DNA from: Aurantimicrobium minutum
GTDB taxonomy: Bacteria > Actinomycetota > Actinomycetes > Actinomycetales > Microbacteriaceae
Assembly: GCF_029893825.1 (NCBI RefSeq)
Contig: NZ_JARXXV010000001.1
Span: 930,001-994,000, forward strand
Length of the DNA stretch: 64,000 bases
Direction: 5' to 3'
A program made the translations under genes and the position numbers. Positions 1-64,000 of this stretch are shown piece by piece (position 1 is the first letter of the stretch; every line of letters begins with the position of its first letter). The notes under the pieces are model-generated. The model did not search any database and was not told the origin of the DNA. It worked only from the letters and a program-made list of their open reading frames with translations.

Positions 1-190
1 GCGATGGGGTAATTCGTGCCATCAAAATGTCACCGTTCATAAATTTCATTCCGCCACCGTATGGCTTTTGAACATTTGTAGTGACATCTCTTGTAAAAGG
101 TGCAATTGAAGCCATTTCCACAAAGGGTGCAATTTCGCCTTTATTTAGAGAAACTTTTGGATTGATCACAAAGGCTTCATCAAATCTCAT
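1..190 (-). CDS. hsdS: Type I restriction specificity subunit HsdS, N-terminal part
   Basis: Only the first 63 codons lie in the window; the gene runs off the left edge. The peptide has the usual opening of an HsdS target-recognition domain: VEMASIAPF, then a GGGMKF stretch, then GDILMARITPS. HsdS picks the DNA target for the HsdM methylase and the HsdR nuclease. The ATG at 188-190 follows GAGAAAG. It lies in the same frame as hsdM, separated from its stop by only six codons, so the two genes are one transcription unit. hsdR is not in the window and may lie further left. Confidence 0.88.
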   Translation of the reverse strand, partial: MRFDEAFVINPKVSLNKGEIAPFVEMASIAPFTRDVTTNVQKPYGGGMKFMNGDILMARITPS

Positions 191-208
191 TTTGATGGCT
201 TTCTCGTA

Positions 209-1759
209 TCAGAAGAGCTCTCTAATTTGATTTTCAAGAATTTTACCGATTTCAAATTCCTGAAAAAGATCATGGGTAAGTCTCTCTATTTCTGCGTCAG
301 AAGAATCTCTATCTTCATCTAGTTCTTCCGTACCAACATATCTTCCAGGGGTAAGTACATAGCCTTGCCTCTGAATGTCTAATTTAGTTGCAACACAGGC
401 GAAGCCAGGTGAGTCTGAGTATCCTCCGTCAATATTTCTCCAGGAGTGGTAGGTCTCGGAAATTAATGAGATATCACTATCAGCGAGCACCCTTTGACGA
501 CGGGAAATTAGTGTTCCAAGTTGACGCGCATCTATAAATAAAACCTCGTCGTTTCTTTCCCTGTGCAACTTTCCACTTCGATCTTTCGAAATAAACCAAA
601 GTGAAACCGGAATAGTTGTGTTCAGGAAAAGCTTGCTGGGAAGTGAAACAATACAATCCAACAAGCCGGACTCTACTAAACGTTCTCTAATTTGAGAGTT
701 TGTTCCAGATTTGTCCGTCATAGCACCATTTGCTAAAACAAACCCTGCCGTTCCATTTGGCGCAAGGTGGTAAAGAAAATGTTGAAGCCATGCGAAATTA
801 CTTCCAGCTTTTCCTTCGGCCGGTAACCCAAGTGTCCATCTTGGATCATGGGTGAGTTTTGGGCTCCACCAGTCCTTTTGATTAAAAGGAGGGTTAGCAA
901 TAATAAAATCTGCCCTCAGATCCGGATGTAGATCTTCGGTGAATGAGTCTGCAGATTTTGGCCCAAAGTCAGCCTCAATGCCTCGCAAAGCAAGGTTCAT
1001 TTTGGCAAGTCTCCAGGTAGTTTCAGTAAATTCTTGGCCAAAAACCGAAATGTCGGTGTGTTTTCCGCCATGCGCCTTAACGAACTCCGCTGATTCAACG
1101 AACATTCCGCCCGAACCTGCGGCAGGATCATATACGCGACCTTTATAAGGTTCGAGCATTTCCACGAGTGTGCGTACTACTGAACGAGGTGTATAGAACG
1201 CACCAGCGTCTTTGCCGCTTTCTTTTCCAGCGAATTGGCCAAGGAAGTATTCATATACGCGACCCAGGACATCGTCAGAGCCATGGTCATCTGAGCTTGT
1301 GAAACCGATTGATCCGATGAGGTCTACAAGCTCACCCAGGCGGCGCTTATCAAGTCCATCACGACCATAGTTTCGAGGCAGTACACCTCGAAGCGAAGGG
1401 TTTTCCTTCTCAATAATGTCCATCGCCTTGTCAATATCTTCACCGACAGAAGGCAACTTGGCTCGATCCTGGATGTGCCCCCAACGGGCATTCTCAGGAA
1501 CCCAAAACACGTTGTGGCTTGTGTATTCATCGCGGCTCTCAACGAACTGAGCCAGGCGTTCTTCACGAATGCCATCTGCCTCGAGTTCAACAGTAAGCGA
1601 TTCACGTCGCTCTTCAAAGCGGTCTGAAATGTACTTGAGGAATACCAAACCGAGCACAACGTGCTTGTATTCACTGGGTTCCTGGTTTCCGCGAAGTTTG
1701 TCTGCTGTTTCCCAGAGGGTTTGCTCAAGAGTTTTTTGAGTTTTTGTGGTCTTAGCCAT
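209..1759 (-). CDS. hsdM: Type I restriction-modification DNA methylase HsdM
   Basis: Adenine-N6 DNA methyltransferase subunit, 516 aa. An N-terminal helical HsdM_N domain (about 1-130) precedes the catalytic domain. There GAFYTP, the SAM-binding DPAAGSGG (about 210) and the catalytic NPPF (about 288) are visible. With HsdS it methylates the host target; with HsdR it makes the restriction complex. I place the start at the ATG giving MAKTTK, preceded by AGAGGAAAA, rather than an ATG 10 codons upstream. Its codons and base composition look AT-richer than the rest of the window, which fits acquisition by transfer. The next gene on this strand is hsdS. Confidence 0.95.
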   Translation of the reverse strand: MAKTTKTQKTLEQTLWETADKLRGNQEPSEYKHVVLGLVFLKYISDRFEERRESLTVELEADGIREERLAQFVESRDEYTSHNVFWVPENARWGHIQDRAKLPSVGEDIDKAMDIIEKENPSLRGVLPRNYGRDGLDKRRLGELVDLIGSIGFTSSDDHGSDDVLGRVYEYFLGQFAGKESGKDAGAFYTPRSVVRTLVEMLEPYKGRVYDPAAGSGGMFVESAEFVKAHGGKHTDISVFGQEFTETTWRLAKMNLALRGIEADFGPKSADSFTEDLHPDLRADFIIANPPFNQKDWWSPKLTHDPRWTLGLPAEGKAGSNFAWLQHFLYHLAPNGTAGFVLANGAMTDKSGTNSQIRERLVESGLLDCIVSLPSKLFLNTTIPVSLWFISKDRSGKLHRERNDEVLFIDARQLGTLISRRQRVLADSDISLISETYHSWRNIDGGYSDSPGFACVATKLDIQRQGYVLTPGRYVGTEELDEDRDSSDAEIERLTHDLFQEFEIGKILENQIRELF

Positions 1760-1864
1760 CTTGATTTTTCCTCTTACCATCTGCATCAAATGCTGATTTG
1801 AAGCTTATTCGCAGGTACCGACATTATGTTGTTTGAAGTTTCTCAACTAACTGTTTAGTTACCT

Positions 1865-3541
1865 CTACTCCAAAAATTTGTTGAGGCGCTCTGCAATAAG
1901 TTTCCTTCTCTTTTGCTTGAAAGCTTCAAAGACATCACCAGCAGTTAATCCATCTTCAAAGTCAATGAGTTGGACATTCAAGAGATGGGGCTCAAAGTCA
2001 TTCTTGTAGTCATCAGGACTTCTGTCAGTGATCTTCTTATTTGTTGCAGCTCCTATGAAAGCAAGATTGGCAATATCGTCAACATCTCGTGAGTCAACAT
2101 CCGGGCGAACGCGCTTGAGGAAGGCTTTGGGGAAGATGTGGTGGAATTCAATCTTGTCTGAGGCACCACCATGCTTAGTAGAGAGTTCTAAGTTAGTAGC
2201 CCAGTCACGAGCACCGTCTTGACGTAAAGCCAAGAAAAGTGTTTTGAAAGCGCCAGAACGCGAATTCCTACCGATGAGGTCCTCGGGAGTGAAATCAAGT
2301 CGACCCATTTGTTGAATGAGTCTCTGGTAGAGACCATCCACCGAACCGCCGTTTCTCAACGCTGCGATGTCCTGGTCCAATAGTCCTTCCGATGAGCCTC
2401 GCGAATAACGACCCTTTGCATTTGCAGAGAGGAACCAGCGCCTAAATTCCTCTGCCTCGGTTGAATCGATTTTGTAATCGCGAGAATCAACCCAGAACGC
2501 AGTTGTCACCAACAGAAAAGGTGACGATAAAAGGGTAAGGCTGTCGATTCCAATGTTGCTCTGAACAAAATTAAGCGCAAAATCAAGTGCCTTTTTCGTT
2601 CGTTTCCAACCATCTTCAAGTTGCTTGGTTGATAAACCTGAAACGACAAAGAACTTGGATTGTCCCGTTACCAGAGCAACCAAAGTTTTGAGGTAGGTTC
2701 CCATTTCAATGACAAACCCCCGGCGGTCTACCTCCGATTGGTAGTCCTGGAAAATTTGGAGTGAGCCTCTCCACTTTGCGGTGATCTGTGCCAAAGCCAG
2801 ATCAGAGCTTCTGAGCTTTGCTCCAAGCGAATTCACTCGAACAAAGATTTCTGTTACTTCTTCGTAAGACTTGCTCTTTTCGAGGACGTCCATCCTGTAC
2901 GAATAATCCGCGATTGCACGCACACCTTTCAACCGCTCTGTGTATTTTTCGTAATTTGGATCGTCAAAGCTAGTCACCCCGGCACCGCGGAGTAATTCAC
3001 CATCTGATTTGGTAAACACGTCAGTGACTCTTACCCAGTTCGGCAAGGAAGCGATTCGTCCATTTGAAACTACAAATGCACGCCGCGACAATCGTTCGAT
3101 GAAGTCCTTTTCTGAAGCATCTTCGATGTCTGGATCTTCATCGTCTTTACTTGACTCATTCACTTCAGTAATGAAAGTCAGTTCATCAGGATGTTCAAGG
3201 TTGAACAAGATCTCCACAGGTCGTTTTCGTCCACGAACTGTAACAGGTTCTCCACGAATTACTGCGGACAATGAGGTCAGTCGTTGCTGACCATCAAGTA
3301 ACAACAACTTCGATGAAGAGGATGCGGCTGAAGTCTCCACAGCAAAATCGGTTGTGGCCACATTTTCATCTGTTTCCCAAGCGAGAATAACACCAGAGGG
3401 GTAGCCACGGTAGAGAGAGTCCAATAGATCTCGCACACGAGTTGCTTGCCAGACATACTCACGTTGCATTTCAGGAAGTTGCAGATCCTTGTTCTGAATC
3501 ATGCGAACTAAATCGCTGACTGTGCGGTCTGTCCTAGCCAC
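1865..3541 (-). CDS. DUF262/DUF1524 protein, GmrSD/BrxU-like nuclease candidate
   Basis: 558-aa protein with a ParB-like DUF262 N-terminal domain, shown by LQLPEMQREYVW near residue 20 and DGQQRLTSL near 81. A DUF1524 HNH-type nuclease motif, HHIFPKAFL, sits near 465. Single-chain proteins of this build include GmrSD homologues and BrxU, nucleotide-dependent type IV enzymes that cut modified phage DNA. The GTG start at 3541 follows AAGGGGG. It lies between tRNA-Arg and hsdM on the same strand, 105 nt before hsdM, so it is probably part of the same defence block. A role against modified DNA is inferred from family and context; the substrate is unknown. Confidence 0.85.
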   Translation of the reverse strand: MARTDRTVSDLVRMIQNKDLQLPEMQREYVWQATRVRDLLDSLYRGYPSGVILAWETDENVATTDFAVETSAASSSSKLLLLDGQQRLTSLSAVIRGEPVTVRGRKRPVEILFNLEHPDELTFITEVNESSKDDEDPDIEDASEKDFIERLSRRAFVVSNGRIASLPNWVRVTDVFTKSDGELLRGAGVTSFDDPNYEKYTERLKGVRAIADYSYRMDVLEKSKSYEEVTEIFVRVNSLGAKLRSSDLALAQITAKWRGSLQIFQDYQSEVDRRGFVIEMGTYLKTLVALVTGQSKFFVVSGLSTKQLEDGWKRTKKALDFALNFVQSNIGIDSLTLLSSPFLLVTTAFWVDSRDYKIDSTEAEEFRRWFLSANAKGRYSRGSSEGLLDQDIAALRNGGSVDGLYQRLIQQMGRLDFTPEDLIGRNSRSGAFKTLFLALRQDGARDWATNLELSTKHGGASDKIEFHHIFPKAFLKRVRPDVDSRDVDDIANLAFIGAATNKKITDRSPDDYKNDFEPHLLNVQLIDFEDGLTAGDVFEAFKQKRRKLIAERLNKFLE

Positions 3542-3572
3542 AAGGCCCCCTTGATTACTAACAAATTTAAAG

Positions 3573-3644
3573 TGCCCCTGAAGAGACTCGAACTCCCAAC
3601 CAACTCCTTAGGACGGAGGTGCTCTTCCATTGAGCTACAGAGGC
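3573..3644 (-). tRNA. tRNA-Arg(CCT)
   Basis: The minus strand folds as a cloverleaf. The acceptor is GCCTCTG with CAGGGGC and discriminator A, the D arm starts GCTC, the anticodon loop GTCCTAA has anticodon CCT, and the T arm contains GTTCGAG. CCA is not encoded. One pair of the anticodon stem (27-43) is mismatched. The 3' end faces the restriction block at 1-3541, the orientation expected when an element has integrated at a tRNA 3' end. Confidence 0.95.
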
Positions 3645-3671
3645 GTAACTCCAGTCTACGACCAGAAGTTT

Positions 3672-4169
3672 TTAGGCCGCAGGGGCGAGGTAGTCATCCC
3701 AAGCAGTGTCACGGTGGTCGAGACCCATGGCGAACCAGCCAGAACCGGCGGGCATTCGTGGCGTAATCCTCAAACGCCAGCCCATCTCTTGGGGCGTGCG
3801 ATCAGACTTAATGTTGTTGCACTTGAAACAGCAGGCAACCAAGTTCTCCCAGGACTCTTCACCCCCGCGCGATTTCGGAATCACGTGGTCGATTGTGTTT
3901 GCGTTCTTGCCGCAATAAGCGCAGTGATGACCATCCCGCCGCAGCACTCCTCGGCGGGTGAGAGGAACGCGGCGCGCATAGGGAACTCGAACATAGCGTG
4001 AGAGCACAATCACGGAAGGGCGTTCAAACTGCGAGGTGATCGATTCCACCGGGTGTTCCGCATCAGCTTTGAGCACCGTGGCTTTCTGGCTCATCACCAG
4101 CATCAACGCTCGTCTAAAAGAGACGATCGCGAGCGGTTCATATCCTGCGTTGAGTACCAAGGTGCGCAC
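3672..4169 (-). CDS. HNH endonuclease
   Basis: 165-aa HNH nuclease of the type common in actinobacterial chromosomes. The C-terminal half has CAYC, the DHVIPKSRGG core with the metal-binding His, and CCFKCN, i.e. two CxxC zinc ribs around an HNH fold. The start is uncertain. GTG at 4169 gives MRTLVLNAGYEP, my recollection of the usual family N-terminus, and has AAAGG upstream; an ATG at 4226 would add 19 residues. The gene starts beyond the tRNA, outside the AT-rich island, and its composition matches the core genome. The cellular role of this family is not settled; it need not be a mobile-element nuclease. Confidence 0.88.
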   Translation of the reverse strand: MRTLVLNAGYEPLAIVSFRRALMLVMSQKATVLKADAEHPVESITSQFERPSVIVLSRYVRVPYARRVPLTRRGVLRRDGHHCAYCGKNANTIDHVIPKSRGGEESWENLVACCFKCNNIKSDRTPQEMGWRLRITPRMPAGSGWFAMGLDHRDTAWDDYLAPAA

Positions 4170-4257
4170 GGTGGGCCTTTCGAGTTGGGGCCTGCATGGC
4201 GTGCAGGCTGCTTGCCGAATGGTCACATGAAGCGTGAAGGTTCCCTAGAAACACACA

Positions 4258-4285
4258 AGGGCATCGTCGTTACCGACAATGCCCT
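4258..4285. terminator. Hairpin in the NlpC-HNH intergenic gap
   Basis: AGGGCAT pairs with ATGCCCT, extended by CGTC with GACA allowing a G-U pair. It lies in the gap between the NlpC/P60 gene (minus, ends 4438) and the HNH gene (minus, starts 4169). No T-run follows on either strand, so intrinsic termination is only a possibility. The rest of the gap, 4286-4437, shows nothing I can name. Confidence 0.4.
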
Positions 4286-4437
4286 AGCGAAGACGTGCGC
4301 GTAGACGCTCACCTATTCGTTCGTGAAGTTTCATGAACCCTCCGCACTTAATGCTTGAGTTCAGGTTAGGAGCAGCAGCGCAACTTCGTAAGAGGGCACG
4401 CCGAATCGTTACCGGGAGTTAACCCAGTTGCAAGGTG

Positions 4438-5226
4438 TTAGCCGACGCGAACGAAGAGTGCGTAGCTGTGAGGATCTGCAGAGATGGAGGTGAGAACAGA
4501 AGTTCCACCAATACCACCTTGAGCTGCAAGACCGTTACCTGCGTAGATAGCGACGTGGTTGCCGCGCATCATGATGTCGCCAGGCTGAACCTGGTCAGGG
4601 TCACTGAATACCGTTCCGTAGCCACCGAACTGCATGGGGCCAAGGTCAGGAACCGAGTACCCGATATTACGCAGTGCCTGCTCAACGAAAGCGGTGCAGT
4701 CACCAGGCATACCGATCAAGTTCAGTGCTGCATTCAGCAGTGCTGAGTTTGAACGGATACCCGATACATCGACAGATACTCGAGAAGAGGAAGAAGCACG
4801 TGCTGCTGAAGCAACGGTGACCGCAGCTGCAGTTGAGTACCCGTCACGACTTGCAGAAACAGCAGCGTCACCGGAGACAACAAGAGCCTGCGCTTCAGCA
4901 GCAAGCTGAGCCTTGTATGCCTCAACATCAACGTGGTCGCTGGAGTCGATTGCATAAGCAGGAATCGAGAAGGTTGCCAGCACACCAAAAGCAACAGCCA
5001 TCACACCGGCACGTGCCCAGTTGCGGCTGTTGTTTGCGTTGCGCGCAGCACGAGCGGTGCGCTTGACGGGTTGTGCGGTTGCTACCTCTTGGGCAGCAGA
5101 AACTAGAGCAGTACCGCGCTCACGTGCAGTGGATGCGAAAGAGCGTGCGGACTTGCGAAGTGTTTTCTTTTCCGCGAGCTTGCGCTCACGGCGTGACGAA
5201 AATTCGTCGTTACCTAATTCGGCCAA
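4438..5226 (-). CDS. NlpC/P60 or CHAP-type cell-wall hydrolase
   Basis: 262-aa exported peptidoglycan hydrolase candidate. A basic N-terminus (SSRRERKLAEKK) leads to one membrane segment near residues 82-105 ending in IPAYA, then a linker rich in Ala/Ser. The C-terminal cysteine peptidase domain has GDCTAFV (catalytic Cys about 175) and GNHVAIYAGN (His about 222). I place the start at a TTG at 5226, because GGAGG lies exactly 7 nt upstream. A reading frame back to 5343 would run through a strongly folded leader and is less likely. The leader (5227-5360) probably controls expression. Confidence 0.85.
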   Translation of the reverse strand: MAELGNDEFSSRRERKLAEKKTLRKSARSFASTARERGTALVSAAQEVATAQPVKRTARAARNANNSRNWARAGVMAVAFGVLATFSIPAYAIDSSDHVDVEAYKAQLAAEAQALVVSGDAAVSASRDGYSTAAAVTVASAARASSSSRVSVDVSGIRSNSALLNAALNLIGMPGDCTAFVEQALRNIGYSVPDLGPMQFGGYGTVFSDPDQVQPGDIMMRGNHVAIYAGNGLAAQGGIGGTSVLTSISADPHSYALFVRVG

Positions 5227-5360
5227 GGTATAACCTCCGGCGCCCCAACAAGCTAGGTTGCTTACCCCGTCACGATGCGAAATTCGCTTCGTTTCACATA
5301 TCGAGAGACGGGGGTTGGGACGTCTCGCTATGTGGCTTTTCAACCGTTTGGTGGTTGTAA
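5227..5360 (-). promoter_or_regulatory. Structured 5' leader, candidate riboswitch
   Basis: In the sense of the NlpC gene the leader can form a three-way junction. P1 pairs CGUCCCAAC (5322-5314) with GUUGGGGCG (5249-5241), P2 pairs CCCCGUC (5313-5307) with GACGGGG (5271-5265), and P3 is AAGC/GCUU (5263-5250). A rival hairpin pairs 5295-5310 with 5321-5334 and uses part of P2. The 3' strand of P1 ends just before the GGAGG ribosome site. A further hairpin lies at 5341-5357. Wall hydrolase genes in Actinobacteria are often under c-di-AMP (ydaO) riboswitches, but I do not see that motif's consensus here, so the ligand is open. Confidence 0.5.
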
Positions 5361-5363
5361 AGC

Positions 5364-5393
5364 TTAACCAGACTACGCGAAGAGAGCCAAAAA
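5364..5393 (-). promoter_or_regulatory. Putative promoter of the NlpC gene
   Basis: On the minus strand TTGGCT and TAAGCT are separated by 18 nt, just upstream of the structured leader. Matches to the sigma-70-type consensus are moderate. It would start the transcript near 5358 and give a leader of about 130 nt. Confidence 0.35.
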
Positions 5394-5441
5394 GTCACAT
5401 TAGCGACACGACAAAATCACAAAAAGATAACGGGTGATTTA

Positions 5442-6140
5442 CTACAAGCTGTGCTCAACGAAGATGTGAACCGCTACATCTAGTGGTAAATCAAGAGAAC
5501 CTGAGAATCCAGTGGCAGAAACGCTGACCCGGTCACCATCTCGCTTGAAGGAAATTTCAGCACCGGGTTTGAGGCCCACTTCAGCAAAGTCGGCAAGAGT
5601 TTCAGGATCGATTTGCGCCGGCTCCCCCAGGCGTCGCACGATGCCCGTGCTGAGTTCACCAGATGCCTGGAGTAGATCTAACAGGTTGGCCACGCCATCC
5701 ATAAATCCTTCGGCAGGTTCAATACCGAGCTCTTCTAGACCTGGGATGGGGTTGCCATAGGGAGATTCGGTGGGGTTACCCAGCATCTCCATAATGCGAC
5801 GCTCCACCTTGTCGCTCATCACGTGTTCCCAGCGGCAGGCTTCATCATGAACGAACTCCCACTCCAGGCCAATGATGTCGCTGAGCAAACGCTCGGCTAA
5901 ACGGTGCTTACGCATGACATGAACTGCCTTCGAGCGCCCCTCTGCGGTGAGCTCAAGATGCCGGTCATCCGAAACCAAGACAAGTCCGTCACGTTCCATA
6001 CGTGCCACGGTCTGAGACACTGTGGGACCGGAGTGACCTACCCGCTCTGAGATGCGCGCACGCAGAGGAACAATGTTCTCCTCCTCCAGCTCGAGGATGG
6101 TGCGCAGATACATCTCAGTGGTGTCGATCAGATCCGTCAT
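5442..6140 (-). CDS. DtxR/IdeR/MntR-family metal-dependent regulator
   Basis: 232-aa regulator of the DtxR family. The N-terminal winged helix starts with the family hallmark DLIDTTEMYLRTI and GHSGPTVSQTVARMERDGL. A metal-binding dimerisation domain follows with HRLAERLL, DEACRWEHVMS and the ESPYGNPIPG signature. A C-terminal SH3-like (FeoA) domain covers about 150-232. Iron- or manganese-loaded members repress uptake genes and adjust storage genes. The start is set at ATG 6140, with TAAAGT 7 nt upstream suggesting a leaderless mRNA; a GTG six bases further up is the alternative. DtxR-like boxes occur in this window at 18151, 36122 and 59342. Whether it senses Fe or Mn cannot be told. Confidence 0.9.
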   Translation of the reverse strand: MTDLIDTTEMYLRTILELEEENIVPLRARISERVGHSGPTVSQTVARMERDGLVLVSDDRHLELTAEGRSKAVHVMRKHRLAERLLSDIIGLEWEFVHDEACRWEHVMSDKVERRIMEMLGNPTESPYGNPIPGLEELGIEPAEGFMDGVANLLDLLQASGELSTGIVRRLGEPAQIDPETLADFAEVGLKPGAEISFKRDGDRVSVSATGFSGSLDLPLDVAVHIFVEHSL

Positions 6141-6214
6141 GCTCACTACTTTACCCGGGGCAGTTGCCCAGATTCTGTGCGGAAATTTCGCTGGGCGCCA
6201 AACCCTAGAATTGA

Positions 6215-7945
<1,731 letters not shown>

Positions 7946-7953
<8 letters not shown>

Positions 7954-8326
7954 CAAAGTCGTCTGCTACGCGACGAAGCAAGGCAGCAATCTTGCTGCTG
8001 TGTGCCTTGTCGGGGTAGTTGCCACGCTTGAGGTTGTTACCAATACCGTCAAGGAGCTTGACCAAGTCTTCGACAATAATCGCCATGTCATCGGCAGGCT
8101 TACGGTCGAGCTTCTCGCGGCCAGCAGGAGACTCGAGTACGCGCACGGACAGTGCCTGTGCTCCACGCTTGCCTTCGGCAATACCAAACTCGAGTCGTGA
8201 GCCGGGGCGAACCTTCGCACCATCGGGCAGGGCAGAAACGTGCAGGAATACTTCCTGGCCATCGTCGGTAGAAATAAAGCCGAAGCCCTTTTCCTCGTCG
8301 TAAAACTTCACTTTGCCGGTTGGCAT
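7946..8326 (-). CDS. Cold-shock-domain protein with C-terminal extension
   Basis: 126 aa. The first 65 residues are a cold-shock OB fold with KGFGFI (RNP1) and VFLHVSALP (RNP2), which bind single-stranded RNA or DNA. A helical C-terminal extension of about 60 residues, rich in Asp, Lys and Leu, separates it from the 67-residue CspA encoded at 17862. The upstream spacer has TCAGGAGGAAAAA, a good ribosome site. Its stop overlaps the DUF3027 start by 8 nt. Confidence 0.92.
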
Positions 8327-8396
8327 TTTTTCCTCCTGCGTTTGGTGCGTTACCCAGTTTACTCAGAGGTAACAAGTGGCACCTATCCTTAGAGGT

Positions 8397-8660
8397 ATGG
8401 CAACAACTGACACCTACGAAGCAACCCGACTCGAACGCATCTTGGGAACCATGGTGGTCTCCATCGTGGGCATCTCGATTTTGGCGTTCTTGGCCATTGT
8501 CACTGCAGGGATTACTCACCTGGATCTCACCAGTGGCTTTGGAACATTCGTTTTGGTACTGCCCGGTATTGGTCTTCCCATCGGATTCATCTTGATGGTG
8601 ACTTTGCTGATCGTGAACATGGTTCGTCGCCGCCGCGACGCATCAGCAGGTTCACGTTAA
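8397..8660 (+). CDS. Small two-span membrane protein
   Basis: 87 aa. A soluble N-terminus of about 16 residues is followed by two hydrophobic segments (about 17-42 and 50-74) and a basic RRRRDA tail. No family recognised. The start is ATG 8397 (MATTDTYEA), with TATCCT 7 nt upstream and an AGAGG close to the start. It lies divergent from the cold-shock gene and 22 nt before the helicase-associated gene, so it may lead that operon. Confidence 0.75.
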   Translation: MATTDTYEATRLERILGTMVVSIVGISILAFLAIVTAGITHLDLTSGFGTFVLVLPGIGLPIGFILMVTLLIVNMVRRRRDASAGSR

Positions 8661-8682
8661 CTCCCGCCCGGGCACATCTTCT

Positions 8683-10425
8683 GTGTCTTCCTCACTTGAA
8701 CTTTCTAAGCGCTTACGCGAGCTCAGCGATGAGCAGCTGGAGCAGCTCGCCCAGACGCGCTTAGTCTCGAGTGGATCTATTCGGGACTACTTCGATTTAG
8801 CAGACGCCCTCCTCACCTCTGATTCCATCGTGAGGGCACTCACGCGGTGTTCACGTGAACAACTCTTGGCGCTTCGTTCAGTTGCTCAGGGTGAGTCAAC
8901 CCTGCACAACAACTCGGTTCTTGCCTCGATACCCGAGCATGCACTGCTGGGCAGCGCCGATGGGTCTGCTCTCTACCCTGAGGTGGTGAAGGTGGTGCTG
9001 GATGTCACGGCTGACCTTTCCCCCGCCCCAGCACAATCTGCACCAGTGAATGATTCGAACGCAACACTGAAAGAAGCCGCTGCTCTTGAGCGTGCGCTCT
9101 CAGTCATGACATCTCTGGATGAACTTGTTCGCAGCTTAGAAACTCACCAGGTTAAGGAACTAGCCCGTGGTGGTCTCAGTGCGCAGGACACTCAGCGCCT
9201 CACCCCGCTGATGCCTAGTCCGGATGTTGATCCTTCTTCTGTATTGGCTCTTGGTGCACTCTCAGGAATTCTTGCTCGTCGCAGCAATTGGTGGCTCACA
9301 ACCACCCAGCTAGAAAGCTGGTTGCTGCTTCCTGTGGAACAGCGCTGGTTTGTTGCCGTTGAGGCGTGGGTTTCAGGATTGAGCCCCGAACTGAGCACCA
9401 TCTTGCCTCACGAACAGCACTGGGGAGACCAACTCCTCACTGCCGTGGATGCCTATTACCCATTAGGTCATGACTGGCTTGATGCTGAACTTTCCACCAG
9501 CCTCAGCGCTGCCGAGCTCTTGGGGCTCAGTAGTGCAGGTGTGGCCACGTCCGTAGGCCGTGCAGCGCTGTCAGGAGAGTGGGGCAGCGTTCGGAGCGCG
9601 ATAGCCGCCGTTGTTCCACCCTATGCCGAGCACGTGTTTGTTCAGCATGACTTCACCGTGATTGCTCCTGGCCCGCTCCGACCTGAAGATGATGCGTTTA
9701 TGCGTCAGTTGTGTGTGGTGGAGTCCAGAGGACTAGCCACCACCTTCCGCATCACCGGGCAGGGAACTAATCATCTCCTTTCGAAGGGAACAACTGCCGC
9801 TCAGATCTTGGAACATCTCAGTGCACTTGCTGCCACACCCATTCCGCAAGCGGTCAGCTATTTCATCACCGATCTGGGCGAACGTTTTGGATCTGTTCGT
9901 GTGCGCGAGGTTAACGGTCATTCGATTATCACGGCCAGCGATCCTTTAGTGCTGCGCACTATCGCTGCCGATCACTCTTTGCATTCTGTGGGACTGCGTA
10001 AGGCGTCTGAGGAGTCTCTGCGCTCCTCACTTTCGGCAGGGATAGTGCTCAACGCCTTAGTCGAAGCGAAATATCCAGCACAGCTCGAGGACGCTTCCGG
10101 GAATGTCATTGCTCTGCCCACTATGCGCCGCGAGATCGAGCTCCAACCAGAACCGGTCAGTCCTCACGTTGCACTCGTGCAACGCCTGCGAGGTAGTCGT
10201 GAAGCCGCGGCCAGTGATGACGCCACGTGGATCGCCAGGCAGTTAGATCTTGCCGTTCGCGAGAAGAGTTTGTTGATTGTGACCGTGAACATGCCCGATG
10301 GCGAACGGGAGTTCACCATTGAGCCCAAGGGCTTTTCGAATGGACGCCTACGCTGCTTGGATCGCAAGACTGATGTTGAACGCACTCTGCCTGCATCACA
10401 CATCACTGCCGTTCGCCCGGCATAG
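8683..10425 (+). CDS. Helicase-associated protein (XPB N-terminal-like domain)
   Basis: 580-aa protein of the actinobacterial family that precedes XPB helicase. The N-terminal half is helical and leucine-rich (LSDEQLEQLAQ). The middle, around HVFVQHDFTVIAPGPL near 310, matches the XPB/Ssl2 N-terminal-type helicase-associated domain. No Walker motifs are present, so it is not itself a helicase. The start is GTG 8683. It is 50 nt upstream of xpb on the same strand, and the two probably work as partners in DNA repair; this rests on conserved pairing rather than direct evidence. Confidence 0.85.
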   Translation: MSSSLELSKRLRELSDEQLEQLAQTRLVSSGSIRDYFDLADALLTSDSIVRALTRCSREQLLALRSVAQGESTLHNNSVLASIPEHALLGSADGSALYPEVVKVVLDVTADLSPAPAQSAPVNDSNATLKEAAALERALSVMTSLDELVRSLETHQVKELARGGLSAQDTQRLTPLMPSPDVDPSSVLALGALSGILARRSNWWLTTTQLESWLLLPVEQRWFVAVEAWVSGLSPELSTILPHEQHWGDQLLTAVDAYYPLGHDWLDAELSTSLSAAELLGLSSAGVATSVGRAALSGEWGSVRSAIAAVVPPYAEHVFVQHDFTVIAPGPLRPEDDAFMRQLCVVESRGLATTFRITGQGTNHLLSKGTTAAQILEHLSALAATPIPQAVSYFITDLGERFGSVRVREVNGHSIITASDPLVLRTIAADHSLHSVGLRKASEESLRSSLSAGIVLNALVEAKYPAQLEDASGNVIALPTMRREIELQPEPVSPHVALVQRLRGSREAAASDDATWIARQLDLAVREKSLLIVTVNMPDGEREFTIEPKGFSNGRLRCLDRKTDVERTLPASHITAVRPA

Positions 10426-10474
10426 CCAGGTCACACTGTCCACAGCCCCCTCTCAACCGGAGTAACGTAGAGAG

Positions 10475-12109
10475 ATGCCCGATGGACCGTTGATCGTTCA
10501 AAGCGATCGCTCAGTATTGCTCGAGGTGGCACATCCGCAGGCTGCGGATGCCCGTCACGACCTCGCAGTTTTTGCCGAACTTGAACGCGCTCCTGAGCAC
10601 ATTCACACCTACCGCATCACCCGCTTGGGATTGTGGAATGCACGTGCTGCCGGTCACACCGCGGAAGAAATTCTCGGCACTCTCGAGAAGTACTCAAAGT
10701 ATGCGGTTCCTGCCAGCGTCACCATCGACATCGCAGAAACGGTCAACCGCTACGGCCGCCTCACCATTGAACGCGATGCTGAAGGCACGCTCATACTCAA
10801 AGGCTCTGACGCAGCAGTTCTGTCTGAGGTGTCCCGTTCAAAAAAGGTCACCACCTTGCTCGAGGGCAAGCGTGAGGATGGCAGTTACCAGGTTGCCGCC
10901 TGGGCTAGAGGACAACTCAAACAAGAACTTCTTAAGCTCGGTTGGCCCGCAGAGGACAATGCCGGTTACAAGCCCGGTGCTCACCACGACATTGATTTGG
11001 CTCAGGACGGCTGGGCGCTGCGTCACTACCAGGAGAAGGCGGTCTCCAACTTCCTCGATGGTGGTTCCGGGGTTGTCGTATTGCCGTGTGGTGCGGGAAA
11101 GACTCTGGTCGGTGCTGGTGCTATGGCTGCCACTAAGACAGACACCCTGATTTTGGTCACCAACACCGTCTCTGCCCGCCAATGGCGTGATGAGCTGCTC
11201 AAGCGAACCTCGTTGACTCCCGATGAAATCGGGGAATACTCCGGTGCAACCAAGGAGATCAAACCGGTCACGATTGCAACCTATCAAATTCTCACCGCGA
11301 AGCGCGGTGGTGAATTTGCTCACCTTGCTCTGCTGGATGCGTTGGACTGGGGTTTGGTCATCTATGACGAGGTGCACCTCCTTCCCGCACCTGTATTCAA
11401 ATTGACGGCAGAACTGCAAGCTCGCCGCCGCTTGGGATTGACCGCCACGCTCGTGCGCGAGGACGGTCGCGAGTCTGACGTTTTTAGCCTGATTGGGCCC
11501 AAGCGTTTTGATGCACCGTGGAAAGAGATTGAGCAGGAGGGCTTTATCTCTCCAGCGGAGTGTAAAGAGATACGTATTGATCTCGATCCTGAAGAACGTT
11601 TGATCTATGCCGCAGCAAGCGATGCCGAGAGATACCGCCTGGCAGCAACGTCTCCGGTGAAGATTGCCATTACGAAAAAACTCATTGCTGCACACCCGGG
11701 TGAACGCATTCTCGTGATTGGCCAATACCTCGATCAACTTGCCGAGCTCGGCGATGCTCTGGGGGTTCCCGAGATCACCGGTGCAACACCCGTGGATGAA
11801 CGTGAACGTTTATTCAATGCCTTCCGTGACGGCAGTGAGCCGGTTCTTGTGGTGAGCAAGGTGGCCAACTTCTCGGTTGACCTTCCAGAAGCTAGTGTTG
11901 CCATTCAGGTTTCTGGCGCATTTGGTTCACGCCAGGAAGAAGCACAGCGACTGGGTCGTTTGCTGCGCCCGAAGAAGTCAGGTTTCACAGCGACGTTCTA
12001 CACCCTGGTCGCTCGCGACACTGTGGACCAGGACTTCGCTTTGAACCGTCAGCGCTTCCTTGCCGAGCAGGGTTATTCCTACGAAATCGTTGACGGTCAC
12101 ACCGTTTAA
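10475..12109 (+). CDS. xpb: DNA repair helicase XPB
   Basis: 544-aa SF2 helicase, 3'-5', of the bacterial XPB/ERCC3 group implicated in nucleotide excision repair. An N-terminal XPB domain precedes the ATPase. Motif I is PCGAGKT (about 205), motif II is DEVH in YDEVHLLP (about 300), GLTATLVRE is motif III, and QEEAQRLGRLLRPK is motif VI. TAACGT lies 6 nt before the ATG, so this gene could be read from its own leaderless transcript as well as with the gene upstream. Confidence 0.95.
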   Translation: MPDGPLIVQSDRSVLLEVAHPQAADARHDLAVFAELERAPEHIHTYRITRLGLWNARAAGHTAEEILGTLEKYSKYAVPASVTIDIAETVNRYGRLTIERDAEGTLILKGSDAAVLSEVSRSKKVTTLLEGKREDGSYQVAAWARGQLKQELLKLGWPAEDNAGYKPGAHHDIDLAQDGWALRHYQEKAVSNFLDGGSGVVVLPCGAGKTLVGAGAMAATKTDTLILVTNTVSARQWRDELLKRTSLTPDEIGEYSGATKEIKPVTIATYQILTAKRGGEFAHLALLDALDWGLVIYDEVHLLPAPVFKLTAELQARRRLGLTATLVREDGRESDVFSLIGPKRFDAPWKEIEQEGFISPAECKEIRIDLDPEERLIYAAASDAERYRLAATSPVKIAITKKLIAAHPGERILVIGQYLDQLAELGDALGVPEITGATPVDERERLFNAFRDGSEPVLVVSKVANFSVDLPEASVAIQVSGAFGSRQEEAQRLGRLLRPKKSGFTATFYTLVARDTVDQDFALNRQRFLAEQGYSYEIVDGHTV

Positions 12110-12137
12110 CTTTTCTTCTCTGCCAATTTCCCGCCTA

Positions 12138-12160
12138 AACACTGGGAATTTGCCGGTGTT
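12138..12160. terminator. Weak hairpin after xpb
   Basis: AACACTGG pairs with CCGGTGTT around a 7-nt loop, 28 nt after the xpb stop. There is no T-run, so termination here is uncertain. Confidence 0.3.
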
Positions 12161-12192
12161 CAGCGTGCGCACAGACGGCTTCCTAAAAACTC

Positions 12193-12208
12193 TCAGGTTA
12201 CATTCAGG
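12193..12208 (+). promoter_or_regulatory. TCAGG direct repeats before the response regulator
   Basis: Two TCAGG copies start 11 bp apart (12193 and 12204), about 25 bp before the response-regulator ATG and near where its -35 would be. An 11-bp period is the usual spacing of OmpR/PhoB-family half-sites, so autoregulation is possible. Confidence 0.35.
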
Positions 12209-12229
12209 AAACAGTCAGATACTAGAGAC

Positions 12230-12922
12230 ATGGAAAACCCACGAATCCTCATAGTTGATGACGAACCCAACATTAGAGACCTCCTGACCACAAGTCTTCG
12301 GTTCTCCGGGTTCAACGTTCAGGCTGTTGGCAACGGCGCAGCCGCAATCTCGGCAGTGCTTGCTGAAGAGCCCGACCTGATCGTGCTCGACGTGATGCTT
12401 CCGGACATGAACGGCTTCTCCGTGACCAAGCGACTGCGCTCGGCCGGATACACCGCCCCCATCCTCTTCCTCACCGCCAAGGACGACACCCAAGACAAGA
12501 TTATGGGACTAACCGTCGGTGGCGATGACTACGTGACCAAGCCTTTTAGCCTCGATGAAATCGTGGCACGTATCAAGGCAATCCTTCGCCGCACCATGCA
12601 AGCAGATGAGGAAGCACTTATCCGCGCAGGTGAGATCTCGATGGATCAAGACACCCACGAAGTGGTTGTCAACGACTCCGTGGTTGAACTGAGCCCCACC
12701 GAGTTCAAGCTGCTTCGTTACCTCATGCTCAACCCCAACCGAGTACTCAGCAAGGCACAGATTCTGGATCACGTGTGGGAATACGACTTCAACGGTGACG
12801 CTGGAATCGTGGAGTCTTATGTCTCCTACCTGCGTCGCAAGCTCGACGCAGTTTCCACCGAACCCCTCATTGCCACCAAGCGTGGTTTCGGTTACATGCT
12901 CAAGGTTGCCAAGGCTTCCTAA
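12230..12922 (+). CDS. OmpR/PhoB-family response regulator
   Basis: 230-aa response regulator. The receiver domain (1-120) has the acidic pair DDE at 10-12, the phosphoacceptor D54 in LDVMLPDMNG, the conserved T82 and the lysine K104 in TKPF. The C-terminal winged helix (about 130-226) has SPTEFKLLRYLMLNPNRVLS and KRGFGYML. Its partner kinase follows at 13012, but a strong hairpin lies between them. GATACT 6 nt before the ATG suggests a leaderless mRNA. Resembles TcrA/TrcR/PrrA-type regulators; the signal is unknown. Confidence 0.93.
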   Translation: MENPRILIVDDEPNIRDLLTTSLRFSGFNVQAVGNGAAAISAVLAEEPDLIVLDVMLPDMNGFSVTKRLRSAGYTAPILFLTAKDDTQDKIMGLTVGGDDYVTKPFSLDEIVARIKAILRRTMQADEEALIRAGEISMDQDTHEVVVNDSVVELSPTEFKLLRYLMLNPNRVLSKAQILDHVWEYDFNGDAGIVESYVSYLRRKLDAVSTEPLIATKRGFGYMLKVAKAS

Positions 12923-12942
12923 GTACACACCTCCAATGCGAC

Positions 12943-12971
12943 AAGGGCGAGACCATCACGGTCTCGCCCTT
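12943..12971. terminator. Hairpin between response regulator and kinase
   Basis: A 12-bp stem AAGGGCGAGACC/GGTCTCGCCCTT with a 5-nt loop followed by a short T-run. It should stop or attenuate transcripts of the regulator before the kinase, which then has its own start site. Confidence 0.8.
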
Positions 12972-13011
12972 TCAGCATTTCCCCACCTAGAACCTGCTTA
13001 GATTGTCAGTG

Positions 13012-14463
13012 ATGCCATTCAAATTCGATGAACGCTGGAACGCCATCTCCTTGCGCACCAAGGTGACCGGCGTCACTGTGTTGTTGCTGACGATTGGTCT
13101 ACTGGTTTCCGGTATTGGAACCATGGCAATGCTCAAGCCCGCGTTGATCGGTCAGCTCGACACCCAACTTCAAGCAGTTCAACAAGATCTCAGCAGTGTG
13201 TTGCGGCTGTCCAAGGCAGGAACAACCACCCAGGCTGCTCCCACCGACTACTACTACGCTGTCTATAGCGCCAGTGGAATTCTGCTCGAGCAGAACTGGA
13301 CCGAGAAGACAGACGCAGCACGCCCTAACCTCTCCAGCGGCATCACTGTCGACCAGGCCACCACCTTAGATGGCGCCATCTTCCCCATCAAATCTGGCAA
13401 TGGCAGAACTCTGTTTCATGCCATTGCTGTTCCGGTCACCTTTGATGACAGCACAGGAACCCTCGGCACCGTCGTCGTTGCCTTGTCCACCGCAAGCGTG
13501 GACAAGCTCATGACCACTTACCTCAGCATCTTCTTAGGACTTGGTATTGCCATTGTGATCGTGGGTGCATTGCTCACTCGCTTCTTAGTCACCACCACCT
13601 TCGCGCCCCTGCGCGAGGTGGAGGACACTGCGGTTGCCATTGCAGATGGTGACCTCAGTTTGCGTCTTCCTTCGACGTCACCGTCGAATACTGAGGTTGG
13701 CCGCCTCAACCGCTCGCTCAACATCATGTTGGGCCGGATCGACCGTGCCTTTGCAGATCGCGCCCGCACGATTGACCAGATGCAACGCTTCGTCGGAGAT
13801 GCGAGCCATGAGCTACGCACTCCCCTGGTCTCCGTTCGCGGCTATGCCGAGCTCTATCGCATGGGTGCTCTTCAGACTCCTGAAGAGGTTGGCCAGGCAA
13901 TGGAACGTATTGAGAAGGAAGCCATCCGTATGGGTGCTTTGGTTGAGGACCTGCTCGAGCTTGCTCGCATGGATGAAACCAGGCCCTTAGAAATTGGCAA
14001 GTTTGATTTGCTCACCATCGCACACGATGCCGCACTGGATGCTCGGGCATTTGATCCCGAGCGCACCATCACCGTTGAGGGAGACTCAGTCGAGATCCTT
14101 GCTGCTGAAAACAAGATCCGCCAGGTTGTGACTAACCTGATGGGCAATGCGCTGCGCTTCACCCCATCTGGTTCTCCGCTGGAGATTGTGGTCAGTCACG
14201 ATGACAAGGCGGCAGAAGTAACTATTTCTGTGGTTGACCACGGTGAGGGAATCCCCAAGCAGATTCGAGAGAAAATCTTTGAGCGCTTCTATCGCGCAGA
14301 TAACTCACGAACTCGTGAGACCGGAGGTAGTGGTCTGGGTCTGGCCATTGTTGCTTCCATCGTGAAGGCACACAACGGTCGTATCGACGTCACTGCAACC
14401 AAGGGTGGTGGGGCAACCTTCTCGGTGACTCTTCCTGTTGTCCACACTCCCGACGAGGGCTAA
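13012..14463 (+). CDS. Two-component sensor histidine kinase
   Basis: 483-aa membrane kinase. TM1 is at about 21-43, an extracytoplasmic sensor loop at about 44-165, TM2 at about 168-192, and a HAMP linker follows. The HisKA domain has DASHELRTPL with the phosphorylated His. The HATPase domain has NLMGNALRFTP (N box), DHGEGIPK (G1), FERFYRAD (F box) and GGSGLGL (G2). It pairs with the response regulator just upstream. I choose ATG 13012 with TAGATT 7 nt upstream; TTG 13003 and GTG 13009 are in-frame alternatives. Confidence 0.93.
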   Translation: MPFKFDERWNAISLRTKVTGVTVLLLTIGLLVSGIGTMAMLKPALIGQLDTQLQAVQQDLSSVLRLSKAGTTTQAAPTDYYYAVYSASGILLEQNWTEKTDAARPNLSSGITVDQATTLDGAIFPIKSGNGRTLFHAIAVPVTFDDSTGTLGTVVVALSTASVDKLMTTYLSIFLGLGIAIVIVGALLTRFLVTTTFAPLREVEDTAVAIADGDLSLRLPSTSPSNTEVGRLNRSLNIMLGRIDRAFADRARTIDQMQRFVGDASHELRTPLVSVRGYAELYRMGALQTPEEVGQAMERIEKEAIRMGALVEDLLELARMDETRPLEIGKFDLLTIAHDAALDARAFDPERTITVEGDSVEILAAENKIRQVVTNLMGNALRFTPSGSPLEIVVSHDDKAAEVTISVVDHGEGIPKQIREKIFERFYRADNSRTRETGGSGLGLAIVASIVKAHNGRIDVTATKGGGATFSVTLPVVHTPDEG

Positions 14464-14525
14464 AAAGTCCCCAACTCTCATCTGCGGTATAGCTGGTTGT
14501 ACGAAGACCTCATATCTTCAAGGGC

Positions 14526-14579
14526 AGAGCGCATCCGGCCCGCAGCACTCCCCCTCCGCTCAGGGGTCGGATGCGCTCT
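14526..14579. terminator. Long stem-loop between kinase and WXG100 gene
   Basis: AGAGCGCATCCG pairs perfectly with CGGATGCGCTCT over 12 bp; an inner CCCC/GGGG stem extends it. It follows the kinase stop by about 60 nt and precedes the WXG100 ribosome site AAGGAG. It is probably a terminator for the kinase, or else a stable leader element of the WXG100 mRNA. Confidence 0.65.
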
Positions 14580-14599
14580 CCTGATCACAAGGAGTAAAC

Positions 14600-14890
14600 A
14601 TGCCCGTCTTTCACGTCGACAGCGAAGCTGTCCTACATGCAAGTTCAGCTGCACAGCAGTCCATCTCACGCATCCAGAGTGAAGTTCTTGCCCTCCACAC
14701 TCAGCTCAGCAATCTTCAAGGATCATGGAGCGGTGCTGCTGCCACCGCATTCCAAGCAGTGGTTTCCGAGTGGCATCTCACTGCCCAGCGCGTGGATGAG
14801 TCACTGAACTCCATCAACCATGCGTTGTCGATTGCTGCTCAGCAATACACCGAGGTTGAGCACGCCACCGCACGAATGTTCCGCGGGTAA
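14600..14890 (+). CDS. WXG100-family (ESAT-6-like) protein
   Basis: 96 aa, the usual size for the family. It is predicted as two helices joined at the W-x-G turn, here W43-S-G45 in GSWSGAAATAF. Such proteins form helical-hairpin dimers and are often exported by type VII secretion. No type VII apparatus gene or second WXG100 gene is nearby, so it is a lone copy and its export route is unknown. The start is ATG 14600, preceded by AAGGAG at 8 nt. Confidence 0.92.
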   Translation: MPVFHVDSEAVLHASSAAQQSISRIQSEVLALHTQLSNLQGSWSGAAATAFQAVVSEWHLTAQRVDESLNSINHALSIAAQQYTEVEHATARMFRG

Positions 14891-14902
14891 GTCCGCAGAA
14901 AC

Positions 14903-14945
14903 AATAAAGAACGCCTCCCCAATCGGCGGGGAGGCGTTCTTTATT
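14903..14945. terminator. Bidirectional terminator, WXG100 and groEL
   Basis: An 18-bp perfect stem from AATAAAGAACGCCTCCCC to its complement, with a 7-nt loop. A and T runs at the base on both sides make it work in both directions. It sits between the convergent WXG100 and groEL genes. Confidence 0.93.
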
Positions 14946-14959
14946 GGTTGGAGTAGGAC

Positions 14960-16615
<1,656 letters not shown>

Positions 16616-16622
16616 TCAGGAA

Positions 16623-16649
16623 TTAGCACTCAATTCAATCGAGTGCTAA
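16623..16649. promoter_or_regulatory. CIRCE operator (HrcA site), perfect
   Basis: TTAGCACTC, nine bases, GAGTGCTAA: an exact match to the CIRCE consensus, 44 nt upstream of the groEL start. Confidence 0.97.
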
Positions 16650-16656
16650 TCCAATA

Positions 16657-16683
16657 TTGGCACTCTCATCCCTCGAGTGCAAG
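16657..16683. promoter_or_regulatory. Second, degenerate CIRCE operator
   Basis: TTGGCACTC, nine bases, GAGTGCAAG: the same spacing as the first CIRCE, with one mismatch in the left arm and two in the right. It starts 34 bp from the perfect copy, about three helical turns, so two HrcA dimers could sit on one face. Confidence 0.85.
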
Positions 16684-16705
16684 TACGTCCGCGCTGAGCG
16701 AAAGT

Positions 16706-16738
16706 GTTGATGCCCTCCCCAACGGGGAGGGCATCAAC
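16706..16738. terminator. Terminator after the DUF3048 gene
   Basis: A 15-bp perfect stem (GTTGATGCCCTCCCC and complement) with a 3-nt loop, directly after the DUF3048 stop on the minus strand. It separates that gene from the groEL promoter. Confidence 0.8.
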
Positions 16739-16753
16739 TACGTAGAGAATGAC

Positions 16754-17791
16754 CTATTCGGTAATGGTCACGCTTCCAGCTGGAACATAAGAATCCAGGG
16801 GAACCATCTCGATCCAGGTGTTACCTGGTGCAAGTCGAATAGTGACACCATTGTCGCCCTTGAACACGATCGGCGAGGCAGTTCCTGCCTTACTCCAGGT
16901 GCCGTGGACAACCTTGCCACCACTGAGCACAAAGAGCTCACCGGAGTCCACCATGCGGGTGCGGGGAACGCCAACAAACTCATCCACATTCACGCGCATC
17001 ACAACAACGTTGGCGGCAGAAAGCTGAGCACCAGTAAGGTCGAGGTCTGGACCTTCCCACTGGGTGCGCAGGTAGCGACCCGATGCACCGTCATAGGTCC
17101 AAGTGTTGTCACTCTGGTTGCTGAAAATGTTCTGCACGGAAGATGCAGGAGTTCCATCCAGCACTGCAGTCGAGGTAGCCAGTGAAGAAGAATATGCCCA
17201 CTGCTGTGCAGGAGCTGCCAGTCCGGGGTTAGCGGCAATAGCTTCCTGTGCGTGCAGCATCAGGTTGTAGGGAGCAACGTTGTAGTCGTTGCGATACATC
17301 GCAGGGTCATTCTCGGTGATGTTCACCAGACCGGTGTCGACAGCAAGGTCACGAGTTTCCTGTGCCCCATATCCGGAGTAAGCGATGATGCCGCCGAAAG
17401 GCGCAGCAATATCTGCATCCATCGGACGCAAAGAACGAACGGGGCCGACAGTGACGGGAACATTCGAGTTCCAAATACCGACGTAGCGGCTGATGCCACC
17501 TTCCACGATCTCTTCGAAGACCACATCTGCCTGGTTGAGACCATCCTGTGGTTCACAGTGGAAGACGTTACAAATCTTCACCGACAAAGCAGGGCCCACA
17601 GTTGTGCCAGCTGCCAGAGCAACACCAGTCAAAGGTGCGTAGGCAACAGGCTCAGGTGCCTTGTAGGTGGACTTGTAGTCGGGAGTGGCGGGGCCGGAGG
17701 CTCCACCTGAACATGCGGCCAAACCAAGCGCTAAAGCACCAGCTGCTGCCACACCGACAATACGGATCAGAGAACGCGATTGAGTAGTCAC
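16754..17791 (-). CDS. DUF3048 lipoprotein
   Basis: 345-aa predicted lipoprotein. The signal peptide of about 27 residues ends in the lipobox LAAC. The mature part has DUF3048 signatures: VCN-like VKICN near the start, NQADVVFEEIVEGGISRY, GPVRSLRPMD and a C-terminal domain ending in APGNTWIEMVP. It should be anchored to the outer face of the membrane. Function not established; homologues are often annotated YerB. The GTG start at 17791 lies only 10 nt after the cspA terminator, with TAGTCT 7 nt upstream inside the terminator's second arm, so the mRNA is probably leaderless. Confidence 0.88.
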   Translation of the reverse strand: MTTQSRSLIRIVGVAAAGALALGLAACSGGASGPATPDYKSTYKAPEPVAYAPLTGVALAAGTTVGPALSVKICNVFHCEPQDGLNQADVVFEEIVEGGISRYVGIWNSNVPVTVGPVRSLRPMDADIAAPFGGIIAYSGYGAQETRDLAVDTGLVNITENDPAMYRNDYNVAPYNLMLHAQEAIAANPGLAAPAQQWAYSSSLATSTAVLDGTPASSVQNIFSNQSDNTWTYDGASGRYLRTQWEGPDLDLTGAQLSAANVVVMRVNVDEFVGVPRTRMVDSGELFVLSGGKVVHGTWSKAGTASPIVFKGDNGVTIRLAPGNTWIEMVPLDSYVPAGSVTITE

Positions 17792-17800
17792 GAGACAAAG

Positions 17801-17834
17801 ACTAACGCCGCCCACAATCGTGGACGGCGTTAGT
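17801..17834. terminator. Terminator after cspA
   Basis: CTAACGCCG pairs with CGGCGTTAG and CCAC with GTGG, with a single C/A mismatch between the two helices and a 4-nt loop. It is placed just after the cspA stop. Its downstream arm overlaps the presumed -10 of the DUF3048 gene. Confidence 0.8.
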
Positions 17835-17861
17835 TCGGGCGTGCCCGAATATTACGAGGCT

Positions 17862-18065
17862 TTAAGCCAGTCGAACCGACTCTGCCTGAGGACCCTTGTT
17901 TCCGGTACCGATTTCGAAAACAACCTTCTGGCCCTCTTCGAGGACCTTGTAGCCGTTCATGTCGATAGCGGAGTAGTGGACGAATACGTCCTGCTCGTCG
18001 CCGTCTACGGTTACAAAACCGTAGCCCTTTTCAGCGTTGAACCACTTAACGGTTCCAGTGGCCAT
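17862..18065 (-). CDS. cspA: Major cold-shock protein CspA
   Basis: 67-aa single cold-shock domain: [15 protein letters not shown] (RNP1) and DVFVHYSAI (RNP2). It is an RNA chaperone that melts secondary structure. The start MATGTVKWF at 18065 has GGAG 7 nt upstream; the reading frame extends 13 codons further up but does not match the family. The upstream region could fold (CCAAC with GTTGG around 18089-18122), as cold-shock leaders often do. A DtxR-like box lies about 90 nt upstream. Confidence 0.96.
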
Positions 18066-18150
18066 GTGTAACTCCAATTGCAGTATCCCAACCGACACAC
18101 ACAAATCGCTTGTGCCGTTGGTCTCACACTACTGGTGAAACACAGAAAAC

Positions 18151-18169
18151 AGTTAGCCTTGCCTAACTT
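18151..18169 (-). promoter_or_regulatory. DtxR/IdeR-like box upstream of cspA
   Basis: On the minus strand TTAGGCAAGGCTAAC matches 13 of the first 15 bases of TTAGGTTAGGCTAACCTAA, the iron-box consensus. It overlaps the -35 region of a possible cspA promoter whose -10 would be TAGTGT near 18130. It may be a chance match. Confidence 0.4.
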
Positions 18170-18194
18170 TTAAATGTCGCGAATTGACAACGAT

Positions 18195-18743
18195 TTAACC
18201 GGCGTAATCGGCACCAATGACCAAAGTGAGCTGTGCGGAGCTCTCAATGTAGGCATCGGTCAGCTTAATTTCGCCAAAACCTAAGGACTTCGCCAGACCA
18301 CGCGCAGCACCTTCGAGAGTGGGGTTGCCGTAGTAAATGTATGTCTTTTCTGCCAATTCACTGGCGTTGGACTTGGCCCCAATGGTCCAGCCTTCACCAG
18401 CAAGTTGATCTCCAACTTCGGTAGCAAGTCCGGTGGTCTCAGTTGCATTGAGCACGTTGACCACAGATGCTGGGTCAATGGTTGGCGCAGGGGTCACTCG
18501 GGGTGTTGCCGACGCAGTTGCTGTGGGCAAAGCAAAGATGCCCTCAAAATCTTTCATGCTGATGCTGTCGCTGGTGACGATCAGTGTTCCCACTCCGCCC
18601 ACAACCAAAACACCGGTGGCAAGAGCTGCCCACGCGAAGGGAACGAAGCCAGCGCCACGACGCTTGGGTGCGCGGTGAACACCGCGACGCTCCAGCCCAG
18701 GGGCTAGGTCGTCGAACTGGTCGCGCTGCGTTTTTTCAGACAT
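18195..18743 (-). CDS. LytR_C domain membrane protein
   Basis: 182 aa. A cytoplasmic N-terminus of about 30 residues is followed by one membrane span (about 34-58). After a Thr/Pro/Ala linker comes an extracytoplasmic LytR_C domain (about 100-182) with VVNVLNATETTGLA and GWTIGAKSNAS. The domain occurs at the C-end of LytR-CpsA-Psr ligases and alone in actinobacteria. A cell-envelope role is likely but unproved. It is 12 nt after the DUF3263 gene, in one operon; cspA follows with its own promoter region. Confidence 0.88.
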   Translation of the reverse strand: MSEKTQRDQFDDLAPGLERRGVHRAPKRRGAGFVPFAWAALATGVLVVGGVGTLIVTSDSISMKDFEGIFALPTATASATPRVTPAPTIDPASVVNVLNATETTGLATEVGDQLAGEGWTIGAKSNASELAEKTYIYYGNPTLEGAARGLAKSLGFGEIKLTDAYIESSAQLTLVIGADYAG

Positions 18744-18755
18744 CGTTCTATTCTC

Positions 18756-19013
18756 TCAGTTCTTATCTGAGGATTCTGGGTTAATTCTCTTTTGACGGGA
18801 TGCACGGCGCTCATCACGCACTCGATGTAACCGTTTGACCAACATGGGGTCATAAGCCAAAGCTTGTTCAGAATCCATCAACTTGCTCAGTATTTGGTAA
18901 TACCTCGCAGGTGACAAACCGAAGGTTTGTCTGATGGCATCTTCTTTAGCGCCGGGATGCTGCCACCACTCTCGTTCGAAATCGAGAATGGAACGATCAC
19001 GGTCGTCTAACAC
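18756..19013 (-). CDS. DUF3263 protein
   Basis: 85 aa, small helical family restricted to actinobacteria: RSILDFEREWWQHPGAKEDAI, then FGLSPARYYQILSKLMD. The middle looks like a helix-turn-helix, so DNA binding is possible. The GTG start at 19013 begins only one nucleotide after the 3' end of tRNA-Thr, and no ribosome site can exist other than in the tRNA itself. RNase Z cutting would leave a nearly leaderless mRNA. The neighbours downstream are LytR_C and cspA. Confidence 0.88.
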   Translation of the reverse strand: MLDDRDRSILDFEREWWQHPGAKEDAIRQTFGLSPARYYQILSKLMDSEQALAYDPMLVKRLHRVRDERRASRQKRINPESSDKN

Positions 19014-19014
19014 G

Positions 19015-19087
19015 GGCCGACTATGGGACTCGAACCCACAACCCCCGCTTTACAAGAGCGGTGCGCTACCAATTGCGCCAAGTCGGC
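19015..19087 (-). tRNA. tRNA-Thr(TGT)
   Basis: Cloverleaf on the minus strand: acceptor GCCGACT/AGTCGGC, D arm GCGC, anticodon stem CCGCT/AGCGG with loop CTTGTAA (anticodon TGT) and T loop TTCGAGT. CCA is not encoded. The 3' end abuts the DUF3263 start codon. Only 35 nt separate its 5' end from the dsbA-like stop. Confidence 0.96.
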
Positions 19088-19091
19088 TTGT

Positions 19092-19110
19092 GTGAGGTCT
19101 AGGACCTCAC
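19092..19110. terminator. Short hairpin before tRNA-Thr
   Basis: A perfect 8-bp stem GTGAGGTC/GACCTCAC with a 3-nt loop, between the DsbA-like gene and the tRNA. There is no T-run. It may be a weak terminator or mark the boundary of a transcript later cut by RNase P. Confidence 0.45.
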
Positions 19111-19122
19111 TACCCGTTAATC

Positions 19123-20034
19123 CTAACCTGCGGCAGGAGTGGCGGGAGTCGTCGAGGCAGACTCGCCAGCGACCTGAGTGATGAATGCCAAGAATTCCTT
19201 GGGGTCAACAATCGAGCCGGTGTACACCTTGCCATTGACCAGGATGGTGGGGGTGCCCACACCCTTTGCACCAGAGTCCTTTGCGGCCTGAGCCATAGGA
19301 CCATTCAGTGCATAGTCAGTTGCCTTGGTTGCCCAAGGAATGAAGGTCTTGTCCTTGATGCACTTAGCAATCTTGTCCTGGTTCTTTGGCTTCTGCGCAT
19401 CGATCAGGGCGGTGATCTCGTCATCGTTCAAACCAGGGGTTCCTTCTTGAGGCTGGTTTGCATAGAAAGCCTGGTTGACCTTCCAGTAGGTGTCAGGAGA
19501 GTAATTGGCAACACATGCTGCAGCAGCGGCCGAACGCAGTGAGTACTTCGTTCCTGCAGAGTTGTTAGCAAGCATGCCAATGGGGTGAATCTCGAGGGTG
19601 GCAGCACCAGCTTCAACAAGGGTCTGCAGCTGTTCTGCGTTTGCCTTATCGAATGCCTGGCATGCAGGGCAGAGGTAGTCCTCATACACCTGGATGGCCA
19701 CGGTGGAGCTTCCCAGTAGAGGCTGGTTTGCTACCGGGTCAGCACCTGGTGCACCGGCATCGCTGAGAACAGCAGCCATGTCTGCGCCACTGAGGACGAT
19801 GCCATCGCTGGCCATGTTGGCGGGGCGAGGACCTTCCTTGGGTGCAGAAGTTGCAATGGTGGAAATAAAGATTGCTGCGATGGCGATTACTGCAACAGCA
19901 ACACCGCCTTGAATAAACAGCTTGCGACGCTTGTCGGACTTCTGCTGTTGAACGCGAAGTTCTTTCGCCTTCGCACGAGCAGCTTCACGCTGCTGGTTTC
20001 GAGTGGGTCGGTTGCCGTGGGCTCCGGTGCTCAT
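19123..20034 (-). CDS. DsbA-family membrane-anchored thiol oxidoreductase
   Basis: 303 aa. A basic cytoplasmic N-terminus of about 38 residues is followed by one membrane span (about 40-62). The extracytoplasmic thioredoxin-fold domain has the CPAC active site in EDYLCPACQAF (about 124) and the cis-Pro loop GVGTPTILVNG. It is probably a disulfide oxidase or isomerase for exported proteins, reoxidised by a membrane partner. A DsbB-type protein is encoded at 32742. The start MSTGAHGN (20034) is preferred over one five codons upstream because a basic tail directly before a span is usual. Confidence 0.93.
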   Translation of the reverse strand: MSTGAHGNRPTRNQQREAARAKAKELRVQQQKSDKRRKLFIQGGVAVAVIAIAAIFISTIATSAPKEGPRPANMASDGIVLSGADMAAVLSDAGAPGADPVANQPLLGSSTVAIQVYEDYLCPACQAFDKANAEQLQTLVEAGAATLEIHPIGMLANNSAGTKYSLRSAAAAACVANYSPDTYWKVNQAFYANQPQEGTPGLNDDEITALIDAQKPKNQDKIAKCIKDKTFIPWATKATDYALNGPMAQAAKDSGAKGVGTPTILVNGKVYTGSIVDPKEFLAFITQVAGESASTTPATPAAG

Positions 20035-20122
20035 GCTCGTTTTCTCCAAATGTGTGGGGGACGTAATAAGACGTTCGTCAAAACACGCAAAGACTAGAGT
20101 ACGTGTGAACGCTGGGAATTTG

Positions 20123-21115
20123 CTAAACGGCTCCTGAACGCAGGCGCGCTACTTCATAGAGTGCAACGCTGGCAGCAATACCTGCATTCAGGGACTCGGT
20201 GCTGGCCGAAATAGGAATCGAGACGATGGCGTCGCAGTTCTCGGTAACGAGCTTGGACAGCCCCTTGCCTTCATTTCCCACCACAATCAGCAGTGGACGA
20301 TCAGCCAACTCAAGACCTGGAAGCATGGTGTCTCCACCGCCATCAAGACCAATGACAAAGACTCCTTGATCCTTGAAGGACTTGATGGTTGCGGTGAGGT
20401 TAGAGGCCATTGCAACAGGAAGACGCGCTGCCGCACCGGCAGAAGTCTTCCAGGCAGCAGCGGTTACACCCACCGAACGACGCTGAGGCAAGATGATTCC
20501 GTTGCCACCAAAAGCTGCGGTGGAACGAATGATTGCACCCAGGTTTCGAGGGTCAGTGATGCCATCGAGGGCAACGAAGAGAGGAGTCTTGTTCTTCTCA
20601 AAGGTTGCTTCCAGAAGATCGTTGGGGTGTGCGTATTCGTAGGGGGGAACCTTGATGGCAACACCCTGGTGCACGGAGTCATAGCCGCCCATGCGGTCCA
20701 GCTCTGGCTTCATCACTTCGAGGATGGGAATGCCGCGCTGGGTGGCAATGGAAATCATTTCCTTAACGCGGTCATCCATCTCAATACGAGTGGCTATATA
20801 AAACGCAGTGGCCGGGATTCGTGCACGCAGTGCTTCCAGCACTGAGTTACGACCGGTGACTACCTCAGTGTCATCACTTGCCTTCGCACGCTTCTGCACA
20901 GGCTTGCGTGAATCAGTGGTGTTGCGGTTGAGCTTGCCCATGGCAGCAAGCTTCTCGCGACGAATCTTTGCCTTACCGGCTGGGTGCCATTCGCGATCCT
21001 CTGCCTTAGGGGTTGGCCCCTTACCTTCGAGTGCACGACGACCAAGGCCACCTGTTCCCTTAGATGGTCCCTTACCTGATTTGCGGACTGCTCCAGCCCG
21101 AGGCTTACCTGCCAT
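20123..21115 (-). CDS. rlmB: 23S rRNA (guanosine-2'-O-) methyltransferase
   Basis: 330-aa SpoU-family (SPOUT) enzyme that methylates a 23S rRNA guanosine (Gm2251 in E. coli). A basic, disordered N-terminus (about 1-85) precedes the substrate-binding domain with GRNSVLEALRA. The knotted SAM-binding domain has TDPRNLGAIIRSTAAFG, IVVGNEGKGL and SIPISASTESLNAGIAASVALYE. The ATG at 21115 lies inside cysS (11-nt overlap), so translation is coupled. A much longer frame upstream is a shadow within cysS. Confidence 0.95.
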   Translation of the reverse strand: MAGKPRAGAVRKSGKGPSKGTGGLGRRALEGKGPTPKAEDREWHPAGKAKIRREKLAAMGKLNRNTTDSRKPVQKRAKASDDTEVVTGRNSVLEALRARIPATAFYIATRIEMDDRVKEMISIATQRGIPILEVMKPELDRMGGYDSVHQGVAIKVPPYEYAHPNDLLEATFEKNKTPLFVALDGITDPRNLGAIIRSTAAFGGNGIILPQRRSVGVTAAAWKTSAGAAARLPVAMASNLTATIKSFKDQGVFVIGLDGGGDTMLPGLELADRPLLIVVGNEGKGLSKLVTENCDAIVSIPISASTESLNAGIAASVALYEVARLRSGAV

Positions 21116-22511
21116 TGAAACTCCAATGTGCCCCGTTGGGGGTGTCTTCGATCGTGATACCTGCAGCGGCAAGACGCTCGCGCAGTAAGTCAGCAGTGGC
21201 GAAGTCCTTGTTCGCGCGTGCGGTAGCACGTGCTTCAAGGAGTTCAGCCATGAGCAAATCCAGGGCAGCATCCCCCTGGGAAGAATTCGTTGCCCAGGAA
21301 GCATCGAGTGGGTTCACACCCAACACATCGAGCATGGCGACAACCTCTGCCGCCTGTGATGCAGCGGTAGCAACATCACCAGCATCCAGTGCACTATTTC
21401 CGGAGCGAACGAGGTCAAAGACCACGGCGAGCGCAGCAGGAATGTTGAGATCATCATTCATTGCTGAGCGGAACGCAGCAGGAACATCAGCAGAGACAAG
21501 CTCTCCTGCGTCACGGATAACACGTTCCAGGAATCCTTCGATGCGCTCGAATGAGGCTTTCGCTTCAGCAATGGCACGATCGTGGAGTTCAAGCGTGGAG
21601 CGATACTGCGCCGAGCCAAGGAGGTAGCGCAACACAACAGGCTTTGCTTTATCCAGCAGGTCGGCGGCAAAGACTGAGTTGCCCAACGACTTACTCATCT
21701 TCTGGCCGCCTACGGAAACCAGTCCGTTGTGGAGCCAGTACTGGGCGAAGCCATCGCCGGCAGCAGAAGACTGTGCCAATTCGTTTTCGTGGTGGGGGAA
21801 GCGCAGGTCGAGGCCACCACCGTGAATATCAAAGGAGGTACCCAGATACTTTGTCGACATGGCCGAGCATTCGATGTGCCAACCGGGACGACCTACACCC
21901 CACGGAGATTTCCAGGAGGCCGAGTCAGGGTCGCCGGCCTTGTGGCCCTTCCAGAGGGCGAAGTCTTGTGGTGCCTTCTTACCGCGAGGATCTGCATCTG
22001 TGGCAGCTTCCATCTCGGCAGGCTTTTGGTTGGTCAGTTCACCATATGCGGACCAAGATGCGGTGTCGAAGTAAACATCTCCGGAACCATCTGCTGCAGG
22101 GTATGCGTGACCTCGCTCAATCAAGCGCTCAATGATGGCAATCATCTCAGGGATGCTTGCGGTAGCACGAGGTTCATAGGTGGGGCGCTGAATGCCAAGC
22201 AGGTCATAGGCGGCTGTGAACTCTGCTTCCATGCGGTATGCCAAAGCCCACCACTGCTCGACACCGCCGGCCTTAGCGTTATCTAAAACCTTGTCATCGA
22301 TATCAGTGACGTTACGCACCAGTGTGACGTTGAAACCTTCATGGGTGAGCCATCGACGCAGCTGGTCATACACAAGTGCACTGCGCAGGTGACCCACGTG
22401 GGGGCTCGACTGCACGGTGGGTCCACACACGTACATTCCAACCTGGCCAGGGGTCAGGGGAATAAAGTCTCGAAGGGCTTGTTCCTTTGAGTCGAATAGA
22501 CGCATGCTCAC
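21105..22511 (-). CDS. cysS: Cysteinyl-tRNA synthetase
   Basis: 468-aa class I synthetase. The zinc-site Cys in MYVCGPTV (about 28), the HIGH-type motif PHVGHLRS, HIECSAM and GGGLDLRFPHHENE with further zinc ligands, and KMSKSLGN are all present. The C-terminal DALR-type region is complete. It charges tRNA-Cys in the cytosol. GTG 22511 and ATG 22505 are both possible starts; the ispDF stop is only 25 nt upstream, so the genes are cotranscribed. The cluster carD-ispDF-cysS-rlmB is typical of actinobacteria. Confidence 0.97.
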   Translation of the reverse strand: MSMRLFDSKEQALRDFIPLTPGQVGMYVCGPTVQSSPHVGHLRSALVYDQLRRWLTHEGFNVTLVRNVTDIDDKVLDNAKAGGVEQWWALAYRMEAEFTAAYDLLGIQRPTYEPRATASIPEMIAIIERLIERGHAYPAADGSGDVYFDTASWSAYGELTNQKPAEMEAATDADPRGKKAPQDFALWKGHKAGDPDSASWKSPWGVGRPGWHIECSAMSTKYLGTSFDIHGGGLDLRFPHHENELAQSSAAGDGFAQYWLHNGLVSVGGQKMSKSLGNSVFAADLLDKAKPVVLRYLLGSAQYRSTLELHDRAIAEAKASFERIEGFLERVIRDAGELVSADVPAAFRSAMNDDLNIPAALAVVFDLVRSGNSALDAGDVATAASQAAEVVAMLDVLGVNPLDASWATNSSQGDAALDLLMAELLEARATARANKDFATADLLRERLAAAGITIEDTPNGAHWSFNGR

Positions 22512-22536
22512 GTGTCCAGCCTACCTTCGAGCGCCG

Positions 22537-23712
22537 TTAGCGCTTGCGAACGAGTGCAGTTGCGATTGCCGCAACACCCTCGCCGCGGCCGGTGAAACCG
22601 AGGCCGTCGGTGGTCGTTGCGGACACGGAAACCGGTGCACCCACCCACTCGGTAAGTACTGCCTGTGCTTCCTCACGGCGTGCACTAAAGCGGGGCTTGT
22701 TTCCCACAATCTGGACCGAAACGTTGACAGGCTCGAAGCCTTCAGCAGCTAAGAGTTCGATGGTGCCGCGAACAAACACTTCCCCGGAGGCATTGGCATA
22801 GGCAGGATCTGCTGTGCCAAAACGTGATCCGATATCACCCAAGCCAGCTGCAGAGAGCAGCGCGTCGCAGATGGCGTGTGCGACCGCATCGCCATCGCTG
22901 TGACCAGAAAGTTCCTTTTCGCCAGGCCAGTGCAGACCAGCAAGCCACAAGTTTTCTACTTCGCCAAATGCATGCACATCAATACCAGTGCCCACGCGAT
23001 GAGCATCAGGGATACCACCTAATACCTGATGTGCCCTGTTCAAGTCCCAGGCAGTGGTGATCTTGAAGGCAACTTCGTCACCTGGAATAGTCGTCACTGC
23101 TCCCCCATGGGCAGCAAATAATGCTGCATCGTCGGTGTAGTCAGAAGATCCGGCTGCCGCATAGGCAGCGTCGAGTTCAGCGCGAGGGAAACCCTGGGGT
23201 GTCTGTGCCGCACGCAATTGTTCCCGGTCTGCAATGCCTAACACTCCGCCGGTGACATCCACCTGCTTGAGGGAGTCCACCACGGGTAGTGCAGGAACAA
23301 TTCCTGCTCCAGTTGCCTGAACGGCCATGTCTACATCTGCAAAAAGGGTGGTGGGCGTCAACGCGCGTGCCGCGTCATGTACCAAAACAGTGGAAACTGA
23401 GGGCTGCACTTCAGCAAGACCCCGAGCTACGGAATCATGGCGAGTAGCGCCACCGGTGACAACAGAGACAAGAGCGTCTAATCCTGGAGCAACTTTGTGC
23501 GCAATCGCGTGGGCATCTGCGAGGAAATCTGCCGGGGCCACAATGACAACCTGGACCGGGTAGGGAAGCAAAATGATGGAGCGTAGTGAACGCTCCAACA
23601 ATGACTGACCGGCGAGGTCAACAAAAGCCTTCGGAAGTTCTGCACCCAAACGGGTACCACTTCCAGCGGCAACGACTATGACAGCCGTGGAAACGTGCAG
23701 GTCACCAGACAT
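22537..23712 (-). CDS. ispDF: Bifunctional IspD/IspF
   Basis: 391-aa fusion for two steps of the MEP isoprenoid pathway. The IspD half (about 1-220) has [11 protein letters not shown], the CTP-binding loop, and [10 protein letters not shown]. The IspF half (about 230-391) has [30 protein letters not shown] with zinc ligands, and [18 protein letters not shown] four codons upstream (23724) is an alternative start. It is 27 nt downstream of carD. Confidence 0.96.
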
Positions 23713-23739
23713 GGAGGATTTCACCTGCCACTCGCGTGC

Positions 23740-24222
23740 TTAGGACGCGAGAACCTCATCAAGGAACTCAGAAGCTTTCTCTTCGTCGGTCTTCTTCGCC
23801 AGAGCTAGCTCAGAGATCAGAATCTGACGAGCCTTTGCCAGCATGCGCTTCTCACCAGCGGAGAGGCCGCGGTCCTGATCACGACGCCACAGGTCGCGAA
23901 CAACTTCAGAAACCTTGATGACGTCACCAGAAGCAAGCTTCTCCAGGTTTGCCTTGTAACGGCGAGACCAGTTGGTGGGCTCTTCCACGAAAGGAGCACG
24001 GAGAACTTCGAAGACCTGCTCGAGGCCTTCCTTACCAATTACATCGCGAACACCAACGAGGTCAACGTTCTCTACTGGAACCTTGACGGTGAGGTCGCCC
24101 TGAACAACGTGGAGGGTGAGGTACACCTTCTCAACGCCCTTAACAACGCGCTTTTGTACTTCCGTAATCTTCGCTGCGCCGTGGTGTGGGTATACGACTG
24201 TTTCGCCAACAATGAACTGCAT
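23740..24222 (-). CDS. carD: CarD-type RNA polymerase-binding regulator
   Basis: 160 aa. The N-terminal Tudor-like RNA polymerase interaction domain ([14 protein letters not shown]) binds the beta subunit. The C-terminal helical DNA-binding domain contains the region around [14 protein letters not shown] with the conserved Trp that props open the promoter bubble. In mycobacteria CarD stabilises open complexes at rRNA and many other promoters and is essential. GGGAG precedes the ATG. It is first of the carD-ispDF-cysS-rlmB run. Confidence 0.96.
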
Positions 24223-24415
24223 AAGTCTGGAGCTCCCTATTTATCTAGACACAAGTTTACCACGGCTTACTGACACTGATTTCGGGGGCCACTTCCCACT
24301 GAGCGGTGCCCGTTCTTCGGCTCAAATACCGCCAATGCGATAGAGTCAAAGGGAAGAATTTTGCGAAAAAGTACCCAGCACTGGGCTTTCGCACCACACC
24401 CGGGAGGCTTTCGTC

Positions 24416-24910
24416 GTGAAGGTTCGTATTGTTGTTGCCGCTGCTCTTGCTGTTGGCGTTGCCCTAGGCACTGCTGGTTGCAACCTGATCCAGCCTCAGG
24501 CGACACGTCACGCATATGACGCAAGCGACGGTGTAGGCGTGAACCTTGATGGTCTTGACCTGCGCAACCTGATCGTGATCAGCGACAACGGTGAAACCGG
24601 AAACCTTCTACTTTCCGCAACCAACAGCTCTGGCGAGGACGTCAAGCTACACATCGGTTTCGTTTCCGGTGGCAGCGTTGTTGACGGACACGTTGAGGTA
24701 CCCAGCAACGACAAGGTCGCCACCTCATGGGGCGCAGGTTCTGAAGACCGCATCATCCTCGGTGGCATCAACACCATGCCTGGTGGCCTGCTCGAGATTG
24801 CCTTCGAAGCCAACGGCGTAACCAAGACTGCTCTGGTTCCTGTGCTCACCTCTGCACAGCCCGAATATGAAGGTCTCGCACCTAAGAAGATCACCAAGAT
24901 CTCGAAGTAA
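24416..24910 (+). CDS. Predicted lipoprotein, unknown function
   Basis: 164 aa. A signal peptide of about 21 residues ends in the lipobox GTAGC. The mature domain is a beta-rich fold with LRNLIVISDNGETGNLLLSA and DRIILGGI, and ends basic (LAPKKITKISK). Similar proteins are common next to carD in actinobacteria, sometimes misnamed DNA modification methylase. It resembles copper-chaperone PCuAC-like folds only loosely, and no metal ligands are obvious. The GTG start at 24416 follows a GGGAGG. Confidence 0.82.
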   Translation: MKVRIVVAAALAVGVALGTAGCNLIQPQATRHAYDASDGVGVNLDGLDLRNLIVISDNGETGNLLLSATNSSGEDVKLHIGFVSGGSVVDGHVEVPSNDKVATSWGAGSEDRIILGGINTMPGGLLEIAFEANGVTKTALVPVLTSAQPEYEGLAPKKITKISK

Positions 24911-24929
24911 CGATTTCTGCAAGACATAC

Positions 24930-24962
24930 AAGAATCCCCCGGCCAGTGGCCGGGGGATTCTT
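24930..24962. terminator. Bidirectional terminator, lipoprotein and gpmA
   Basis: A 15-bp perfect stem (AAGAATCCCCCGGCC and its complement) with a 3-nt loop, placed between two convergent genes. Confidence 0.92.
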
Positions 24963-24977
24963 CGTGAGAACCTGGAA

Positions 24978-25724
24978 CTACTTCTTGTTTCCCTGGGCAG
25001 CTACTGCGGCAGCACCGGCAGCGGCAGCTTCTGGGTCAAGGTATTCGGCAGGTGCAATCGGACGGAAGTTCTCGTCCAACTTGTACACCAGAGGAATACC
25101 GGTAGGAATGTTGAGCTCAGCGATGTCCTCATCGGAGATACCATCGAGGTGCTTCACCAGTGCACGCAGCGAGTTACCGTGAGCGGTCACCAAAACGGTC
25201 TTGCCTGCGGCCAGATCCTTGGTGATGTCTGACTCCCAGTAGGGAATCATGCGGTCAATGACATCTTTGAGGCACTCAGTTGCAGGAATAGCACCGTCAA
25301 TACCCGCATAACGTGGGTCGTTGATCTGTGAGTACTCATTGTCATCGGCAATGGGTGGCGGGGGAACATCGAAGGAACGACGCCAGGTCTGAAACTGCTC
25401 GGGACCGTATTCAGCCAAGGTCTGTGCCTTGTCCTTGCCCTGCAGAGCACCGTAGTGACGCTCGTTGAGGCGCCAGCTGCGCTTGACCGGAATCCAGAGA
25501 CGATCAGCGGTGTCCAGAGCCAGGTTGGCAGTTTGGATTGCACGGCTGAGCACCGAGGTGTAAAGAACGTCGGGAAGAACACCAGATTCTGCAAGAAGTT
25601 CACCGGCACGCTTGGCTTCGCCAACGCCCTGGTCGCTCAAACGAACGTCAACCCACCCTGTGAACAGGTTCTTCTGGTTCCAGTCGCTATTTCCGTGTCT
25701 CAGCAAAATCAATGTGTGCGTCAT
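24978..25724 (-). CDS. gpmA: 2,3-bisphosphoglycerate-dependent phosphoglycerate mutase
   Basis: 248 aa, glycolytic interconversion of 3- and 2-phosphoglycerate. The phosphohistidine motif [10 protein letters not shown] is at the N-terminus, followed by [27 protein letters not shown] and [15 protein letters not shown]. The tail is rich in Ala. TAAACT lies 7 nt before the ATG, so the mRNA may be leaderless. The divergent methyltransferase starts only 33 nt away, so the two promoters overlap. Confidence 0.97.
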
Positions 25725-25757
25725 AGTTCTCAGTTTATTGGGTGGTTAACTGGTCAG

Positions 25758-26570
25758 ATGCCCGTGGGAAACATCACGCGTGGGACGACCAACGCCAATC
25801 GCTTACGCCGCGTAGACAGGTGGATCCAAACCTGGCCTGCCCTGCGCACCACCAGCGACCCCTTAGTTATCGACTTAGGCTATGGCGCAAGTGCGGCCAC
25901 CCCGGTCGAGCTCGCCACCCGGCTTCGCAAGACCCGAGAAGATGTTGAGCTGCTGGGGTTAGAAATTGACCCTGAGCGCGTCACGATTGCAAAAACTGAA
26001 CTTTCCCGCTGGCTCGCAGAGAGTCTCATCACTGAAGAACAAGCTCAAGGAATATCTTTCGCCCGCGGTGGTTTTGAAGTTCCCACACCCCACAACCGTA
26101 AGCCTGTGATCATCCGCGCTTTCAACGTGCTGCGCCAATATGACGAGTCTGAGGTTGACCACGCCTGGGAGCTTATGGTTGCCCGACTACAGCCAGGCGG
26201 GGTTCTGGTTGAGGGCACCTGTGATGAGATTGGTCGCATCTCTAGCTGGATAACTATTACTCCTGACGGCCCACAAACGTTGAGTATTGCGCTCAAGCTC
26301 GACACCCTCGAGGTTCCCTCGATTGTTGCAGAGCGCTTGCCCAAGGCACTCATTCATCACAATGTTCCCGGCGAGCGCATTCACGAATTCCTGACTGCCC
26401 TCGATCGGCAGTGGCTCATCCACGCCCCCTTGGGAAGCTTTGGTGCCACTCAACGCTGGATTGCAACGGCTCAGGGCATGAAAAATGCGGGCTGGCCCAT
26501 CATCGGCAATAAGAGCCGCTGGCGTTTAGGTGAAATCACGGTCGCCTATGACGCCGTGCGTGCGAACTAG
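25758..26570 (+). CDS. SAM-dependent methyltransferase-like protein
   Basis: 270 aa. A Rossmann-like domain has VIDLGYGASAATPVELATRL (SAM motif I) and LGLEIDPERV (motif II acidic residue). The substrate is not evident. The start is set at ATG 25758, MPVGNITRGTTNANRLRRVD; the frame is open for 101 codons further upstream only because it shadows gpmA. The spacing to TTAACT is 6 nt. Its stop TAG shares CTAG with the stop of ygfZ. Confidence 0.85.
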   Translation: MPVGNITRGTTNANRLRRVDRWIQTWPALRTTSDPLVIDLGYGASAATPVELATRLRKTREDVELLGLEIDPERVTIAKTELSRWLAESLITEEQAQGISFARGGFEVPTPHNRKPVIIRAFNVLRQYDESEVDHAWELMVARLQPGGVLVEGTCDEIGRISSWITITPDGPQTLSIALKLDTLEVPSIVAERLPKALIHHNVPGERIHEFLTALDRQWLIHAPLGSFGATQRWIATAQGMKNAGWPIIGNKSRWRLGEITVAYDAVRAN

Positions 26571-27727
26571 CCTTCGCGCTTAACCGCACCTAAGCGAGGT
26601 AGCTTGGGCACGTTCGCTGTGCGCCCGGCATCTGGTGGAACAATGACCACCTGTGTTGCAGGAATACGGAGACCTTCAGAAAGAACAACAAGTTCAGCTT
26701 CAGGATCTGCATTGCGCTTGAGCAGAGCTAACGCAATGACTCCCTCTTCGAAGTGGCGTGCTGCAGAAGTAATGTGGCCCACCTCGGTGTCGCCTTGCAG
26801 GACAACTGCTCCTGCCTCAGGCACCACAACATCCACACCATCCAGACTCAAGAAAGCCAGGCGGCGAGGTGGGTGGCCGAGGTTGTGCACCTTGGCCACG
26901 GTTTCTTGACCTCGGTAGCAGCCCTTGTTGAGGTGAACAGCACTGCGCAGCCAATCAAATTCATGGGGCAAAGCATTGTCATCACCTTCGGTGGCAATGC
27001 GTGGCCGCCAGGCTGCAATGCGCAGTGCCTCAAGTGCATCCGTGCCTGCAACCGAGAGTTGCCCCGAGTTGACCAGCGCTACAAGTTCGTCGGCAGCACT
27101 TCGAGCAATCACTGCCTCGGCATAGTTCCACTGCTCACCAGGGTGGCGGTGCCCCAAGTCATGGGCGGAGTATTGCCAGCCACCTTCTGCCACGGCATTC
27201 CAGGGGTCAATCCACACAACAGGAACATCGTCTCGACCAATGACGAGTGGCGCAAGAAGTTCTGGAAGTGACCCAAAGAAACCAATTGTCGAAAGCTCTG
27301 CACTGCGATCAATAATCTCAACCTGCTTCATGAAGCGCATTTTGAGCAACCACTGAGTAAGTTCTGAAGCGCGTCCCTCATCCACTAACAACCAGGTGGT
27401 GGTGCCATCTTCGAACACGCGCATTGCATGCTGAACGTGACCGTGAGGATCCAGCAACAACGTCTCGGTGCTCTGTCCTGGCTTGAGCTGATCAAGGCGC
27501 TGGCTGAGGAGTGAGTCCAACCAGCTCAGTCTGTCTGGACCGGTGAGTTTGATCACTCCGTGGTGAGAAAGATCAACAAAGGCAGTGCCTGCCAGCAGAC
27601 TGCGCTGCTCAGTCAGGCTGTTGCCATATGCAGTGGCTACACCGAAAGGACCCGGAATAGCGCCAGGAAGGGTGGCCAGCGCAGTGCGTGGCATTTCGCC
27701 TACTGCCGACGAAGTGTCGTCATCCAT
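26567..27727 (-). CDS. ygfZ: YgfZ/GcvT-like folate-binding protein
   Basis: 386 aa, GcvT fold. The family signature KGCYRGQE with the redox-active Cys is at about 265. The N-terminus has LAGTAFVDLSHHGVIKLTGPDRLSWL. In E. coli YgfZ uses tetrahydrofolate to help maintain iron-sulfur enzymes such as MiaB. Nine nt separate it from the upstream small membrane gene, so they form an operon. Confidence 0.93.
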   Translation of the reverse strand: MDDDTSSAVGEMPRTALATLPGAIPGPFGVATAYGNSLTEQRSLLAGTAFVDLSHHGVIKLTGPDRLSWLDSLLSQRLDQLKPGQSTETLLLDPHGHVQHAMRVFEDGTTTWLLVDEGRASELTQWLLKMRFMKQVEIIDRSAELSTIGFFGSLPELLAPLVIGRDDVPVVWIDPWNAVAEGGWQYSAHDLGHRHPGEQWNYAEAVIARSAADELVALVNSGQLSVAGTDALEALRIAAWRPRIATEGDDNALPHEFDWLRSAVHLNKGCYRGQETVAKVHNLGHPPRRLAFLSLDGVDVVVPEAGAVVLQGDTEVGHITSAARHFEEGVIALALLKRNADPEAELVVLSEGLRIPATQVVIVPPDAGRTANVPKLPRLGAVKREG

Positions 27728-27736
27728 GAGATGCGC

Positions 27737-27847
27737 TTAGCGCTGTCCCTTGAACAGCTTGTACACAACGATGCCGGAGATCCATGCAATGGACAGACCG
27801 GCGACTGCCAACAGGCCAATGAAGAAGAGTTCGAGTGCAAGAAGCAT
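27737..27847 (-). CDS. Small single-span membrane protein before ygfZ
   Basis: 36 aa: an acidic start, one hydrophobic segment (about 5-28) and a basic end (YKLFKGQR). TATGAT lies exactly 6 nt before the ATG, pointing to a leaderless mRNA. I believe similar tiny genes sit before ygfZ in other Microbacteriaceae, but could not check. Function unknown. Confidence 0.72.
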
Positions 27848-27974
27848 GAGTCCATCATATTCCGGGAGAGTACTGATAACGGTAACTGCGCATTCCACAC
27901 TGAGGAAGTACGAAACCTCACTGAAACACAAGCCATTTAGACTGTTATTACTCAACCAAGCGGAGGTGACCGTC

Positions 27975-28664
27975 ATGGCAAGCATCCTGATCCTCGCCGC
28001 GCGCCTCAATGCAGAGGTCTTACCCGCTCTGGGACTTCTTTCACACCAGGTGAAGACCATACCTGCTGAACCCGCACAGCTGGTGAGTGCCCCCCACTCG
28101 GACATTGTGATGGTCGATGCCCGCACTGACTTGGCCAGCGCCAAGAGTCTGTGCAAGATCTTGCAGGCTACTGGCCTCAGTTCTCCTCTCTTGTTAGTAA
28201 TCACCGAAGGTGGTCTTGCCGCAGTCAGTCCCGACTGGGGAATCTCCGACGTCGTCCTCGACACCGCAGGCCCTGCAGAAGTGGATGCCCGTATTCGCCT
28301 TGCACTGGGACGCAATGAAAAAGATGCACCTTCCGAGGCACGCATCTCTGCGTCGGGCATCGTGATCGACGAGGCTTCTTACTCCGTGAAGGTCCACGAC
28401 AAGCCACTGGATCTGACATACAAAGAGTTTGAACTGCTGCGCTTCCTTGCAACCCACCCTGCTCGTGTGTTTACTCGTGAGCAATTGCTGAGTGAAGTCT
28501 GGGGTTACGACTACTTCGGTGGTACTCGAACTGTGGACGTGCACGTGCGTCGCTTGCGGGCGAAGTTAGGCGACATGGAGCAGGTCATTGGCACCGTGCG
28601 CAACGTGGGATACCGCTTCAATGTGGCAGAAGATTCCCACGAGCACTCCTCTGTAACCTCCTAG
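27975..28664 (+). CDS. glnR: GlnR, nitrogen regulator of OmpR type
   Basis: 229 aa. The atypical receiver domain (1-115) contains the GlnR hallmarks ADI-like [27 protein letters not shown] and [22 protein letters not shown]. The C-terminal winged helix has [50 protein letters not shown] and [10 protein letters not shown]. GlnR lacks a partner kinase and acts by dimerisation around a non-phosphorylated Asp. It controls glutamine synthetase and ammonium uptake. The ATG at 27975 follows GGAGGTGA; a frame from 27750 is not coding. Confidence 0.93.
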
Positions 28665-28701
28665 TTTCTTTTCCGTCACCTGTGCGTGCCAGTATGAATG
28701 T

Positions 28702-30870
28702 ATGGCTCCGCACGATACCGACTCTGACGTCTCAGACGTCGACGATGACTTCGATGAAGTTCCATTCGTGCACGTGGATGAACTTCCCGATGACCGCTAC
28801 CTCGACCGTGAGCTCAGCTGGCTTGCCTTCAACCAGCGAGTCCTTGAATTAGCCGAAGACACTGCCCTTCCACTTCTGGAACGTGCAAACTTCTTGGCCA
28901 TCTTTGCCAGCAACCTTGATGAATTCTTCATGGTGCGCGTGGCAGGTCTGAAGCGCCGCATCATGACCGGTTTGGCCGTGCCCACCAACATTGGACGTGC
29001 TCCTAGTGATGTGTTGGCAGATATCTCCGCTCGTGCCCATGAACTCCAGCTGCGTCACGCCAATGTGTATCACGACAGCGTGAAGCCAGCGCTGTCCGAA
29101 GCTGGAATCCAAATTGTCACCTGGGATTCTCTCGATGACGCAGATCACGAGATTCTGCACCGCTACTTCACCGATCAAATCTTCCCTGTGTTGATGCCAC
29201 TGGCCGTAGACCCAGCTCACCCCTTCCCCTACATCTCTGGTCTGTCACTGAACCTTGCTATTCGTGTTCGTAACGCCAAGACCGGAACAGAAGAGTTTGC
29301 TCGTCTTAAGGTTCCGCAGATGCTGCCCCGCTTTGTTCGAGTGGACAGCCGAGAAGGAATCTCAAACGTTCGCTACATCGCGTTGGAAGATTTGATTGCG
29401 AACCAGCTCCAAGACCTCTTCCCTGGAATGGAGATCCTCGAGCAGCACACCTTCCGTGTGACACGTAATGAAGACGTGCAGATCGATGAAGATGAGACAG
29501 AAGACCTCATCCAGGTTCTGGAAAAGGGTCTCCTCAAGCGTCGATTCGGTCCACCCATCCGCCTCGAGGTGGGTGAAGGCATGGATCCCACCACCTTGGA
29601 TCTGCTTATCCGTGAACTCGACATCACTGAGCAAGAGGTCTACCGCCTGCCTGAGCCACTGAACTTGGGTGGTCTGTTTGAGATCGCCGGCATTAAGCGC
29701 CCTGACCTGCACTACCCACCGCACGTTCCCACAACTTCTGTCGCCCTTGCCACCGCAGAAGCAAATGAGCCTCGCAGCATCTTTGCCTCTATTCGTCGCG
29801 GGGACGTGCTGCTACACCACCCCTACGAATCGTTCTCCACGAGTGTGCAGTCATTCCTAGAGCAGGCCGCAGCAGACCCCAATGTTCTTGCGATCAAGCA
29901 GACGCTGTATCGAACCAGCGGTGATAGCCCCATCGTTCAGGCATTGATCAATGCCGCAGAAGCAGGCAAGCAAGTCCTGGCATTGGTAGAGATCAAGGCC
30001 CGCTTTGATGAGCAGGCCAACATCTCCTGGGCACGCAAACTGGAGAAGGCCGGCGTTCACGTGGTCTATGGCCTCGTGGGACTCAAGACCCACTGCAAGC
30101 TGGCATTAGTTATCCGCCAAGAAAAGGGTCAGCTCAAGCACTACAGCCATATCGGCACCGGAAACTACAACCCCAAGACCAGCCGTCTCTATGAAGACTT
30201 TGGTTTACTCACCGCAGACCCCCAGGTGGGCAAAGACCTCACCCGCTTGTTCAATGAGCTCTCTGGCTATGCCATCGAGAAGAAGTTCAAGCGTTTGCTC
30301 GTTGCCCCCCTGCACTTGCGTAAGGGGCTACTGAAGCTCATCAACAACGAAACCAAGAATGCTCTGGCAGGAACTCCTGCCCGCATTCGCATCAAGATCA
30401 ACTCCATGGTTGACGAGAAGATCATTGATGCTCTCTACCTCGCCAGCGCAGCGGGTGTGAAGGTTGACATTTGGGTTCGTGGCATTAGCTCGATTAAGGC
30501 AGGGGTACCCGGACTGAGCGAGAATATTCGTGTTCGCTCGATTCTTGGGCGTTATCTCGAGCACTCGCGCATCTTCATGTTTGACAATGCAGGCGACCCC
30601 CAGATCTATATCGGTAGTGCAGACATGATGCACCGTAACTTGGACCGACGCGTTGAGGCCCTGGTTCGCCTGCCTAACACAGAGCACATCACTGAGCTCT
30701 CCGAACTCTTTGATCTCGCCATGGACGACGCGACCGCGTCGTGGTGGTTAGAGTCAGATGGCTCCTGGACTCGTCACACCACGGACACATCCGGAGCAGC
30801 TCTCATCGATCTACAAGATCACTTGATGAAGAGCATCAGCAAGCGTCGTCGCCCAGGAGGACACCGATGA
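28702..30870 (+). CDS. ppk: Polyphosphate kinase 1
   Basis: 722 aa. It makes polyphosphate from ATP and reverses to make ATP. An acidic N-terminus of about 30 residues precedes [20 protein letters not shown], the head domain, and the catalytic domain with [33 protein letters not shown] and [11 protein letters not shown], which contains the phosphohistidine. It overlaps the next gene as ATGA, the arrangement ppk-mutT1 also known from mycobacteria. CAGTAT lies 6 nt before the ATG. Confidence 0.97.
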
Positions 30871-31811
30871 GCTCCCGCCCCACCACTGTCTATGCAGCAG
30901 GAGCTGTACTGTGGCGCATGATCGGTGACGATATTCACGTACTCGTGATCCATCGCACCGAACACAAAGACATCTCCCTCCCCAAGGGCAAAGTGGACCC
31001 CGGGGAAACTCTTCCCCAAACTGCGGTGCGCGAGATTCGTGAAGAAACCGGTATCAAGGTCTCCCTCGGTGTGCCCGTTGGAATCACCGACTACATCATG
31101 CCTAACGGCAAGCAGAAGATTGTGCACTATTGGGCCGCTGAGGTCACTCCCAAAGCTATTCAGAAATCAAAGTTTGTACCCAACGATGAAGTAGCCGCAC
31201 TTGAATGGCTGCCCTTGGCTACTGCGCGCGGTGAACTCAGCTATGAGCCTGACAAAGAAATCTTGGATAACTTTGCCGCACTAGTTCGGGAAGGCATTAC
31301 TCAGACCTTTGCCGTCATTGTCTTGCGCCACGGCAAAGCAACTTCTCCTTCAGAATGGCGCGGTGAAGACTCGACCCGCCCCCTCACGGAGCGCGGACTC
31401 ACCCAGGCTCACGGCATCGTTCGCACGCTAGCCGCATGGAAGCCGAAGAAGTTCATCTCCAGCACTGCTGTTCGATGCAAAGAAACCATCACGCCCACCG
31501 CTAAAGCCCTGGGCAAGGAGGTTACACTCACGAGCAAAATCAGCCAAGACTCTTTCGAGGCTGGAACTGCAGACGTTCGCGACGTAGTCGGAAAGATTGT
31601 GCGCAAGCGTAAGAGCACCGTGGTCTGCACACACGGACCAGTCGCGCCCACCGTGGTTCGTGAACTTGCCTTAGCAACCGGCACTCCACGCAGCGGTGCC
31701 TTAGACCAGGCAGGACTGCTCGACACTGCCTCATTCACCGTGGTTCACCTCAGTGCCACCCACCCTTCCTCCGGCATCATTGCCGTGGAAACGCACGAGT
31801 CATTGCTCTAA
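30867..31811 (+). CDS. mutT1: Nudix hydrolase fused to histidine phosphatase (MutT1-like)
   Basis: 314 aa. The N-terminal Nudix domain has the box [23 protein letters not shown] (about 34-56). The C-terminal domain (about 150-314) is a histidine phosphatase with VLRHGKATS and a second His in CTHGPV. In mycobacteria MutT1 hydrolyses 8-oxo-GTP and diadenosine polyphosphates. The start ATG overlaps the ppk stop (ATGA) and has GGAGG at 9 nt. Coupling to ppk is consistent with nucleotide and polyphosphate balance. Confidence 0.93.
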
Positions 31812-31822
31812 CTCGAGAAGGC

Positions 31823-31966
31823 ATGAAAATGCCGAACCGCAGTGAACGCCTCTCGGCGGAAGGCCGCTCGCAGCGGCGAAATATTGGAGCCCGGGGTTAC
31901 TACGGTCCGGCACACAAAAGATTAGTCGAGAGCGCCGTCGCGCCACAAACGAGCACACACAGATAG
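31823..31966 (+). CDS. Candidate 47-aa Arg-rich small protein
   Basis: Small ORF 11 nt after the mutT1 stop. MKMPNRSERL is followed by a basic, Arg/Ser-rich middle and GARGYYGPAHKR. GAGAAGG precedes the first ATG closely; a second in-frame ATG lies two codons on. It overlaps the end of the convergent gene at 31922 by 45 nt. The region also folds into several short hairpins (for example GGCAT/ATGCC at 31821-31834 and GCCGC/GCGGC at 31863-31877), so it may instead be structured untranslated sequence. No family recognised. Confidence 0.4.
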   Translation: MKMPNRSERLSAEGRSQRRNIGARGYYGPAHKRLVESAVAPQTSTHR

Positions 31967-32551
31967 CTCGTGAGCAGTTTGCGTCAGTCGCGATGCCTGC
32001 AGTGTCAACGTGGAGGCACGCTCGGGGTGGGTTGCATCAGACTCGTTAGCTACAGCTGTGCAACCGGCTGAAATGATGCGACAGAACGCTGCTGAGCGAT
32101 CAAGTGCACCACTAAAGTCGCCGGAGAATGCCCCATGCAAGATCGTGTCCGCGAGGGTCACCATCTCATCAGGTCCGGCAGGTGTGGGAGCACCGGCAAC
32201 CACGGCATCTGCCGTGCTGAGTACAGAAAGCCCTTGAGCAAACAACACACTCATTTGCGCCGCCTGGGCACGAATCAAATCACGAATCAAATACATTCGC
32301 CACAGCGCACCAGGAAGTGAGTGCGCGCTCGAACGTGACCACAGTTCTGCCAAGGTGTCGATACCGTTTTCATCGGCAAAAGACACAACCTTTTCCACCA
32401 CGTCTGGGTGGGCTGCATCACGTACACGAGCCAAGAGCGCACGGGCAGTGTCATGGGCTATGGCAGAAACCTCTGCAGGATCATCACCACCCTGGAAAGC
32501 GCTGAACTCATGACCTGCAAAGAGTGCCGGCTTTCGGTAAGGCGCATTCAT
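31922..32551 (-). CDS. Conserved-looking helical protein, unknown function
   Basis: 209 aa, soluble and largely helical. It opens MNAPYRKPALFAGHEF, and the middle holds LPGALWRMYLIRDLIRAQAAQM. No catalytic motif is visible. The ATG at 32551 has GGGGGAG about 13 nt upstream. It is divergent from the DUF5993-dsbB pair across 32 nt. Its codon use is like the core genome. Confidence 0.75.
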   Translation of the reverse strand: MNAPYRKPALFAGHEFSAFQGGDDPAEVSAIAHDTARALLARVRDAAHPDVVEKVVSFADENGIDTLAELWSRSSAHSLPGALWRMYLIRDLIRAQAAQMSVLFAQGLSVLSTADAVVAGAPTPAGPDEMVTLADTILHGAFSGDFSGALDRSAAFCRIISAGCTAVANESDATHPERASTLTLQASRLTQTAHELSVCARLWRDGALD

Positions 32552-32583
32552 ACATTCATTCTCCCCCGGGTTAGGGTGAAGAT

Positions 32584-32742
32584 ATGGACACAATCGTCTT
32601 CGCGCTCATTCTTGTTGCAGCGCTATTGATCATCTTTGTTAAGAAGCGCTGGGTCGTTATTCTCGGCTATTCGATTGCTTTCGTGGCAACGGCAGCACTG
32701 TTTGCCCACCACGTAACCAGTGTTTTGGATTTGAGTTTCTAA
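32584..32742 (+). CDS. DUF5993-type small membrane protein
   Basis: 52 aa with two hydrophobic segments (about 3-18 and 24-43) separated by KKRW, and an end HHVTSVLDLSF. This matches the DUF5993 family, which I recall as the usual neighbour of DsbB-type genes. Its stop and the dsbB start overlap as TAATG, so translation is coupled. TAGGGT lies 6 nt before the ATG. A helper role for DsbB is inferred from context. Confidence 0.8.
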   Translation: MDTIVFALILVAALLIIFVKKRWVVILGYSIAFVATAALFAHHVTSVLDLSF

Positions 32743-33443
32743 TGAGTGAGATTCACGTTTCCGCGCTGCAGACCGAGAACGCCAGCACCACTGTGGTGGT
32801 GGGCGATACTCGCGTCGTTGTTCCTGCTCCCACCAAGCCCCACCATGTGTTGCTGGGCAAGCTCGGGTTCTGGGCTCAGGTGGGCTTCATGCTCGCGTAT
32901 ATCGGAGTGCTCTCCGGCGCGATGTTCTACTTCCAATTCGGACTCAATGAAATGCCCTGCCCGTTGTGTATTACACAACGCATGGGCATGATGCTTTCAT
33001 CCCTTGGTGCGCTCTATGTCATCGTGGGCTCACTACGTGGACGCTTGTCCCCCGCAGGCTTCATGACTGGACTGGGCTTCGCTATCCTCGGCGCATTGCT
33101 GGGTGCCGCCATGTCTATCCGCCAAATCTTGCTGCACATCATGCCGGGTGACCCCGGTTATGGCGGAGCAGTCCTGGGTCTCCACCTCTACACCTGGGCA
33201 CTAGTGAGCTTTGTTGTGGTGTTGGTCTTTGCCGGTGTCTTGCTCACCTTAGGCACTGAGTTCTTGCCCGTTCGACCAAGCTCGAAGTTTGGTCGGGTTG
33301 TGGCATGGGTTGTGATTGGTATTTTCATCTTCACTGTTGTGGCCAACATGGTGGTCGTCTTCGCTGAAGAAGGCTTCAATATGTATCTGCCAGATGACCC
33401 AACGAACTGGATTCTGTTCCAGCAATTGGGCTGGAGCAAATAA
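32742..33443 (+). CDS. dsbB: Disulfide bond formation protein DsbB
   Basis: 233-aa membrane protein with four main spans after a soluble N-terminus of about 45 residues. The first Cys pair is in MPCPLCITQRMGM (about 69-72), the DsbB signature. A second Cys pair in the other periplasmic loop is not evident, which is odd for DsbB and suggests a different electron path. It should pass electrons from a DsbA-type partner, such as the protein at 19123, to quinone. Confidence 0.85.
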   Translation: MSEIHVSALQTENASTTVVVGDTRVVVPAPTKPHHVLLGKLGFWAQVGFMLAYIGVLSGAMFYFQFGLNEMPCPLCITQRMGMMLSSLGALYVIVGSLRGRLSPAGFMTGLGFAILGALLGAAMSIRQILLHIMPGDPGYGGAVLGLHLYTWALVSFVVVLVFAGVLLTLGTEFLPVRPSSKFGRVVAWVVIGIFIFTVVANMVVVFAEEGFNMYLPDDPTNWILFQQLGWSK

Positions 33444-33490
33444 CCACTTCTGGTCTGTTCTAAACTAGAAGGGCACTCTTTGAGTGCGGC

Positions 33491-33564
33491 GGGCCTCTAG
33501 CTCAGTTGGTTAGAGCATCGGACTTTTAATCCGAGGGTCAAGGGTTCGATCCCCTTGGGGCCTA
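33491..33564 (+). tRNA. tRNA-Lys(TTT)
   Basis: Acceptor GGGCCTC/GGGGCCT with a G-U first pair and discriminator A, D arm GCTC/GAGC, anticodon loop CTTTTAA (TTT) and T arm AAGGG TTCGATC CCCTT. CCA is not encoded. A TAAACT about 30 nt upstream could be the -10. Confidence 0.97.
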
Positions 33565-33569
33565 CAACC

Positions 33570-33603
33570 AAGGAATCCCTCACCATATGGTGAGGGATTC
33601 CTT
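33570..33603. terminator. Terminator after tRNA-Lys
   Basis: A 15-bp perfect stem (AAGGAATCCCTCACC and its complement) with loop ATAT and T/A runs on both sides. It also serves the convergent DUF998 gene. Confidence 0.92.
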
Positions 33604-33606
33604 ATT

Positions 33607-34248
33607 TCAACTCTTGTTACCACTGGCTCCGTTGCTGCTGTGATTTTTCATAAAGCGCCACGTCAGAATAATGACGAGAGCTGGGTAGATCGCCTGACTG
33701 GTTGTCACAACTCGTTCCCATAATCCTGCGGTGTGGATTTCGGGATTCGTCCACACGCTCAAGAACCCGATTGCGATTGCCCCTAGGGCAAGAGTGGCAA
33801 CGATAGAAGCAAGGGGGCGAACAATCGGTGGCCACTCACGGGTAAACCTCATACCAAACACAGGCCACACCGAAAAGATGACAAATGAAAGCGTGGCAAA
33901 AACTCTGTGAGGTTCAGAAACCCCTACCAACGGTGTGGGAAAAATCGTGAGACCAATGGTTGCCAGCCCGCCCAGAAAGATCAATACTCGAGCAGGTTTT
34001 GCTAACACCGTGAATTTCCACGCGACAACGATGTCAATGAGTGCACCCAAGAGAAAAAAGCTTGACTGGATATACCTCACCGGAGATTCCGGTGATGCCA
34101 ATTCACTAATGGTTTGGGTTATGGGGTCATATCCAGGCCAGAGGGCTGCTGACAAGCTCCAACCCACAACCGATTGGATAGGTCCTAATACAGCTAGGAC
34201 AAGCAATAACCGACTGACCTGGTGAGGGTGAATATCAGTTTGAGTCAT
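33607..34248 (-). CDS. DUF998 integral membrane protein
   Basis: 213 aa with about six hydrophobic spans. DUF998 marks are YDPITQTISELASPESPVR after the first span. Function unknown. The ATG at 34248 has GGAAGGGG upstream. It is monocistronic, ending at the shared terminator. Confidence 0.85.
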   Translation of the reverse strand: MTQTDIHPHQVSRLLLVLAVLGPIQSVVGWSLSAALWPGYDPITQTISELASPESPVRYIQSSFFLLGALIDIVVAWKFTVLAKPARVLIFLGGLATIGLTIFPTPLVGVSEPHRVFATLSFVIFSVWPVFGMRFTREWPPIVRPLASIVATLALGAIAIGFLSVWTNPEIHTAGLWERVVTTSQAIYPALVIILTWRFMKNHSSNGASGNKS

Positions 34249-34303
34249 GATGCCCCTTCCGGATGAGAGCTTACGGGGCTATCTACGCACTTGCTCAGGA
34301 CTT

Positions 34304-35287
34304 TTAGTGCCTGTGGTGGAAAGGCTGCAGTGCATCGTCAGGAATCTGCCCAAAACGACCATAGTTGAAATCTTCCAATGCTTGAACAACCTCTGCCTTA
34401 GTGTTCATCACGAAGGGGCCATAAGCAACCACAGGCTCATTGATGGGCTGCCCACCGAGTAGAAGCACATCGAGTGCTCCATTGCGTGCATCTTGAATCT
34501 TGTCAGCGCTCAGCACGACTCGATCTCCGTCAATCATGACAGCAAGAGTTCCTGCCGTGATGGGGGCAGCAGAGCCACCAAGTTCACCTTCGCCGACTGT
34601 TCCCTGACCAGCGAGCGTGTAGGCAAGGGCGTTGAATTCAGGGTTCCATGGGATTGAAACAGAAGCTCCTGGCGCCAAAGTCACGTGAGCAATGGTCATT
34701 GGTGTCTGAGATTTACCGGGACCAACGTGTCCATCTATCTCTCCGGCAATCACGCGAATGAGTGCTCCACCATCTTGGCTGGAAAGGAGCTCAACATCTC
34801 CACCTGCCAGATTCTGGTAGTTCGGTGCTGACATCTTTTTTGAGGCTGGCAGGTTAATCCAGAGTTGAATTCCGTGGAAGAAACCACCAGACATCACCAG
34901 TTCATCTGGTGGCGTCTCAATGTGAAGGACGCCAGAACCTGCAGTCATGTATTGGGTGGCACCGTTTTCAATAATCCCGCCACCACCATGGTTGTCTTGG
35001 TGCTGGAAGGTGCCATCAATCATGTAGGTGAAGGTTTCAAACCCACGGTGAGGGTGCCAAGAAGTTCCGCGAGGTTCATAAGGTGCATATTCAACTTCAC
35101 CCATTTGATCCATATGAATAAAGGGATCGATGTCTTGGTAAGAAACTCCTGCAAAGGCACGAGTCACAGGGAAGCCATCACCCTCGAATGCCTGCGGACC
35201 CTTCGTAACTGACTTCACCGCACGAGCACGGCCAACGGCTGGAGCCAAGTGAGGCAGGGTGAAAGTATCAGCGGTTACAGCAGGCAT
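34304..35287 (-). CDS. Pirin family protein
   Basis: 327-aa bicupin. The N-terminal cupin has DPFIHMDQMG, SWHPHRGFETFTYMIDG and HIETPP, giving the metal-binding His/Glu set. The C-terminal cupin has PEFNALAYTLAG. Bacterial pirins are iron-containing, and some act as quercetinases or as regulators of central metabolism. GAGGAG precedes the ATG. Which role applies here is unknown. Confidence 0.9.
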   Translation of the reverse strand: MPAVTADTFTLPHLAPAVGRARAVKSVTKGPQAFEGDGFPVTRAFAGVSYQDIDPFIHMDQMGEVEYAPYEPRGTSWHPHRGFETFTYMIDGTFQHQDNHGGGGIIENGATQYMTAGSGVLHIETPPDELVMSGGFFHGIQLWINLPASKKMSAPNYQNLAGGDVELLSSQDGGALIRVIAGEIDGHVGPGKSQTPMTIAHVTLAPGASVSIPWNPEFNALAYTLAGQGTVGEGELGGSAAPITAGTLAVMIDGDRVVLSADKIQDARNGALDVLLLGGQPINEPVVAYGPFVMNTKAEVVQALEDFNYGRFGQIPDDALQPFHHRH

Positions 35288-35354
35288 GTGAAGCTCCTCA
35301 TGAGTTGAACATTAGAGATAAGTCATTCACTAGTCAGAGTATTCCCACACAGCA

Positions 35355-35384
35355 AAGACGGCATCCCCGAAGGGATGCCGTCTT
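35355..35384. terminator. Terminator after the H1-like gene
   Basis: A 12-13 bp stem (AGACGGCATCCC and complement) with loop CGAA, 20 nt after the stop of the H1-like gene on the minus strand. On the minus strand it is preceded by AAGACGG, so the T-run is poor. Confidence 0.75.
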
Positions 35385-35402
35385 GTTCAGCTGTGCTGAG
35401 AA

Positions 35403-36077
35403 TTACTTCTTTACAGCAGGCTTCTTAGCCGCAGGCTTAGCTGCTGGCTTAGCTGGTGCCTTTTTTGCAGCGGGCTTCGCTGCAGGCTTGGTAGCAGGTG
35501 CCTTTGCTGCTGCAGGCTTTGCAGCGGGCTTCGCAGGCGCTTTCATGGCAGCAGGCTTTGCCGCTGGCTTGGCTGCTGCCTTTGGTGCAGCCGACTTGGC
35601 AGGAGCCTTCTTAGCAACTGGCTTCGCAGCAGCCTGAGGAGCAACTGCTTTAGCTGCCGCAGGCTTTGCAGCAGGCTTAGCGGCCGCCTTGGAAGCTGCT
35701 GGCTTGGCTGCTGCCTTAGCTACCGCAGGCTTCGCAGGTGCCTTCTTTGCAGCAGGCTTTGCGGCAGGCTTTGCAGGAGCCTTCTTCGCTGCAGCAACTG
35801 TCTTCTTCACAGTTGCAGTGGTCTTCGCAGCATCCTTCTTGATGGTTCCTGCAGCGTGTGCAAGATCCTTGCCGACAGAAGCGGCAGTCTTGGATGCGTC
35901 CTTCTTGACGGTGGTGGCAACCTTCTTGGTGGTGGTTGCTGCTTTCTTTGCAACAACAGTTGCATCAGCTGTGACGTCCTCGACCTTGTCTGCAACAACT
36001 GCTGCAGTTGCGCCGGCCTGCTTTGCGCCGGAGCGGAAAGCCTTCTTCAGTGAGGAAAGGAAAGATGACTGAGCCAT
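35403..36077 (-). CDS. Histone H1-like Lys/Ala/Pro-rich protein
   Basis: 224 aa. Residues 1-95 are helical, Ala/Lys/Thr/Val-rich. Residues 96-224 are degenerate repeats of the AKPAAKKAP type, as in eukaryotic H1 tails and actinobacterial HupB tails. It is probably a DNA-compacting nucleoid protein. The start MAQSSFLSSLKK at 36077 is clear. A DtxR-like box lies 45 nt upstream. A membrane protein at 55592 carries the same kind of tail. Confidence 0.88.
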   Translation of the reverse strand: MAQSSFLSSLKKAFRSGAKQAGATAAVVADKVEDVTADATVVAKKAATTTKKVATTVKKDASKTAASVGKDLAHAAGTIKKDAAKTTATVKKTVAAAKKAPAKPAAKPAAKKAPAKPAVAKAAAKPAASKAAAKPAAKPAAAKAVAPQAAAKPVAKKAPAKSAAPKAAAKPAAKPAAMKAPAKPAAKPAAAKAPATKPAAKPAAKKAPAKPAAKPAAKKPAVKK

Positions 36078-36121
36078 CGAGATAACACTCTCATTTCATA
36101 GTTGGGGGTGTAACAAAGTTT

Positions 36122-36140
36122 GTACTTAAGCCTAACCTGA
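36122..36140 (-). promoter_or_regulatory. DtxR/IdeR-like box upstream of the H1-like gene
   Basis: On the minus strand TCAGGTTAGGCTTAAGTAC matches 14 of 19 bases of TTAGGTTAGGCTAACCTAA, with the left half nearly perfect (AGGTTAGGCT). It lies about 17 nt before a possible -10 TATGAA. Confidence 0.45.
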
Positions 36141-36162
36141 GTGTTTCTTATGAAGCAGGTGC

Positions 36163-37209
36163 TTAGACGCGAGCCGTCACAAAGCCCAGGTGAGCAACCT
36201 GAGGCAAAACTTCTGTTCCAAAAAGTTCAATGGACTTCATCACATCAGCGTGAGGAACATTGCCAATGTCCATATGCAAGATGTGGCGGTCATGCTTGAG
36301 TTCGGCATGAATCGCTGCCAAGCGATCTGCGACCTCGTTTGGCGTTCCTACAATGATGGGGCCTATGCCCGTGGCCTGCTCTTCATAGAGCTCACGATCT
36401 GGAATGGGGCGACCACGCTCTTCAGAGACTTTCATAACTGAAGGCAGCCAGTGCTGATACATGACTTCTTTTGCGTGAGCTGAGTCGGTAGCAACGAGTC
36501 CACGGCCGGCTACTCCCACTTTCATGGTGGCAAGGTCATGTCCAGCTGCAACTGCCTCAGCGCGGTAGTGATCCACTAAGTGTTTGTTGGAGGCAGGTGG
36601 GTTACCCAGAAATGAATAAATTGCATTCATTCCCAACTGTGCTGCGCGGGTGGAAGATTCAGGTGTTGCACCGGTTGCCACCCAGAGGTCTAGCTCTTCA
36701 TGGGCTGGCCTTGGCCACACTCCAGGAACGGAGAATGGTGCTCGATGCGTGCCCTTCCAATCAATAGGACCACCCTTGTTGAGCAGCTTCATTAGTTGGA
36801 GTTTCTCGGTGAACTCAGCTTGTATTTCTTGACGCTCATGTCCAAATAGGTCATACGACTCGCAAAATGCTCCTGTGCCAACGGTGACTTCAGCACGTCC
36901 ATCAGAGATGAGGTCAAGGCTTGCATATTGTTCAAATACTCGAACAGGGTCGTCCGTTGGCAGCACGGTGACAGCTGAACCTAGGTGAATCTGTGTGGTC
37001 TGTGTAGCTGCTGCCGAGAGGAGGGTCACTGGGGCAGAGAGCGGATAGTCAGCACGGTGGTGCTCGCCTAAACCGAAGTAGTTCAATCCCACTTGGTCGG
37101 CAAGACGTATGCGCTCGAGCAGGTTTTTGTATAGCTGCCGTTCAGAGGCGTAAGTGCCGGTTTCGGGATCAATGCTGCTATCGCCGAAGCTGTATATCCC
37201 GAGTTCCAT
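36163..37209 (-). CDS. LLM-class flavin-dependent oxidoreductase
   Basis: 348 aa, bacterial-luciferase-like TIM barrel that uses FMNH2 or F420. GLNYFGLGEHHRADYPLSAPVTLLSA is followed by GRAEVTVGTGAFCESYDLFG and, further on, WVATGATPESS. Substrate unknown. AAGGA precedes the ATG. It is preceded on the same strand by CapA but separated by about 65 nt, with no terminator seen. Confidence 0.9.
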   Translation of the reverse strand: MELGIYSFGDSSIDPETGTYASERQLYKNLLERIRLADQVGLNYFGLGEHHRADYPLSAPVTLLSAAATQTTQIHLGSAVTVLPTDDPVRVFEQYASLDLISDGRAEVTVGTGAFCESYDLFGHERQEIQAEFTEKLQLMKLLNKGGPIDWKGTHRAPFSVPGVWPRPAHEELDLWVATGATPESSTRAAQLGMNAIYSFLGNPPASNKHLVDHYRAEAVAAGHDLATMKVGVAGRGLVATDSAHAKEVMYQHWLPSVMKVSEERGRPIPDRELYEEQATGIGPIIVGTPNEVADRLAAIHAELKHDRHILHMDIGNVPHADVMKSIELFGTEVLPQVAHLGFVTARV

Positions 37210-37276
37210 GACATTCCTTAGGTGTTCTACCCAGGAATAAGTCAGAAATAGAGTTTCCTATTCCCGAACGCACTCA

Positions 37277-38473
37277 TTACTTTTCTTGAGTAACCAACCA
37301 CTCATGCGCACCGGCAGCTTCTGCACCCATCGCATTGACGGTGGCACGGGTGCGTTCGCGAACCCCAGCATCAAACTCTGGGCTTTGGCACACTCCCTGC
37401 GGAGCATCGGAGGCAACCGAGCACCAGCGATAGACACCATCTTGTTTATTGGTTGCCGCTGCCCAAGCCATGTCACTGACAGACCAAGTGCCATCCTTGG
37501 CCTTGCTGAACTGTGCCCGCATGATGAGGAACTCGTTGTTCACGGGATAGTCGCCAGAAGATTCACTAATTCCGTTGCCCAGTGAATACACAATCCAGTG
37601 GCCGTTATAGAACTCCATCGGCTGAATGGCGTGGGGATGGTGGCCATAAACCATGTCGAATTGGCCACTGTCGATCAAGGCGTGAGCGTTGTTGATTTGC
37701 TGAATATCGGCCTCGTTTGAGTATTCAGTTCCTGCGTGCTGCACTCCGATGACGACATCGGCACCTGCGGCACGCGCCTGAGCAGCACGGGCAATCATCA
37801 CATCCGGGTCAAGCGGATAGTTCACTTGCCAATCAAACTCATTGAAGTTGCCATTGACCGAGAACGTGGCAGAGATGAAAGCAACTTTGCCAGCAGGAGT
37901 GTCCATGATGAGGACCTGGTTCGCTTCTTCTGGGGTGCGATATGAGCCGGTGTGCTTGAGCCCATTTTCATCAAGAACATCCAGCGTGCGAACAACACCG
38001 TCATAACCTTGGTCAACGGTGTGGTTGCTGGAGGTGTCACACGCGTCATAACCAATGGCTTTTTCGGTGGAGGCGAGTTCCCAAGGAGTTGCAAAGATTG
38101 GGTATCCCGTTGGTTCTTGCCCAACCTGAGTAAACGGTGTTTCCTGGTGACAGATCGCAATGTCTGACTCGTTCAGATAGGCGCTCTGTCCTTGCAGCAG
38201 AGGCATGAAGTCATAGTTTCGACCTGTTGCATCGGTGGGTATGACAGCGGGCTTCCACAATCCTGCGTGGAAAAGCATGTCACCTGTCGCCGTGATGGTG
38301 AAGCAGTCATCGGTCGGACATTCCGGGCCTAGGCCTGGATGACGGGTCGGGGTTGGCGTGGGAGTGGCGGTCTTTGTTGCACTGAGCTTGGCCACTGGTG
38401 TCTCAGGTGCACATGCGCCAAGTGTTAGTCCGACTGTTAGTGCGAGCAGTCCTGCAACGATTCCCCGTTTCAT
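37277..38473 (-). CDS. CapA-family metallophosphatase-like lipoprotein
   Basis: 398 aa. The lipoprotein signal ends in LGAC (Cys about 21). A Thr/Pro linker of TPTPT type precedes the CapA/poly-gamma-glutamate synthesis domain with ITATGDMLFHAG, CHQETPF, DTSSNHTVDQGYDG and VYGHHPHAIQP. The family has a calcineurin-like metal site. In other bacteria CapA takes part in polyglutamate capsule attachment, but no capBC gene is near, so the role is uncertain. The start is ATG 38473 with GGAG 6 nt upstream. Confidence 0.88.
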   Translation of the reverse strand: MKRGIVAGLLALTVGLTLGACAPETPVAKLSATKTATPTPTPTRHPGLGPECPTDDCFTITATGDMLFHAGLWKPAVIPTDATGRNYDFMPLLQGQSAYLNESDIAICHQETPFTQVGQEPTGYPIFATPWELASTEKAIGYDACDTSSNHTVDQGYDGVVRTLDVLDENGLKHTGSYRTPEEANQVLIMDTPAGKVAFISATFSVNGNFNEFDWQVNYPLDPDVMIARAAQARAAGADVVIGVQHAGTEYSNEADIQQINNAHALIDSGQFDMVYGHHPHAIQPMEFYNGHWIVYSLGNGISESSGDYPVNNEFLIMRAQFSKAKDGTWSVSDMAWAAATNKQDGVYRWCSVASDAPQGVCQSPEFDAGVRERTRATVNAMGAEAAGAHEWLVTQEK

Positions 38474-38535
38474 TTCTCCATTCTGCCAGTGCATAAGTTC
38501 AGGGGTAATTACCGCTCAACAAGTAGCATGAGCAG

Positions 38536-40080
38536 GTGAGTTCAACAGTTCTTCCTGCCTCCAACTACGTCAGTGTGACCTGGGGTATCCGCACTGACTC
38601 TGGCGGGCTCACCGTCACCCTGCTTCACCGTGCAGGCATCATGAGCCAGGCAGGTGCCGGCCATGTCACCGTGCTCACCTTCGATAACTTTCCTAACTAC
38701 GAACAGGTTGAAGTTGAGCTTCGCAAGATGGGCCGCCTTTTTGGAGACGTATCTATCTGCAACCTGTGGGATTGGCTGCGCACTGAGCAGGTTCCTGTTC
38801 GTGCAACTGGGACTTCCGCCGACATTCTTAAGGCTTTTGCCCCCATCGCAGATTCGGATTCTTTTGAATCCACTTTCCGCAACGGCAAGGAACTCTCTCG
38901 CACGAGATATGCCTCAGATGATCTGACGGTGCTTCAGGTGGACCATTTCCGTGAAGACGGAACCATGCTGTTGAGTGACCGCAGAGACTTTCGCGAGCGC
39001 GGTGTGCGCGGCGGTCGACGCATTGTGTTGTGCGATCTGCAGGGAAACCCCTACAAGCTCTGGAAGTACCCCAACGATTTCTATCACTGGGCACTAGATC
39101 GCATGAACGGCAAGACCCCCACCACCTACATCATCGACAGCAAGACAGCGGTCAACATGTTTGTGGAATATCGTCGACGTAATGCACTGACCGTGCACGT
39201 GATTCAGGGGGCTCACGTCGAAGGAACCACTGCAGATGGTCGCCCTATCCTGACCCAGGCACGAAGCAAGAGCATTGCTCAGATTCCAGCTTTCGACCTG
39301 GTTGCCACTTTGACTAAACGTCAGCGCCGTGACGTTACCGACATCGTGGGAGCAAGTCCCAATCTTGTAGTCATTCCCAACTCTGTGCCACTTCCTGATC
39401 CGCAGGAAATCGTTCTGGAACGCCCTGTTGACCGAGGAATCGTGGTTGCCGCTTTCGTTCCTCGTAAGCGCGTTCACTTAGCTATCGAGGCAGCAAGCAA
39501 GGCCAACTCATCTGCCCAAATTCACCTCGATGTGTATGGCGAAGGAGAGACTCGCCCGAAGGTTGAAGCCATGGTTACTTCTGCCCAAGCAGATGGATAC
39601 ACCACTCTCCACGGCTATAGCACCACAGCCCTGAATGAGACCAAGACTGCTTCCTTTATTCTCATCACTTCGGAGACCGAAGGAACTCCCCTCGTCCTTC
39701 TTGAAGGCATGGCTGCTGGCTGTATTCCGATCTCTTTCGATATTCCCTATGGCCCCAGCGACATCATTGTTGATGGCGTGAATGGTTTCCTTATTCCTGA
39801 CGGTGACACAGACGCCATGGCTGCCGCCATTGTGCGTCTGCAGTCACTGCCCGAAGACAAGGTCTTGGCCATGCGTGCTGCAGCAATCCAATCCGTGCAG
39901 TCTTTCAATGACGCGGCAGTGGTTCAGTTGTGGAGTAAAGCACTGCGCACAGCGTGGAAACACAAGAGTGCACGCTGGTGGCGTGCACTGCGCAAATGGC
40001 AGGCATCCAATGCAGAAAAAGCCTATGCGCGCCGCGCACCGGAAATTGGACCTAAAACCCCTCCCGCACCACGTCGCTAG
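38536..40080 (+). CDS. Glycosyltransferase, family 1/GT4 type
   Basis: 514 aa. The C-terminal GT-B half has SETEGTPLVLLEGMAAG near 372-388 with the nucleotide-sugar-binding Glu pair, followed by PISFDIPYGPSDII. The N-terminal half resembles TagE-like poly(glycerol-phosphate) glucosyltransferases. It is probably a cytosolic enzyme for a wall or teichoic-acid-like polymer. The start is GTG 38536, with TAGCAT exactly 6 nt before it. It is followed by the gamma carbonic anhydrase at 17 nt. Confidence 0.9.
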   Translation: MSSTVLPASNYVSVTWGIRTDSGGLTVTLLHRAGIMSQAGAGHVTVLTFDNFPNYEQVEVELRKMGRLFGDVSICNLWDWLRTEQVPVRATGTSADILKAFAPIADSDSFESTFRNGKELSRTRYASDDLTVLQVDHFREDGTMLLSDRRDFRERGVRGGRRIVLCDLQGNPYKLWKYPNDFYHWALDRMNGKTPTTYIIDSKTAVNMFVEYRRRNALTVHVIQGAHVEGTTADGRPILTQARSKSIAQIPAFDLVATLTKRQRRDVTDIVGASPNLVVIPNSVPLPDPQEIVLERPVDRGIVVAAFVPRKRVHLAIEAASKANSSAQIHLDVYGEGETRPKVEAMVTSAQADGYTTLHGYSTTALNETKTASFILITSETEGTPLVLLEGMAAGCIPISFDIPYGPSDIIVDGVNGFLIPDGDTDAMAAAIVRLQSLPEDKVLAMRAAAIQSVQSFNDAAVVQLWSKALRTAWKHKSARWWRALRKWQASNAEKAYARRAPEIGPKTPPAPRR

Positions 40081-40097
40081 GGTTCTAGGCTGAAGGC

Positions 40098-40631
40098 ATG
40101 ACGAACCCAGACCAGATCATTTCTGTTCCCAGCTACGGCACCCCCAGCATTGATGACTCCTGCTACATCGCACCAGGCGGACGCCTGGCCGGCGATGTCA
40201 CCCTGCATGCCAACGTGGGCGTCTGGTTCAACGCCGTGTTGCGTGGAGACTACGAACCGATCGTGATCGGTGAAGGATCCAACATCCAAGACAACGTCAG
40301 TGGCCACGTCGACACTGGCTACCCGCTCACCCTGGGCAAGAATGTTTCTGTCGGCCACAACGCCGTAATCCACGGCTGCACCGTGGAAGATGACTGCCTG
40401 ATTGGTATGCACGCCACTGTGATGAATGGTGCAGTTATTGGCAAGGGTTCCCTCGTTGCCGCTGGCGCACTCGTGCTTGAAGGAACCATCGTTCCACCTG
40501 GTTCTTTGGTTGCCGGAGTTCCTGCGAAGGTGCGCAGAGAGCTCACTCCAGAAGAACAAGAAGCAGTGCGCAAAAACGCAGCTAACTATCGCAAGCGCCT
40601 CGAGATTTATAAGGCCGAAGCTACGAGTTAG
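40098..40631 (+). CDS. Gamma-type carbonic anhydrase-like protein
   Basis: 177 aa, left-handed beta-helix of hexapeptide repeats. The three zinc-ligand histidines are seen in [15 protein letters not shown] and [14 protein letters not shown] lies 6 nt before the ATG. The last 11 nt overlap the end of folD on the opposite strand. CO2 hydration is plausible, but many family members are of unknown activity. Confidence 0.9.
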
Positions 40632-41505
40632 CAGCTAACTCCGCTGCCTTGACCACGTTGGCCAGCAGCATTGCCCGGGTCATCGGACCAACCCCACCAG
40701 GATTCGGGGAGAAGTGCCCAGCAACTTCAGCAACTGCCGGGTCAACATCACCGGTGAGTTTTGCTTTACCGGTCTCTGCATTCTCAACACGAGTAATACC
40801 CACATCCAAAACTGCAGCGCCAGGCTTCACCCAGTCAGGTTTGATGAAGTGGGGAACACCCACAGCAGCAACGACAACATCAGCACGACGAATATCGTCC
40901 TCAATGTTGACGGTGCGAGAGTGGGTCAATGTCACCGTGGCATCAATACCTTTACGATTGAGCAAGAGCCCTAACGGACGTCCCACGGTCAAACCACGAC
41001 CCACAACAGTCACATGCTTACCCGCAAGAGGAACGTCATAACGCTGAAGAAGTTCCACAATTCCGGCAGGGGTGCAAGGAAGTGGCGAAGCCAGTTCACC
41101 TTCAATTCCCATCACCAGACGACCCAAGTTCATCGGGTGTAGACCATCAGCATCCTTGGCAGGATCAATGAGCTCCAGTGCTGCATGCTCATCCAACCCT
41201 TTAGGCAAAGGAAGTTGGACGATATAACCGGTGACGGCAGGGTCTTCGTTGAGCTGCTGAATAGCAGCTTCAACATCGGCCTGTGTTGCTGTGGCAGGCA
41301 GATCAACTCGTATCGAGTTGATGCCTACCTCAGCACAGTCACGGTGCTTACCCGCAACATATGAACGTGAACCAGGGTCATCACCAACCAGCAACGTTCC
41401 CAAACCAGGAGTAATGCCCTGAGCTTTGAGCGTTGCAATCCGGTCAGCAAGTTCACCCTTGACGGCAGATGCAGTAGCGATGCCGTCGAGAGTGATTGCT
41501 ACCAC
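40621..41505 (-). CDS. folD: Methylenetetrahydrofolate dehydrogenase/cyclohydrolase
   Basis: 294 aa. It oxidises 5,10-methylene-THF to methenyl-THF with NADP and then hydrolyses it to 10-formyl-THF. [14 protein letters not shown] carries the catalytic Lys/Cys region, [12 protein letters not shown] the active-site strand, and [16 protein letters not shown] the NADP loop. The N-terminus overlaps glyA by 7 nt, so translation is coupled. The ZTP riboswitch before glyA should control both. Confidence 0.97.
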
Positions 41506-42779
41506 TGTTCGAGGCCTGGGTATAGGGGGAATGCGTCGGTGAGAACCTTGACACGTGCCTTGAGTGCAGAAACATCTGCACCAGGCTTGAGTGCCTCAGC
41601 AATCACGTCTGCAACCTCGGTGAACTCAGCATCGCCGAATCCACGAGTAGCCAAAGCAGGTGTTCCAATACGAAGACCAGAGGTCACCATAGGTGGACGT
41701 GGGTCGAAAGGTACCGAGTTACGGTTCACGGTGATGCCTGCTTCGTGCAGAACATCTTCTGCCTGCTGGCCATCCAGTGGAGAGTTACGTAGGTCAACCA
41801 GAACCAGGTGAACATCGGTGCCACCGGTAAGAACATCAACGCCAGCTGCCTTCATGTCTTCCTGAGTGAGGCGGTCAGCAATGATCTGAGCACCACGAAG
41901 AGTGCGCTCTTGACGGTTCTTGAACTCAGGGGTCATAGCGAGCTTGAACGCCGTAGCCTTCGCAGCGATGACGTGCATGAGTGGACCACCCTGCTGTCCA
42001 GGGAAGACGGCGGTGTTGAGCTTCTTAGCCAGTTCTTCATCACGGCTGAGGATCAAACCAGAGCGAGGACCAGCCAGGGTCTTGTGAACGGTGGTGGAAA
42101 CCACGTCAGCAAATGGCACGGGGTTGGGGTGAAGACCTGCAGCAACCAGACCAGCGAAGTGAGCCATGTCGACCCAGAGCTTGGCCCCAACTTCATCAGC
42201 GATAGCGCGGAATTCAGCGAAGTCGAGCTGGCGTGGGTAAGCAGACCAACCAGCAATAATCACCGAAGGCTTGTGCTCGTGTGCAAGCTTGCGCACAACA
42301 TCCATGTCAACGAGGAAGGTTTCAGGGTCAACACCGTAGGCAACGGGGTTGTAGACCTTGCCGGAGAAGTTGAGCTTCATACCGTGGGTGAGGTGACCAC
42401 CGTGAGCAAGCTCAAGACCAAGAATGGTGTCGCCAGGCTGTGCGATCGCGTGCAGAACTGCAGCGTTCGCGGTTGCACCCGAGTGTGGCTGAACGTTGGC
42501 GTATGCAGCACCGAAGAGCTTCTTTGCGCGCTCAATGGCGAGGCTTTCTGCCACGTCAACGAATTCGCAACCACCGTAGTAACGCTTACCGGGGTAGCCT
42601 TCTGCATACTTGTTGGTGAGGACCGAACCCTGAGATTCAAGAACAGCGCGAGGAACAAAGTTCTCAGACGCAATCATCTCGAGGAAGTCGCGCTGACGGC
42701 CCAGCTCGTCCTGAAGAACGGCAGCAATCTCGGGGTCAACCTCGGATAGCGGGGCGTTGAAGGTGTTATCTGAAGACAC
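41499..42779 (-). CDS. glyA: Serine hydroxymethyltransferase
   Basis: 426-aa PLP enzyme that turns serine and THF into glycine and methylene-THF. [42 protein letters not shown] and the PLP-lysine motif [13 protein letters not shown] are present. The start is GTG 42779, with AGGAG 8 nt upstream in a leader that carries a ZTP riboswitch. It is the first gene of the glyA-folD operon and makes the substrate for folD. Confidence 0.98.
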
Positions 42780-42803
42780 GGTGGGCTCCTAGGGGTAGAC
42801 CGG

Positions 42804-42827
42804 GACAAACCCGGAACAGGTTTTGTC
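42804..42827 (-). promoter_or_regulatory. Expression-platform hairpin of the ZTP riboswitch
   Basis: GACAAA..CC pairs with GG..TTTGTC (one bulge) between the aptamer and the glyA ribosome site. It has no T-run, so control by translation is more likely than termination. The GGGCC of the aptamer could also pair with the GCCC just next to the AGGAG. Confidence 0.45.
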
Positions 42828-42833
42828 GTTCAT

Positions 42834-42906
42834 GGCCCAGGCGTTCGGCCAGATCCGCTCTTAAGTCGCTCCCTGATGGATACCCATCTCAACGCCAGTT
42901 GCGACT
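42834..42906 (-). promoter_or_regulatory. ZTP (pfl) riboswitch aptamer upstream of glyA
   Basis: The minus strand matches the ZTP-class core. P1 pairs AGTCGC with GCGACT. P2 is a GATGG-TATC-CATC type hairpin at 42875-42888. The conserved CAGGGAGCGACT element and the 3' hairpin GGCCGAACGCCTGGGCC complete the fold, and ACTGGCG can form the class pseudoknot with CGCCTGG. ZTP/ZMP signals low 10-formyl-THF in purine synthesis and turns on folate genes. The genes downstream, glyA and folD, are exactly such targets. Confidence 0.88.
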
Positions 42907-42945
42907 GTGTCAGTCTACCAAGCCTCGAGGCAATAATCTTGATAC

Positions 42946-43800
42946 ATGTCTGAAGCAACGCACTGGGTAGTGACCTTTGTTTGTGCCGATAAGCCGGGAA
43001 TCGTGCACGCAGTTTCTGGTGCAATCGTTGCAGCCAACGGAAATATCACTGAGAGCCAGCAGTTCTCCAGTGATGACACCGGAACCTTCTTTATGCGCCT
43101 GCAGGTAGAGACTGAAGCAAACCGCCAAGAATTCGAACTCGCTTTGCAGCCAGTTATCGCTGCGTATGACATGCAGTGGCGTCTGGATGTTGTTGGCCGC
43201 CCACTGCGCACACTCGTGCTGGCAACTAAGGCTGCCCACTGTCTGAACGACATCTTGTTCCGCCAGCGCGCAGGACAGCTTCCGGTTGAGATTCCACTAG
43301 TTCTCTCCAACCATGATGATTTGAGTTCCCTTGCTGGCTTCTATGGCATTCCGTTCGAATCCATGCCTGTCACCACACCAGAGCAAAAGGCAGCTTTCGA
43401 AAAGCGTCTGCTCGAAGTTGTCGAAGAAAACGATATAGAACTGGTCGTTCTTGCCCGATACATGCAGGTGCTCTCACCTGAGTTGTGTAAGAAACTCGAA
43501 GGCAAGATCATCAACATTCACCACAGCTTCCTCCCTGGTTTCAAGGGCGCTAACCCCTACAAACAGGCCCACTCTCGGGGCGTGAAACTCATTGGTGCAA
43601 CAGCCCACTTCGTCACTAGCGACTTGGACGAAGGACCTATCATCGAGCAAAACGTCGTACGCGTGGATCACTCCCGCTCCCCTGAGGAACTCGTCGCTAT
43701 CGGTCAGGATGAAGAAAGTCGCACATTGACCCAGGCAGTGAAGTGGTTTGCGGAAGACCGCATTTTGCGCGATGGTCAGCGCACCATTATCTTCAAGTAA
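42946..43800 (+). CDS. purU: Formyltetrahydrofolate deformylase
   Basis: 284 aa. An N-terminal ACT domain (about 1-85) with FVCADKPGIVHAVSG precedes the formyltransferase-like domain. LSNHDDLSS, LARYMQVLSPELC and NIHHSFLPGFKGANPY (catalytic Asn/His) are visible, and the Asp lies in TSDLDEGPI. It hydrolyses 10-formyl-THF to formate and THF, balancing one-carbon pools against glyA-folD, which it faces divergently. TAATCT lies 6 nt before the ATG. Confidence 0.95.
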   Translation: MSEATHWVVTFVCADKPGIVHAVSGAIVAANGNITESQQFSSDDTGTFFMRLQVETEANRQEFELALQPVIAAYDMQWRLDVVGRPLRTLVLATKAAHCLNDILFRQRAGQLPVEIPLVLSNHDDLSSLAGFYGIPFESMPVTTPEQKAAFEKRLLEVVEENDIELVVLARYMQVLSPELCKKLEGKIINIHHSFLPGFKGANPYKQAHSRGVKLIGATAHFVTSDLDEGPIIEQNVVRVDHSRSPEELVAIGQDEESRTLTQAVKWFAEDRILRDGQRTIIFK

Positions 43801-43901
43801 ACATTTCGTAAATAAAACTTCTTTCGGGAATAGAACTCGGATTTCTGGGTTACACCCCCTGACGCACAGGTTGTGCTGTCGCCATTCTCGAAGGAAGAAA
43901 C

Positions 43902-44468
43902 ATGACTATTACTGCCGCCACAATCCCCGGTTACAAAGCCGGTACTTGGACCATTGACAAGACTCACTCGACCGTGGGCTTCTCTGTTCGCCACCTCATG
44001 ATCAGCAAGGTTAAGGGCACCTTCGACACTTTTGATGCAACCTTCGTGACCGGCGAAAATCCCCTCGACACCAAGGTGACCGCAGATGCACAGGTTGCGT
44101 CAATCAATACCAACGATGAGAACCGCGACGGCCACCTGCGCCAGAACGACTTCTTTGAAGCAGATAAGTACCCCACCATTTCCTTTGTCTCAACTGGCGT
44201 GAAGGTCAAGAACGCCGAGGAAGGCGAATTCGTTGTGAGCGGCGACCTCACGCTCAAGGGCGTAACCAAGAGCGTTGACTTCGATTTCGAACTCGGTGGC
44301 TTCGCAACCGATCCTTACGGAAACTACAAGGTCGCTGCTTCAGCAGAGACCGAGATCAACCGTGAAGACTTCGGCCTGTCCTGGAATGCCGCGCTCGAGA
44401 CAGGTGGCGTGCTCGTCGGCGAGAAGGTCAAGATCACTCTCGACTTCCAAGCGGTTCTTCAGTCTTAG
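43902..44468 (+). CDS. YceI family protein
   Basis: 188-aa lipocalin-like beta barrel. WTIDKTHSTVGFSVRHLMISKVKG is followed by LRQNDFFEADKYPTISFVST. YceI proteins bind polyisoprenoids such as quinone-type lipids in a hydrophobic tunnel. No signal peptide is seen, so it may be cytosolic, as often in actinobacteria. GAAGGAAG precedes the ATG. It has its own terminator. Confidence 0.93.
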   Translation: MTITAATIPGYKAGTWTIDKTHSTVGFSVRHLMISKVKGTFDTFDATFVTGENPLDTKVTADAQVASINTNDENRDGHLRQNDFFEADKYPTISFVSTGVKVKNAEEGEFVVSGDLTLKGVTKSVDFDFELGGFATDPYGNYKVAASAETEINREDFGLSWNAALETGGVLVGEKVKITLDFQAVLQS

Positions 44469-44479
44469 TCTTCTGAACT

Positions 44480-44512
44480 TGTGTGGGTGGTCGCGTCTGC
44501 GCCACCCACACA
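44480..44512. terminator. Terminator after YceI
   Basis: An 11-bp perfect stem TGTGTGGGTGG/CCACCCACACA with an inner CGC/GCG pair, followed by TCTAG. It lies 12 nt after the stop. Confidence 0.7.
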
Positions 44513-44587
44513 TCTAGGCGGGAATATTTAGTACCCGCTTTGACTTAGCTTGATATAGACAAAGATTCAACTACTCAAGGAGCTCCC

Positions 44588-45367
44588 GTGTCTGAGACTC
44601 AGCAACCCGTTCTCTTTATGAGCCACGGTGCTCCCATGTTGGTCGATGATGCTCGCTGGTCGAGTGAACTTGCTGGCTGGGGTCAGGCTATTGAGAAGCC
44701 CAAGCAGATCTTGATGGTTTCAGCGCACTGGGAAGAAGCCCCTGCCACCATCAGCAGCACGATTGACCACACTCCATTGGTCTATGACTTCTATGGCTTC
44801 CCCAGCAAGTACTACCAAATGCAATATGACACCCCCGCGGCTACGGAACTCGCTGCTGACGTGATGGGTGTGCTCGGGCCTGAGGTTCAACAGGATCAAG
44901 CTCGAGGACTCGACCACGGAGCTTATGTTCCGTTGACTCAGATGTATCCAGATGCAGATATCCCTGTTTTGCAGCTTTCACTACCTAGTTTGAACCCTAT
45001 CGACCTCTTTGAAATGGGGCGCAAGCTGGCTCCACTTCGTGATTCTGGAACGTTGATTGTGGGCTCTGGTTTCACTACCCACAACCTGCGCTGGTTCAAC
45101 CCAGGTGCTGGCCCAGATGGCGCACCACCCCAGGCTTCTGCCGAGTTTGATCACTGGGCTGCCGAAGCTTTGGAAAACAAAGACATTGATGCCCTGTTGA
45201 ATTTCTGGGACACCGCACCGGCAGCCCATGAAGCTCACCCACGCATTGAGCACTGGGCACCCCTTTATGTTGCTCTGGGCGCTGCCTTGGAGACAGGTTT
45301 GGACAATAACTCGACTATTGAGGGCTTTTGGTATGGCCTGTCGAAGCGCTCATGGCAATTGAGCTAA
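44588..45367 (+). CDS. Extradiol (DODA-type) dioxygenase
   Basis: 259 aa, LigB superfamily, like E. coli YgiD (4,5-DOPA dioxygenase). The zinc or iron histidines are in MSHGAPM, VSAHWEE, GLDHGAYVPLTQMYP and GSGFTTHNLRW. The natural substrate is unknown. The GTG start at 44588 is preceded by AAGGAG at 7 nt. Confidence 0.9.
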   Translation: MSETQQPVLFMSHGAPMLVDDARWSSELAGWGQAIEKPKQILMVSAHWEEAPATISSTIDHTPLVYDFYGFPSKYYQMQYDTPAATELAADVMGVLGPEVQQDQARGLDHGAYVPLTQMYPDADIPVLQLSLPSLNPIDLFEMGRKLAPLRDSGTLIVGSGFTTHNLRWFNPGAGPDGAPPQASAEFDHWAAEALENKDIDALLNFWDTAPAAHEAHPRIEHWAPLYVALGAALETGLDNNSTIEGFWYGLSKRSWQLS

Positions 45368-45436
45368 ATTCCCAGAAATTACTGAACTTTCACATTCATA
45401 AGTAATTCATAGGTTTGTCATAGGGTTCCCTCAGTC

Positions 45437-45451
45437 AAACCTGACAGGTTT
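45437..45451. promoter_or_regulatory. 15-bp palindrome at the flavin-system promoter
   Basis: AAACCTGACAGGTTT is a perfect inverted repeat (7-1-7) that ends only 6 nt before the ATG of the ferric-reductase-like gene. It overlaps where RNA polymerase would bind, so it is a likely repressor site. The protein that would bind is unknown. Confidence 0.6.
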
Positions 45452-45457
45452 ATCTAC

Positions 45458-46891
45458 ATGACCTCCACTGCGCCATACCGAACACCTCAGCCCGCACGCC
45501 GCGGCAGCGCCACTTCAGAGCGCGCCACAGCTATCAAGCGTGGCTATAAGGCACGTCTGCGTCGTGGAGATCTACTCGAAACAATCGTGTATTTCTCGGT
45601 GGCCATCGTGCTGGCGTTGTTCCTGGCAGATGGTGGTGCCACGTACTTCATCAACATCAAGGACGTTGCAACCGGTGTTGGTATCGTGACCGGCTTGGTC
45701 GGTTCTGACCTGCTGCTCATCATGCTTATCTTGGCTGCACGTATTCCAGCCATTGACCGCACTTTCGGCCACGACAAGGCACTGGCTCTGCACCGCAAGC
45801 TGGGTAAGCCTGTTCTCTACTTGATTCTGGCCCACATGCTTCTGCTCATGATTGGCTATGGCATCGCTCAGGGATTGAACCCTGTTGCCGAAGCAGTAGA
45901 CATGATTGTCAACCAGCAAGACATGTCCATCGCGTTCATTGCGATGGGACTTCTCATCCTGGTTGTGGTGACCTCCCTGGTTATCGTTCGTCGCAAGCTC
46001 TCCTACGAGTTCTGGTACATCGTTCACCTGCTCTCCTATGGTGCAATCCTGCTGGCACTTCCCCACCAGTTCACTCAGGGAATGATGTTTGCTGAAGGAA
46101 CGTGGGCGCGCTGGTATTGGATGGCTCTCTACGTTGGCGCATTAGCGTCCATCACGATCTGCCGTGTGATTGTTCCAATCGCCAGTTCGCTGCGCCACGA
46201 CCTCCGCGTGAGCGAAGTTGTGATCGAAGCTCCCGGCGTTGTCTCGGTCACGATGCGTGGCCGCGAACTGGATGCCCTGCGTGCCCAAGGTGGTCAGTTC
46301 TTCCAGTGGCGTTTCTGGGCACCTGGCTTCTTCTGGCAGTCACACCCCTACTCCCTCTCCGCCCACCCTGATGGCCGCTCACTGCGCATCACTGTGCGAG
46401 ACCTGGGTAAGGGAAGTGCACGTCTGCTCAAAATCAAGCCCGGTACTCGTGTGAGCTTTGAGGGTCCCTACGGTCTGTTTACTCAAGAAGCCCGCACCAC
46501 GAACAAAGCAGTCTTTGTTGGTGCAGGTATTGGTATCACTCCTATCCGCGCCCTTCTTGAAGCTTCAGATCTTGCACCACACGAAGCAACCGTGATCTTG
46601 CGAGGCAGCGACAACACTGATGTGTACCTCTGGCAAGAGACCTATGACCTGTGCGTCGAAAAGTCTGCCTCCCTACGTGTGCTCGTTGGTCACCGCCCTC
46701 GTGGTGTGAACACATGGCTCTCAGCTGAGGCATACGGCAAGGGTGAATCACTGCTGACCCTTGCTCCCAAGATCAAAGAATCCGATCTCTACATTTGTGG
46801 CCCCACCCCGTGGACCGAACTCGTCATCCGAGATGCGCAGCGTCTTGGCCTCAAGGATCACCAGATCCACGCAGAAAGGTTTGATTTCTAA
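45458..46891 (+). CDS. Ferric-reductase-like transmembrane flavoprotein
   Basis: 477 aa. A basic N-terminus (about 1-35) precedes six spans of a ferric-reductase-like haem domain with His in ALHRKLGKPVLYLILAH and FWYIVHLLSYGAILLALPHQF. The C-terminal half is a FAD/NAD(P) reductase: HPYSLSAHPD binds FAD, FVGAGIGITPIRAL and LYICGPTPW bind NAD(P). It probably carries electrons from cytosolic NAD(P)H out to the FMN_bind protein of the next gene, which it overlaps by one base. Confidence 0.92.
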   Translation: MTSTAPYRTPQPARRGSATSERATAIKRGYKARLRRGDLLETIVYFSVAIVLALFLADGGATYFINIKDVATGVGIVTGLVGSDLLLIMLILAARIPAIDRTFGHDKALALHRKLGKPVLYLILAHMLLLMIGYGIAQGLNPVAEAVDMIVNQQDMSIAFIAMGLLILVVVTSLVIVRRKLSYEFWYIVHLLSYGAILLALPHQFTQGMMFAEGTWARWYWMALYVGALASITICRVIVPIASSLRHDLRVSEVVIEAPGVVSVTMRGRELDALRAQGGQFFQWRFWAPGFFWQSHPYSLSAHPDGRSLRITVRDLGKGSARLLKIKPGTRVSFEGPYGLFTQEARTTNKAVFVGAGIGITPIRALLEASDLAPHEATVILRGSDNTDVYLWQETYDLCVEKSASLRVLVGHRPRGVNTWLSAEAYGKGESLLTLAPKIKESDLYICGPTPWTELVIRDAQRLGLKDHQIHAERFDF

Positions 46892-47409
46892 TGCGTTCAG
46901 GTAGTGCATTCATGGCTGGACTTGGTTCAGCAGCAATCATCGCTATTGGTTGGCAGGCAGGCGTGGGAACGCTCACCTCCGCTCTGCCACAAAGCGGAGC
47001 TTCTGCTTCTGGCACAAGCAATGCTGCAGGTTCATCTTCAGGAACCAGCTCAAGTTCTTCCAGCTCTGCAAGCACCGACACTTCGAGCCAGGCTGCAACT
47101 ACTGCTCCTGCGGCAAGTGGTGCAGCGGATGGCACCTATGACGGCTCTGTGGTCAACACCCGTTTTGGAACCGTGCAGGTTCAGGCAGTGATTTCTGGTG
47201 GCAAGATCACCGACGTCATCGCAGTCAAGCTCACCGATGCTGACCGTAAATCTGTAGCCATTAGCCAACAGGTGGCACCGATGGTTCGCTCCGAGGTGCT
47301 CACCGCGCAGTCAGCAAAGGTAGCCAACATCTCAGGTGGAACCTACACAACCCAGGCATACCTGCAGTCACTGCAGTCTGCACTGGATGCTGCTGGCTTC
47401 ACTGGCTAA
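46891..47409 (+). CDS. FMN-binding domain exported protein
   Basis: 172 aa. The N-terminal signal or anchor (about 1-22) is followed by a Ser/Thr/Ala-rich linker (about 33-80) and an FMN_bind domain (about 82-172) with DGTYDGSVVNTRFGTVQVQAVI and SGGTYTTQAYLQSLQSAL. A Thr in the latter is the expected site of covalent FMN. It is placed between the membrane reductase and apbE, whose product attaches FMN. This fits an extracytosolic flavin electron-transfer system. Confidence 0.93.
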   Translation: MRSGSAFMAGLGSAAIIAIGWQAGVGTLTSALPQSGASASGTSNAAGSSSGTSSSSSSSASTDTSSQAATTAPAASGAADGTYDGSVVNTRFGTVQVQAVISGGKITDVIAVKLTDADRKSVAISQQVAPMVRSEVLTAQSAKVANISGGTYTTQAYLQSLQSALDAAGFTG

Positions 47410-47417
47410 CTCTTTCT

Positions 47418-48182
47418 ATGTCCGTTCACACCTTTGACACCATGGGAACCATGGTCAGTATTCGCATTGCGGATACTGAAGAAGGTGTTCCCAGACAGAG
47501 CATTGCTGCAATCAATGAGATTGAGCACGAGTGTGCTCGATTGAACGAGACCTTCAGCCTCTATCTCAAAGATTCTGAAATATCTCAGATAGCGCGCGGG
47601 GAATTGGCTTTGGCAGATTCCAGTGAACTGATGCGAACCGAATATGCGCGGGCATTGGACTGGCGAGAAAAAACAGACGGCGCTTTCACCCCTCATCGTC
47701 CAGATGGCGTTATTGATCTTTCTGGAACCATCAAGGCCGTCGCCATCGATACTGCAGCACAAACTCTGATCGGTTCGGGTTTCAGAAACTTTTCGGTCAA
47801 TGTGGGCGGCGATCTCACCACCTTCGGAAATCAATCCAGTGAGGAAACGGGCTGGATTACCGGCATTCTGGATCCCCTCGATCGATCTTCACTGCTTGCT
47901 GCACTGCGTTTGACCCCAGACTTTCCTGCCGTGGCGACCTCAGGTTCTGCTGAACGCGGTGAACACATCTGGCTACGGCCTGAGACCACAAAGGCATTCG
48001 TGCAGGCGAGCGTGATTGCTTCCGACATCATCACAGCAGATGTGTTGGCGACCGCGATCATCTCTGGCGGCCAGGCAACCCTGGATCAGATCACACAGAA
48101 CTTTGCTGTGGCTGTAATGACCGTTGCGCCAGATGGAGCTTTGCAAGCCAACGCGAAGTTCCAAGAGCTCGTAGCGCGTTAA
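47418..48182 (+). CDS. apbE: FAD:protein FMN transferase
   Basis: 254 aa, ApbE family. FDTMGTMVSI is at the N-terminus, then GVIDLSGTIKAVAID, FSVNVGGDLTTFG (flavin-binding) and SDIITADVLATAI (Mg-binding Asp). It uses FAD to attach FMN to a Thr of FMN_bind proteins, here presumably the gene just upstream. No signal peptide is evident, so it may act before export or need another route. Its last 92 nt overlap the P-type ATPase gene on the other strand. Confidence 0.93.
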   Translation: MSVHTFDTMGTMVSIRIADTEEGVPRQSIAAINEIEHECARLNETFSLYLKDSEISQIARGELALADSSELMRTEYARALDWREKTDGAFTPHRPDGVIDLSGTIKAVAIDTAAQTLIGSGFRNFSVNVGGDLTTFGNQSSEETGWITGILDPLDRSSLLAALRLTPDFPAVATSGSAERGEHIWLRPETTKAFVQASVIASDIITADVLATAIISGGQATLDQITQNFAVAVMTVAPDGALQANAKFQELVAR

Positions 48183-50004
48183 CAATCGCGACCACATCAA
48201 TAACTTCTTGGAAACCTGCACCAACAACAGCAGGTATGAGTCCAAAGGTTGCCAACACCATCAAAATCAGGCTGAGTGAGATACCAATCCAGATGCTTTG
48301 TGTGGCTATTCGAATGGTTTGCTGACCTATCTCAATCGCCCTGGCAATGCGGTGCAGATCATCTTTCATAATCACCACATCTGCTGATTCACTGGCAGCA
48401 GTGGAACCACGTGCACCCATCGCGACGCCCACATCTGCAGCAGCCAGCACAGGTGCATCATTGACTCCATCTCCCACCATCATGACGGGACGATCAGTTA
48501 CTGCCTCAACTGCGTGAACTTTATCCAGGGGCAAACACTCTGCCTGCACGTTCGTCACACCCAATTCGCGAGCCACATGCTCTGCGGTGACTTTGCCGTC
48601 GCCGGTGAGCATGAGTGTGTGACGAATACCCAGAGCTGCAAGCCACTGCAAGGTGTCTGGTGCATCTGCGCGAAGTTCATCACGCAATAACAAGGCCCCA
48701 GCAAATTTGCCATCGATGGCAACATACACAGCCAGCTCACCGGCGTTAATCTCTACCCGAACTGCGCTGGGGTCTTGTTCGGCAATGAAGCTGTATTTGC
48801 CCACCACGACCTTTTTTCCCTCGATGGTGGCGGTCAAGCCCGCAGCGGTGGTTTCGGTCACATCGTTGCAGGCAGTCACACTGAGGCCACGCTGCTGGGC
48901 TCCCACCACAATCGAGTGAGCCAGGGTGTGGGAAGAATATTGCTCTGCGATAGCAGCCAGTCGCACCAGCTCGTTTTCATCAATGCCAGGTGCCGTAATC
49001 ACAGAGCTCAACACGGGTTGACCGTGAGTCAATGTTCCTGTTTTATCGAAGGCCACTGTCTTGATGCGTGCCAGCTTTTCGAGCGTGCCACCGTTTTTGA
49101 CGATGATGCCGTGACGAGCTGCCCGGCTCATTCCCGCGATAAAGGCAACCGGTGCAGCAATGATCAGTGGACACGGGGTTGCCACAACCAGCACCTCAGC
49201 AAAGTGGGACGGGTTGCCGCTGATTAACCAAGCAGTTATGGCCAAGACATACGCCACGATGGTGAAGGGAACTGCGTAGCGGTCTGCCATGCGAACAAAC
49301 GGAGCTTTGCTCTCCGAAGCCTCTTTCACCAGCTCCACGATGCGCTGATATTGGCTGTCTTCAGCACGTGCGGTAACTTCCATCCGGAACACAGCCGAGC
49401 CGTTGACTGAACCACTGATGACTGCTTCGCCTTTTGTCCTCTCGAAAGGGATGCTCTCCCCCGTCAGGGACGACTCATCGAGGATGGCTTCTGCAGTGAG
49501 CAATATTCCATCCACAGGAATGAGTTCACCTGGCTTCACGACAACGACGTCACCAACCTGTAACTGTGTAACAGGACAATCTTCGGTCGCGAAGAGTGCA
49601 CCCTTCTCTGCCCCAGCACTGGAGTAGACCTCACGGTGAGCTATCTGTGGTGTGTTGTTCAGCAGTGACGTCAGCTCCCGCTTTGCGCGGCTTTCGGCGT
49701 AATCTTCGAGAGCCTCACCACCGGTGAACATCAACACGATGATGATGCTTGCCCAGTACTCCCCGACCAGCACCGTGGCAATGATGGCGGTTACTGCCAG
49801 AACATCAATGCCCCAGTGCCCTTTGAGGATGGATCGAATCATGCCGACTGATTCTTTGGCGGCAACACCTAACGCAAAAATGCTGATGATCCAGCGGGTT
49901 GCTTCTTCTAACCCGGAAAGAGCGAGAACTCCACCCACGAGGGCAAGCACAATCGTCGCCGCGATGACGGGATATCGCAGGAAGAAGGGACGATGTTTTT
50001 CCAC
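48091..50004 (-). CDS. Heavy-metal P-type ATPase
   Basis: 637 aa, P1B-type pump. It has no N-terminal metal-binding domain. VLVVATPCPLIIAAPVAF near 274 has TPC where copper pumps have CPC. The phosphorylated Asp is in DKTGTLTHGQP (about 318), then GDGVNDAPVLAAADVGVAMG. The last segments end QEVIDVVAIVNALRAL, typical of this subgroup. Likely a metal exporter; specificity is unclear from TPC alone. It follows the Cys-rich small gene by 80 nt but a hairpin lies between. The 3' end overlaps apbE by 92 nt. Confidence 0.92.
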   Translation of the reverse strand: MEKHRPFFLRYPVIAATIVLALVGGVLALSGLEEATRWIISIFALGVAAKESVGMIRSILKGHWGIDVLAVTAIIATVLVGEYWASIIIVLMFTGGEALEDYAESRAKRELTSLLNNTPQIAHREVYSSAGAEKGALFATEDCPVTQLQVGDVVVVKPGELIPVDGILLTAEAILDESSLTGESIPFERTKGEAVISGSVNGSAVFRMEVTARAEDSQYQRIVELVKEASESKAPFVRMADRYAVPFTIVAYVLAITAWLISGNPSHFAEVLVVATPCPLIIAAPVAFIAGMSRAARHGIIVKNGGTLEKLARIKTVAFDKTGTLTHGQPVLSSVITAPGIDENELVRLAAIAEQYSSHTLAHSIVVGAQQRGLSVTACNDVTETTAAGLTATIEGKKVVVGKYSFIAEQDPSAVRVEINAGELAVYVAIDGKFAGALLLRDELRADAPDTLQWLAALGIRHTLMLTGDGKVTAEHVARELGVTNVQAECLPLDKVHAVEAVTDRPVMMVGDGVNDAPVLAAADVGVAMGARGSTAASESADVVIMKDDLHRIARAIEIGQQTIRIATQSIWIGISLSLILMVLATFGLIPAVVGAGFQEVIDVVAIVNALRALGTSRWLAKLHLAQRSLQPQQSSV

Positions 50005-50036
50005 TCTCTCAGCTTCTCACATTCGCCTTAAATGAA

Positions 50037-50062
50037 GAATGGGCTCCTAAAGGAGCCCATTC
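50037..50062. terminator. Hairpin between Cys-rich gene and P-type ATPase
   Basis: An 11-bp perfect stem GAATGGGCTCC/GGAGCCCATTC with loop TAAA, between two genes on the minus strand. It may attenuate transcription from the small gene into the pump gene. Confidence 0.7.
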
Positions 50063-50085
50063 ACTTCAGGTTCGAGCTGAAGAGA

Positions 50086-50202
50086 CTAGTTGCAGGTGCA
50101 GAGTTCGTTTTCAGGAACTCCTTGGAGTGCCTGTTCGATGTGCTCGCCGCAACCGGTCCAGGTGGTCTTGCCGCATGAACCGCACTTGGCTGGACTACAC
50201 AT
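50086..50202 (-). CDS. Small Cys-rich protein (38 aa), metal-binding candidate
   Basis: 38 aa with six Cys (MCSPAKCGSCGK, TGCGEH, CTCN), i.e. CxxC-type pairs. It resembles the short Cys-rich proteins of actinobacteria that start MCSPAxCxxCGKxTWxGCG, which I know only from memory. GGAGG lies 6 nt before the ATG. A CsoR-like operator is just upstream and a metal pump just downstream, so it may bind copper, zinc or another soft metal. This is inference. Confidence 0.78.
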   Translation of the reverse strand: MCSPAKCGSCGKTTWTGCGEHIEQALQGVPENELCTCN

Positions 50203-50243
50203 GTTTTACCTCCGTGTTTGCGATGACCCAAAGGTCAATCTGT

Positions 50244-50259
50244 ATACCCCCTAGGGTAT
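50244..50259. promoter_or_regulatory. CsoR-like operator
   Basis: ATACCCCCTAGGGTAT is an inverted repeat ATACCC-4-GGGTAT of the kind bound by CsoR/RcnR-family repressors (copper, nickel or persulfide sensors). It overlaps a TATACA that would be the -10 for the Cys-rich gene. No csoR gene is in the window. Confidence 0.7.
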
Positions 50260-50390
50260 CTTAACTGCGCCCTCTTCGCCAGAGCGAAGAACTGCACAGC
50301 GTGAAGTTAAAGGGTAACTCCCAGAAATAGTTAATCAAGCATTTACATTCGCCAGGTGCCCAAAACTCCCTGCGGGTTTACCCTAGAACT

Positions 50391-50843
50391 ATGGGGAACT
50401 ACAGATTAGAAGAACTCAATGCCAGCAACATCGTTGCGGCAAACAGCCTCACGCTCAAGCGTGGCCAAGAACAGTTCATTGCTCCCCCGTCCTACTCCAT
50501 TTCGGAAACCTATGTGAACCCCACCACTGCATGGCCACGCGTGGTGATGGATGGTGACACCGTCGTCGGATTCATCCGCGGAAACTTTGATCCAGAAAAC
50601 CCCAGCGAAGAACTGCGCAGTTGCCTCTGGCGCATCCATGTCTCTGCCGACTACCAGGGCAAGGGTGTGGGAAGTTTCGCTGTTGCAGCTCTGGCAGATG
50701 AAGCACGCAAGCGCGGGAACAAGCGCCTGACCGTGCTCTGGGAAAGCGGACCCGAAGGCCCAGAGGCTTTCTTCCACCGCGTTGGCTTTAAAGACATTGG
50801 CACCTCCCGCTTCGGTGAAACCATCGGCGAGATCACTCTCTAA
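50391..50843 (+). CDS. GNAT acetyltransferase
   Basis: 150 aa. Motif A is RIHVSADYQGKGVGSFAVAAL (acetyl-CoA loop QGKGVG), followed by RLTVLW and FFHRVGFKD. The substrate is unknown. TACCCT lies 6 nt before the ATG, so it is probably leaderless. A strong terminator follows. Confidence 0.9.
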   Translation: MGNYRLEELNASNIVAANSLTLKRGQEQFIAPPSYSISETYVNPTTAWPRVVMDGDTVVGFIRGNFDPENPSEELRSCLWRIHVSADYQGKGVGSFAVAALADEARKRGNKRLTVLWESGPEGPEAFFHRVGFKDIGTSRFGETIGEITL

Positions 50844-50852
50844 GACAACGAA

Positions 50853-50882
50853 CAAAGGGACCCAGTAACCTGGGTCCCTTTG
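50853..50882. terminator. Bidirectional terminator after GNAT
   Basis: A 13-bp perfect stem CAAAGGGACCCAG/CTGGGTCCCTTTG with a 4-nt loop, between convergent GNAT and DDAH-like genes. Confidence 0.9.
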
Positions 50883-50900
50883 CTGTAAGCCTCAGCGTTG

Positions 50901-52097
50901 TTAGCGCAGACGCACTGACAAGCAGGTGACACAACCTTCGAGCTTTTCGAACTCGGAGATGTCTACCGTGATAACGCGGTAACCGAGTTCGCGGAAGAGT
51001 TCAGCGGACTTAGGTGCTGCCGAGGACATCAGAACGGTGTCTGGAGAGAGCACAACGACGGCAGTTCCATGTGCTTCTGGCACAGGCAAGAAGCGATCGA
51101 ACACTCCCTGGTCATCGACCAGGGGTGGGTGACCAATGACGGTTCCATCTGGCAAAGCAGTAACAGCAGTCTTGAGGTGAAGAGCCTTCGTCACAGGAAC
51201 AGCAACAACGGTGTAGTCCTGCTTGGCAGCGATTGCGCGCAGCTGGCGAATACCTTCACCGTTAGTGCGACCACCACGACCGACATAGATCGTCTTGCCA
51301 ACCTTGAGCACATCGCCACCATCGAGAGCACCTGGGCTCACAATGCGGTCAATTTCAACACCCAGCTCACGCAAGGTTGACTCGGTAGCTTCAATCTCAG
51401 GCTTGCGACTGTCTGCACCTGGGTTGGTAATGACGGCAAGCTTGCCGAGCATCACGACGGTGTCCTCAATAAACACGCTGTCAGCGAGGTCATCACGAGG
51501 CTCAACCTCAACGGTGGTCCAGCCTGCAGCATTCAGCGCAGCAACGTAGCCATCCCATTGCTGGTCTGCCAGTTCAAGGTCAACCTTCTTGCGCTTGATG
51601 TGGGTAACCAAGCCATCAGCCAAAGTTGCAGCAGGAGCGCGCACCAAGGCCACCTTGGTGGGTGTGGCAACACCACGGCCCAAGATTGCACGCCAAATGG
51701 CAGTTCCCGCAGTAACGGTGGCAATTGAACCAGCAATAACAAAGATCAGGTTCACACTCAGCAGCGAAGCGAATACACCGGTGAATACCTCGGGCGAGAA
51801 GACGGCGCCCTGGACAGCTGCCTGAATGAACATGCCCAGAATGGCTGAAACTACTGAAGCAACGAGGCCAACCAGCCAGGCGTAACGACGCTTAGCCAAG
51901 AAGCCAAACACACCCGCGATGAAGATAAGGAAGAACAGGATGGTGCTCGCACCAATGAAGAACGAACCTGCCTGCCACAAGATTGCTTCCTCAAAATTAT
52001 TGCCAATGAAGAAAGCAAGGCCGGTGGCGTCCTGAGTAATGACCGCGACTGCGAGTGCAGCGAGTGCGGCGGCAATGAGACGACGTGGTGTGAGCAT
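50901..52097 (-). CDS. Dimethylargininase (DDAH)-like enzyme with membrane domain
   Basis: 398 aa. The N-terminal 140 residues form about four membrane spans. The rest is an amidinotransferase-fold hydrolase: ATLADGLVTH, FIEDTVVML, GALDGGDVLKVG, the catalytic His in ALHLKTAVTALPDG, and the catalytic Cys in GCVTCLSVRL (C392). Dimethylargininases turn dimethylarginine into citrulline and dimethylamine. Fusion to membrane spans is not what the soluble enzymes of this family have. The start is ATG 52097. It lies 11 nt after purH on the same strand. Confidence 0.9.
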   Translation of the reverse strand: MLTPRRLIAAALAALAVAVITQDATGLAFFIGNNFEEAILWQAGSFFIGASTILFFLIFIAGVFGFLAKRRYAWLVGLVASVVSAILGMFIQAAVQGAVFSPEVFTGVFASLLSVNLIFVIAGSIATVTAGTAIWRAILGRGVATPTKVALVRAPAATLADGLVTHIKRKKVDLELADQQWDGYVAALNAAGWTTVEVEPRDDLADSVFIEDTVVMLGKLAVITNPGADSRKPEIEATESTLRELGVEIDRIVSPGALDGGDVLKVGKTIYVGRGGRTNGEGIRQLRAIAAKQDYTVVAVPVTKALHLKTAVTALPDGTVIGHPPLVDDQGVFDRFLPVPEAHGTAVVVLSPDTVLMSSAAPKSAELFRELGYRVITVDISEFEKLEGCVTCLSVRLR

Positions 52098-52108
52098 TTA
52101 TTTATCCT

Positions 52109-53707
52109 TTAGTGGAAGAAGTGGCGTTCGCCGGTGAAATACATGGTGACTCCAGCCTTCTGAGCAGCGGCGATGACTTCTTCATCGCGAACTGACCCAC
52201 CAGGCTGAACAACTGCCTTGATACCGGCAGCAAGGAGAACTTCGAGACCGTCTGCGAAGGGGAAGAACGCATCGGAGGCGGCAACTGAGCCCGCAGCGCG
52301 GTCTCCCGCACGGTTCACCGCGAGATGGCACGAGTCAACACGGTTGACTTGCCCCATACCCACACCCACTGAAGCGCCGTTGTGGGCGAGAAGAATCGCG
52401 TTGGACTTCACCGAGCGGCATGCTTTCCACGCAAACTCGAGATCAACCAAGGTCTCAGCGTCAGCAGGTTCACCTGAAACAAGCTTCCAGTCGCTGATCA
52501 GTTCACCCAGCTTGGCGTCACCATCAAAGAGGTCCGCATCTTGAACCAGGAAACCGCCAGAGATCTGGCGGATCTCCTGCGGTTCACGACCAAAGTTTTC
52601 CGGAAGCTGCAGCAGGCGCAGGTTCTTCTTTGTCTTGAGCAGGGTAAGTGCGTCAGGTTCAAAACCGGGGGCAACGAGAACCTCGGTGAAGACTTCGCTG
52701 ACCTGCTCAGCCATCTTGAGAGTGACGGGGCGATTTGCCGCGATGACTCCACCGAATGCAGATACGGGGTCGCACTCGTGAGCCAGGCGGTGAGCTGAGG
52801 CAATCTGATCCACTGCCTTATCCCGGCCCACAGCAATGCCGCATGGGTTTGCGTGCTTGATGATGGCAACAGCAGGGTTAATGAAGTCATAGGCGGCACG
52901 CACTGCGGCATCAGCATCAACGAAGTTGTTGTAAGACATTTCCTTGCCACCTAAGAGGGTGGACTGGGCAATACCGTGACCACCCTGCTCGAGGTAGAGG
53001 GCAGCGTCTTGGTGAGAGTTCTCGCCATAGCGGAGAATTGATCCGCGCTGGGCTGCAATCGAATACGTCTCGGGGAACTTCTCATCCTTGACGAACCAGG
53101 CAGAAACAGCAGCGTCATAAGCGGCAGTGTGCGCAAAAGCTTCAGCAGCCAACGAACGTCGCTGGGCCAGCGTCGTTCCACCTTGTGCAACTGCCTCCAT
53201 GATCTCGCCGTAACGAGCAGGAGAAACCACAATGGCAACATTGGGGTGGTTCTTGGCAGAGGCGCGAACCATGGCTGGCCCACCGATATCGATCTGTTCA
53301 ATGACGTCTGCATCTTCAGCACCGGAAGCCACAGTCTCACGGAAGGGGTAGAGGTTGACCACAACCAGGTCAAAAGCCTGAATGCCCAGATCGTCGAGCT
53401 GATCCGCATGAGCCTGCAGGCGAAGGTCAGCCAAGATTCCTGCGTGCACGGACGGGTGCAAAGTCTTCACGCGACCATCGAGCGACTCAGGGAAGCCCGT
53501 GACGTCGCTCACATCCTTAACCAGGTGACCTGCATCGCGAATGGTCTGTGCAGTTGAACCAGTGGACACCAGCTCAACACCGGCAGCGCTAAGTGCACCG
53601 GCAAGGTCGAGAAGACCGGTCTTGTCGCTGACCGAAATCAGTGCGCGACGGATAGGAACAACGTCGCGGTGGTTGTAGAGACTGGGGTCGTGTGAAGGGC
53701 CGCTCAT
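52109..53707 (-). CDS. purH: Bifunctional AICAR transformylase/IMP cyclohydrolase
   Basis: 532 aa, the last two steps of IMP synthesis. The N-terminal cyclohydrolase has [13 protein letters not shown] and [12 protein letters not shown]. The C-terminal transformylase has [25 protein letters not shown] and [12 protein letters not shown]. It uses 10-formyl-THF from folD. The start ATG shares its A with the purN stop (TGATG). Operon order purN-purH-DDAH-like. Confidence 0.97.
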
Positions 53708-54297
53708 CAGCGTGCTAACTCCTCAAGGTTGACGTGGGCGTGGGCGATATTGCGAACGGTGTGAACAATGAGTTCACGCTCGACAATCTTGATGCGCTCG
53801 TGAAGTGAGTCTTCAGTGTCATCAGCGTTGATGGCAACCTCCACTTGCTCAATCACGGGGCCAGTGTCGACGCCCTCGTCGACAATGTGGACTGTTGCAC
53901 CGGTCACGGTTGCACCATCTTCCAAAGCGTCACGCACAGCGTGAGCACCGGGGTAGAGAGGAAGCAATGCAGGATGCATATTGATCAAATTGGGCGAGAA
54001 TGCAGAAACCACATTGGCAGGAAGTATGCGCATAAAGCCAGCACACACCACGAGGTCAGGTGCATACTCTGCTATCTCAGCAACGAGAGCTTCGCCCCAG
54101 CTCACTCGGTTGGCATAGTCACTAGGTTTAACCACAAAGGTGGGAACGTTGAACTCCCGAGCATGGGCAAGACCAGAAGCCTCGTTATCTGCGCCAACAG
54201 CAACAATTTGTGCGGGGTAGGTCGCATCTGTCGCTGCCTCCAGAAGGGCACGAAGATTTGAACCTGATCCGGAGATCAGGACGACGAGTTTCAGCAC
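53707..54297 (-). CDS. purN: Phosphoribosylglycinamide formyltransferase
   Basis: 196 aa, third step of purine synthesis with 10-formyl-THF. [24 protein letters not shown]-like [31 protein letters not shown] (catalytic Asn/His) and [12 protein letters not shown] (Asp) are present. The GTG start at 54297 has TAGGCT 6 nt upstream, so it may have its own leaderless mRNA even though the membrane-protein gene is only 16 nt upstream. Confidence 0.97.
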
Positions 54298-54313
54298 CCC
54301 TCAAGCCTACCGG

Positions 54314-55582
54314 CTAGAACTGGGGCTGTTTTGGCGAAGTTTCTGTCTGAGGACTTGTCGATGCTCGAGTCTGTGAACGTGATGCCGCATACATGCCTAA
54401 AGATCCCGCAATCAGGAACTCAACCGCTGCAACACCACCCGTGCGCAGGGCATTTGGCCCCACATCAACCAATCGTCCTGGGCCTGCAGCACCACCGCTT
54501 GCCCATGCCAGCAAACCAAGTGTTGCGCCACCAATGAGCGCCAGTCCCACGACGACAAAAATAAACCAGCGCACTGCCTGATCTGCACCCAAAGCTCGCA
54601 CCAGTGCCGGGCGAATAAACCAGGCGGCAACGAAGCCTGCAGCGATGGGAAGCAAGATACCTAAGAACCCAAAAGCCAAATCAGCTGTGGGCATTGCCCC
54701 CAAGATGGGAAGCGCAGGAAGCAAACCGAGATCTGTTCCCACTGGTGAAACTGATGAACCGGTTCCCAAAGCAAACCCGGTGCCCACGAACCACGAGGCA
54801 ACCCAGAGCACAAAGTTTGGCATGAAGAGTAACTGTGCTGCGGTGAGGATGAGGCTTCCACCGCCACCTCCCTGGAGACCTTCATAGAGTCCGAGAATGC
54901 TGGAGAAGTTCGCGATCATCAATACCGAAAGCACCACCGCAGAAATGCCGACCACGATAGCGGTGGCAGCAAGACCTCCACGCAGTGCCGAAGCCATAAC
55001 CGCACGAACCTGGCTGGGCAAGCCGAATGCCCACCCCATGACCTTCTGCTGAACACGTTCAGCACGCCCACCTGAGTGACCAATTTCGCCACGTGCTCCG
55101 ATGAACAACCCCAGTCCAAAAATGATGGTGGGGAATGACAAAGCCATCCACATCACCGGCATGGCATTGGCATTGATTGCGGACAGTGCAATCAACACGG
55201 TCAAACCACCAAAGGTGCTGATTGCGGCAACGGGTCCAACGAACCGTGCTCCCGATTCCAAGGACTTTCTGCCGAGTCGAACACCCAACAAGATGGTCAG
55301 CACGGAAAAAAACAGGGGAGCAATAGAAATCAAGAACGGCTTGTCAGCACCTGGCAGGTTGACCGCTGCCGCAAGTACAGGATCCAACGTGATGGTGAGG
55401 TCAACACCGTGACCCACCAACCAAATATCAGCTGATGCCCGGTAGAAGACATCCCAGCCAATGCCGCTGTCCAGTTGGACAGCCCACATCAAACTCAGTG
55501 GAACGAGCGAAATACCCAGACCAATACCCACTGCCAGGAGAGACTCCAGGGCAGCAAGCAGAGCAATCAGGGTGCGGTTCAC
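54314..55582 (-). CDS. DUF6350 family integral membrane protein
   Basis: 422 aa with about nine hydrophobic segments and a Ser/Gln-rich cytosolic end. PALPILGAMPTADLAFG-like stretch and GVDLTITLDPVLA mark the family, which lies before purN in many actinobacteria (PerM-like annotation). Function unknown. The GTG start follows AAGGGG, 9 nt after the upstream gene. Confidence 0.78.
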   Translation of the reverse strand: MNRTLIALLAALESLLAVGIGLGISLVPLSLMWAVQLDSGIGWDVFYRASADIWLVGHGVDLTITLDPVLAAAVNLPGADKPFLISIAPLFFSVLTILLGVRLGRKSLESGARFVGPVAAISTFGGLTVLIALSAINANAMPVMWMALSFPTIIFGLGLFIGARGEIGHSGGRAERVQQKVMGWAFGLPSQVRAVMASALRGGLAATAIVVGISAVVLSVLMIANFSSILGLYEGLQGGGGGSLILTAAQLLFMPNFVLWVASWFVGTGFALGTGSSVSPVGTDLGLLPALPILGAMPTADLAFGFLGILLPIAAGFVAAWFIRPALVRALGADQAVRWFIFVVVGLALIGGATLGLLAWASGGAAGPGRLVDVGPNALRTGGVAAVEFLIAGSLGMYAASRSQTRASTSPQTETSPKQPQF

Positions 55583-55591
55583 CCCTTGATG

Positions 55592-56977
55592 CTATGACTT
55601 TTTAGTGGTTGGCTTCTTCGCGACAGGCTTAGTTGAGCCAGTTGCGCTCTTCTTTACCGCAGGCTTCTTTGCAGGAGCCTTCTTCGCAGGGGCTTTCTTT
55701 GCCGGTGCCTTGGCAACAGTTGCCCCTTCAGTTGCAGCGGGAGCTGCAACCTTCGCAGTTGCCGCCTTGACTACGGGACGCTGGAGTACTTCATAAGCAA
55801 ACAGCAGAACGAGCCCGATAATCGTCCAGATGAACACGTCACCAATACTGAGCGGAATGATTGAGCTGAGAATCAGCGCAACACCACCGATGATGACGAT
55901 GCGTGCAACGATGCGGTATTTATGCATCACAACAGAAGACTGAGCGAAGATCTTGTTTTCAGGGTCTACTACCTTGCGCAGTGACGTGATCTGCTTGTCA
56001 GAGAATCCGCGGAACTTCTCTGCAGATTCGCTGGAGCCCAAAGCCCAACCGGTGACGATAGCCACAATGGAAGCCAGTGCGAGTGCGACAACCACGCTCA
56101 AAACGAAGGCAACGAGTGCGTCATAGACAGCACCAACAATGGCGGCATATGCAGGGTCAATCACGGTGGTTGCCACAATACGTCCGCTGGTGAAGGCGAA
56201 GGCAAGTACAGCCATTAGGGCCAGCATGACGCTACCGGTTGCCAAGAGTGCTCGTGGGCGGCGGCGTGCTGCAGCGATACCCAGAATGAAGAGACCAGCA
56301 ACTACCCAAGGAAGCCAGGTTCCTACACCCACACCAACCTGGTAGATCACACGTGCTACAGCGAGTTCGGGAACTTTACCAATGGTGATGTCAGTGTTGA
56401 CTTCAGGGATTGCCGAGGCAAAGCCCACGCCCTGCTTCACAAGTTCCTTCTTGATGTCCACGATGATGGGCTTCAAAGGAAGGGTCAAGGTTCCATCGTT
56501 AGAGAGCTTGAGTAAAGAATCTGGGCTGCCAGAAAGAAGTGCAACAGTCTGCTCCTGAGTCAAAGTGAGCGTCTTGTCCCATGCCTGCGCGAAAGCATCT
56601 GACTTAACCACGTTGGTCACGAGAGTCTGGACGAGTCCTTCAACTCCGCTGGCTGCGGGAGCAGCCAACATTCCGAGGGCTTTCTTGGCAGCATCGGGAA
56701 GGTCGAGGGCATTGCCCAAACCATCAAAGAGGGACTCGGTCACACCCTTAATGTCGACCTGCTTGTCGATTACCGTGGTGACCTCAGTGATGATGGTCTC
56801 TTGAACGGCAGGGTTCTTCGCTAGGGGCGACAGTGTCGAAACAAAGCGCTGTGTGTTTGTTACTTCACTGGTTGCCCAGTGCGTGACGATAGCAGCGGGT
56901 GTGAGTGCGACAGCAAGTATGAGTGCAATGGCGGAAAGCCAAGCGCGGCCAGCTGATTTCTTCACAGCAGTAGACAT
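55592..56977 (-). CDS. Membrane protein with histone-H1-like basic tail
   Basis: 461 aa. TM1 (about 12-33) precedes a large extracytoplasmic domain (about 36-205), then about five more spans to residue 410, with ARRRPR between TM2 and TM3 on the inside. The last 50 residues are a cytosolic basic tail with APAKK repeats and TKPVAKKPTTKK. The tail resembles that of the H1-like protein at 35403. No family is recognised for the body. DNA binding by the tail is inferred only. Confidence 0.75.
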   Translation of the reverse strand: MSTAVKKSAGRAWLSAIALILAVALTPAAIVTHWATSEVTNTQRFVSTLSPLAKNPAVQETIITEVTTVIDKQVDIKGVTESLFDGLGNALDLPDAAKKALGMLAAPAASGVEGLVQTLVTNVVKSDAFAQAWDKTLTLTQEQTVALLSGSPDSLLKLSNDGTLTLPLKPIIVDIKKELVKQGVGFASAIPEVNTDITIGKVPELAVARVIYQVGVGVGTWLPWVVAGLFILGIAAARRRPRALLATGSVMLALMAVLAFAFTSGRIVATTVIDPAYAAIVGAVYDALVAFVLSVVVALALASIVAIVTGWALGSSESAEKFRGFSDKQITSLRKVVDPENKIFAQSSVVMHKYRIVARIVIIGGVALILSSIIPLSIGDVFIWTIIGLVLLFAYEVLQRPVVKAATAKVAAPAATEGATVAKAPAKKAPAKKAPAKKPAVKKSATGSTKPVAKKPTTKKS

Positions 56978-57074
56978 GTGTGTATCCCCTAGAACTAGAA
57001 CGTAGGTCTAGTCTGCCAGCTTCAGAGGGAAAAATGACGAGGCGTGGATAAATCGTTACCCCGAAGTTAAACGA

Positions 57075-57107
57075 ACTTGGCGCCTCCCCTCAAGGGAAGC
57101 GCCAAGT
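57075..57107. terminator. Terminator after sucD
   Basis: CTTGGCGC pairs with GCGCCAAG, plus an inner CCC/GGG stem after one mismatch. It lies 17 nt after the sucD stop. Confidence 0.8.
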
Positions 57108-57123
57108 GAGCAGTCTCTCGTGT

Positions 57124-58011
57124 TTAGAGGTTTGCCATAATTTCGCGCATCAGGCGGGCAGCCTCGGAAGGAGTCTTTCCAACCTTGACACCGGCAGCCT
57201 CGAGGGCTTCCTTCTTTGCCTGAGCAGTTCCGGCGGAACCAGAAACAATTGCGCCCGCGTGACCCATGGTCTTACCCTCGGGAGCAGTGAAGCCGGCAAC
57301 ATAGCCAACAACTGGCTTGGTCACGTTTGCCTTGATGAAGTCTGCAGCACGCTCTTCAGCGTCACCACCGATTTCACCAATCATCACGATTGCCTTGGTC
57401 TCAGGGTCTGCCTCGAATGCAGCAAGTGCATCGATGTGGGTGGTGCCAATGATGGGGTCTCCACCAATACCGATTGCGGTTGAGAAACCGAGGTCACGCA
57501 GCTCGAACATCATCTGGTAGGTCAAAGTTCCAGACTTGGAAACAAGGCCGATGGGTCCCTTGCCGGTGATGTTTGCAGGAGTAATACCTACAAGTGCCTC
57601 ACCTGGGGTGATGATGCCGGGGCAGTTAGGACCGATGATGCGGGTCTTGCCGCCCTTTTCCTTGGCGTATGCCCAGAACTCAGCAGAGTCCTGAACGGGG
57701 ATGCCTTCGGTGATCACAACGAGGAGAGGAATCTCTGCGTCGATAGCTTCGATCACTGCATCTTTAGAGAATGCAGGTGGAACGAAAGCGATTGATACAT
57801 CAGCACCGGTTGCCGCCATTGCCTCAGCAACGGTTGCGAAAACGGGGAGTTCAACGTCACCGTGGGTCACAGTGGTGCCAGCCTTGCGAGCGTTTACACC
57901 ACCAACAACCTGGGTGCCTGCAGCGAGCATGCGAGCGGTGTGCTTGGAGCCCTCACCACCGGTGATGCCCTGCACGATGACCTTGGAGTCTTTGTTCAGA
58001 AAGATTGACAT
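57124..58011 (-). CDS. sucD: Succinyl-CoA synthetase alpha subunit
   Basis: 295 aa. It binds CoA and carries the phosphohistidine in [23 protein letters not shown] at the N-terminus and [10 protein letters not shown] are typical. With SucC it makes succinate and ATP or GTP from succinyl-CoA in the TCA cycle. It is 33 nt downstream of sucC. The expected family length is about 290-300 aa. Confidence 0.98.
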
Positions 58012-58044
58012 GTCTTTTCTTTTCCTTGATTCTTCGTGCCGGAC

Positions 58045-59208
58045 TTAGCGGGCAGCCAATTCGGCGGCCTTGTCGGCGCCGTCATCCATGCTGTCTGCGA
58101 GGGTTACGAGTGGGTGGTTAGCCTCTGCAAGGATACGACGACCCTCGTCAACGTTGTTGCCGTCGAGACGAACAACCAGTGGCTTGTTAGCAGCGGAACC
58201 GAGGGTTGCCAGTGCCTGGACGATACCGTTCGCCACAGCGTCACAGGCGGTGATGCCGCCGAAGACGTTGACGAATACGCTCTTGACCTGTGCGTCACCG
58301 AGGATGACGTCGAGACCAGCAGCCATCACCTCTGCCGATGCTCCACCACCGATGTCGAGGAAGTTAGCAGGCTTGACTCCGCCGTGGTTTTCACCAGCGT
58401 AAGCAACAACGTCGAGGGTACTCATCACGAGACCTGCACCGTTACCAATGATGCCGACTTCACCGTCGAGCTTGACGTAGTTAAGGTCAGCAGCCTTTGC
58501 CTTTGCCTCGAGAGGGTCAGCAGCTGCCTTGTCTTCGAGTGCCGCGTGGTTCTCGTGACGGAACTCAGCGTTCTCATCGAGCGAGACCTTACCGTCGAGT
58601 GCGATGATGTCGCCTTCTTCGGTGAGAACTAGTGGGTTGACCTCAACCAGGGTTGCGTCTTCGCCGGTGTAGACCTCGTAGAGCTTGACGAAGACAGGTG
58701 CAACCTTGTCAACGAGCTCAGCTGGGAACTTGGCAGCAACAGCAATGCGCTTTGCTTCGGCCAGATCGATGCCCTTGATGGGGTTGACCTCAATACGAGC
58801 GAGTGCTTCAGGGCGCTCAACAGCAAGCTGTTCGATCTCCATGCCACCTTCGTAGGAGGTGAGGGAGAGGTAGGAGCGGTTTGCACGGTCAAGCAGAACG
58901 GAGAAGTAGAACTCTTCAGCAATGCGAGCACCAGCGGCAACCATGACTCGCTTGACGACGTGGCCCTTGATGTCGAGACCAAGAATGGCCTTCGCTGCTT
59001 CTTCTGCTTCTTCAGGGGTCTTTGCGACCTTGACGCCGCCCGCCTTACCGCGGCCGCCAACCTTAACCTGAGCCTTGACGACGACAACGCCGCCCAGCTT
59101 TTCTGCTGCAGCACGAGCTTCAGCAGGTGTGTCTGCAATGATGCCAGCGAGCACGGGAACACCGTAGCTCTCGAATAGGTCCCTGGCTTGGTATTCGTAA
59201 AGATCCAC
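58045..59208 (-). CDS. sucC: Succinyl-CoA synthetase beta subunit
   Basis: 387 aa with an ATP-grasp domain: [36 protein letters not shown] and [17 protein letters not shown]. The GTG start at 59208 matches the family N-terminus (MDLYEYQAR); a frame running 17 codons further up does not. First gene of sucCD. Confidence 0.97.
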
Positions 59209-59341
59209 GTGATTTCCCAATCCGCGTTGAGCGATAAAGAGTGGTGAGCGACAATTCACCCGATGAGTTAAAAGTAACTTGATATCAAGATAAATTGACC
59301 AGTTCGACTTTACCGGTTTTTTCTCTCGATTACACCCCTAG

Positions 59342-59360
59342 ATAGGTTTGCCTAACCAAA
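59342..59360. promoter_or_regulatory. DtxR/IdeR-like box upstream of the VIT1-type gene
   Basis: ATAGGTTTGCCTAACCAAA matches 15 of 19 bases of TTAGGTTAGGCTAACCTAA, keeping the TAGGTT and CTAACC half-sites. It ends 36 nt before the ATG. A DtxR-family repressor or activator of iron storage would fit, and one is encoded at 5442. Confidence 0.65.
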
Positions 59361-59396
59361 GTGGCACAGAAGACTGTGAGCTGACAGAGTAGAAAC

Positions 59397-60116
59397 ATGG
59401 CTGAACCAACACTGGAACACGGATTTGAACCCCACGATGCTGCCTCAAACAGCAAGCTGAACTGGCTGCGCGCAGGCGTTTTGGGCGCCAACGACGGCAT
59501 CGTCTCCATCGCTGCCCTGGTCGTTGGTGTTGCTGCAGCAACAACTGATCCCGCTGTCATCTTCCTTACTGGTATCGCAGCCGTGGCAGCTGGGGCTATC
59601 TCGATGGCACTGGGTGAATATGTCTCTGTTTCCAGTCAGCGTGACTCAGAGCTGGCCTGGGTAAACAAGGAACGCCGTGAGCTCGAGATGTTTCCTGAGG
59701 AAGAACTTGAAGAGCTCGTTGCTCTCTATGAAGCTAAGGGGCTCAAGCCAGAAACAGCTCGCCAGGTTGCCGTTGAGATGACCGAGGTTGATGCGCTCAA
59801 GACTCACCTCGATGTTGAACTTGGTATCGACCACGAAGAGCTCACTAACCCACTTCACGCTGCGGTGTCCTCGGCGATCTCTTTCCTAGTCGGTGCACTA
59901 CTTCCCCTGCTTGCTGTGTTGCTCACACCAGCACCGTTCAAGATTCCGGCAACTGTTGCCGCATCTCTGATTGCTTTAGCACTCACCGGTGGTGTTGGCG
60001 CATACATCGGTGGCGCTCCGATGCCTCGTGCAATCTTGCGCGTGACCATTGGTGGTGCAGCTGCCCTCGCCGTGACCTACTTCATCGGTTCACTCCTCGG
60101 TGGAGCTGCAATCTAA
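59397..60116 (+). CDS. VIT1/CCC1-type Fe2+/Mn2+ transporter
   Basis: 239-aa membrane protein with five hydrophobic segments. LRAGVLGANDGIVSIAALVVGVAAA is the first span, AAGAISMALGEYVSVSSQRD the second, followed by a Glu-rich cytosolic metal-binding stretch (FPEEELEELVALYEAKG) and three further spans. Family members move Fe2+ or Mn2+ out of the cytosol, often for detoxification. An iron-type box precedes it. CAGAGT lies 6 nt before the ATG. Confidence 0.93.
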   Translation: MAEPTLEHGFEPHDAASNSKLNWLRAGVLGANDGIVSIAALVVGVAAATTDPAVIFLTGIAAVAAGAISMALGEYVSVSSQRDSELAWVNKERRELEMFPEEELEELVALYEAKGLKPETARQVAVEMTEVDALKTHLDVELGIDHEELTNPLHAAVSSAISFLVGALLPLLAVLLTPAPFKIPATVAASLIALALTGGVGAYIGGAPMPRAILRVTIGGAAALAVTYFIGSLLGGAAI

Positions 60117-60173
60117 CATCTGATCAGATAGCTACTCGCGAATAGTTGAGTAAAAAGGCTGGTGGGTTAAGCT

Positions 60174-61658
60174 TCATCGGCTTCGGTTGCTGAGAGAAAC
60201 TGCAAGTTTGAGTAAGCATCCTGCGATCAAAGAGAGTGCTGCAAACGTCAGCCAGGCGGTTGCATCGCTACCGGTTTCCGCGAGCGCTGGATCGGTTCCC
60301 ACAGTCAGCGTGGAAGTGTAAAGGCTGTAATTGCTTATGACTGGGCTTACCGACCATGCCATGAGGACCGCTCCCTGGGCATTGACCGCGAGTGAAGGAT
60401 TGGACATCAAGATACCGGGGTACGGCAAATTCTGTTGTTGCGACCAATTGATTCCGTCATCCGTGACTGCACTCGTACGAGTTTGATTACCGAGGCCATC
60501 ATCCACGACCCAAGTGGCAACGAAAGAACCAGAGGGAGTAGCCACCGGAACCGGCCAGTAGGCAGTGGAGGTGTTTGCGGTGAGCTCACGACGAGGAGTG
60601 AATGTTGATCCGTCGGTTGTACTGCGAGTAACAACAATTTGATTCGAGCCGGAGAGACTGGAATTCCACATCACGAGGAAGCGGCCAGCGGAGTTGACCG
60701 CGATGTGCGGAAAGGCGAGGTCATCTGCAATTCCGTCACCAATCATGACGGGTGTGCTCCATGTGGTGCCATCAGTGCTCGAAGTGGCATAAGCACTAGA
60801 AACCGCACCCGCCGAGGCGAGATATGTGACCAGAATGCGTCCTTGAGGTGATACTGCGATACTCGGTGCGTTGCCGACCGCGCCTGAAGGGGAAACGATG
60901 GTTCCCCAGGCTGTTGATCCGGTGCTCCAGGTGACGCCGTCTGATGTAGTGCGCACCACAATAGCTACGTAACCGGGCCGATCTGAGTGGTACGCAACAA
61001 CAAACCCACCGCCCGGTAAAGGTGCAAGAACTTGTTGATTTGCAACGTATCCACTGGTGTCATCTGAGATTGCAGCTGGACTCGACCATGTGGTGCCGTT
61101 AGTACTAGTTGCTGCGTAGAGGATGTTGGAGGTGTATCCGCTGGCACCCACATCTCCAATCCAGGCGACCTCGAAATTGGGGCCACTGGCAGACAACTTT
61201 GGGAGTGCGTAATCTCGCGACGTGTTTCCAATCATTGCCGGGGTAGACCACGTTTGACCATCGGTGCTTGCCATCGAATAGAGACGACTATTGGGCATAT
61301 CGGCGACTCGGTAGACGAGTGCAAATATCCCAGTGCTGTTGACTGCCAGTCGCAGATTTTGCAGGTTAGTAGCGGTCGCAGCGGTTGCGACTGGTGTCGA
61401 CCAGCTCTTACCATCACTGCTCGTTGCAGCTTTTACTTCTTGAGTTGTTCCGTCGCTTTCGACCCATGCCATTACAAAGAGCCCCGAGTTGTTCACGGCG
61501 GTCACCGGCTCATCGATGAATGTTGCCGTGGCGACGTTGACGGGTGTTGTCCAGTTAAGAGTCAAGGCCTGGGCTACTGTTGGCAGGCTGAGAGTCAGAA
61601 TGACTGCAGAAACTATTGTCGCAGCCATGAGAAAGGCTCTTCGGAGGAAACGGGGCAC
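60174..61658 (-). CDS. Cell-wall-anchored BNR/sialidase-like repeat protein
   Basis: 494 aa. A signal peptide of about 32 residues ends in AQA. The body is a beta-propeller-like array of Asp-box units (TSxDGxTWSTP recurs at least six times). The end has LAETG, a hydrophobic span and the basic tail SNRSR, the sortase pattern with Ala for Pro (LAXTG, typical of actinobacterial class E sortase). No full catalytic sialidase motif set is seen, so it may bind rather than cut glycans. GTG start; ATG ten codons on is the alternative. Confidence 0.82.
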   Translation of the reverse strand: MPRFLRRAFLMAATIVSAVILTLSLPTVAQALTLNWTTPVNVATATFIDEPVTAVNNSGLFVMAWVESDGTTQEVKAATSSDGKSWSTPVATAATATNLQNLRLAVNSTGIFALVYRVADMPNSRLYSMASTDGQTWSTPAMIGNTSRDYALPKLSASGPNFEVAWIGDVGASGYTSNILYAATSTNGTTWSSPAAISDDTSGYVANQQVLAPLPGGGFVVAYHSDRPGYVAIVVRTTSDGVTWSTGSTAWGTIVSPSGAVGNAPSIAVSPQGRILVTYLASAGAVSSAYATSSTDGTTWSTPVMIGDGIADDLAFPHIAVNSAGRFLVMWNSSLSGSNQIVVTRSTTDGSTFTPRRELTANTSTAYWPVPVATPSGSFVATWVVDDGLGNQTRTSAVTDDGINWSQQQNLPYPGILMSNPSLAVNAQGAVLMAWSVSPVISNYSLYTSTLTVGTDPALAETGSDATAWLTFAALSLIAGCLLKLAVSLSNRSR

Positions 61659-61855
61659 GAGTATCAGTGTGTCCTATGTGTTGCGAGTCTGTCTACTAAC
61701 GAATGGTTGCTTTGAGGCGCCGGGATGGCAAGACCAGTCCAAGCACAAAACGGCCAAAATTCCTGCGGCTTTGATTGCCAGATTATTGCCGGCTTAACCC
61801 CGAAATTGACTTGCATAAAGTTATTTCTGCACGGGAACGTAACGAAGAGAAATAA

Positions 61856-64000
61856 CTAGATCTTTTCGATCGGAGCAATCTTGATCAGGAGCTTCTTGGC
61901 TCCAGCAGAATCGAACTTCACGTGGGCAACACGCTTAGCGCCTTCACCCGTGACCTGATTAACCGTTCCTTCACCAAAATCGGCATGAGAAATACGGTCA
62001 CCAGCAACTAGCTCTAGATCGCCGTTGTCCCGAATCTTGTTGGTGACCCGGTTTGCCCACTCAGTTTTAGGTTTGGGTGCTGCTTCGAGAGAATTCCAGC
62101 CACCTTCGGTTGAACCCCAGCCGCCGAGTTCCGACGAGCCAAAGCCGCCGTCATAGCGAGATCCTCGAGCATTGAGCGCACGGGATTGATATCCATCACG
62201 ACCATTAACCGAACCAGGAGACTGACGCCAATCAATGAGTTCAGACGGTATCTCTTGCAAGAAGCGTGACGGCATCGCAACATTCGTTTGACCGAACTGG
62301 GCACGGCTCATCGCGAGGGAGAGGAAGAGACGCTTGCGTGCACGGGTAATTCCCACATAGAACAAACGGCGTTCTTCTGCAGGCCCACCAGGTTCCCCTG
62401 CTGACATGCGATGAGGTAGGAGCTCCTCTTCAACACCAGTAATAAAGACAGCGTTGTATTCCAAACCTTTTGCCGTGTGCAATGTCATCAGGGAGACTGT
62501 TCCACTGGCATCATCAAGTTCATCAGCCGCCGCCACCAACGAGACTTCCGTCAAGAAGTCCAGCAAAGTGCCACCGGGATTGTTCTTGTCGAATTCCTTA
62601 GTCACGGCCAAGAGTTCTTCAACGTTCTCTGCGCGAGCTTCGTCTTGTGGGTCACGAGTTGCACGCAACAGGTCCACATAACCGGTTTCTTCCAGAATTC
62701 GAGTGAGCACATCGGCTACAGGCCCTGATTCGGACAGTGCTGTTGCTTCATCAATCAGCGCTGAAAGCTTAGCTATTGCGCCCGAGACTTTGGGCCCCAG
62801 GCCCAGTGAATCTGCTGAGCGCAGTGCTTCACGCAGCGTGATCTGGTTGGTGTCAGCGTAGTTTTGCAATCCAGTTTCCGTGGCAGGACCAATGCCTCGC
62901 TTGGGCACATTCAAAATACGGCGAATGGCTAGTGAGTCTGCCGGGTTCGCCACCGTGACGAGGTAGCCGAGGATGTCCTTGATTTCTGCCCGCTCATAGA
63001 ACTTGGTGCCGCCAAGAATTCGGTAGGGAACAGCAGAGCGAATAAAGATTTCTTCCAACGCACGGGTCTGGGAGTTGGTTCGATAGAACACAGCCATCTC
63101 GTTGTAACCCATACCGGCCGAATGCAGGGTGCTGATTTCATCGACAACGAACTGTGCCTCATCGTGTGCAGAATAACCAGTGAAGCCCACGATGAGCTCA
63201 CCATCACCCACATCACTCCAGAGCTTCTTGTCCTTGCGGTCAAAGTTGTTGGAGATCACCGCATTGGCGGCAGAAAGAATTGTCTGAGTCGAACGGTAGT
63301 TCTGCTCGAGCATGACAACATGTGCGCCTTTAAAGTCACGTTCGAACTCGGCAATGTTGCGCATGTCTGCACCGCGGAATGCATAGATGGACTGATCCGA
63401 GTCACCGACCACGGTCAGTGAAGCACCTGGCATGCCATCTGCTGTTTCACGAGTCAATTCATGAATAAGCGCATACTGGGCGTGGTTGGTGTCCTGATAC
63501 TCATCCACCAGCACGTGACGGAACTGTTTGCGATAGTGATCTGCCACGTGCGGAAAAGCGCGGAACAAATACACCGTCTGCGCAATGAGGTCATCAAAGT
63601 CGAAAGCATTGGCTGCTTGGAGTGCGCGGGTGTAGCCACGGAACACTTCAAGGAACTTCACCTCGGTGGGATCGTTGAGGTTCGCATTGCGCGAATAACT
63701 GTCCACATCTGAAAGTTCGTTTTTGAGTCGGGAAATCTTCCCGGCAACACCGGAGACAGAAAGGCCGTAGGTGTCCGCCTCATATTCCTTGATCAATCTC
63801 TTGATCAGGGTGCGGGAGTCGTGTGAGTCATAAATGGTGAACGCTTTGGTGAAACCAAAGTTCTCTGCCTCGCGGCGCAGAATGCGCACACATGAAGAGT
63901 GGAAGGTGGAGATCCACATACCCTCTGTAGCTACACCCAGCATTTTCTCTGCGCGTTCACGCATTTCTGCTGCTGCCTTATTGGTGAAGGTAATAGCGAG
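61856..64000 (-). CDS. pcrA: PcrA/UvrD superfamily-1 DNA helicase, C-terminal part
   Basis: The gene runs off the right edge; 714 codons are here including motif Ia (ITFTNKAAAEMRER). Motif II is VDEYQDTN, then GDSDQSIYAFRGAD, MLEQNYRST, TLHTAKGLEYN and ITRARKRL. The C-terminal region after about 600 is Gly/Ser-rich and ends in a Tudor-like RHP domain with GDRISHADFGEGTV, typical of PcrA. It unwinds DNA 3' to 5' for repair and replication. The Walker A part lies beyond the window. Confidence 0.95.
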   Translation of the reverse strand, partial: LAITFTNKAAAEMRERAEKMLGVATEGMWISTFHSSCVRILRREAENFGFTKAFTIYDSHDSRTLIKRLIKEYEADTYGLSVSGVAGKISRLKNELSDVDSYSRNANLNDPTEVKFLEVFRGYTRALQAANAFDFDDLIAQTVYLFRAFPHVADHYRKQFRHVLVDEYQDTNHAQYALIHELTRETADGMPGASLTVVGDSDQSIYAFRGADMRNIAEFERDFKGAHVVMLEQNYRSTQTILSAANAVISNNFDRKDKKLWSDVGDGELIVGFTGYSAHDEAQFVVDEISTLHSAGMGYNEMAVFYRTNSQTRALEEIFIRSAVPYRILGGTKFYERAEIKDILGYLVTVANPADSLAIRRILNVPKRGIGPATETGLQNYADTNQITLREALRSADSLGLGPKVSGAIAKLSALIDEATALSESGPVADVLTRILEETGYVDLLRATRDPQDEARAENVEELLAVTKEFDKNNPGGTLLDFLTEVSLVAAADELDDASGTVSLMTLHTAKGLEYNAVFITGVEEELLPHRMSAGEPGGPAEERRLFYVGITRARKRLFLSLAMSRAQFGQTNVAMPSRFLQEIPSELIDWRQSPGSVNGRDGYQSRALNARGSRYDGGFGSSELGGWGSTEGGWNSLEAAPKPKTEWANRVTNKIRDNGDLELVAGDRISHADFGEGTVNQVTGEGAKRVAHVKFDSAGAKKLLIKIAPIEKI

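Follow-up and report, generated by a model that had tools for sequence, protein, structure and literature searches.

In the genome of Aurantimicrobium minutum (family Microbacteriaceae), the gene for an NlpC/P60-type wall hydrolase is preceded on the minus strand by a structured leader occupying about positions 5365 to 5227 of the window, the whole 64,000-nucleotide stretch of DNA analysed here. It begins behind a sigma-70-type promoter and comprises six conserved helices, after which come the Shine-Dalgarno sequence and TTG start codon of the hydrolase gene. After a two-helix 5′ domain, the 5′ to 3′ order is hairpin A, hairpin B, the P2 3′ strand, hairpin C and the P1 3′ strand. Adjoining the leader, at 5442–7330, are what we take to be a DtxR-type regulator gene (minus strand) and serC (plus strand). 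Percentages in the feature list are paired cells in the alignments described below.

5393–5398, minus strand: −35 element GTGACT of a TGACN-N17-TANNNT pattern directly 5′ of the leader (TGACT from 5397)
5370–5375, minus strand: −10 element TAGTCT, part of the same pattern
About 5363–5365, minus strand: predicted transcription start, a few nucleotides 3′ of the −10 element
5335–5363, minus strand: 5′ domain, helix P-1 (5363–5359 with 5339–5335) closing hairpin P0 (5357–5353 with 5345–5341) in the MFE fold
5297–5332, minus strand: rival hairpin A (5332–5323 with 5306–5297), 84.8% paired, both-side changes in nine of ten pairs
5314–5322, minus strand: P1 5′ strand CGUCCCAAC, partner 5249–5241, 99.1% paired, both-side changes in five of six core pairs
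5307–5313, minus strand: P2 5′ strand CCCCGUC, partner 5271–5265, 91.0% paired, both-side changes in three of six core pairs
5273–5291, minus strand: hairpin B, variable, 93.9% paired among 11 close sequences and outside the family-wide count
5265–5271, minus strand: P2 3′ strand GACGGGG, from alignment pairing and fold
5250–5263, minus strand: hairpin C (5263–5260 with 5253–5250, loop AACCUA at 5259–5254), 85.9% paired, both-side changes in three of four pairs
5241–5249, minus strand: P1 3′ strand GUUGGGGCG, 2 nt 5′ of the Shine-Dalgarno sequence, from alignment pairing and fold
5234–5238, minus strand: Shine-Dalgarno sequence GGAGG, conserved in relatives
5224–5226, minus strand: start codon TTG, 7 nt after GGAGG
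5213–5216, minus strand: UAGG in codons 4–5, complementary to the hairpin C loop and putatively pairing with it
4438–5226, minus strand: NlpC/P60-type wall hydrolase gene (PF00877, 22.0 bits against a cut-off of 23, E 1.6e-4)

The original prediction had described a 9-bp and a 7-bp helix (now P1 and P2) closing a junction that ends at the GGAGG, with a TTG start 7 nt on, and a rival hairpin sharing bases with a junction helix. All of these are present, the helices on the minus strand, and the rival hairpin covaries. The element is longer at its 5′ end than that description allowed, with two more helices at 5363–5335 and a promoter upstream of them.

Two other parts of the window may be recorded here. 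A ZMP/ZTP riboswitch (RF01750, 54.4 bits) lies at 42828–42912 on the minus strand, directly upstream of an ORF at 41499–42779, an ordinary and known arrangement; we take this ORF to encode serine hydroxymethyltransferase and the next one FolD. A minus-strand gene at 1865–3541, presumably encoding a DUF262/GmrSD-like protein, begins about 30 bases from a tRNA (3573–3644), and 1865–3644 is possibly a small inserted island.

The leader region folds at −66.8 kcal/mol, compared with a shuffle mean of −48.97 kcal/mol (z −4.60), and none of 200 shuffles folded as well. Within eight Aurantimicrobium genomes the leader has a mean column identity of 90%, even where protein identity is only 40% (G007). 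A profile of the Aurantimicrobium leader also found it ahead of the homologous gene in three other genera; there P1, P2, hairpin A and hairpin C all show compensatory changes. For the family as a whole, 54 sequences including the window's own were aligned by sequence only and scored over 34 pairs in six helices. They were drawn from a non-redundant list of 60, which itself omits L105, L123, L124 and L126, and leave out L051, L064, L075, L088, L108 and L115, in each case for long inserts or likeness to others. In this alignment 89.2% of the cells pair, 25 of the 34 pairs show changes on both sides, and all six helices covary; helices 1 and 2 of the 5′ domain are 86.0 and 88.9% paired, with both-side changes in five of their eight pairs. 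Cells changed on both sides number 242, against a mean of 75.6 in shuffles uncorrected for kinship among the sequences and 42–78 when partners are slid by one to three columns. Part of the excess over the slid versions is built in, because the structure was taken from one member; this does not apply to the double changes. Compensatory changes in relatives, which the original prediction had asked for, are thus present in every helix, and the structured leader before an NlpC/P60-type gene is established by covariation across the Microbacteriaceae alignment.

A translated frame through the leader was the other observation sought. An in-frame TTG is present at 5343 in the window. Over the 40 codons upstream of the start, the frame of the hydrolase is uninterrupted in 41 of 126 loci, and the other two frames in 80 of 252 cases. 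As it stays open no more often than they do, the leader is not a coding extension of the hydrolase. The start codon itself is TTG in 118 of the 126 loci, GTG in seven and ATG in one (redundancy among loci not removed), and the TGACN-N17-TANNNT promoter pattern, with a spacing of 17, lies directly 5′ of the leader in 107. The loci L124 and L126, which have no suitable start or ORF, are omitted from the frame, start and promoter counts and from the UAGG count given below.

Close to the promoter, 33 of 126 loci (L039 to L193) have GTNAC-N6-GTNAC direct repeats, compared with a mean of 0.095 in shuffles; in the window itself the promoter has no more than a degenerate version. These repeats resemble the Streptomyces MtrA site, reported as GtnAcC-n5-GTnAcn (PMC13189361). 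Control of these hydrolase genes by MtrA would fit wall regulation.

A first covariance model, built from 11 sequences, matched 88 of 398 Microbacteriaceae genomes at E 0.1 or better, two of the matches (L124, L126) being held false. The second model, at E 0.01 or better, matched 154 of 299 Microbacteriaceae genomes in 51 of 85 genera; in the remaining 145 genomes, without a match, the element is missing or beyond the reach of the model. The Aurantimicrobium minutum genome has one match to the final model. Among 297 genomes sampled across the order there were 14 matches, all in Microbacteriaceae, with nine Microbacteriaceae genomes listed without a match and 263 of the unmatched genomes not itemised singly. 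A sample of 197 genomes across the class gave five Microbacteriaceae matches and one weak match in another family. Because stricter filters apply to samples of this size, some weak members may have escaped. The G733 match outside Microbacteriaceae (L194, 25.3 bits, E 0.042) is attributed to chance and lies inside an apparent coding sequence, presumably an anthranilate synthase gene. A strict pattern scan of genome contigs returned 17 stretches, all titled Aurantimicrobium, Cryobacterium, Leifsonia, Diaminobutyricibacter, Microterricola or Microbacteriaceae. By these searches the element appears so far to be confined to the Microbacteriaceae.

No family of Rfam 15 matched the leader or its relatives in scans of the window and 20 of the 88 first-search loci. 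We take it that Rfam includes the NLPC-P60, lysM-Actino, M23 and similar candidate motifs, which from their names are presumably motifs before wall-related genes. Nothing on this RNA was found in the titles and abstract openings among the literature matches listed, mostly from outside subscription journals, and nothing within the same scope on loss of c-di-AMP in Microbacteriaceae. A passage of the Pontimonas genome paper mentions riboswitches without naming them.

In each of 40 further loci an ORF stands at the right place after the element, and in 39 it encodes a wall hydrolase. By domain these are 34 NLPC_P60, four Peptidase_M23 and one CHAP; the Peptidase_M23 match of L155, an incomplete sequence, is below the Pfam cut-off, and L156, also incomplete, has no domain match but a start that resembles that of L155. 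Ten proteins of the first search could be compared with the domain model, the other 1-kb pieces ending inside the gene; eight exceed the NLPC_P60 cut-off, the window's own is just under it and that of L047 has no match. The CHAP-domain protein of L185, with a GTG start, follows a weaker element match (46.9 bits). The targets of the leader would be NlpC/P60 hydrolases and, at some loci, M23 or CHAP proteins.

Second copies of the element are found in three genomes (L154, L155 and L156 in G062, G065 and G136), before M23 peptidase genes, although L156 is incomplete and unmatched. Three further genomes (G081, G219, G301) have two element matches each.

In all 61 loci with enough sequence, some genomes being counted twice, a dtxR homologue lies on the same strand, 70–251 bases upstream of the leader. 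The arrangement serC-dtxR-leader-hydrolase-HNH is largely one and the same throughout, and since most copies sit at this one orthologous locus, gene context is of little help in naming a ligand.

Hairpin A and the P1/P2 junction share bases. The 16-nt loop of hairpin A consists, in the window, of exactly the P1 and P2 5′ strands with no linkers. Left unconstrained, the window's leader folds into P1/P2 at −65.9 kcal/mol, as against −61.4 kcal/mol when A is imposed. Before the 3′ strand of P2 has been made, the predicted fold is a type-A hairpin whose inner part pairs in a shifted register. Among the 54 sequences, P1/P2 has the lower ensemble energy in 59%; the median difference is −2.1 kcal/mol in its favour, and the two ensembles lie within 6 kcal/mol of each other in 37 of 54. 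Because A and P1/P2 are so close in computed energy, a bound ligand could decide between them.

The direction of control can be addressed from two sides, which do not agree. Opening the region from the Shine-Dalgarno sequence to the start codon is computed to cost a mean of 8.1 kcal/mol with A and 6.9 kcal/mol with P1/P2, A being the higher in 37 of 54 sequences; these energies speak mildly against P1/P2 as the OFF state. The loop of hairpin C, on the other hand, reads (U)ACCUA(G) in many members, and UAGG occurs in the first codons of 16 of 21 loci with ACCUA in that loop and 2 of 61 without it, a count uncorrected for kinship, made on 82 loci thinned for likeness, with fixed windows that put the start of L054 and the Shine-Dalgarno sequences of L119 and L163 in the wrong place (rows kept). 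The association fails in five of the 21 ACCUA loci, and contrasts within genera are mixed: the two sites are coupled in g71 and g37 and partly in g93, g58 and g53, and uncoupled in L078, L122, L074, L125 and L060. The UAGG stands at the same place, codons 4–5, in 16 of 18 loci that have it. The codon holding its UA is TTA in 11, GTA in four and ATA in three, and the fact that different residues are coded suggests a constraint on the bases. As loop C could in many species reach the UAGG in codons 4–5 and clamp the start region, we lean slightly towards P1/P2 as the OFF state and A as the ON state. A local hairpin pairing the Shine-Dalgarno sequence with bases before the start codon, which single folds had suggested, was rejected; over 78 segments, 149 of 200 permutations of the 3′ parts gave a mean energy at least as low.

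The reading that we consider probable, with some reserve, is that of a new Microbacteriaceae-specific cis-regulatory leader RNA, two-state and riboswitch-like, which would control the translation of a peptidoglycan hydrolase. Transcription is predicted to start just 5′ of the 5′ domain, and the nascent RNA would form this domain and the type-A hairpin first. The emerging 3′ strands of P2 and P1 could then take over the loop of A, so that the P1/P2/C junction forms, with its end at the Shine-Dalgarno sequence. A bound ligand, or less likely a protein, would decide between the folds and so change access to the ribosome-binding site, and in the P1/P2 state the contact between loop C and the UAGG may clamp the start region. 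Regulation of wall hydrolase translation is the likely part of this model, and sensing of a small molecule a plausible one. With two-state translational riboswitches the leader shares aptamer size, competing helices and a junction beside the Shine-Dalgarno sequence. That resemblance, noticed in the original prediction, has held up, with two competing predicted folds just 5′ of the ribosome-binding site; the signal proposed there has not.

It is also conceivable, though we think it rather unlikely, that no small molecule is involved and that one of the folds is stabilised by a protein that binds the RNA, which might be a regulator of wall stress or one acting in feedback. High conservation of both stems and loops over about 130 nt, mostly at one orthologous locus and without a metabolic gene context, would suit such a leader, for which no partner protein is known, whereas sister families often have a riboswitch for a small molecule at this position.

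Less probable again is a structured leader without sensing, which would set a translation rate or the stability of the mRNA, the alternative fold being part of a static pseudoknot. Hairpin A and P2 alone would make an ordinary H-type pseudoknot, so that a static pseudoknotted fold is possible, and the computed energies favour either fold only mildly. Against this, the window's A loop is made up of exactly the P1 and P2 strands, and both sets of partners covary; with no linkers in that loop, full coexistence of A with P1/P2 looks sterically impossible in the model.

The original prediction had seen c-di-AMP as a possible signal, and the leader as either a divergent ydaO element or a new class. 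The two RNAs do have much in common. Like the new element, ydaO/yuaA (kimA, RF00379) precedes NlpC/P60 and M23 genes: ten proteins scanned after ydaO in other families comprise eight NlpC/P60 and two M23 proteins, from 12 loci with an ORF (L150 and L152 left out). It also lies near the start codon, and in Corynebacterium glutamicum a ydaO element before nlpC is reported to be probably translational (PMC9960051); the same paper states that almost all actinobacterial genes with ydaO are wall related. The position is often shared as well, a DtxR-type homologue being found 104–348 bases upstream on the same strand in 18 of 32 sister-family ydaO loci (12 best matches and 20 hand-picked, one copy each); of the others, 13 have no dtxR homologue in the sequence covered and one has it at 1,420 bases. 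The dtxR/serC neighbourhood of the window is thus common to many ydaO loci of sister families, and the linkage of both RNAs to dtxR indicates that the new element in Microbacteriaceae often stands where those families have ydaO.

The RNAs themselves do not match. RF00379 (cut-off 38 bits) has no match in the Aurantimicrobium minutum genome, none when the window and 20 relatives were scanned permissively, and none above its cut-off in 199 Microbacteriaceae genomes, where the one weak match (L141 in G102, 25.4 bits) is not accompanied by a match to the second model, R2. Conversely, the model of the new element does not match any of 12 ydaO loci. When 20 ydaO sequences were compared with 25 of the 54 elements, the mean similarity score was 89.9, compared with 89.9 and 90.9 for shuffles; similarity at the shuffled level lends no support to a common origin by sequence. 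In the order sample, RF00379 was above its cut-off in 71 of 119 genomes, none of them Microbacteriaceae (eight Microbacteriaceae listed without a match). The helix plan also differs, and so do the hosts. The diadenylate cyclase domain (PF02457) was absent from all 60 Microbacteriaceae genomes searched, from 59 genera and including that of the window, while 11 of 14 controls had it; 32 of these 60 genomes carry the element. Across the order sample the domain was found in none of seven Microbacteriaceae and in 63 of 92 others. Outside the family ydaO accompanies it, being present in 59 of 63 genomes with the cyclase and in one of 29 without it (rows compared by hand). The exceptions are G426, which has ydaO without a DAC match and is 88% complete, and G036, G415, G431 and G446, which have DAC without ydaO.

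A divergent ydaO sensing c-di-AMP, for all that its downstream gene families and dtxR-linked locus are the same, is therefore strongly disfavoured, and a new class is the better of the two earlier alternatives. Since the Microbacteriaceae genomes searched lack a c-di-AMP synthase, the element probably senses something else. As judged from gene content, c-di-AMP is a poor candidate signal, although another type of cyclase or imported c-di-AMP would be conceivable. Nor would c-di-GMP serve as a universal ligand. GGDEF (PF00990) is missing in 41 of 90 Microbacteriaceae genomes; among 47 element-bearing genomes it is present in 31 and absent from 16, Aurantimicrobium minutum included, and this argues against c-di-GMP as the common signal.

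Chance folding, or conservation at the DNA level as a promoter or operator with no RNA function, is refuted by covariation, in spite of the promoter directly upstream and the MtrA-like repeat at 33 of 126 loci, because each of the helices, which lie in the transcribed part beyond the promoter, carries compensatory changes and the motif ends at the Shine-Dalgarno sequence.

A putative two-state leader whose signal is probably not c-di-AMP stands where sister families often have ydaO, in a lineage in which no c-di-AMP synthase is recognisable, and this makes it more interesting than first described. We tentatively suggest that an unrelated riboswitch class that responds to another signal, such as a precursor or turnover product of the wall, may have replaced ydaO before the same wall hydrolase once the ancestor of the Microbacteriaceae had lost c-di-AMP synthesis. 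If so, one RNA sensor would have been swapped for another at an orthologous locus. The leader would be a new structured RNA family whose area of function, peptidoglycan hydrolysis, is clear. Its history would be unusual, in hosts without the known synthase domain and at a place where sister lineages often use c-di-AMP on the same kind of gene, and it raises the questions of what replaces c-di-AMP in control of the wall and how RNA sensors are exchanged. A wall metabolite, should one prove to be the ligand, might be new among riboswitch ligands, and the leader might then serve to report on wall status.
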